Virus record (IMG/VR): IMGVR_UViG_3300042434_000316
Location: 1 to 28,039 of that record
From: a virus
DNA: 28,039 nt
Direction: 5' to 3' (one strand)
The notes beneath the pieces were generated by a model, which was given only the letters and a program-made list of their open reading frames with translations, ran no database searches and was not told the DNA's origin. Made by a program: the position numbers and the translations under genes. Below are positions 1 to 28,039 of this stretch, piece by piece; the stretch's first letter is position 1; every line of letters begins with the position of its first letter.

Positions 1-322
1 AAAACATCAAATAGTCGAGAAAGTAGACCGAAGGCAGAAAGCCCGTGGTGCCGCCATGCGTCAACGACATACTGAGCAGATACCGCTCCGTGCTGATGCC
101 GGGGCCGACATAGATGCTGTTGTTGCGGGAGCCGATGAGTTGCGTGGCCTCAAGCGCGGTGCCAACGTATGCGTTGTAAGACGGGATGCCGCTGCCGACG
201 CTGAAATCACCAAACGGGTTGGTCCCGAAACTACCGTAAACCGATGTGCGGATGAAATGCTGGATGTGATGCCGCCCTTGCTCGACGGCATTTGCCACCT
301 CGGCAACGGACCTAAACGGCAT
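1..322 (-). CDS. Putative virion protein, partial (runs off left edge)
   Basis: An open minus-strand frame begins at ATG 322 and continues without a stop to base 1, giving about 107 residues (start MPFRSVAEVANAVEQG). A ribosome binding site, GGAGAACCCTG, stands just before the ATG. The visible part is rich in G, S, T, Y and aromatic residues (for example GSFGTNPFGDFSVGSG and IYVGPGIST), as in beta-rich phage structural proteins. It follows portal and another probable structural gene in the same direction, so a virion role is likely but inferred. The start overlaps the last codons of the small upstream gene ending at 312. I do not recognise a named family, and the C-terminus lies outside the window. 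Confidence 0.75.
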   Translation of the reverse strand, partial: MPFRSVAEVANAVEQGRHHIQHFIRTSVYGSFGTNPFGDFSVGSGIPSYNAYVGTALEATQLIGSRNNSIYVGPGISTERYLLSMSLTHGGTTGFLPSVYFLDYLMF

Positions 323-458
323 CAGGGTTCTCCAGCGGTATCCACTCCACCTCGTCGGGTGACCACTCCACGCCCCCGTCAGGATGCTCTGAGCACTGAG
401 ACAACTCGTTGTCTGTCAGCGTCAGCAGTTCCCGACAGTGAGCGCAGCGGTACACCAC
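312..458 (-). CDS. Small CxxC protein (48 aa, GTG start)
   Basis: This 48-residue frame starts at GTG 458 (a second in-frame GTG lies at 455) and ends at TAG 312-314, inside the start of the next gene. The protein begins VVYRCAHCRELL and carries C5, C8, C22 and H25, a spacing that could bind one zinc ion. It also has an acidic, tryptophan-containing tail (EWSPDEVEWIPLENPD). The frame begins one base after the stop of the upstream gene (460), which suggests translational coupling; there is no strong separate ribosome binding site. It fills what would otherwise be a 137-base gap in an operon with no other gaps of that size. Function is unknown. Confidence 0.6.
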   Translation of the reverse strand: MVYRCAHCRELLTLTDNELSQCSEHPDGGVEWSPDEVEWIPLENPDAV

Positions 459-459
459 A

Positions 460-900
460 TCAGTCCACCGTAGCGGTCATGGCACCAGCAGCAAACTGCG
501 GCTGAATGCCGTTGCTGATGGACAGGCTGGCATTCAGCGCACCCTTCAGCAGCAGGTTGCCGGTGCCCGTGGAGTCCGTGCCGATGCCGAAGTGCGTGGC
601 CGTGGCGGTGCCCGCCGTACACTGACCGAACTGCACCAGCGCGGTGTTGGCGATGGTGCTGACCGTTCGCGTCCAGCCGCCTGCCGTGCGGTTCACAGCC
701 ACGCGGGCGTAGCCGGTGTAGCTGATCTCGTTGGTGCTCTGGTTGCCCGCCTCGCCGGGGTCTGCGCTGTGCAGCGAGATGTAAAACGAACCCGCCGTGG
801 CCGAGTTCTGCAGGCCCGCAGCGTCGCCAATGTCGGCCCAGTCCACGTTTAGGAACAGGAGGTCGAGGAGTGCCGCTTCGGCGGCGTTGGTCATGGACAT
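460..900 (-). CDS. Phage structural protein, small beta-rich (146 aa)
   Basis: The protein starts MSMTNAAEAALLDLLFLNVDWADIG and contains FYISLHSADPGEAG and YTGYARVAVNR, a pattern I recognise from uncharacterised virion proteins found in many phages and prophages, often called tail or fibre-associated. It is rich in small and polar residues and lacks Cys-rich, membrane or catalytic motifs apart from one Cys near the middle. The ATG at 900 is chosen because AAGGGG lies 8 bases upstream; the ATG at 894 would be too far from it. It sits 14 bases after the portal stop codon, in the same operon. The virion role is inferred from family resemblance and position. Confidence 0.85.
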   Translation of the reverse strand: MSMTNAAEAALLDLLFLNVDWADIGDAAGLQNSATAGSFYISLHSADPGEAGNQSTNEISYTGYARVAVNRTAGGWTRTVSTIANTALVQFGQCTAGTATATHFGIGTDSTGTGNLLLKGALNASLSISNGIQPQFAAGAMTATVD

Positions 901-914
901 GGTTCAGGCCCCTT

Positions 915-3272
915 TCAGTCTTCGTTGACAACCTCACCGGAGAACCCGGTGGAGGTCTTGGTGATCTGGATCTTCTTGCCGCCGCCGCCCGTAGACACGA
1001 TGATCGGCTGCTGCGGCCTCATGTCCGCGACCTGCCTGGCCAACGATTCAACCATGGACTTCAGTTCGTCCAGGGTTTCGCTGACTTTATCATCGGACTC
1101 ATCGGCGCTTGATTCTTCTTCGCTGCCGGATTCTTCCTCGGCCTGCTGCTGCTTGAGCGCCTTGGCCAGGGCAGCAAACTTCGCGGCGTTGTCCATCCGC
1201 ATGTTTTCAAGCTCCAGCTCGCGCTTGGCCGCCTCGAACGGATCCATCTGCGGCGCTGCGGGCTCGGGCGCGGGCGCCGGCTGCGGCTGCATCATCGCAC
1301 CCCCACCCTCGCCGCCGACCTTGGCCAGCGTCTCCATGGTCTTGGCCTGGGTCAGCTCGGCATCGGCCACGGTCGCCACCACATCGGCGCGAGCCTTCGC
1401 GGCCTTGGCCTGGGCCTCCTCTGCTGCAGCCTGCAGGAATATGGCATTCGGGTCAGGATTCGCGCCAGCCTGCGCCATCTGCGCGGCCTCCTCATCGGTC
1501 GGCTTGATCACGCCCATCTGCACCAACTGCCTGCGGAAGTGATCGCTGATCTCGGTCAGGCCCTCGCCTTCCATGTTCATCAGCGCGGCAGCCTGGAGCA
1601 CGCGCAGGGCGTCCGGGTCTTGCGTGACAGCCATCATCGCCGTGAGCGAGCGCACCGTCGCGGCACGCTTGCTGCTGCTGCTCGGGCCGACCTCAACAGC
1701 CAGGTCGAACTCGGCTTCGCTCAGGTCGTTTTCGTGCTCGACCTCGCCGTCCTCGCTCATGACCGGACGCATGAGTTCAATGGTGCTCATCTGGCCCTGC
1801 GAGCCGATGCCCTTCATCTTGCGGCCTGGCTCAACGTAGATTTCGCGGGCCATGCTGAGCCAAATCTCGCCGCCTCGGCGCACGCCCACAGCGTGATTGC
1901 TCATGTAAATGAACGTCTGCATGTCCAGGCGCTGCTGCACCATCTCCACGGCCTTGCCGCTGACGTTGGCGACGATCTTGTCGCCCTGCTCCTGGTTGCC
2001 CAGAACGTCGCGGATGTCCTGCTCGCTGATCTGCAGCAGTGCGGCCATGGCCGGGGGAATCTGCGGGCTCTTGGTGTAGCCCACCGGGCCTGCGGCCTGC
2101 TGGCTCCCGTCTGCGCCCGTGATCGGGTTCAGCAGCAGGTACGGGTAGTCCTTCAGATTGTCCTCGGACCACATGACCTGATGGCCGGCGACCTGCTCGG
2201 GCACCAGGATCGGCTTCTCGACGCTGGACAGCGCGGCAATCTCGGCCAGCTTGCTGCGCTGCATGTTCGCCAGGCGCTGCGCATCTTTCGCCAGCCTGAC
2301 ATGGCCGGCGCACCGCTCGATGTTGTCGATGAACCAGCGGCGGCCGTAGGTCGGAACGATAGGGATGTGCTTGCCGGCGATGTACCCGGCGTCTTCCAGC
2401 ACCTTCGCGCCGCTCAGGATGTACTTGCGCACCCGCTGGCGCTTGATGCGCTTCTGGCGCACCTCGACGCTGCCGATGGCCTCAAGCTGGGCCAGCATCT
2501 CGTCGTCCAGTTCGCTGTCGCGGTAACGCTCCTCCTCGCCATCCAGGCTCTGGAAGATGCGAACCGTCTCCGACACCATCTCGACCCGGTAATACTCGGC
2601 CACATAAATGACGTCAGGCGTAGACCAATCGAACTCATACTGGTGGATTTCCTTTGGCCAGGACGCCGGGTCGTCGTTGTACGCCTCGCGGTACGAGTCA
2701 GGCGTCATGCTGGTCAGCACGAAGCACCGCTTGGCATCGGCCTTGTCCTGGCGCTTGGCCTGCAGGTCAAAGAACACCGAGGAGTCGGCGTCGAAGATCG
2801 GCTCGATCTTGATGCGCTGGCGCTCGTCCTCGTCGTCTTCCTCGTTCTCGTAGACCGTGCGCAGGCGGTAGGCGCCGAAGCCGCCGCCCACGGCCTCCTG
2901 GAATGCGTTGTCATACGCCTCATCGGCGCCGCTGTCCTGCTCGTCTGCGCGGTACAGGTCGTCGCAGGTTTCGGCCAGCGGGTCGTATTCCTTGCCCTCT
3001 TTTGACACGAAGTCCACCGTCACGCGGTTGGCGCGGTACTCGGAGAAGATCCGCTGCACCGCAAGGGCGATCTTGTTGACCTCCATCTTCGGCTTGTTCT
3101 CGAACTGCGCACCCAGCGGGCCTTCCCACTGCGCCCCGGCGATGGAGTAGAACCGCCGATCCTGCAAGCACTGCAAGCGCTCATCGCGCAGCGCGCCCTG
3201 GATGTTGTCGAACTCGCGCATGGCCTCAGCGTGAACGCGCACCAGCCGCTGTTCGGTTGATTCTCTGGCCAT
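915..3272 (-). CDS. Portal protein, P22-like
   Basis: A 785-residue protein of the P22-type portal family (P22 portal is about 725 aa). Portals form the dodecameric ring at the head vertex through which TerL pumps DNA and to which the tail attaches. The N-terminal third includes NKIALAVQRIFSEYRANR (about residues 66-83), typical of this family near the start of the core. The last about 180 residues are predicted helical and charged (repeated A/E/K/Q blocks near 605-640), resembling the long helical barrel of P22-type portals. An unusual acidic serine-rich run (EEESGSEEESSADESDD, about 709-727) follows. GGAG stands 6 bases before ATG 3272. It lies directly downstream of terL, as in P22-like head modules. 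Confidence 0.93.
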   Translation of the reverse strand: MARESTEQRLVRVHAEAMREFDNIQGALRDERLQCLQDRRFYSIAGAQWEGPLGAQFENKPKMEVNKIALAVQRIFSEYRANRVTVDFVSKEGKEYDPLAETCDDLYRADEQDSGADEAYDNAFQEAVGGGFGAYRLRTVYENEEDDEDERQRIKIEPIFDADSSVFFDLQAKRQDKADAKRCFVLTSMTPDSYREAYNDDPASWPKEIHQYEFDWSTPDVIYVAEYYRVEMVSETVRIFQSLDGEEERYRDSELDDEMLAQLEAIGSVEVRQKRIKRQRVRKYILSGAKVLEDAGYIAGKHIPIVPTYGRRWFIDNIERCAGHVRLAKDAQRLANMQRSKLAEIAALSSVEKPILVPEQVAGHQVMWSEDNLKDYPYLLLNPITGADGSQQAAGPVGYTKSPQIPPAMAALLQISEQDIRDVLGNQEQGDKIVANVSGKAVEMVQQRLDMQTFIYMSNHAVGVRRGGEIWLSMAREIYVEPGRKMKGIGSQGQMSTIELMRPVMSEDGEVEHENDLSEAEFDLAVEVGPSSSSKRAATVRSLTAMMAVTQDPDALRVLQAAALMNMEGEGLTEISDHFRRQLVQMGVIKPTDEEAAQMAQAGANPDPNAIFLQAAAEEAQAKAAKARADVVATVADAELTQAKTMETLAKVGGEGGGAMMQPQPAPAPEPAAPQMDPFEAAKRELELENMRMDNAAKFAALAKALKQQQAEEESGSEEESSADESDDKVSETLDELKSMVESLARQVADMRPQQPIIVSTGGGGKKIQITKTSTGFSGEVVNED

Positions 3273-3303
3273 CAGGGACTCCGGGGATTGCGCATCGGGC
3301 GCG

Positions 3304-3332
3304 ATTATGCTACGCGAGCGGGTGAAAGTCTA
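3304..3332 (-). promoter_or_regulatory. Possible sigma70-type promoter before portal
   Basis: On the minus strand TAGACT (3332-3327) and CATAAT (3309-3304) are separated by exactly 17 bases, a fair match to the -35/-10 consensus. The -35 box overlaps the terL stop codon, and transcription would begin about 25 bases upstream of the portal start. The terL-portal gap (57 bases) is longer than most gaps in this operon. The call rests only on consensus matching. Confidence 0.3.
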
Positions 3333-4670
3333 TCGCCATCGGTGCGCGGTCGGAACTACCAGGCCGGCGATGTCCGGTTTCTTCGCCGTCGCTCCCGTGA
3401 TTGCGGGGAACAACGCGGCCAGACCCCAGATCAGCGCATCGGCGCGGTTCGGGCTGCGACTGCCGGTGTAGCCGGTGGTGGAGAACCCGCTGAGTTCGTC
3501 CTCCAGCTCGGGGAACATGCCCACATGCCGGACCTTGCCCTGCTCATACAGCGACGAGAACGGCTCGGCTCGCACCACCTTGCCCCGGCTGGCCGTCACC
3601 GGGCGGAACGGCGTGCGCGGGCGCGCTGTCTCGATCACCTGGCGCACCATCGCGCCGCCGTAATTCACCTCAGCCACCACGCAGTCGGCGCTGTGCCGGT
3701 CGAATGCCTCTGCGGCCACGCGGCCCCAGGTTGCAGGGCCGGCTTTCACGGTCAGGTCCTCGAGCAGGTAGCACGCGCCATCCGTGGCCAGGCCGACCAC
3801 GACGATGCCGATGGCGTCATTGTCCGCGCTGGCTTCGTCGTCCGCGCCGCTCGGGTCCACTGCGACCACCACGCGCACCAGTTGCGGCACGGCGCCGTCC
3901 AGCACGCGCCATCGGTCGATATGCTCCTCTGGGAACAGGGCGTTCGGGTTCGCGTCTGCGAATCGGCCCTCAAGGAATCGCGCCCGCATCCTGGCCGGCA
4001 GTGACTCCAGCATCCGCAGGTATTCCGGGCTCAGGTTCGCGGCATTGTCGGTCGGGTTGATGCTGAAAGCCGCGTAGTCCTCGGGCCGCGGCAGGCCCAG
4101 CCGGGTGTCGGGGTCGCGCTTCTCTACGAATCGGCGGTACGTCCAGTGCGTCTTGCTGGGCGGGTTGCAGTCGTAGTAGGCCCGCAGGCGCAACGGGACA
4201 GGCGATCTACCTTCGATCTGCTGCTCGGCCTTCTGCGCTAGGCGGGTCAGCGCGGTGTCGATGCTCGAAAGCGGGATCTGGCTGCACTCGTTGAAGTACA
4301 GCGTGGCGAACTCCTGGCCCAGGATCTTCTCGGTCCTGTCCTTGTCATCCAGGCCAGCAAACCAGATTTGCGAGCCACCGGGGAAGCTGACGTAACCGTC
4401 CTGCTGGTGCATTTCCCAGGACACGCCGGGATACGCGGCCCGCATGACCTTGGGGAACGTGTCCAGCACGACGGACGCCTTCAGGTGGTTGTACCTGAAC
4501 CGGAAGATCGCATGCCGGCTGTTCGGCGCCTTCAGCGCCCGAAAGACCACGTTGCGCGTGAGCAGGAACGTCTTTCCGCTGCGCGAGCCACCGAACAGCA
4601 TCAGGTGCGTGGCGTCACCGCTCAGGACTTGCTGAGCGGACTTCTGGCGGTCGGTTAGCTGGAATGCCAT
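3330..4670 (-). CDS. terL: Terminase large subunit (packaging ATPase/nuclease)
   Basis: This 446-residue protein is the DNA-packaging motor. The ATPase domain shows Walker A GGSRSGKT (27-34) and Walker B LYFNE (124-128) with the catalytic Glu. The RNase H-like nuclease domain shows VDPSG (Asp272), AEVNYG (Glu334) and NRADAL (Asp411), the expected acidic metal ligands in order. Length is normal for the family. It follows the small terminase subunit and the 71-aa gene and precedes portal, the standard packaging order. ATG 4670 lacks a strong ribosome binding site (only AAGG some way upstream). A short overlapping frame (4655-4783) ends just inside it and could couple translation. Confidence 0.95.
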   Translation of the reverse strand: MAFQLTDRQKSAQQVLSGDATHLMLFGGSRSGKTFLLTRNVVFRALKAPNSRHAIFRFRYNHLKASVVLDTFPKVMRAAYPGVSWEMHQQDGYVSFPGGSQIWFAGLDDKDRTEKILGQEFATLYFNECSQIPLSSIDTALTRLAQKAEQQIEGRSPVPLRLRAYYDCNPPSKTHWTYRRFVEKRDPDTRLGLPRPEDYAAFSINPTDNAANLSPEYLRMLESLPARMRARFLEGRFADANPNALFPEEHIDRWRVLDGAVPQLVRVVVAVDPSGADDEASADNDAIGIVVVGLATDGACYLLEDLTVKAGPATWGRVAAEAFDRHSADCVVAEVNYGGAMVRQVIETARPRTPFRPVTASRGKVVRAEPFSSLYEQGKVRHVGMFPELEDELSGFSTTGYTGSRSPNRADALIWGLAALFPAITGATAKKPDIAGLVVPTAHRWR

Positions 4671-4783
4671 CGTGTGTTATGCGCCTTGCGCGCTATCGAA
4701 AGCAACAGGTCGCGGAATGGTTCAGGCGTGGCGTTGCGGATCAGGTTAACCGGCGCGTTGGGTCGAGTTGCCCAGCGCCTCAA
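4655..4783 (-). CDS. Candidate small basic ORF between the 71-aa gene and terL
   Basis: A frame in +1 relation to the upstream 71-aa gene runs through the 75-base gap before terL and stops at TAA 4655-4657, inside terL. From TTG 4783 it gives 42 residues, including APVNLIRNATPEPFRDLL and SIARKAHNTRW, with ordinary amino-acid composition and mostly G/C third positions. Three further in-frame TTG codons lie in the hexamer repeat upstream. There is no ATG and no clear ribosome binding site. It could be a short real gene, the remnant of one, a leader that couples terL, or chance. Confidence 0.3.
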   Translation of the reverse strand: MRRWATRPNAPVNLIRNATPEPFRDLLLSIARKAHNTRWHSS

Positions 4784-4961
4784 TGTCAATGTCAATGTCA
4801 AGGTTCGGGTGGACTTCAAACGCTTTGTCGCGCCAAGCCCGCAATTCGCGCAGTTCGTCTAATGCAATCCATGCTTGCATGATGTCTGCGCCGTCGTACT
4901 CTCCGGTCTTTAGCTTTGTGCGCAAAAAGGCCAGTCCGTTGTCGTCAAGTGCAATAGGCAT
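4746..4961 (-). CDS. Small protein between terS and terL (71 aa)
   Basis: The protein begins MPIALDDNGLAFLRTKLKTGEYDGADIMQAW and ends in an acidic Asp-Ile repeat (DIDIDIEALG) encoded by a hexanucleotide repeat. GGAGAG stands 5 bases before ATG 4961, so this start is preferred over ATG 4994, which would overlap terS by 14 bases and has no such site. It lies between the two terminase genes. I do not recognise a family; it is mostly helical by composition, and function is unknown. Confidence 0.75.
   Translation of the reverse strand: MPIALDDNGLAFLRTKLKTGEYDGADIMQAWIALDELRELRAWRDKAFEVHPNLDIDIDIEALGNSTQRAG
4781..4801. repeat. Tandem hexanucleotide repeat, 3.5 copies
   Basis: CAATGT is repeated three and a half times on the plus strand (TTGACA units on the minus strand), within the 71-aa gene where it encodes alternating Asp and Ile. 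Copy-number change would lengthen or shorten the DIDI tract without shifting frame. In the alternative frame each unit supplies a TTG codon. Confidence 0.9.
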
Positions 4962-4980
4962 TTGCTCTCTCCATCCACGC

Positions 4981-5403
4981 TCAGAGTTTCTCATCGTCAG
5001 ACTGCGCGACGAGTTTCACCGCGCCGCCGTCGTGGCCGGCCAGCTTGATCATGTCGCCGTATTTTTTCGGGGCGAGTTTCGATAACAGCCACTTGCGAGT
5101 ATCTACCTGCAGTTTGTGTTTCTGGATCGCGGCCCAATCCTTTTTGCCATCGACAGTTTCAGGGTCTTGGTCGGATATATCCATTAATTCACTGGCGACT
5201 TTCTCGATGAAGTCTTCCCGCGCCTGCGCGTACCGGTCAGCAAGCGCAGCATCCTGACTCACCCAGAGCATGAACGTGCTGTGAGGAACCTTGGCCTTCT
5301 CGCAAGCCTTCCAGCATGTGAGCCCTGAATTCATGTGCGCCAGCACCGAATCCTCCATCTTCGCCCGCTCAGGGCTTCCGGATTTGGTCGGTTTGTTTGC
5401 CAT
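4981..5403 (-). CDS. terS: Terminase small subunit (DNA recognition)
   Basis: A 140-residue protein starting MANKPTKSGSPERAK. An N-terminal helix-turn-helix region (about residues 25-62, including GLTCWKACEKAKVPHSTFMLWV and DRYAQARED) is followed by a helical middle (HKLQVDTRKWLLSKLAPKKYGD) and an acidic tail. WLxxKLxPKKYGD is characteristic of one family of small terminase subunits. These proteins recognise the packaging site and stimulate TerL. AGGAG lies 6 bases before ATG 5403; the in-frame ATG at 5407-5409 touches AGGAG and is less likely. It is the first gene after the spacer with the inverted repeat, so a packaging site could lie there or within the gene. Confidence 0.9.
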   Translation of the reverse strand: MANKPTKSGSPERAKMEDSVLAHMNSGLTCWKACEKAKVPHSTFMLWVSQDAALADRYAQAREDFIEKVASELMDISDQDPETVDGKKDWAAIQKHKLQVDTRKWLLSKLAPKKYGDMIKLAGHDGGAVKLVAQSDDEKL

Positions 5404-5432
5404 CTTCATCTCCTAAAAGTTAGTGACCACTC

Positions 5433-5528
5433 AGGGGAGACTAGGGGAGGGTCATCCTGTTTATCGGGTATCGCGTGCGTGTGCGCGCGTGACGTATCAA
5501 ACAGGATAAGTATCCCCTACCCTCCCCT
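5433..5528. repeat. Long imperfect inverted repeat in the primase-terS spacer
   Basis: Two 30-base arms (5433-5462 and 5499-5528) match at 24 of 30 positions with identical internal spacing: AGGGGAG, 2 bases, TAGGGGA, 5 bases, ATCCTGTTT. The 36-base centre is rich in alternating CG/TG. Each arm therefore holds two AGGGGA-type direct repeats, four in all. The region between 5404 and 5540 has no gene. It could be a replication origin bound by the primase-helicase, a packaging (cos/pac) site next to terS, a regulator-binding site, or a large transcript hairpin. The repeat itself is directly seen; its role is not. Confidence 0.85.
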
Positions 5529-5533
5529 AAACC

Positions 5534-5554
5534 AAAAAACCTAGGGTAAACCCT
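5534..5554 (-). terminator. Weak terminator-like hairpin at the end of the primase gene
   Basis: On the minus strand AGGG-TTTA-CCCT forms a 4-bp stem spanning the last codons and stop region of the primase-helicase gene, followed within three bases by six T residues. The stem is short for an intrinsic terminator. It is placed where early leftward transcription could end before the late genes. Confidence 0.3.
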
Positions 5555-7865
5555 GATTCCGCGCCTTCTCCGTTGCATTCAAGTCGATGCCCTTCAGCGT
5601 CATGATCCCGGCCATCTTGACCTTGCGCAGCCCCGGAACAAGGGTCATCTTCTCACCCCATACGGTCTGCGAAGGCTCATGCTCGCCCCTGGATTGCTTC
5701 CAGCGCCTGAACGATGCGTACAGGTCCGACGATCTGGCGTGTGTGCCTGCGTCCGTTTTGCAGCACTCCTCGATCCACATGGCGATGTCGTCATGCTCGG
5801 CCATGTAGTCGCGGCTGGCGTCCTCAACGCTGCCAGGGATGGCTAGGCCGTCAGCGTACCATTTGCGAGCGCCCTCAATGGTCCAGGCCATGATGCCGGG
5901 GGCTTCGGCCTTCAGCTTCTCGGGTAGCTTGGCATCCTTGGCAGCACCCTCAAACTTCTGCAGGAACGGCACCAACACCATGCGGCGGGCCATTGCAGGG
6001 TCGCCACCCTTCAGCCGGGGCTTGTGGTTGCCTGCAATGAGGTGCTTGTGGCTCATGGTGAACGTGAAGTTGTCCTGCCGCATGAAGCGCGCCGTCAGGG
6101 TTTCGTCGCCGGTCAGTTCCTTGATGCGCGCCTCAGCCCAGAAGCTGCCCTCCTCGAGCTCGTTGCTGACGGCCAGACGCTTGCCGTGAAGCTGGGCCAG
6201 CTCGGTCGGATGGCGCTCGTTTCGGCTTGCCATCAGCGCCGTCGTGGGCAGCTTCAGCGCATAGGTGCCCATGATCCACATCAGGATGTCCAGCAGCGTA
6301 GATTTTCCGTTGCTGCCCTGCCCGTGCGCGAAAAACAGCTTCTGCTCGCGCCTGTCGCCTGAAAGGCAATACCCGCACATGCGCTGCACAAACTCGATTG
6401 TGTCGGCGTCATCCACAAACACTTGAGAAACGAACCGCAGCCAATGCTCGGTTTTCTGCCCAGCGTCTGGCGATACTCTGCAAAGCTGCGTCAGATACTG
6501 CTGGCGGTTTCGCTGGTGCGTTTTGCCGGTGCGCAGATCAACCAGCCCGTCAGGCGTGTTGAGCATCAGCGGGTCGTTGTCCCACTGTGCCGCCGGCACC
6601 ACGATGTCCGGGTCAGACTGCGCCAGAAACAGCAGGGCGTTGACGGTCTTCGCGCTGGTGATCGGCTTGCGGATCTTGGCGTCTGCCAGCATGGCCACAG
6701 TGCGCGCCGTCTTGCGGGCCAAGTCGAACCGTATCAGGTGGTCGTCGCGTTTCCAGTGCGTGCCTTCGTCGTGCATCCAGCCGAGTCCCGGGGACCACCG
6801 AAGACCAGCCCCGAACTGCGCCACGAACTCCAGCGCCAGCGAGTCGTCGGAGAACTCTGGCGGTATCGGCTCGATCTCCCCGGTGTCGGCGTCAATGACC
6901 TCTGCCGCCCGCTGAACCACCGGAACCGATGCGCTAGGCGCCCTCACCGACACACGGGAAGTCATCCAGGCCTTGCAGTCAGCCCAGCCGGTGAACTCCG
7001 CGTCTGCCGCGTCCCACCCGTCAGGCTGGTCTGCAACGTCGAGCACCTTAACCTCGGACGCCCGCTCATGGATGATCTGCGCCACACGCTGCATAGCCTT
7101 TTTGCCAGGCTCATCTGCGTCTGGCCACAGCAGCACCTTGCGGCCCGTCAGCGGCGTCCAATCGGCCTTGTCCGTTGCCATGGCGCCGGCAGGCCAAGTG
7201 ATGACCACGTAGGGAGCGGCAAACCGTCGCGCAGCGTCTGCGGCCTTCTCGCCCTCCACCACCAACACGGCGGATTCTGGCCGCGCCTCAAGCTCCTGCA
7301 GGCCGTACAGCGGCCTTGGAGATGGCCACTGGCCCATTCCCCAGCGCTCTCCGTCCCATGTCCACGGGACAATCTGCTTGCGCTCGCCTGCGGGTTCGTA
7401 TCGGGCCACATAGCCCAGCACTTCGCCGTTGCCATCGAAGTAAGTCCACCGCGCGGCCGGCGGGCCGTAGCGCGGGTGCGTGCAGGGGCAGTCGGCGCAG
7501 GCTTCAGGCACTGGCGTCACCACGCGGCGCGTAGGTTCTTGCTGCGCCTGGGGCTTCGCGTGGTGCCCGTTCATGCGCGTAGCCGGCTTGGTTTCGCCCC
7601 CGAGTTCTCGGTAGGCTTCGCCCATCGGAAGGCTGTAGATGGCCGCGTAGAGGCTCACAAGGTCGCTCCCGTGGTCGCCGGTTGCAAAGTCAGCCCATGC
7701 GCCCGTGGTGATGTTGACCTTGAGCGATTGCCCTGCGGCGCCACTCAGATCGCCCGCCACCCAGGAATTGCCGCGCTTGCGGCCGGCTGGCAGCCAGGAT
7801 GAAAGGTGAGTTTCAGCCGATGCGAGAAGCTGACGGGCCAGGCCGTCGAAGTCGAGGCCGGCCAT
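5541..7865 (-). CDS. Primase-helicase (TOPRIM + SF3/D5-type helicase)
   Basis: A 774-residue replication protein. The N-terminal half has a primase-type region with CADCPCTHPRYG (123-134, possible metal site) and a TOPRIM-like core: VVEGEKAAD (202-210) and LLWPDADEPGKK (245-256). The C-terminal half is a D5/P4-type superfamily 3 helicase with Walker A GQGSNGKST (515-523) and SNELEEG (567-573). Phage P4 alpha protein is the classical example of joined primase and helicase activities. ATG 7865 lies two bases after the TGA of the upstream gene (coupling); the longer frame beginning near 7931 would overlap that gene. It is last in the early leftward operon, next to a repeat-rich spacer that could be its origin. 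Confidence 0.92.
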   Translation of the reverse strand: MAGLDFDGLARQLLASAETHLSSWLPAGRKRGNSWVAGDLSGAAGQSLKVNITTGAWADFATGDHGSDLVSLYAAIYSLPMGEAYRELGGETKPATRMNGHHAKPQAQQEPTRRVVTPVPEACADCPCTHPRYGPPAARWTYFDGNGEVLGYVARYEPAGERKQIVPWTWDGERWGMGQWPSPRPLYGLQELEARPESAVLVVEGEKAADAARRFAAPYVVITWPAGAMATDKADWTPLTGRKVLLWPDADEPGKKAMQRVAQIIHERASEVKVLDVADQPDGWDAADAEFTGWADCKAWMTSRVSVRAPSASVPVVQRAAEVIDADTGEIEPIPPEFSDDSLALEFVAQFGAGLRWSPGLGWMHDEGTHWKRDDHLIRFDLARKTARTVAMLADAKIRKPITSAKTVNALLFLAQSDPDIVVPAAQWDNDPLMLNTPDGLVDLRTGKTHQRNRQQYLTQLCRVSPDAGQKTEHWLRFVSQVFVDDADTIEFVQRMCGYCLSGDRREQKLFFAHGQGSNGKSTLLDILMWIMGTYALKLPTTALMASRNERHPTELAQLHGKRLAVSNELEEGSFWAEARIKELTGDETLTARFMRQDNFTFTMSHKHLIAGNHKPRLKGGDPAMARRMVLVPFLQKFEGAAKDAKLPEKLKAEAPGIMAWTIEGARKWYADGLAIPGSVEDASRDYMAEHDDIAMWIEECCKTDAGTHARSSDLYASFRRWKQSRGEHEPSQTVWGEKMTLVPGLRKVKMAGIMTLKGIDLNATEKARNQGLP

Positions 7866-7867
7866 GG

Positions 7868-8140
7868 TCAAGCGTCCGCGTAGGGTTGTTCGCTCAGGTT
7901 CGTGGAATGATGAACTACATATTCGCAGCACTCATTCCACGCATCGACGAAGGCCAGCTTCTGCCTCTCTGTTGGATCATCGTTCCAGAGAACATGAAGG
8001 GCGCCCTTGTGGTCGTGCAGTGAGAAGATAAGTCGGTCTGCTTGCTCACGGGTGACGCCCATGATCGTCATCCAGATTCGCAGGCACTTCTCCAGCCGCT
8101 TGTTACGGAAAGCGGCATCCTCGTAGTTCGATATCAGCAT
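7868..8140 (-). CDS. Unknown small protein (90 aa) before primase
   Basis: The protein starts MLISNYEDAAFRNKRLEKCLRIW and is mostly helical, with mixed charge and a double Cys (ECCEYVVHH) near the C-terminus. GGGGGAATC stands before ATG 8140. Its stop is two bases before the primase-helicase start, so the two are probably co-translated. A candidate promoter lies in the 88-base gap upstream. No family is recognised; a role with the primase is only suggested by position. Confidence 0.75.
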   Translation of the reverse strand: MLISNYEDAAFRNKRLEKCLRIWMTIMGVTREQADRLIFSLHDHKGALHVLWNDDPTERQKLAFVDAWNECCEYVVHHSTNLSEQPYADA

Positions 8141-8194
8141 GATTCCCCCATCCGTGCTGTCAAAATCGAGGCCGCACGGCGCTGCCTCTTGTTC

Positions 8195-8225
8195 AGTATA
8201 GGCCCGTCATCGGGGCCTGAGTCAA
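8195..8225 (-). promoter_or_regulatory. Candidate promoter with 19-bp spacer and internal dyad
   Basis: On the minus strand TTGACT (8225-8220) and TATACT (8200-8195) are 19 bases apart. The spacer carries a perfect 6-bp dyad AGGCCC/GGGCCT (8213-8218 and 8200-8205) with a 7-base loop. A spacer of this length with a central dyad is the layout of MerR-controlled promoters, but no MerR-like gene is in the window. Transcription would start about 45-50 bases before ATG 8140 and feed the 90-aa and primase genes. Alternatively the dyad is just an attenuator-like hairpin after the gene ending at 8229. Confidence 0.35.
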
Positions 8226-8228
8226 TGG

Positions 8229-8612
8229 TCAGAACGGGATGTCGTCATCCATGTCATCAAAGCTCGTCGGCGCCCGAGGCGCAGGCGCAGGGGCCTGACG
8301 CGCCCGCTGTTCCCTGTCACGGATGGCCATAGCATCGCGCTGGTCCTGGTTCATGCGGGCCGGTGCCGGCGCGGCAGCCGGTGCCGGGGCCGGTGCAGGC
8401 GCAGGCGTGCCCCAATCGTCCTTCGGTTGCACCGACAGGCTCATGTACTTCTGCCCCGCCAGCTTGGTGCCGTCGCGCCCGGTCTTGATCCAGGCGCTGA
8501 GCCAGTATTCCGTGCCGTCGACGTTAATCGAGCCCCGATAGTCCGGCCTGGAATCGTTGCCCTGCTTGTCGTTCTTGGCCAGGAGTCCGCTGTTCGTGTT
8601 GTCGTAGCTCAT
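8229..8612 (-). CDS. SSB-tailed replication protein (127 aa)
   Basis: The protein has three parts: a compact N-terminal domain (1-65; MSYDNTNSGLLAKND, PDYRGSINVDGTEYWLSAWIK, KYMSLSVQPKD), a Pro-Ala linker (about 69-86), and a C-terminal tail ending DDMDDDIPF. That ending matches the acidic tip by which bacterial SSB recruits replication and repair proteins. The N-terminal domain is a type common in phages and plasmids but is not an obvious OB fold. GAGG precedes ATG 8612; a longer frame upstream overlaps the next gene and is rejected. The ATG overlaps the preceding stop. Single-strand DNA binding or replication-hub binding is inferred from the tail and the operon. Confidence 0.85.
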   Translation of the reverse strand: MSYDNTNSGLLAKNDKQGNDSRPDYRGSINVDGTEYWLSAWIKTGRDGTKLAGQKYMSLSVQPKDDWGTPAPAPAPAPAAAPAPARMNQDQRDAMAIRDREQRARQAPAPAPRAPTSFDDMDDDIPF

Positions 8613-8815
8613 GTGTCCTCTATGGTGATGCGGTTGCGCCGCTTGGTGATGGGCCTGCGGCCCAGGTGAAACTGGTGGCAGAACGGGCAGTGGTAAATCT
8701 GCCGGCTGCGGCCACGGCGCGAGGCGCGTTCGCCTACGCGCTGGGCCTGAAGAAACGACGCGAACGCGATTTTTCCAGTGCAAGCGCTGGCGCGGTAGTC
8801 GTCATCGACGGTCAT
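8609..8815 (-). CDS. Small zinc-ribbon-like phage protein (68 aa)
   Basis: A basic protein with the core YHCPFCHQFHLGRRPITKRR (about residues 41-60). The C-P-x-C-x-x-x-H arrangement resembles half of a zinc ribbon and is typical of short phage proteins of unknown role. The upstream part (DDDYRASACTGKIAFASFLQAQ) has an additional Cys. Start ATG 8815 overlaps the VRR-NUC stop (8812-8814), and its own stop overlaps the start of the SSB-tailed gene, so it is locked in this operon. Nucleic-acid binding is plausible but not shown. Confidence 0.8.
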   Translation of the reverse strand: MTVDDDYRASACTGKIAFASFLQAQRVGERASRRGRSRQIYHCPFCHQFHLGRRPITKRRNRITIEDT

Positions 8816-9285
8816 GCCAGCAACGCCTGCGCATCCTCAACAGACCGGCAAACCCCGGCCACGCCGCCCGCCTGGCGGATCGTGGCGAGGAACTCCTCCT
8901 GGCCTGGACGCATGCGACCGGTGGCGGACTTGACCTCAATAGCCAGCGTGCGCCCGTCTTTCAGCACGCCCATGATGTCGCTCATGCCATTGGCCGTGTT
9001 CGCCCGGATGTACCGCACCGATCCGTCGCGGTTGCGCTCCTGAAACGTGCCTGAATTGACGCGCCAGCAACTGGCCACCCTCGGATGGCGCTTCAGCAGC
9101 GCCATGATGGCCTTGAGAATCTGCGCCTCAGTGGGCTGGCCTGACGTTTTGCGCGGCTCGCGCTTGGCCGGCTCAGGCGGTATATCCAGCAGCACGCGAG
9201 GCTTGCCGCTGATGGCGGAGTAGCGATCCATCGCGGCTTGGTTGCGAAGCATGACTTCGCGCAGGGTTTCGCGGCCTCGGGTCAT
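8812..9285 (-). CDS. VRR-NUC domain nuclease (157 aa)
   Basis: A PD-(D/E)XK nuclease of the VRR-NUC type. The pattern is seen as E53 in TEAQILKAIM, then GMSDIMGV (Asp103), AIEVKS (Glu117, Lys119) and GQEEFL (Gln129), matching the order of the family's active site. In the middle, CWRVNSGTF is also typical. Stand-alone VRR-NUC proteins are found in phages and cut branched or structured DNA in the characterised members. ATG 9285 is chosen since it overlaps the helicase-methyltransferase stop as ATGA; upstream residues overlap that gene. Resolution of replication or recombination intermediates is the likely role. Confidence 0.9.
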   Translation of the reverse strand: MTRGRETLREVMLRNQAAMDRYSAISGKPRVLLDIPPEPAKREPRKTSGQPTEAQILKAIMALLKRHPRVASCWRVNSGTFQERNRDGSVRYIRANTANGMSDIMGVLKDGRTLAIEVKSATGRMRPGQEEFLATIRQAGGVAGVCRSVEDAQALLA

Positions 9286-11483
9286 GCTGCGAATAGCCCG
9301 CGCTGCTCGCGTGTGGCGTCCATGATGTTCTCGACGGCCAACTCCCAATACTGCGGCTTCAGTTCAGTGCCGACGAATCTACGGCCCATCTTCACTGCGC
9401 AGTAGCCCTCAGAGCCAATGCCAGTGAACGGGCTGAAGATCAAGTCTCCGCGATTCGTCCACAGATGGATGCACCGCTCAATGACGTCCAGTTGCAGCGG
9501 GCACATATGCTTTTCGTCGTTCTCGTCGCGGGCTGGCAGCTTGTTCAGCGTGCGGCCCTGGTCGATGTCGCTCCAGATCGGGCTGGCGTACTTCTGCCAC
9601 ATCATGACAGGCAGATCATCGCCATGCGTTACACGCGGCTCGGCGTCTCCAGGCTTGCGCATCGTCACCACGTAGTCAGGCAGGCCCATGCGCGACATGC
9701 TGGCATTTTCGCGGATGGTCTTGTGCAGCAGGCCCAGCGCCTTGGTGCGCTGCATGGCCACTACGGGGTCTTTCCAGATGCACACCTCTGAATGGTAGAT
9801 GAAGCCGGCATCCTGAAATGCGCGGATCAGGTCGCCCCGAAAATCACGCAGGCCGATGAACCCTTGCCGCATCTTGGTGGTCGGCAGGTTCATGCAGTGG
9901 AAGCTGACATTGCGCCCAGGCTTGATGATGCGGAACAACTCGCCGATCAGATAGCGAAGCTGGGCCACGAACTCCGCATCGTCGCGGCAGTTGCCCATGT
10001 CGTGGTCGCTGTTTGAGTAGACGAACAGATCAGCGAACGGGGGCGAGAACACCGAGTAATCGATGCTGTTGTCTGCCATGCGCCGAGTCCACTTCACGCA
10101 GTCACCCAGATGCACGGTAAACCCGTCGCCTTCGTGAGTGTCCTCGCGGTATTCGTCCACGATGTTTTGCTGCCCAGACAGCTCATGGTTCATGATGTCT
10201 TTCATGTGCTCGATCATGTTCGCGCTCATTTCGTGGTGCTGCTCTTCCTTGCGCTTGAGGTTCAGCAGAATCTGGCCTTCGTTCTCGGCAGTGAACAGAT
10301 GCACCTGCACGCTGCGCTTCTGGCCAAACCGATGGCATCGGCGCACGGCTTGGTAGAACTTCTCGAACGAGTCATCCAGCCCGACGAACGCCATGCGTGC
10401 GCAGTGTTGCCAGTTCATGCCGAAGCCGCAAATCTTCGGCTTGCTGATGAGCACGCGCAGAGTGCCACGGCTGAAGGCCATCATCTGCTCGGCCTTGTAT
10501 TCGGCACTGTCTGACCCTTGCACGTTGATGCTGCCAGGAATCAGGCTCTGCAGCAGCTCGGCCTCGTCGTTCAAATGGCACCAGATCAGCCACGGCTCAG
10601 ACGATTCCGAATTGACCACATCGGCCAGCGCCCGGCACCGCTGCTCAATGCTGCCGCGCTGCGCTTGACGGCGCTCTGTCAGGGTCTGCGCAGGCCGGCT
10701 GAATAGGTCGTTGCCCAGCGGGTCTGTCTCGACCACATGCTCGAGGTATTGCGGGGCAGGAAGCACGTAGCGCGAACCGTCGAACCCGAGATCCGAAGGG
10801 TTGCGCAGCACCACGGCCCATGTGCCCATCCATTCCCAGAACTTCGAGGCACCCCATCCCTTCAGGCGCCATGTGCCGGTGTCTCCGGTGTCGTTGACGA
10901 AGTATGTGGCCAGCATCTCGGTGCGCGTCATCACGCCGAGGAATTCGCACTGGTTGCCCAACTCCTCGAAGTCGTTAGGGCTCGGAGTTGCCGTGCAGCT
11001 CAGGCGGTACGGGACGCCCTGCGCAGACTCAATGATGCGCGTGCGAGTCTTGCCATCGTGCGCCTTGAGAATGCTTGATTCGTCCAGCACAAGCCCGTGC
11101 AAGCCGCCGAAGTCGATGGCATCCATGCGCTCGTAGTTCGTGATCCAGACGCCAGGCGCATCAGGTGAGCCACCGTGAGGAACCCGCCGCACCGTGATGC
11201 CGAACGTAGAGCCCTGCTCGATGGTCTGCTCTGACACGGCCAGCGGCGCCAGGATCAGCACCGCGCCATTCGTGTGCGATGCCACCTCGTCAGCCCATGA
11301 CAGTTGCATCAGGGTCTTGCCCAGCCCCGTATCCGCAAAGATCGCCGCCCGCCCACGCCTGACGGCCCACGAAACGATGGCGTGCTGAAAGTCGAACAGA
11401 TGCGGGTTCAGTTCTCCCGGCTGGTGGCCAGTGCCCACCTCGGCGCGGCGCTTGCCGGCCACGAAGTCCTCGTAGTTTTGCAC
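9282..11483 (-). CDS. SNF2-type helicase fused to DNA methyltransferase (733 aa)
   Basis: One chain joins two enzymes. Residues 30-430 form an SF2/SNF2-like helicase: Walker A DTGLGKT (51-57), DExx-box LDES (133-136), motif III CTATP (163-167), and the C-terminal lobe with GFGMNWQHC (353-361) and QAVRRCHRFGQ (378-388). Residues 450-733 form an amino-methyltransferase: catalytic SPPF (480-483) precedes the SAM-binding FSPFTGIGS (683-691), the beta-class order used by N4-cytosine and some N6-adenine enzymes. GTG 11483 is preferred: AAAGGAG lies 6-7 bases upstream; GTG 11507 is in a hairpin loop and has no site. It likely modifies phage DNA or remodels replication forks. No endonuclease domain is seen in this chain, but a nuclease gene follows by overlap. 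Confidence 0.9.
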   Translation of the reverse strand: MQNYEDFVAGKRRAEVGTGHQPGELNPHLFDFQHAIVSWAVRRGRAAIFADTGLGKTLMQLSWADEVASHTNGAVLILAPLAVSEQTIEQGSTFGITVRRVPHGGSPDAPGVWITNYERMDAIDFGGLHGLVLDESSILKAHDGKTRTRIIESAQGVPYRLSCTATPSPNDFEELGNQCEFLGVMTRTEMLATYFVNDTGDTGTWRLKGWGASKFWEWMGTWAVVLRNPSDLGFDGSRYVLPAPQYLEHVVETDPLGNDLFSRPAQTLTERRQAQRGSIEQRCRALADVVNSESSEPWLIWCHLNDEAELLQSLIPGSINVQGSDSAEYKAEQMMAFSRGTLRVLISKPKICGFGMNWQHCARMAFVGLDDSFEKFYQAVRRCHRFGQKRSVQVHLFTAENEGQILLNLKRKEEQHHEMSANMIEHMKDIMNHELSGQQNIVDEYREDTHEGDGFTVHLGDCVKWTRRMADNSIDYSVFSPPFADLFVYSNSDHDMGNCRDDAEFVAQLRYLIGELFRIIKPGRNVSFHCMNLPTTKMRQGFIGLRDFRGDLIRAFQDAGFIYHSEVCIWKDPVVAMQRTKALGLLHKTIRENASMSRMGLPDYVVTMRKPGDAEPRVTHGDDLPVMMWQKYASPIWSDIDQGRTLNKLPARDENDEKHMCPLQLDVIERCIHLWTNRGDLIFSPFTGIGSEGYCAVKMGRRFVGTELKPQYWELAVENIMDATREQRGLFAA

Positions 11484-11498
11484 TCTCTCTCCTTTCGT

Positions 11499-11513
11499 TG
11501 CGGCCACGCCGCA
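11499..11513 (-). promoter_or_regulatory. Stem-loop just upstream of the helicase-methyltransferase RBS
   Basis: TGCGGC and GCCGCA (6-bp perfect stem, 3-base loop) lie in the 54-base gap before the helicase-methyltransferase, a few bases ahead of AAAGGAG. On the minus strand the T-run lies before, not after the stem, so it is not an intrinsic terminator. The loop is GTG, in frame with the gene. A role in translation or mRNA stability is possible but only inferred. Confidence 0.4.
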
Positions 11514-11537
11514 GGTTAAAAAATCATCGAGGCCCGG

Positions 11538-11744
11538 TTACCACCGGGCCGGCTCCACATCTGCAGGCGTCTCCCGCAGATACCGCGACGGCAGACGCTT
11601 GACCGTGCCGCGCAGCACCGACTCAGGCAGGCCGGGAAACGGCCAATCGGGGCGAATGCGGGCCACGCGCAGGGTTGCCACGTTGACCTCCAGCACCATG
11701 GCGTCTTGGCCATCTGACAGGCGCACGCGGTCGCCTTGTTTCAC
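11538..11744 (-). CDS. Small SH3-like phage protein (68 aa)
   Basis: The protein starts MKQGDRVRLSDGQDAMVLEVNVATLRVARI from GTG 11744, which overlaps the stop of the upstream gene (GTGA). The GD-V-L-x-DG-x-A-V-L pattern resembles small beta-barrel (SH3/KOW-like) folds used for nucleic-acid or protein binding. A second frame on the same strand (about 11516-11713) is a shadow. Function unknown; it is co-transcribed with the replication genes. Confidence 0.75.
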   Translation of the reverse strand: MKQGDRVRLSDGQDAMVLEVNVATLRVARIRPDWPFPGLPESVLRGTVKRLPSRYLRETPADVEPARW

Positions 11745-11983
11745 TCCAGAATCTCCCGAATCTGCCCGAGCATTTCGCGCACGGTGTCCAACTGGATGCC
11801 GCGGTCTACGCTGGTGCTTAGCTGGTGGCCATACGCCTGCATGTTGCGCTCGGACAGCTCTCGCAGATGATCCAGCGCAGCAATTGCCATGTGCGCCGTG
11901 GCGATGTCTCGCGCCGTGATCTTCTGGCCGCGCCGCTCTGTGAGTTCCACCAGGCGCATGTGTGTGGTGTCCAGGGCGCTCAT
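11741..11983 (-). CDS. Unknown helical protein (80 aa)
   Basis: The protein begins MSALDTTHMRLVELTERRGQKITARDIATAHMAIAALDHLREL and ends DTVREMLGQIREILE. It is almost entirely helical by composition, with no Cys or membrane segment. ATG 11983 overlaps the HTH regulator's stop as ATGA; residues upstream of it in the open frame overlap the regulator gene and are rejected. It is second in the leftward operon. No family recognised. Confidence 0.75.
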   Translation of the reverse strand: MSALDTTHMRLVELTERRGQKITARDIATAHMAIAALDHLRELSERNMQAYGHQLSTSVDRGIQLDTVREMLGQIREILE

Positions 11984-12162
11984 GCTTTGCGCCCCTTCAG
12001 CTTGCGACAAGCGGCCACCAGGCGCTCGACCAGCTCGAGCCGAGGCGAGTTCTCGCCGTGCCGCAGCCGGTAGATCGTTTTGATGTTGACGCCTGCCTCG
12101 GCGGCCAGCGCTTTCGCGTCAACCTGCCGCAGCAGCTCTGAGAGTTGTTCACGGGTAATCAT
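11980..12162 (-). CDS. HTH transcriptional regulator (XRE/Cro-like, 60 aa)
   Basis: A 60-residue protein consisting mainly of one helix-turn-helix: AKALAAEAGVNIKTIYRLRHG (about 16-36) followed by NSPRLELVERLVAACRKL. The form is that of small XRE/Cro-like phage regulators. It is the first leftward gene, facing the rightward operon across a 140-base region with repeated GACAT half-sites, so it likely controls both directions and perhaps itself. ATG 12162 has no clear ribosome binding site and may be leaderless or weakly translated. ATG 12213 would add 17 residues that fall within the operator-like DNA, so it is less likely. No second repressor is visible in the window. Confidence 0.8.
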   Translation of the reverse strand: MITREQLSELLRQVDAKALAAEAGVNIKTIYRLRHGENSPRLELVERLVAACRKLKGRKA

Positions 12163-12181
12163 GTGGCGGATTGTGGCATGG

Positions 12182-12270
12182 ATGTCTATCGCTGAACAGA
12201 CATTTATGTCCATTCGGTTTTGTCGGGATTGTTGAAAGCATTGGACATCGGTGTCCAGTGAGCGCAGAAT
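12182..12270. promoter_or_regulatory. Divergent control region with repeated GACAT half-sites
   Basis: Five half-sites of RGACAT type lie in 76 bases: ATGTCT (12182), AGACAT (12198), ATGTCC (12206), GGACAT (12243), GTGTCC (12251). They form perfect GACAT-TT-ATGTC (12199-12210) and TGGACA-N4-TGTCCA (12242-12257) dyads, plus ATGTCT-N10-AGACAT (12182-12203). The second dyad covers a possible rightward -35 (TTGGAC 12241-12246) with CAGAAT (12265-12270) 18 bases on. A leftward promoter is less clear. These look like operators for the HTH regulator encoded beside them. The dyads are seen; binding is inferred. Confidence 0.7.
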
Positions 12271-12304
12271 TCATTCCATCGCAACACGCAACCGGAGACG
12301 CAAC

Positions 12305-12547
12305 ATGCAAGTCCTCATCACCCGCCACGACAAGATCAACGACAGCCACCTGATTGAACTGACCTGCGGCAATCAGTCGGCGCACATCTGGATCGCTCCT
12401 TGGTACGTGCAAGTGTGCAACCAGAACGCATCGCACAAAGTGTGGCGCGGCATGGGCAAGCGTTTCAACAACCTGCAAGCCGCACTGACGAACTACAAGT
12501 CGGCCGCCATGCGCTCCATGATCGAAGCCGCCGCAGCGGCCATCTGA
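12305..12547 (+). CDS. Unknown early protein (80 aa), first rightward gene
   Basis: The protein starts MQVLITRHDKINDSHLIELTCGNQSAHIWIAPWYVQVC and ends in an Ala-rich helix (MIEAAAAAI). GGAG lies 8 bases before ATG 12305; the earlier ATG 12251 is within the control region and is rejected. The N-terminal part looks beta-rich, the rest helical. It is the first gene after the control region and so probably strongly expressed early. No family with known function is recognised. Confidence 0.75.
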   Translation: MQVLITRHDKINDSHLIELTCGNQSAHIWIAPWYVQVCNQNASHKVWRGMGKRFNNLQAALTNYKSAAMRSMIEAAAAAI

Positions 12548-12554
12548 AGCCACC

Positions 12555-12638
12555 ATGCAACCCCTCCGCCCCATCGACTACACCTTCGCCGCCGCCTTCG
12601 GCATCACCCTCGGCTGCCTGATCGCGGCCTTCATCTAA
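12555..12638 (+). CDS. 27-aa single-span membrane miniprotein
   Basis: A complete frame from ATG 12555 to TAA 12638 encodes 27 residues: MQPLRPIDYTF followed by a hydrophobic run AAAFGITLGCLIAAFI that is long enough for one membrane span. It starts 7 bases after the previous stop and ends 20 bases before the next start, filling the gap exactly. GAAG is the only weak ribosome binding signal. Similar tiny membrane proteins are common in phage early operons but are usually unannotated. Function unknown. Confidence 0.55.
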   Translation: MQPLRPIDYTFAAAFGITLGCLIAAFI

Positions 12639-12658
12639 ACCACAGGAGCCCACAGACC

Positions 12659-13081
12659 ATGCAATACACCACCTACGGCCCCGGCGACAGCGCCACCTGG
12701 GGGCCGTGCACCGACCCGCGCGACCCGCGCTGGGATGGCGACCGAGAGCCCAGCGACAGCCACCGCGCCGATGCGGCCGACGAACTGCTGGCCGACGCCT
12801 GGACCACCAGCGACTGGCTCAACGCGCATATCACGCAACCCGAGTGCAGCACCACCGATGTGCGCGGTTTCGAGCACCTGGACATGAGCGAGGCCACCGT
12901 GGACCAGCTCTGGACGCTGATCCTGACCGGCAACGACGCGCAGTGCCTGCACGCCCGCATGGAGATGAAAGACCGCATCCTGCGCGACAACAAGCGGTGG
13001 ATTGCCGACCGCGCCCTAGAACTCATGGTCGAAGACACCGAAGACGACCCGTACACCGACGATCCCCACCACTGGTTTTGA
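12659..13081 (+). CDS. Unknown acidic protein (140 aa)
   Basis: The protein starts MQYTTYGPGDSATWGPCTDPRDPRWDGDREPSD and is rich in Asp, Glu, Trp and Pro, with an acidic end (EDTEDDPYTDDPHHWF). The middle (LNAHITQPECSTTDVRGFEHL) and later helix (MEMKDRILRDNKRWIADRALELM) look folded. AGGAG stands about 12 bases before ATG 12659, somewhat far. It is part of the rightward early operon. No family recognised; high acidity could suit a DNA mimic or protein binder, but this is speculation. Confidence 0.75.
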   Translation: MQYTTYGPGDSATWGPCTDPRDPRWDGDREPSDSHRADAADELLADAWTTSDWLNAHITQPECSTTDVRGFEHLDMSEATVDQLWTLILTGNDAQCLHARMEMKDRILRDNKRWIADRALELMVEDTEDDPYTDDPHHWF

Positions 13082-13094
13082 AAGGACCGACATC

Positions 13095-13292
13095 ATGGAA
13101 ATCCAAATGCACAACGTGCGCAGCGTAACGCCGGAGCCGACAGAAGCTCAGGTCATTCCTTCCTCCGGGCGCGTGTTTTTCGTCCGCAAGCTGAAGATCA
13201 CGGACAGCAAGGGCGTCACCATGACGCTGCGCCTGTTCTCGGACAGCGCCGAGGGGCTGAAGATCGCGGGAGACTCGGAGGTGGCGGCATGA
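13095..13292 (+). CDS. Unknown small protein (65 aa)
   Basis: The protein starts MEIQMHNVRSVTPEPTEAQVIPSSGRVFFVRKLKITDSKG and is predicted mainly beta strand. AAAGGA lies 8 bases before ATG 13095. Its stop overlaps the start of the next gene by 4 bases. No Cys, membrane segment or named motif. Its position, upstream of the exonuclease and annealing genes, suggests a role in early DNA metabolism but nothing in the sequence proves it. Confidence 0.75.
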   Translation: MEIQMHNVRSVTPEPTEAQVIPSSGRVFFVRKLKITDSKGVTMTLRLFSDSAEGLKIAGDSEVAA

Positions 13293-13633
13293 GCGCGAAG
13301 CACACACCGGGGCCGTGGCGCCTCACGTTAGAGCCCACCGGGTTGCCAGGCGTCAACGTGTGTTTCTGCATTGACACAGACTATGCCATCAACATCGCAG
13401 GAGGCCAGAGCCAAGAGCACCTGGGAGGCGCCAGCGGCGCAATTTTTGAGGAGGAATGCCGCGCCAACGCCCGCCTGATCGCGGCGGCGCCGGAACTGCT
13501 GGAGGCGTTGAAGGCCATGCTTTCGCACACGGCAGAATTGGACCCGATGCAGGGCTATCGGCCCGAAGAAGACTTTATCGCCGTGAAACAAGCCAGCGCC
13601 GCCATCGCAAAAGCCACCGGAGAACCCGCATGA
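13289..13633 (+). CDS. HTPGPW-type phage protein (114 aa)
   Basis: The start MSAKHTPGPWRL and the C-terminal NARLIAAAPELLEALKAM are the two landmarks of a very common uncharacterised phage family, in which a beta-rich N-terminus is followed by an Ala-rich helix. A GGAGG-containing stretch precedes the ATG, which overlaps the preceding stop. Its own TGA overlaps the exonuclease ATG as ATGA. Role is unknown although members are often found with phage recombination genes. Confidence 0.85.
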   Translation: MSAKHTPGPWRLTLEPTGLPGVNVCFCIDTDYAINIAGGQSQEHLGGASGAIFEEECRANARLIAAAPELLEALKAMLSHTAELDPMQGYRPEEDFIAVKQASAAIAKATGEPA

Positions 13634-14310
13634 CCACCCTAACCGACACCCAGCGCACCGACGAATGGCACGCTGCCCGCGCCGGCAAGGTCACTGCCAG
13701 CCGCTTCAAGGACGTCCTGGCCCGCAACAAACCCACCGCCGCGCAGGCCAAGGCCGGCGAGCTTGGCAACCCGAGCGCCGAGCGCACGCGCTACCTCTGG
13801 CAGATCGTGACCGAGCGCCTGACGGGCCAGCCCGTGCAGATGCCCGACGCCGCACCGCTGCGCTGGGGCCGCGAGAACGAAGACGCCGCCCGCGTGGCGT
13901 ACCAGTTCACCACCTCGGCCAGGATCACCGAGACGGGCTTCGTGGCGCACCCGAAGCTGCCCATCGGCGCGAGCCCTGACGGCCTGGTGACGGACGAGAC
14001 GGACCCGGATGGCGCGTTCGGCCTGATTGAGATCAAGTGCCCGTGGAGTTCTCAAGTCCACCTCGAAACGTGGCTGAACGGCATGCCCGAGGATCACCAG
14101 GCGCAGATTCAAGGCCAGATGTGGCTGACGGGCCGCGAGTGGTGCGATTTCGTGTCGTTCGACCCGCGCATGCCCGCCGACCTGCAGCTCTACGTTGAGC
14201 GAGTCAAGGGTAACCCCGAGTTCCAGGCGCGCCTGGAGCGCGAGATCATCGGATTCAGCGCAGAGGCAGACGAGATCGTGGCCAAGCTGCGCGCCAAGGT
14301 GTCCTTCTAA
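13630..14310 (+). CDS. YqaJ-type viral recombinase (lambda-exonuclease family)
   Basis: A 226-residue PD-(D/E)XK exonuclease of the YqaJ/lambda Exo type. Key residues visible are SPDGL (Asp117), LIEIKCPW (Glu134, Lys136) and QIQGQMWLTGREWCDF (Gln161 region), in the order expected. The start TDEWHAARAGKVTASRF (about 10-26) with R-x-G-x-x-T-A-S is also characteristic. Such enzymes digest one strand of linear double-stranded DNA to leave a 3' single strand for the partner annealing protein, here the next gene. ATG 13630 overlaps the preceding stop; upstream residues belong to the preceding gene's DNA and are rejected. Confidence 0.93.
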   Translation: MTTLTDTQRTDEWHAARAGKVTASRFKDVLARNKPTAAQAKAGELGNPSAERTRYLWQIVTERLTGQPVQMPDAAPLRWGRENEDAARVAYQFTTSARITETGFVAHPKLPIGASPDGLVTDETDPDGAFGLIEIKCPWSSQVHLETWLNGMPEDHQAQIQGQMWLTGREWCDFVSFDPRMPADLQLYVERVKGNPEFQARLEREIIGFSAEADEIVAKLRAKVSF

Positions 14311-14334
14311 CCACAGTAATCACAGGAGTTCTGC

Positions 14335-15054
14335 ATGACAACTGCACTCGTTCCCGTCGATCAAGTCGAGCGCATGGCCGTGGCCGTCGCCAAGTCTGGC
14401 CTATTCGGCACCAAAACGGCTGACCAGGCTTTGGCCCTGATGCTCATCGCGCAGGCTGAAGGTCTGCACCCGGCCATCGCAGCTCGTGACTACCATGTCA
14501 TCAACGGCAGGCCCACGCTCAAGGCCGACGCCATGCTGGCCCGCTTCCATTCGGCAGGCGGCAGCGTGCGCTGGGGCGAATACACCGACCGGCGCGTGGT
14601 TGGCACGTTCAGCCACCCGCAAGGCGGCAGCGTGGAGGTCGAATGGACGCTGGACATGGCCACGGCTGCCGGCCTGACCAAGAACCCGACATGGAAGTCC
14701 TACCCGCGCCAGATGCTCCGCGCCCGCTGCATTTCGGAAGGCATCCGCACAGTGTTTCCAGGCGTGGTGGTCGGCACCTACACGCCCGAGGAGGCCGAAG
14801 ACATGGGCTCCGCGTCGCCCGCGCCGGCACGCGACATGGGGCCGGTGGTCGAGGTCGCAGACTTCGGCAGCATCATGCGCCAGATCGACGCCGCGCAGAC
14901 CATTGACGCGCTGAACGATCTGCGGCCCGCAATCCGCACGCTGGACCGTGACGCCCGCACCGAGGCCATGGACGCGGCCCAGGTTCGTGCCGGTCAGATC
15001 CGCGCAGCGCAGGCGCCTGTTGATACGCTGGAGGCCGCAGATGAGCCAATCTGA
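14335..15054 (+). CDS. RecT/Bet-like single-strand annealing protein
   Basis: A 239-residue protein resembling phage recombinases often labelled RecT-like. Landmarks are MLIAQAEGLHPAIAARDYHVINGRPTLKADAMLARF (about 36-71), FSHPQGGSVEVEW (92-104) and YPRQMLRARCISEGIRTVFPGVVVGTYTPEE (123-152). AGGAG lies 6 bases before ATG 14335. It directly follows the YqaJ exonuclease, giving the usual exonuclease-plus-annealing pair that recombines phage DNA or builds concatemers. The C-terminal 80 residues are Ala/Asp/Arg-rich and less conserved, possibly an SSB-interacting tail. Confidence 0.85.
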   Translation: MTTALVPVDQVERMAVAVAKSGLFGTKTADQALALMLIAQAEGLHPAIAARDYHVINGRPTLKADAMLARFHSAGGSVRWGEYTDRRVVGTFSHPQGGSVEVEWTLDMATAAGLTKNPTWKSYPRQMLRARCISEGIRTVFPGVVVGTYTPEEAEDMGSASPAPARDMGPVVEVADFGSIMRQIDAAQTIDALNDLRPAIRTLDRDARTEAMDAAQVRAGQIRAAQAPVDTLEAADEPI

Positions 15055-15223
15055 GCAGCAGGCGCCCGAGCGCCTTTTCAGCGTGGTCCCCGCCGGCGAC
15101 CGCTGGCTTGTCGTGCGCCGCTTGGCTGGCCTGGACGGGTCGGCCGCAGTGGTGGCCGATTGCCTGACGCGCAGCAGCGCGGAGCGCGTGACCGAGGACT
15201 TGAACGCGAGGGAAGCCGCATGA
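15041..15223 (+). CDS. Unknown small protein (60 aa)
   Basis: The protein starts MSQSEQQAPERLFSVVPAGDRWLVVRRLAGLDGSAAVVADC and is likely a short beta sheet plus helix (RSSAERVTEDLNAREAA). GGAGG lies 6 bases before ATG 15041, which is inside the end of the annealing-protein gene (14-base overlap). Its stop overlaps the next start as ATGA. The pattern of a short beta domain followed by TxxxAxxxxxxLN resembles phage proteins that modulate partners, but no function is known. Confidence 0.8.
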   Translation: MSQSEQQAPERLFSVVPAGDRWLVVRRLAGLDGSAAVVADCLTRSSAERVTEDLNAREAA

Positions 15224-15519
15224 CCCCGCGCCAAGCCGAAACCCTGGCCATCGTCCGCGAGCGCCAGCCGGTTGCCATGGCCGATGTCGCGTACCGCCTC
15301 GGATGCGAAGCCGCCACGGCCAAAACCTACCTACACCAGCTCCACCAGGCCGGCCTGATCGTGCCGTCCAGCAGCAACCGCTGGGCACGCTGGCGCATCG
15401 CACCGCCGCCACCGCCGCCCGAGCCTGACTCGGTAGCCCTGCAACGTGCCATCGAGCAAGCGTCCAGCATCTGGCATTACGCGCGCCGCATTGCCGCCAT
15501 TTCAGGAGTCCACCAATGA
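15220..15519 (+). CDS. Winged-helix-like DNA-binding protein (99 aa)
   Basis: The N-terminal region MTPRQAETLAIVRERQPVAMADVAYRLGCEAATAKTYLHQLHQAGLIVPS (1-50) has the form of a winged helix: recognition helix AATAKTYLHQLHQAG then a wing-like strand. A run of prolines (PPPPPPEPDS, about 67-76) separates a C-terminal helix. ATG 15220 overlaps the previous stop, and the end overlaps the next start. It may regulate the rightward or late genes; the target is unknown. Confidence 0.8.
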   Translation: MTPRQAETLAIVRERQPVAMADVAYRLGCEAATAKTYLHQLHQAGLIVPSSSNRWARWRIAPPPPPPEPDSVALQRAIEQASSIWHYARRIAAISGVHQ

Positions 15520-15707
15520 TCCGCATCCCCAACCCCTTCCGCACCCCGAGCCCCGAGGAGTTGATCGCTCGCGAGTTGGACCAGGCCAGGCGTGGCCTGC
15601 TGGAAGCGCAGACCGGGCGCGACTACGCCAACGCGATGGTGTTCTACCATGAGACGCGGATCCACCGGCTGCGAGCGCAGTTGGAGATGGCGGGGGAGGG
15701 GCAATGA
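15516..15707 (+). CDS. Unknown small helical protein (63 aa)
   Basis: The protein starts MIRIPNPFRTPSPEELIARELDQARRGLLEAQTGRDYANAMVFYHETRIHRLRAQLE. This is a short N-terminal segment followed by two amphipathic helices likely to form a hairpin. It is a recurrent small phage protein by appearance, with no function known. Both ends overlap neighbours by 4 bases (ATGA). Confidence 0.8.
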   Translation: MIRIPNPFRTPSPEELIARELDQARRGLLEAQTGRDYANAMVFYHETRIHRLRAQLEMAGEGQ

Positions 15708-16039
15708 CAGACCGCGAATTGCTTGAGGCCGCTGCGAAGGCGGCGGGGATTGAGTTTGGATGGATTCATGACACGCCACGAATCCGCGCTGAAATGGGCT
15801 GGACTCCTTGGAACCCCCTCACCGACGACGGCGATGCGCTGCGGTTGGCGGTGAAGTTGGGGTTTACGGTCGGCCCGCACCTTGGTGCAACTTACGCGGG
15901 GGTCGCCCCGTGCCCTGACGACTTTGAAGACGGCAAGCTCCCGATCCGAATCGCACAGATGCACAACGGCGACCCCCTCGCCGCCACCCGCCGCGCCATC
16001 GTCAGGGCTGCGGCTGAGATTGGAAGGAGCATGACATGA
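15704..16039 (+). CDS. Conserved phage protein, WNPLTDDGDALRLAV type (111 aa)
   Basis: The protein begins MTDRELLEAAAKAAGIEFGW and contains WNPLTDDGDALRLAVKLG (about 36-53), a signature I recognise from many short uncharacterised phage proteins. It ends RRAIVRAAAEIGRSM, which again is typical. The fold is unknown. Overlaps of 4 bases at both ends keep it in the operon. Nothing visible indicates catalysis. Confidence 0.85.
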   Translation: MTDRELLEAAAKAAGIEFGWIHDTPRIRAEMGWTPWNPLTDDGDALRLAVKLGFTVGPHLGATYAGVAPCPDDFEDGKLPIRIAQMHNGDPLAATRRAIVRAAAEIGRSMT

Positions 16040-16458
16040 CAACCCTACGCGAAGCCGCCCAGCAGGCGCTTGAAGCTCTGGAAGAACTGAACGGGTGGCA
16101 GTCGCTGGCGCCGCCCGTGGCATCCCAAGCCGGAAGACAGGCCGCCATCAACCTCCGCGCCGCGCTGGAGCAGCCGGAGCAGGAGCCGGTGGCGTGGATG
16201 GACCCGAACAGCGGCGAAGTGTGCAGAGCCCATTGGCTTGAGTCTCACGCCCCGGAGCGCGATGTTGATCGCTTTTCTTGCCCCCTCTACACCCACCCAC
16301 CCCGCCGCGAGTGGCGCTCGTTGAGCGAGGAGGAAATACAGAGCGTGATCCAACTGGAAAGAGAGAAGCGTTTTCAGCGGAGGCCACCGCTGCCGCTGTC
16401 GATGACGGAACTCTCTCATGCTATCGAGGCCGCTTTAAGGAGCAAGAACTATGAGTGA
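16036..16458 (+). CDS. Phage protein with AAQQALEALE start and PLYTHPP motif (140 aa)
   Basis: The N-terminal helix TTLREAAQQALEALEEL is followed by RAALEQPEQEPVAWMDPNSGEV and later RFSCPLYTHPPRREW, landmarks of common uncharacterised phage proteins. Segment PVAWMD...PLYTHPP is often found alone in other phages, so this may be a mosaic. The N-terminal region and the ALEQPEQ block recur in the next gene, which suggests duplication. ATG 16036 overlaps the previous stop; the end overlaps the next start by 8 bases. Function unknown. Confidence 0.85.
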   Translation: MTTLREAAQQALEALEELNGWQSLAPPVASQAGRQAAINLRAALEQPEQEPVAWMDPNSGEVCRAHWLESHAPERDVDRFSCPLYTHPPRREWRSLSEEEIQSVIQLEREKRFQRRPPLPLSMTELSHAIEAALRSKNYE

Positions 16459-16705
16459 CCTACGAACCGCCGCCCAGCAGGCGCTGGAGGCGTTGGAGAC
16501 TGTATTCATGCCGCACCATCCAGCGGTAATCGCCCTCAAGGCTGCGCTGGAGCAGCCGGAGCAGACCTGTAACTGTCGGTGGGTTGGCGATGTCCAGACG
16601 CAGCAATGCACTCTGCATGAAGCGCACGTTGATGCGATCCACGAATGGGCCGAGCGGGCTAAGGCGGCAGAAGCAAAACTGGCCGCGCTGGAGCAGCCGG
16701 AGCAG
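16162..16705 (+). repeat. Three perfect 21-base repeats encoding ALEQPEQ
   Basis: Identical 21-base copies lie at 16162-16182, 16544-16564 and 16685-16705, each in the same reading phase and each encoding Ala-Leu-Glu-Gln-Pro-Glu-Gln. The first is in the gene at 16036, the other two are in the gene at 16451. They follow similar N-terminal coding stretches, so the copies likely mark duplication or recombination among related genes. Confidence 0.9.
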
Positions 16706-16930
16706 GAGGAATACACGCTGGTGGCGTGGTTCAACGGAAAGCCGGTGTATTCCGCACCACCCCGCTGCTCCAACTGCGCGAGCCTGCACGCCCTGAACGG
16801 GGAACTGCTGGAGGCGTTGCGCTTGATTGAGCGCCTTACCCGCGAGGCCGATGGCATTGCCATCAACGTCCGCGACATGCTGGGCGGCATTGCCCGCGCC
16901 GCCATCGCACGGGCGGAGGGGAAGGTATGA
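16451..16930 (+). CDS. Paralogue of the preceding gene (159 aa)
   Basis: The start MSDLRTAAQQALEALETV copies the start of the preceding protein, and ALEQPEQ occurs twice (ahead of TCNCRWVG and ahead of EEYTLVAW). A helical piece ends in ALHALNGELLEALRLIERL and IARAAIARAEGKV. A cluster of Cys/His residues (CNCRWVGDVQTQQCTLHEAH) and a second CSNC could bind zinc. LVAWFNGKPVYSAPP resembles the PVAW...PLYTHPP segment of the first gene, supporting shared origin. Function unknown. Confidence 0.85.
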   Translation: MSDLRTAAQQALEALETVFMPHHPAVIALKAALEQPEQTCNCRWVGDVQTQQCTLHEAHVDAIHEWAERAKAAEAKLAALEQPEQEEYTLVAWFNGKPVYSAPPRCSNCASLHALNGELLEALRLIERLTREADGIAINVRDMLGGIARAAIARAEGKV

Positions 16931-17022
16931 CCACCATTCACTTCTGGAGCCCTATGCACGGGGCTTATGTCTACGCCACGGTGCCGGTTGAGGTGGCGTT
17001 TCGACTGGCGGGGTTGACATGA
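16927..17022 (+). CDS. 31-aa miniprotein
   Basis: A frame from ATG 16927 (overlapping the preceding stop as ATGA) to TGA 17022 encodes 31 residues, beginning MTTIHFWSPMHGAYVYATVPVEVA. Its end overlaps the next tiny frame. The sequence contains beta-prone aromatic and valine residues with no membrane segment. Close packing supports translation; function is unknown. Confidence 0.5.
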   Translation: MTTIHFWSPMHGAYVYATVPVEVAFRLAGLT

Positions 17023-17060
17023 CCCGCGACGACATCATCCGCGCAAGGGGGCAGGCATGA
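17019..17060 (+). pseudogene. 13-codon remnant or leader (MTRDDIIRARGQA)
   Basis: ATG 17019 overlaps the previous stop and TGA 17060 overlaps the next ATG, both as ATGA. MTRDDIIR is a common N-terminus of longer phage proteins, so this may be the leftover start of a deleted gene that now serves only to pass ribosomes on. It is too short to be a folded protein. A chance frame is also possible. Confidence 0.35.
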
Positions 17061-17293
17061 GCATCGTCACCCACGTCGCCGTCTTCTTTGCCCGCAATCC
17101 CGAAGAAGAGCTGACAACCCACGACGTCGGCATCAAGTGGGACATGAAGCCCAACAACGTAGCCGCCTCGCTGAAGTACGCTGAGCAATCAGGCTGGGTC
17201 ACCCGCACCAAGCGCGCCGACCCGACAGCGAGAACCAAGTTCCGGTGGATTTACTCTGCTGGCCCGTTGCTTTTTAAGGAGATTGGAAGATGA
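17057..17293 (+). CDS. Winged-helix-like protein (78 aa)
   Basis: The protein starts MSIVTHVAVFFARNPEEELTTHDVGIKWDMKPNNVAASLKYAEQSGWVTRT. The order helix, TTHDVGIKW helix, NNVAASLKYAEQSGW recognition-like helix and basic wing (KRADPTARTKFRW) matches a winged-helix DNA-binding fold. ATG 17057 overlaps the tiny frame before it. Near the end of the rightward operon, it could be a late regulator; target not known. Confidence 0.8.
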   Translation: MSIVTHVAVFFARNPEEELTTHDVGIKWDMKPNNVAASLKYAEQSGWVTRTKRADPTARTKFRWIYSAGPLLFKEIGR

Positions 17294-17490
17294 AACACCC
17301 ACGCATCCCCCACGGCTGCGACCAGCAAGGACGATACCCCGAAGCCGCCGAGCCCTGCACCGAGCTGGGCCAGGATGACCCCGACTTTTACGGAGCCAAG
17401 TTCTGGGAGGGCGAGGTCATCGCAGCACTCTGCGTTGCCAGTGCAATCGTGGCCGGCCTTGGCGTTCTGGTGATGATCTTTGCGCCCTAG
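17290..17490 (+). CDS. Small membrane protein (66 aa)
   Basis: The N-terminal 40 residues are polar (MKHPRIPHGCDQQGRYPEAAEPCTEL) with two Cys, followed by a single membrane span at the C-terminus (VIAALCVASAIVAGLGVLVMIF). ATG 17290 overlaps the preceding stop. It is last in the rightward operon, and its TAG shares CTAG with the stop of the converging endolysin gene. A topology with a cytoplasmic head and C-terminal anchor is likely. Function unknown; a lysis-related role is possible but only from position. Confidence 0.75.
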   Translation: MKHPRIPHGCDQQGRYPEAAEPCTELGQDDPDFYGAKFWEGEVIAALCVASAIVAGLGVLVMIFAP

Positions 17491-17849
17491 TACGACCACA
17501 CCGTCGGCGCGGCCCGCAGATCGAGGTGGATGAACCGCTTCGAGCCCTTCTGCTGCACCCCGATGCCGGCGAACCCGAGGTGCATGGCCAGGCGCAGCAG
17601 TTCGTGCGCGTCTGCGCCCTGCACGCCCACATCGCAGGCCAGGCCCGTGGAGTGCATACCAGGCGTGGCCTTGGCCTTCTCGATGGGATTATCAGGACAG
17701 CGATAACCTGACGTAATCGTCATGGGCCGCTTGTAGACATCCCGCAGCGCCTGAAGCCGGCCCATGAACTCGGGCTTCATTTCCTGCTTGCCGCAGTGCC
17801 GGCAGCGGAACTCGGCCTCGGTGAAGTTGGGGTAGTCGGACCAGTTCAC
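17487..17849 (-). CDS. Endolysin, M15-type peptidase
   Basis: A 120-residue M15 (D-Ala-D-Ala carboxypeptidase / L-Ala-D-Glu endopeptidase-like) zinc peptidase. Metal ligands appear as His66 in GMHSTGLACDVG, Asp73 in the same block, and His108 in RFIHLDL; TITSGYRCPDNP (44-55) is also characteristic. An N-terminal CRHCGK is typical of this phage subgroup. It cleaves peptidoglycan peptides at lysis. No signal peptide is seen, so it needs the holin, encoded immediately upstream with a 4-base overlap. No other endolysin is visible in the window. Confidence 0.92.
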   Translation of the reverse strand: MNWSDYPNFTEAEFRCRHCGKQEMKPEFMGRLQALRDVYKRPMTITSGYRCPDNPIEKAKATPGMHSTGLACDVGVQGADAHELLRLAMHLGFAGIGVQQKGSKRFIHLDLRAAPTVWSY

Positions 17850-18235
17850 TTGCGCATTGCCCCGGCAACGCTGGGGGCGATCTTCTCGACGCTGCGGCCG
17901 ACGACATAGCCGCCAAGGCCGAACTCGACAATCGACCAGAGCTTGAGGTATTCAGCCTCGGAGAGATTTGGCGCAGCCCAGCCGAACCACCTCGCCACGA
18001 TAAGGCCAGCGAAGGTCAGCATCACCACCGGGCGCCAGCTTGACGCCAGCCAGTTATCCGATGCAGCCTCTGCCTTGACGATGGAAGCCGCAGCCTGCTC
18101 CAGTTCGGTCTGCTTGGCCAGCAGGGCCAGCATCATCTCAGACTCAGCCTTGGCCTTCGCCTCGGGGTCTGGGAATAGGTTACCTGCCACGCGTGACAGG
18201 ATGGGCGCTAGGGCCGGGATGAGTGCTTGCAGCAT
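17846..18235 (-). CDS. Holin, 3-TM (GTA-holin-like) type
   Basis: A 129-residue membrane protein starting MLQALIPALAPILSRVAGNLFPDPEAKAK. After a charged helix (28-60) come NWLASSWRPVVMLTFAGLIVARWFGW (61-86) and the conserved LSEAEYLKLWSIVEFGLGGYVVGRSVEK (91-118), landmarks of the 3-TM holin family first named from gene transfer agents. ATG 18235 is chosen; the longer upstream frame overlaps the previous gene. It lies directly before the endolysin, the normal holin position, and would form membrane holes releasing it. Confidence 0.88.
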   Translation of the reverse strand: MLQALIPALAPILSRVAGNLFPDPEAKAKAESEMMLALLAKQTELEQAAASIVKAEAASDNWLASSWRPVVMLTFAGLIVARWFGWAAPNLSEAEYLKLWSIVEFGLGGYVVGRSVEKIAPSVAGAMRK

Positions 18236-18237
18236 GG

Positions 18238-18504
18238 TTACTTCCCGATCAGTTTGGTGCCGTACTGCAGCAGCGCAAACAGCGTGACGGCCAGACCCCA
18301 GACGCCGATGCCACGGTTGACCCACATCTCCAGGCGCCGGTCCAGCTTCTGCGTGTAGGACTCGCTGGCCGCCACGCGCTGCTCAACGCGCCCGATGCGC
18401 TCGCCCTGGTTGGAAAGCCTTTCCTCCACCAGCACAAGCCGGGTGACGGCCTCGGTGAGCCTGTCTACCTTGGACTCAAGGCGCTTGAAGTCATCGTCCG
18501 TCAT
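18238..18504 (-). CDS. Coiled-coil membrane protein of the lysis cassette (88 aa)
   Basis: Residues 1-60 form a heptad-like coiled coil (FKRLESKVDRLTEAVTRLVLVEERLSNQG...), followed by one membrane span (GIGVWGLAVTLFALLQYG, about 65-82). This N-terminal coil plus C-terminal anchor layout resembles XhlA-type lysis accessory proteins. ATG 18504 overlaps the preceding stop, and the holin start follows two bases after its own stop. A helper, regulator or second holin role is likely by layout and position, not proven. Confidence 0.8.
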   Translation of the reverse strand: MTDDDFKRLESKVDRLTEAVTRLVLVEERLSNQGERIGRVEQRVAASESYTQKLDRRLEMWVNRGIGVWGLAVTLFALLQYGTKLIGK

Positions 18505-18764
18505 CGTTCAGCCTCGCGTGCTTGGAGTTCCATCGGATTATTCCGATAGCCGTGTCGGATTGTGTACCAGATATAGGTCGCGTAGAACCGCACCACGCCC
18601 ATGCGCTGCGCCTGTTGCCAGTGCGCCTGCTCATGCCTGACGAGCGCTGTCTCGTTGATGCGCTCGGCCAGGATGAAGATGCCGAAGGGCGGCAGCGTGA
18701 TGCCGCCGTAGCCGAAGGTTCGCAGGAACCAGCGGATGATGTGGGGCGCGGGGCGTGGGGTCAT
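18501..18764 (-). CDS. Small HExxH protein in lysis cassette (87 aa)
   Basis: The protein starts MTPRPAPHIIRWFLRTFGYGGITLPPFGIFILAE and contains HEQAH (44-48), a perfect HExxH zinc-binding motif, followed by VVRFYATYIWYTIRHGYRNNP and PMELQAREAE (77-86), where Glu79 or Glu84 could be the third ligand. It has no signal peptide, but the first 32 residues are hydrophobic. ATG 18764 overlaps the tailspike stop. The earlier open frame is the tailspike in another phase and is rejected. A metalloprotease or metal-binding fold is proposed from the motif; family members I recall are unannotated phage proteins. Confidence 0.8.
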   Translation of the reverse strand: MTPRPAPHIIRWFLRTFGYGGITLPPFGIFILAERINETALVRHEQAHWQQAQRMGVVRFYATYIWYTIRHGYRNNPMELQAREAER

Positions 18765-20635
18765 TGAATCTTCACCACGCTCAAGATACTTTCGTTTGCG
18801 TTCAGTGACTGGTTGGTCCCTTGGTTTTGCAGCACCTGCAGTTCTACGGTGTCGCCAGTTGCCAGCGCCAATGAAACGGCGGCAGTAGTCGTGATAGGGT
18901 TTCCAGCACCAATTTGCGGAGCGTATGTGCCAACTATGTTGAAACCACCTGCGGCAATTCTGCTTACAGCGTATGTGCCAGCGGTTGCCCAGCCAGCAAA
19001 AGATACTTGTCCAGATATTTGATACACTCCAGGCTGGCGAATTTTGACCTTGTATGTAGCCGAATCCCACTCTAGGTTTGCGTCGTCGCCCTGCAACACG
19101 TTGCTGAATTGAATTGTCTGGAATGAGTAAGCGGCGATTGATTGCGCTGTAGTTTGACGCAGCAGTATTGCTGCGTTGGATTGGTTATTGTGCTTAAAAC
19201 CGCCCGTTATTGGCTGAATGTTCGATTGAGTCCCCGCATCAAAGACATAGACCCCATTCCAATTAGAATCCAGCGCGCCAGTTCTTAGGCAGTTTGTGGA
19301 ATTGTCGATCCAGAGTACGCCAATCAGAGACGCCGACCCATTCACACCGTCGTCGTATGTCGCAGGCGCACCGGCAACCTCGAAATAGCACCCGTGAAAT
19401 GCAATGCCATCGCCTTGGTTTATCCTCACCACGGGATAGATATAGCAGTTCGCCTTAGTGAACCCGAACACATTGGCGGCAGCGCTCTTAAACACTGGAG
19501 TGAACGTACCGTCCCAGTTGGTGTCGAACTTTGTGCCGTGAAACACATTTGAAACGGGGCGAGCGCCAGAGACATTACCATCAACGTACAAACCGCCCCA
19601 AGTACCAGCAAACTGGCCTGCCCTGAAAGAGTTGGCAAGAATGGACTTGTTGGAAAGCAGCGCGTAAATAAAAAGACCCCATCGAACACTAGCTTCAGTG
19701 GCAGTGCCAACATCCGTGATCGTAACCATCACATTGTCAAAATCACCCCACAGCGTTTCATATTGAGCGCCAGTTTGAGATGGAACTAGAAACAAACCGT
19801 CACCAGTCGTTTTACGAAGACTTGCAATCTCGACGTTTTTCATGCGCGGGTACAAATGCCCGACCACCGACACCACAGAGCGAATCGCATTGGTGTTTGT
19901 GTTGTAGATTGAAATATCGCGCAGCCCAGAATGTCCAGAATTTTCGGCAAAGGCAAAACAATCGTTACCCACCGCGCCATTGATCATTAGCGCAGTTCCT
20001 TTGCCAGCGCCAGAAAGGAACCCCGGAAGCCAAGCCGTACCATCGCCCTGCAACGTGATTCCGCTCGGCAGCGTCAATTTTCCCGACAAGTAATACTTGC
20101 CACCCGGAACATAGACGCAGCTGATGCCAGTTGATACGGCAGCAGCAAGAGCGGCGTTAAACGCGGCAAGGTTGTCTGTACCGCTGGGGGATGCTCCAGC
20201 CACAAATGCGCCGTCAGCCACCGCGCCAAAGTCCAACACGCTCACCACATCCCGCATTTTGCTCTGCGCCGTGCGCGTGACTGCGCCAGTGCCGGCTTGC
20301 AAAAAGGTTATGTCGGCAGATGTGATGATGTTCCCGTAACGCTCCCCCGCCGCAGGCGCCGAATACACCACGCTGCCGTTCTTGTTCTGCACCTGGATCG
20401 AGTAATCCGAATTGACGTACAGCCTGGCCGGCGTGCCCGCATTGACAGGATACCCGTTCAGCGTGCGCACAGGCTGGGCCGCAGTCACGGTCAGCGCCGC
20501 GTCCCAATAGGCCGCGATCGGGTTCGTGATCGGGTTCTGGTTCGCCGTGCCGATCCAGATGTAGCCGTTTTCCAGCGGCTGGCCGTCCGTGTCGGTGAAT
20601 GTGGGAAACGGGGGCTGGATGCTGAGGGCGGGCAT
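18761..20635 (-). CDS. Tailspike/tail fibre with P22-like head-binding N-terminus
   Basis: A 624-residue protein. Residues 1-110 (IQPPFPTFTDTDGQPLENGYIWIGTANQNP, PVRTLNGYPVNAG, LYVNSDYSIQVQNKNG) match the head-binding domain of P22-type tailspikes. Residues 130-480 show VLDFGAVADG and GISCVYVPGGKYYLSG, typical of a right-handed beta-helix (pectate-lyase-like) that binds or cleaves surface polysaccharide. The last about 145 residues (PGVYQISGQVSFAG, VELQVLQNQG) resemble a C1q-like trimerising jelly roll. AGGAG stands before ATG 20635. The beta-helix stretch is visibly AT-richer than neighbouring genes, suggesting exchange with other phages. Confidence 0.92.
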   Translation of the reverse strand: MPALSIQPPFPTFTDTDGQPLENGYIWIGTANQNPITNPIAAYWDAALTVTAAQPVRTLNGYPVNAGTPARLYVNSDYSIQVQNKNGSVVYSAPAAGERYGNIITSADITFLQAGTGAVTRTAQSKMRDVVSVLDFGAVADGAFVAGASPSGTDNLAAFNAALAAAVSTGISCVYVPGGKYYLSGKLTLPSGITLQGDGTAWLPGFLSGAGKGTALMINGAVGNDCFAFAENSGHSGLRDISIYNTNTNAIRSVVSVVGHLYPRMKNVEIASLRKTTGDGLFLVPSQTGAQYETLWGDFDNVMVTITDVGTATEASVRWGLFIYALLSNKSILANSFRAGQFAGTWGGLYVDGNVSGARPVSNVFHGTKFDTNWDGTFTPVFKSAAANVFGFTKANCYIYPVVRINQGDGIAFHGCYFEVAGAPATYDDGVNGSASLIGVLWIDNSTNCLRTGALDSNWNGVYVFDAGTQSNIQPITGGFKHNNQSNAAILLRQTTAQSIAAYSFQTIQFSNVLQGDDANLEWDSATYKVKIRQPGVYQISGQVSFAGWATAGTYAVSRIAAGGFNIVGTYAPQIGAGNPITTTAAVSLALATGDTVELQVLQNQGTNQSLNANESILSVVKIQ

Positions 20636-20649
20636 GAGGGCTCCTGGGG

Positions 20650-22638
20650 TCAGTCTGCGTTGGCGCCTTGCAGCGCCTCGGATTGTGTTTGGATGACAGA
20701 CATCAGCCGCTTGGCAAGCGCGGCTTGTTCTGCGCTGCCGGGTGCTGTGCGGCCAAGCTGAATCATCAGATTGCGCACTGGTGCGGACTCATACAAGCGT
20801 GCCGTGGCTCCGATGCCACCAGCCGCCGCGATGGTCGCGCCCATCGTGCCCAGCATCTCGGCCAGCACGCCGCCAGCCACGAAGGGCACGGCCTCTTGGC
20901 CCGTTGCGGTGGCAACGCCAGCCTCGCCGGCCCTGCGCGTGAGCGTCAGGGCGCGAGAAAGGCCTTCGACCTGTTTCAGATCGTCGCCACGGAAGAACAC
21001 GCCAATCTGCGGCTTCAGCCGCTTGATCTCAGCGTTGAACTTCTCGGGGCTGAACATGCGAGTTCCGTCCTCGAGCTGGTAGTAGGCTTTTTCGGCGGCG
21101 CGCGACAAGATGGCCGTTCTGGCGTTTGCTTGGCCTGCTGGCGTCAGGCTCTTGTAAAGCTGGCCCACCTCGCTCGGCTTCTTGCTGAACAGCAGACGGT
21201 CCACCACTTCTGGCGTGACATCACCAGAGCGCAGAACAGACTTCAGCGCGTTCATGTCAAGCTCGCCGGCCAGGTCAGACAGTCGCTTGTCTGCCAGTTT
21301 CCATTTCGTCACATCCCGGCGCTGGCCGGTGGCCGTGATGAAAGCCTCCATGTCTTGCTTGAGGGGGCCGTAGACGCTGGACAGCGCCTTTTCACCGGCA
21401 GTACGAATTGACGCCAGTTCAGGCGCAGAGAATGCCTCGCCGATCTGCTTGCGCAAGGTCTCGACGTTGCTAAGTCCTTGGTTCTGAAGACTTGCCTTCC
21501 AGTCTTGCAGCACGTTGATGATCGGCGTGTATTGCTCAGACCGAAGGCCTTGCAGCTCTGCTACTTTGGCATCAATCGCCTGTGTGGCTGATGGCACCGG
21601 CACTGGGCCAGCCGCATCCAGCCTGTCGATCACCTCGTTCTTCAGGCTTGAATACTTGTTGAGGTCTGCCGCCCGCTTGTTGGCCAGATCGCGCATGACG
21701 TCATCGCTGACGTTCGCCACATCCTCGGCGCCATACTGCCGCAGCAGATCGCGCGTGGCTTCAATCCTGGCCCGCTGCTGGGCCGCCCGTGTCGGCCCTG
21801 TGCCGACCAGTGGGATGCGCTCACCGACGCGCTGCGCGGCCTTGCCCATGAATGTCTCTGGCGGCATCACATCAGACGTCAGCACGGGAATTCCGCGCTG
21901 GGTGGCCTCTTCCACCGTACCAGCGACGCGAGGCATAGGGGTGCGCCGTGGCACTGCGGCAGCGCCGGCTACGCCTCCCACCAAACTAGCTCCGATCTGC
22001 CCGAGAGGCCCAGCCCCTGCTTCCTGCGCCGCCTGGCCTGCGAGGCCTGCGCCTGCGCCACCAGCAACTTGGGTGGCCGGTTGAGTTGCCAGCATGCGGC
22101 CCACTTCACGCGTCACAGGGGATGCCTGGCCCGCCAGGGTTTGAACTGTGCGTCCCAGCGCGGCCATGCCTCCAGCGCCCGCAGCGCCTGCGGATGTGGC
22201 CTGAACGATGCGCTCCGCCTCGGTCTTCGGTTGCGCTACGCCGATGCGCGTCAGAAGGTCTTCCATGGCCTGCGTCGGCATCGTGTACTTGGTGCCCAGC
22301 ATCCGGTTGACGGTGCCCACGATGGGATCGCCCACCATGCCGGCAATCGTAGCGGCACCAGCCCCCGCCAGGGCTCCAGGGATGGCACCAACGCCAGCCA
22401 ATGGGGCGCCCATCGCAGCGCCCAATGCAGCACCAGCCGCAGGAAGCGCTAGGCCGCGCGTGACGGCCCCGCCTAGGCCCGTAACCGTTGTCTCTGGGGC
22501 CTTGGGCTCCACAGCCTGCGCACCACCAGCTGCACGAATCTGAGCGACACGCGCCTTCAGTTCTGGAGCATCCGGCGCAACATCGTCGGGGATGTTCTGG
22601 ATCGTGATGCCGTCTTTGGTGGTGATGGAGTACGGCAT
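20650..22638 (-). CDS. Internal virion / DNA ejection protein (662 aa)
   Basis: The protein begins MPYSITTKDGITIQNIPDDVAPDAPELKARVAQIRAAGG, a start often found in podoviral internal proteins. Residues 53-110 are an Ala/Gly-rich hydrophobic stretch (TRGLALPAAGAALGAAMGAPLAGVG), the middle is helical with IEATRDLLRQYGAEDVANVSDDVMRDL, and another hydrophobic segment is near 595-620 (MLGTMGATIAAAGGIG). Such proteins are carried in the head and ejected to help DNA cross the host envelope. It lies between the tailspike and other ejection genes, as in P22-like phages (gp7/gp20/gp16 region). The exact counterpart is unsure. Confidence 0.8.
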   Translation of the reverse strand: MPYSITTKDGITIQNIPDDVAPDAPELKARVAQIRAAGGAQAVEPKAPETTVTGLGGAVTRGLALPAAGAALGAAMGAPLAGVGAIPGALAGAGAATIAGMVGDPIVGTVNRMLGTKYTMPTQAMEDLLTRIGVAQPKTEAERIVQATSAGAAGAGGMAALGRTVQTLAGQASPVTREVGRMLATQPATQVAGGAGAGLAGQAAQEAGAGPLGQIGASLVGGVAGAAAVPRRTPMPRVAGTVEEATQRGIPVLTSDVMPPETFMGKAAQRVGERIPLVGTGPTRAAQQRARIEATRDLLRQYGAEDVANVSDDVMRDLANKRAADLNKYSSLKNEVIDRLDAAGPVPVPSATQAIDAKVAELQGLRSEQYTPIINVLQDWKASLQNQGLSNVETLRKQIGEAFSAPELASIRTAGEKALSSVYGPLKQDMEAFITATGQRRDVTKWKLADKRLSDLAGELDMNALKSVLRSGDVTPEVVDRLLFSKKPSEVGQLYKSLTPAGQANARTAILSRAAEKAYYQLEDGTRMFSPEKFNAEIKRLKPQIGVFFRGDDLKQVEGLSRALTLTRRAGEAGVATATGQEAVPFVAGGVLAEMLGTMGATIAAAGGIGATARLYESAPVRNLMIQLGRTAPGSAEQAALAKRLMSVIQTQSEALQGANAD

Positions 22639-22639
22639 G

Positions 22640-24076
22640 TTAGAAGTCCACCGTCACGTTGCGCTGACCAGCAGCAGGTTGTGCTGCACCCCGTGGCGGC
22701 ACGGCGGCAGGTTGGTTCGGTGCCGATGGGGTACTGATCCCAAACACGTTTTCGGGGTTGAGGGCATAGTTCTTCACTACCACGCCCAAGTCCTTTTTCT
22801 CCTGATCGGCCTTCTTCTGCGCCGCATCAAGATACTGTTTTGCCAGCGTGACGTATTCCTGACGCTGCTTTGAGTCCAGAGAAAATATCTGTCCGCTTTG
22901 CAGCTTCTGAGCCTGGTTCGCCAAGCGATCAAACAACCCAGCGGTGTCCCGTGCAGTGGCGAATTCCGTCTCGCGTACCACAGAGCCGGGGTCCAGCATC
23001 TTCATGAACCCCGTGATCAGGGCAATGTCGCCAGGGCCAGTTTTTGCGCCTGCCGATGCCTGGATGTTGGAAAAAGTTCCGCTCAAATCACTGAAGACCT
23101 TGCTACGCGCCTGCCATTCCCTGCGGATTTTCTCCTCTTGGTCAAACTTCTTTTGAGGGTCAACGCCACCAGACGCCTTCAACGCCTCAAGCTGCAATGC
23201 CGCCGTTGCGGTTTCAACGCCCAGCTTTCTGGTTTGCGCGATAGCCGAGTTCGTTTGCGCTCGCGTCAACCCCAAATCTGCGGCTTTCTTTTGCAGGTCG
23301 GCCAAGACGTTTTGTTCTGCAAACTTGGCATCAACCTTCGCCTTGTCGGCTTGCGCCCTTGCAAGCGCAGCGTCTGCTGCTGCTCGTTCTGGGGCATTTG
23401 TTGCCGTGGCCTGAGCCGTAATTGCGTCTGCAACTGCCTTGTCTGATTTTGCTCTGGCCTCTATCAGGGCCGGGCCAAACATTTCAGACTGCCTGCGCTG
23501 CTCCGCGACCCTCCCCACAGACTCGACCACCTTATCACCACCAGGCAGGCCGGCCAGCATCACGCCTATGGTGCTCTGCGCCGACTTCGGGTCAATCTTC
23601 GCCAGTTGCGCCCAGGTTTCGTATGCCCTGGCCTGCTCCTCGCGGCCCGAATTGCGCTCGGCTTGGGCGCGTTGCTCAAGCAAACTGACGCCAACGTCAG
23701 GGCTGCCAACCTGAAACGCTGACAGCACCTGAGCGCCGAACCGCAGATCGTTGCCCTGCTGCTCTTTGGACAGCTCGCCCCATGACTTCAGAACCGCTTC
23801 GGCTTGATCCTTCGGAGCCAGCGCGGCCACGGCCTGATAGTCTGCGAATGTCGGGTTCTGCTTGGCCATCAGGCCATGCATAGCCTGTCCGAGTTGCTGC
23901 TGTCGATCCATGGCCTGCTGTTGCTGCGCCATGGCCTGTCGCTGCGCCGCGAGGTCCATCTCACGCTTCGCCCGCGCAGCCTCCATCTGCTGCATCGAAG
24001 CACCCAGCTTCAAGCCCTGCAGCACCCCAGCAAACGGGTCTGCCTGGGGGATAACGTAGTTGAACGGCTGGACCAT
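22640..24076 (-). CDS. DNA ejection protein, coiled-coil rich (478 aa)
   Basis: The N-terminal region MVQPFNYVIPQADPFAGVLQGLKLGASMQQ is typical of P22-like injection proteins (gp16/gp20-related). It is followed by long glutamine-rich helices (QQQQAMDRQQQLGQAM) and a helical middle with QAEAVLKSWGELSKEQQGN and AKSDKAVADAITAQATATNAPERAAADAALARAQADK. No membrane span is obvious. ATG 24076 is chosen over the TTG 15 bases earlier; a GAGGG lies upstream. The stop is one base before the next gene's ATG. The role, entering the periplasm with the genome, is inferred from family style and order. Confidence 0.85.
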   Translation of the reverse strand: MVQPFNYVIPQADPFAGVLQGLKLGASMQQMEAARAKREMDLAAQRQAMAQQQQAMDRQQQLGQAMHGLMAKQNPTFADYQAVAALAPKDQAEAVLKSWGELSKEQQGNDLRFGAQVLSAFQVGSPDVGVSLLEQRAQAERNSGREEQARAYETWAQLAKIDPKSAQSTIGVMLAGLPGGDKVVESVGRVAEQRRQSEMFGPALIEARAKSDKAVADAITAQATATNAPERAAADAALARAQADKAKVDAKFAEQNVLADLQKKAADLGLTRAQTNSAIAQTRKLGVETATAALQLEALKASGGVDPQKKFDQEEKIRREWQARSKVFSDLSGTFSNIQASAGAKTGPGDIALITGFMKMLDPGSVVRETEFATARDTAGLFDRLANQAQKLQSGQIFSLDSKQRQEYVTLAKQYLDAAQKKADQEKKDLGVVVKNYALNPENVFGISTPSAPNQPAAVPPRGAAQPAAGQRNVTVDF

Positions 24077-24087
24077 GACTTTGACCC

Positions 24088-24795
24088 TCAAGGACCGGGC
24101 ATGACCGCGTAGGACGGCAGGCCGCTGATTACACCGGGCTGAATGGGCGTGCCACCAAACAGACTACCGAAAATGTCCTTTCCGGTCTGCAACTGATACC
24201 CGCCTAACATCCCCGGAATCTGAGCAAACTGACCAAACGCAGCGCCACGCCCCAGCGCCCCGCCGGCCTGCGCTGCGCCCTGCTGTTGCAGCAGGTTGCC
24301 CACGTTCACGCCAGTGTTCATACCTGCCGCGCCCACGCGAGCCGCAGACTGCTGGCCCAGCGATGTCAGGCCGCCGAGTCGGCTGTACTGCTGCTCCAGC
24401 GCCTGTTGGAGCATCTGAGGCCGGAACTGCGCCAGCGCGGCCTGCACGTTGCCGCCACGCAGCCCACCAGTGGCCGATGCGCGTTGCAGGATCGCCTCCT
24501 CACCCTGACGGGTCAGCGCCTGAAACAGCGGACTCTGCTCGATGCCAGAGATGGCCTGCTGCTGCGCCTCTGCGCCACCCAGGCCGATGAGGTTCTGCAT
24601 GCCCTGCAACGCTGGTTGTCCGGCCTGCGTGTACGGTGCCAGCAGCTTCTGCATCTCGTCGAATTGACGCCGCTGCTCCTCAATCCCCATCTCGGCGGCT
24701 TGCGTCTGTGCGCCTGCGGCCTTGCTGGCTGCACGGGACTGCGTGATCGATCCGAGGACGGAACTCCCGGCAATCGCGACTACGGGATTAGGCAT
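24088..24795 (-). CDS. DNA transfer/ejection protein, small (235 aa)
   Basis: The protein begins MPNPVVAIAGSSVLGSITQSRAASKAAGAQTQAAEMGIEEQRRQFDEMQKLLAPYTQAGQPALQGM. This arrangement (short hydrophobic start, then an Ala/Gln coil with QFDxxQxLLAPYxxAGxxAL) is a common phage DNA-transfer protein type, similar in place to P22 gp7. GGATGRGGN-like GLRGGNVQAALAQFRPQM is also found. GGAGG lies 5 bases before ATG 24795. The C-terminus is Gly-rich. It overlaps the preceding gene's end by 8 bases. Confidence 0.88.
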   Translation of the reverse strand: MPNPVVAIAGSSVLGSITQSRAASKAAGAQTQAAEMGIEEQRRQFDEMQKLLAPYTQAGQPALQGMQNLIGLGGAEAQQQAISGIEQSPLFQALTRQGEEAILQRASATGGLRGGNVQAALAQFRPQMLQQALEQQYSRLGGLTSLGQQSAARVGAAGMNTGVNVGNLLQQQGAAQAGGALGRGAAFGQFAQIPGMLGGYQLQTGKDIFGSLFGGTPIQPGVISGLPSYAVMPGP

Positions 24796-25240
24796 CGCTG
24801 CCTCCTTTTTTGAACTCGGTCAGATAGTCGTCCAGCTTCTCGCCGTACATGCCCAGCACCTTGTGAGCCACCGAAGCCGCCGCCACAGGGCCGTGGCACA
24901 GACGCACGGCGGCCAGCACCAGTTCGTAGTAGCCGGCCCGCCAGACGTAGGATTGAGCCGATGCGTTGCCTTCGCGCTCCACGCGGTCAGAGGCTTGCCA
25001 CTTCAGCACCATCGAGCCCAGCAGTGGCGCCAGTTCGGTCACATGGCGCGAGAAAAACGTGTTTTGCGGCATGGCCACCAAGACGTTCCAGATCGTCGCG
25101 TCCAGCGCCTCGCGCCTAACAGAATCGTCATCGGCGTAGTCGTCGAACGTCTGGATGCTCTGCCACAGCATGAGTAGCCACTCCGCAGCGTCGGCGGGCA
25201 GCATCAGCGAGTCGAAATGCGTGCGCAGGCTGTAACTCAT
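24788..25240 (-). CDS. Unknown late protein (150 aa)
   Basis: The protein begins MSYSLRTHFDSLMLPADAAEWLLMLWQSIQTFDDYADDDSV and continues as mostly helices (EALDATIWNVLVAMPQNTFFSRH, GYYELVLAAVRLCHG), ending DYLTEFKKGGSDA. GAGG is 6 bases before ATG 25240; ATG 25288 or 25285 would extend it by 15-16 residues but lacks a ribosome site. The 53-base gap to the upstream stop (25294) holds no other gene. It is a virion or morphogenesis protein by position only. Chaperone-like compactness is possible; no family recognised. Confidence 0.8.
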   Translation of the reverse strand: MSYSLRTHFDSLMLPADAAEWLLMLWQSIQTFDDYADDDSVRREALDATIWNVLVAMPQNTFFSRHVTELAPLLGSMVLKWQASDRVEREGNASAQSYVWRAGYYELVLAAVRLCHGPVAAASVAHKVLGMYGEKLDDYLTEFKKGGSDA

Positions 25241-25293
25241 GGCGTCCTCAGAGGCTGCCGGAAGCCATGAACTCGGCGCGTGCATCATACCCG

Positions 25294-25629
25294 TCAGGTG
25301 ATTTCGCGTCCAGACACCCGCAGCGTCAGCGCCGTGGCCGCGCTGGCGACGGTGGAGATGAACCCGCCCGACTCCAGCGCCTGGCCCACCAGTTCCTGGC
25401 ACAGATAGGTTTCACCGGACACCACGGTGCGGTCGTCGATGACGAGGTTGGCATTGCCAGCCGAGCCGCCCGAGGTGACGAGGTTGACGGAGAACGTGCG
25501 GTTCACCGTGTCGGTGTTCGTCACCGTGGCCTTGTCGATGATGGCCTTGGCGTTGGTCGCGGTGTATTGCGTGGTCTGCGTGGCCTCCAGTTGCTTGGGA
25601 GGGACGAGGACTTTGACGGTGACGGTCAT
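25294..25629 (-). CDS. Small beta-rich virion protein (111 aa)
   Basis: The protein begins MTVTVKVLVPPKQLEATQTTQYTATNAKAIIDKATVTNTDTVNRTFSVNLV and is clearly beta strand-rich, with NANLVIDDRTVVSGETYLCQELVGQALESGGFI in the middle. This is a recognisable but uncharacterised podovirus structural type, suitable for a small immunoglobulin-like or decoration/connector fold. Start and stop overlap or abut neighbours (ATGA at 25626-25629). Role as tail or head decoration is inferred. Confidence 0.85.
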   Translation of the reverse strand: MTVTVKVLVPPKQLEATQTTQYTATNAKAIIDKATVTNTDTVNRTFSVNLVTSGGSAGNANLVIDDRTVVSGETYLCQELVGQALESGGFISTVASAATALTLRVSGREIT

Positions 25630-26402
25630 TGGAACCCCTGGATGTTGTTGGACACGGTAACGATGATGGACGGAATGCCCGGATGCGGAGCAGCGGCGGG
25701 CACGGCCAGCAGTTCCACTGACAGGTCGCTCACCGAAAACATGACCTCGACGTAATCGCCGGCCTTGAGGCTGAAGAAGTAATTGAGCGCCGAGAAAATC
25801 TCGGCGTTGTTGCCCTGGATTCTGATCTGACTGGCCGAGTCCGTAACGTCCGCGCCATTCTTGCGAAACCAGATGTAGAACTCGGCAGTTCCGCCAGCGG
25901 TCTTGTCAAGTTGGATGGACAGTTGCAGGTTGTAAATGCCGTCCGTGTCCACGTTGATGCGCGTCTGCGGGGAACCGCTCAGGAACACGCCGGATGACAG
26001 GTCCGTCGTGTTCAGCGTTACCCCGGTGGCCGTGTTGATGGTCGTCGCGGTTTGCGTGGCGGTGCTGTAAAACGACCCGTAGCGAGAGCGCTTGAACTCA
26101 CGCGGTGGCGGTGCCGTGGTCAGCAGTTCCAGCGCCGTGCGCATTTGCTCGACGGCGTCCAGCGCCTGCTGCGCCTTGGCCTCGGCTTGCAGCGCGGTGT
26201 CCTGCGCCAGCGTGGTCACAGCGTCCAGCGCCTCGGTAGCCTTCTGGTCAGCAGTGCCCGCAGCGATGGCCAGATCCACCAGCGTGGTGGGCTCCAGTTC
26301 GCGCACGTTTGAAAACAGGCGCTCGAACTGCCGCACCTGCTCATGGTCTTGCAGGAACGACGCGAGTTGATCCCGCGTGAGGTTGAGCTTCGAAGTGGCC
26401 AT
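25626..26402 (-). CDS. Virion protein with coiled coil and C1q-like domain (258 aa)
   Basis: Residues 1-45 (LNLTRDQLASFLQDHEQVRQFERLF) are helical; 50-95 form a coiled coil of Ala, Glu and Gln (QKATEALDAVTTLAQDTALQAEAKAQQALDAVEQM); 105-258 form a beta-rich domain (TRINVDTDGIYNLQLSIQL, NYFFSLKAGDYVEVMFSVSD) like a C1q/TNF-type jelly roll. Such coil-plus-jelly-roll proteins make trimers in tails and spikes. The start abuts the gp10-like gene stop (TGATG). It is probably a tail-associated trimer or an accessory receptor-binding protein. Confidence 0.85.
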   Translation of the reverse strand: MATSKLNLTRDQLASFLQDHEQVRQFERLFSNVRELEPTTLVDLAIAAGTADQKATEALDAVTTLAQDTALQAEAKAQQALDAVEQMRTALELLTTAPPPREFKRSRYGSFYSTATQTATTINTATGVTLNTTDLSSGVFLSGSPQTRINVDTDGIYNLQLSIQLDKTAGGTAEFYIWFRKNGADVTDSASQIRIQGNNAEIFSALNYFFSLKAGDYVEVMFSVSDLSVELLAVPAAAPHPGIPSIIVTVSNNIQGFQ

Positions 26403-27814
26403 CAGTACGCCAGCGCCTCGATCTGCGCCTCCAGGCGGGCAAACGACAGGTGCGCCTGACTGTCACCCCGAAACCGCTGCATACGCCAGTGGCGCATGGA
26501 TCCCTGCCGTAGCCACACCAGGCGTTTCGTGCGGTTGCCGATGGCCCCGGCGCGGATGTAGTGATCCTGGCCCCAGGCCGAGCCATCGAGGGAGTAGCTG
26601 GTGCTGATCTGCGGGTCCAGCCCCAGCGCCACGCGGCCCGTGAGCGCCACCAGTTCCAGTTCGTGGAACAGGGCGCCGCTGCCGGCGTTGTAGACGATGA
26701 TCGTGCCGAACTCCCAGCGCACCGTCTGGCCCCAATGGTCGCTGCGCGCGTCCACGAAGTGCCCGATGGCCGATGACGACGGGTCGCCGATACACCATTG
26801 GTTATAGGCCCAGACGAAGTTGCGCGCCCGGTACTGCGCGAAGCCCGTGAGCGTGGTGGTCAGGGTCGTCCAGATCGGCTGTTTCAGCGCCTCGGAAGCC
26901 GCGAGGTCGAACACCACCGTGCGGTCAGGCAGATGGACGTACAGCAGTTGGTGGTTCTTGTCATTGCGGGCTTCGAGCTTCACCCGCGACAGTTGCGACT
27001 CGGTGTAGGTCAGCAATAGGCGGTCAATCTCGTCGGTGCTGATCTTCTGCGCCGTGGCATTGGCGGCCATGTAGATGCCGGGGGCCTCGTTTCGGCCGGA
27101 GCCCATGAAGGCGATCATCTCGTTGAAGACGCAGCACGCAAAGGTGCCGATGGCGCCCTTCTGGATCTGCGCGCCGTCGATGCGCCCGAAGGGGAACAGG
27201 TCACCGCCCACGTTGTCGAACACCTCGATGGTGTGCCGGTTCAGCGCATAGACCTCGTTGCGCAGCTTCAGCAGGGCCACCACCGGGTCAGGGTCCACCT
27301 CGGATGAACCGTACTTCAGGGGGTTGACCTGCGTCGGGTCGCTCAGCTCGGTGACCACCAGGAACTCGCCGTCCGTGACCATGAAATAGCCGTCAACCCA
27401 CACCACATCGACCAGCACCGTGCCCAGGTCCGGGTCCGTCACCTGCGTGAGCGTGGCGCCATTCCAGTAGTACAACCGGCCACCGGACACGACGGCCAGG
27501 CGGTCGAACGAGTAGTCGAACGCGACCAGTTCATCCACGGGGCCGCCCACATCGCCCAATTCGGTGACGGCGCCATTGCTGGCAATGCTCACCAGCTTGG
27601 TGCCCATGACGCGATAGAGCGTGTTGCGCCACTCGATGCCGCCCCGGTCAGTGCCTGGGCCGGTGCCATCGCTCACGATCCCGTCAGCCGGCCGCAGGTA
27701 GGCATCGCTGATGCCGCTGCCCTTGGGCGTGACGAAGAAGTTGACCGGGTAGGCCGTGCGCAGGTCAGGGCCGTTGTCTGTGTAGATGCCGCTGACGATG
27801 GGGATTGCGGCCAT
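26402..27814 (-). CDS. Packaged-DNA stabilisation protein, P22 gp10-like
   Basis: This 470-residue protein starts MAAIPIVSGIYTDNGPDLRTAYPVNFFVTPKGSG, and continues with repeated beta blades (RLAVVSGGRLYYWNG, VWVDGYFMVTDGEFLVV, EVYALNRHTIEVFDNVGG), fitting P22 gp10 (472 aa), a hexameric tail-hub protein that seals DNA in the head below the portal. The length is almost the same. The start abuts the stop of the upstream partial gene. The presence of gp10, a P22-like tailspike and P22-like portal defines this as a P22-type virion. Confidence 0.92.
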   Translation of the reverse strand: MAAIPIVSGIYTDNGPDLRTAYPVNFFVTPKGSGISDAYLRPADGIVSDGTGPGTDRGGIEWRNTLYRVMGTKLVSIASNGAVTELGDVGGPVDELVAFDYSFDRLAVVSGGRLYYWNGATLTQVTDPDLGTVLVDVVWVDGYFMVTDGEFLVVTELSDPTQVNPLKYGSSEVDPDPVVALLKLRNEVYALNRHTIEVFDNVGGDLFPFGRIDGAQIQKGAIGTFACCVFNEMIAFMGSGRNEAPGIYMAANATAQKISTDEIDRLLLTYTESQLSRVKLEARNDKNHQLLYVHLPDRTVVFDLAASEALKQPIWTTLTTTLTGFAQYRARNFVWAYNQWCIGDPSSSAIGHFVDARSDHWGQTVRWEFGTIIVYNAGSGALFHELELVALTGRVALGLDPQISTSYSLDGSAWGQDHYIRAGAIGNRTKRLVWLRQGSMRHWRMQRFRGDSQAHLSFARLEAQIEALAY

Positions 27815-27815
27815 G

Positions 27816-28039
27816 TCAGCAGTTCCACGCCTTCAGGGCCAGCGCCTTGCGGGTAGGCTTGCCCTTCTCGTCCTTCATCGGCCCAGGCATCCCGCCCATG
27901 CGAGCGCAGAACGACTTGCGCCGTGCGGCGTCCTTCTCGGTTTTCGGGTTCGGCGCAGGGGGCTTCAGGTTCATGCCTTGGGCCTTGGCAGAGGCGCGTC
28001 CCTTGGCATTCAGGCCGCCCTTGGGGTTCTGGCCTTCCT
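27816..28039 (-). CDS. Partial phage protein, RKSFCARMGG type (start outside window)
   Basis: The frame is open from the right edge to TGA 27816-27818, giving 74 residues that begin EGQNPKGGLNAKGRASAKAQGMN and contain RRKSFCARMGGMPGPMKDEKGKPTRKALALKAWNC. This basic end with KSFCARMxG...LxKWNC-like final Cys is a small family seen next to phage tail or head genes, of unknown function. The sequence is rich in Lys, Arg, Gly and Pro and may bind DNA or nest in the virion. The start lies beyond 28039. It is just before the gp10-like gene. Confidence 0.8.
   Translation of the reverse strand, partial: EGQNPKGGLNAKGRASAKAQGMNLKPPAPNPKTEKDAARRKSFCARMGGMPGPMKDEKGKPTRKALALKAWNC

Follow-up and report, generated by a model that had tools for sequence, protein, structure and literature searches.

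Positions 5433 to 5528 of the window (the whole stretch analysed, i.e. a 28,039-base virus record, possibly a fragment) very probably constitute the replication origin of a phage, in the form of an iteron array that would be recognised by the adjoining primase-helicase, as in systems of the P4/PICI type. At the level of sequence, the comparison of related loci demonstrates how the words in this region are arranged and that they are conserved and inherited jointly with the helicase/C-terminal half of the primase-helicase. The preliminary description had already proposed protein-binding words here, with an origin read by the primase-helicase as one of its main readings, and this is strongly supported by the comparison, in that the word follows the helicase half.

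Structure and conservation of the repeat

The two arms of the inverted repeat (5433-5462 and 5499-5528) are 30 nt each, are matched at 24 of 30 positions (80% complementary) and are separated by a spacer of 36 nt. The six mismatches lie in two patches, one of 2 bases (AC vs GG) and one of 5 bases (GGGTC vs TACTT, of which 4 are mismatched). Arm coordinates, number of matches, 36-base centre and both patches had been described before in the same way and were confirmed by recomputation. No other pair in the window reaches 23 of 30 matches with a spacer of at most 200 nt. When the whole window was shuffled 224 times with dinucleotides preserved, 24 of 30 was equalled once and never exceeded. Taken alone, the repeat has a window-wide significance of about 0.005; its conservation in relatives can be said to make it secure. 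It starts 12 nt past the end of the primase gene, and the same position 3' of the initiator gene is found in the relatives.

These relatives comprise 112 distinct loci, each including the stop codon of the initiator gene and DNA beyond it; the queries used to collect them were the primase, terS and the C-terminal halves of four further classes. Where a class is well sampled, tandem words of 9-10 bp form two opposed arrays within ~230 nt of the stop codon of the initiator gene, invariably next to its 3' end, as in PICI and SaPI origins. The words themselves are wholly different from class to class: TAGGGGAGGG in class A (to which the window belongs), TTCTACACGT in class B, AGGGACACTA in class C and TGGCACAGGA in class D, with class E being weak (four loci). 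Diverged relatives of class B carry yet other words (GTAACCTGT in L152, the GGTGAGGCA type in L153-L158), and L115 carries a drifted word that is missed by the class A test.

In the window each arm consists of two tandem 10-bp words, the two pairs being inverted relative to each other, which corresponds to the two iteron sets of PICI/SaPI origins; more copies are present in classes B-D. The primase-side arm contains TAGGGGAGGG (copy 1, 5520..5529, minus strand) and TAGGGGATAC (copy 2, 5510..5519, minus strand), and the terS-side arm contains TAGGGGAGGG (copy 3, 5442..5451, plus strand) and CAGGGGAGAC (copy 4, 5432..5441, plus strand). The first three are conserved in class A loci, while copy 4 reads TAGGGGAGGG-like in L011, L026 and L035, so that the word is restored there. 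The preliminary description had singled out words such as AGGGGAG and TAGGGGA as conserved. Conserved words do exist, but what is conserved as a unit is a 10-bp word of the TAGGGGAGGG type that is present twice in each arm, whereas the inner word ATCCTGTTT (5454..5462 on the plus strand, terS-side; 5499..5507 on the minus strand, primase-side) is kept only partly. The 10-bp words recur beside the primase gene in class A loci, as had been asked of relatives. An exact word scan of viral contigs gave 21 matches, 10 of which are primase loci carrying the repeat; the other 11 were set aside as unrelated and mate-less, being about the number expected by chance for a 16-base pattern in such a collection.

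The strand of the repeat folds far better than shuffles do, both in the window and in relatives (z about -3 to -6, as DNA), and it could therefore be asked whether what the initiator recognises is not the sequence of the words but a stem-loop extruded 3' of its own gene, as has been proposed for pRN1 and the Bordetella phage BIP-1. In pRN1 a 100-bp stem-loop is indeed required while its sequence is not conserved, and the origin lies, with inverted arms, 3' of a primase-helicase (orf904) with a C-terminal winged helix, much as it does here (PMC4234260). Here, however, word identity is conserved beyond pairing: within class A, L026 (inner words GTTCGGTTT vs GGAATAGGAT) and L027 (inner word degenerate in the right arm) have lost the inner pairing but retain the 10-bp words, which supports the earlier proposal of words rather than a simple hairpin. 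Besides, classes B and D have additional direct copies beyond the stem, the identity of the word is common to many unrelated phages of one class, and the corresponding region of a BPP-1-type phage is likewise made of tandem words. A purely structural origin is therefore unlikely. The window also differs from orf904 and BIP-1 in its primase, which is TOPRIM-like, with AEP in relatives such as L002.

In that BPP-1-type phage (L261, Bordetella phage vB_BbrP_003), a 48-nt inverted repeat of tandem TTTGCCTCG words is located at 3778-3881 between primase and terS, the order of genes being that of the window. Altogether, 20 records of named phages with related primases were read by eye, and arrays in inverted orientation could be made out on the 3' side of the gene in AcaML1, GMA4, Adonis, Syra333, Enkosi, Cheetobro, JNU_P9, a Listeria phage and the BPP-1-type phage, about half of the records being without a clear array; these are readings of sequence that carry no statistic, as the automatic word score fails to separate all of them from gene-internal windows. 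A blastn search of the 400-bp region against named phages gave zero matches, and a scan of genome contigs with the primase gave zero relatives.

The central tract

The 36-nt centre contains 23 G+C, and class A centres have 49-56% GC, i.e. the AT-rich centre of PICI/SaPI origins is not found here. Its place is taken by a 20-nt perfectly alternating purine/pyrimidine tract (5472..5491), CA-rich on the minus strand, which is the longest such tract in the window and whose position and polarity are conserved in classes A, B and D. Alternating tracts of at least 18 nt were counted in 9 of the 12 loci of class A, in 13 of the 19 of class B and in 48 of the 54 of class D, compared to 3% of random 250-nt windows from the same loci, and the CA-rich strand is the initiator-sense strand in all 70 of 70 tracts. 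The named phage AcaML1, with a helicase half that is 38% identical, has a 20-nt tract at the same place. The tract is absent from classes C and E and is thus not a universal part of these origins. Where present, it may have a role in strand opening, and it is proposed as the unwinding element.

What the words follow

Among the 39 loci that share the TerS of the window (at least 60% identity), word class equals helicase/C-terminal class in 38, with 23 as the best of 20,000 shuffles, and among the 21 loci with the N-terminal primase domain of the window the two agree in 19, with 13 as the best shuffle; since the loci are related by descent, these shuffle figures are not to be read as probabilities. 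The classes differ in helicase family as well, A and D having DUF5906 (A also D5_N), B and C a VapE-like helicase and E DUF3987. The presence of five classes on one backbone requires at least four exchanges.

Conversely, the words do not follow TerS. Loci whose TerS is 77-84% identical carry unrelated words, while the words of the window are kept in loci with a TerS of only 42-44% identity (L002, L003, L004, L005 and L019) and even of 24% identity (L026 and L028). This tells against the other main reading of the preliminary description, namely a packaging (pac/cos) site bound by TerS. The repeat does adjoin terS, and TerS and portal are of the headful type, but this reading is contradicted by loci with entirely different words at 83-84% TerS identity and by loci at 24-44% that retain the words of the window together with the helicase half, and in L011 and L035 the array stays by the primase with a gene between array and terS. 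As the words do not track TerS, a TerS-bound pac site is very unlikely, its probability being close to negligible, and terS (4981..5409, minus strand; an Sf6-like terminase small subunit) is regarded as a neighbour rather than as the reader.

A transcriptional element, i.e. an operator or terminator between replication and packaging genes, would fit the intergenic position between two modules, and iterons are able to double as operators. It is nevertheless quite improbable, as positions 4900-5800 are without an intrinsic terminator or sigma-70-like promoter and 4000-7000 without an Rfam match, a repressor site is not expected to change with the helicase half, and the array stays 3' of the initiator even where different genes follow.

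As for the part of the initiator that reads the words, L002 keeps those of the window despite an unrelated AEP Prim-Pol N-terminus. The N-terminal primase domain was rejected as the reader on the basis of this swap and of the 19 of 21 agreement with helicase class. The occurrence of the same words with different TerS and different primase types places the putative reader in the helicase/C-terminal half. Helicase and winged helix always change together in these loci, so the winged helix alone and the winged helix plus helicase are seen here as one joint unit.

The putative initiator

The proposed initiator is encoded at 5541..7931 (minus strand). Its N-terminal half is TOPRIM-like, with matches to DUF6371 (below cut-off) and to phage primase profiles, the latter reaching nearly to the C-terminus; the TOPRIM assignment is our own reading of the EGEKAAD and DAD motifs. 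It is followed by D5_N and then DUF5906 (SF3 helicase). In a sequence comparison with the PDB, a DNA primase of 797 residues (7OLA/7OM0), which we take to be a SaPI primase-helicase, ranks first.

The last 97 residues (5544..5834, minus strand) were modelled as a winged helix when folded alone (AF2, pLDDT 86); a model covering the C-terminal half (460 residues) was of low quality (pLDDT 35), and only its terminal domain looked usable. Its top structural matches are RFX domains (Z 9.4), followed by the P4 origin-binding domain 1KA8 (Z 8.0 over 81 residues, 3.2 A) and then by the C-terminal domain of viral PrimPol. By itself, a Z of about 8 could reflect merely a common arrangement, but the matching context adds weight, and the domain is the candidate reader of the iterons. 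Primase N-terminus, SF3 helicase (D5_N/DUF5906) and predicted C-terminal winged helix together give the architecture of P4 alpha, in which TOPRIM primase, SF3 helicase and winged helix are likewise part of one chain and iterons are the binding sites (here candidate sites). With regard to a second site like crr of P4, no further exact TAGGGGAGGG copy is present in the 28-kb record, which is possibly a fragment.

L002 and the window share the same helicase/C-terminal half, while the N-terminus is an AEP Prim-Pol in the former and a TOPRIM-like primase in the latter; the N-terminal half that the initiator has in the window is also missing from L003, L011, L035 and L037. Small ORFs just 3' of the iterons encode stand-alone relatives of the initiator winged helix in L011 (7099-7572, plus strand), L035 (7568-8041, plus strand) and L115 (2646-2885, plus strand), which in L011, and by alignment also in L035, is followed by a YozE_SAM_like domain. 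Such a protein could compete for the iterons as a regulator of copy number or expression.

Proposed mechanism and relation to known origins

In the mechanism that is proposed here, the C-terminal winged helix would bind the iterons, and the inverted arrays would serve to load a pair of SF3 helicase hexamers, head to head, onto the alternating purine/pyrimidine tract of the centre; this tract would then be opened. The N-terminal TOPRIM domain would lay primers, and extension of these by the host polymerase in both directions would result in bidirectional replication. GC skew within the window, which had been suggested as a check, shows no turn at 5480 and is not decisive either way.

In SaPI and SCCmec initiators, the C-terminal domain binds iterons directly 3' of the initiator's own gene (PMC7581432), and PICI origins consist of two iteron sets around an AT-rich centre, directly after the initiator helicase gene (PMC6092414). 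The window resembles this module (pri-rep-ori, with SaPI Rep and SCCmec Cch2) in having a helicase gene followed by two sets of short iterons around a centre. It differs in that it is part of a phage that encodes terminase and portal itself, in that an alternating CA/CG tract takes the place of the AT-rich centre, and in that helicase and iterons are swapped as a unit on one phage backbone. The type of centre and the exchange as a helicase-origin cassette, even between helicase families, set the window apart from the PICI origins described. In 2018 it was stated that the layout of PICI origins occurs in no other replicon (PMC6092414), a claim that the present data call into question.

More generally, helicase and origin may form one exchangeable cassette in tailed phages, in which D5-, VapE- or DUF3987-type halves, each with its own iterons, are placed on the same primase domain and structural backbone, and in which the D5 classes and one VapE class converged on a strand-polar CA/CG tract that replaces the AT-rich element, perhaps via a B-to-Z transition or as a flexible helicase entry. 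This generalisation is tentative, and somewhat doubtful in its full extent. Still, the data suggest an alternative to AT-rich DNA as an unwinding element, and the natural swaps tie specificity to the helicase/C-terminal half and set it apart from TerS and the primase domain. To our knowledge, the origins of most tailed phages are unmapped, and for phages encoding a primase-helicase of D5 or VapE type the data suggest a search rule, namely to look for inverted tandem words of 9-10 bp 3' of its gene.

Genomic context

The gene order on the minus strand is primase-helicase, repeat, terS, terL (3330-4670) and P22-like portal (915-3272). With its own TerS, TerL, P22-like portal and tail genes, the window does not represent a phage satellite of the PICI/SaPI type; the phage is P22/Sf6-like. 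A tRNA search found none in the window, so that a reading as a tRNA-linked att site is unsupported.

Ahead of the ribosome site of terS lies the element AGTGGTCACTAAC (5418-5431, minus strand), which is common to word classes A, B and C and therefore delimits the exchanged helicase-iteron cassette on the side of terS. Other genes of the window include one for a single-strand binding protein-like product (8229-8783, minus strand), an ORF in which a SNF2/helicase part is fused to an N6/N4 DNA methylase domain (9282-11507, minus strand) and, on the opposite strand, genes for a RecE-like exonuclease and a RecT-like annealing protein (13456-15054, plus strand).
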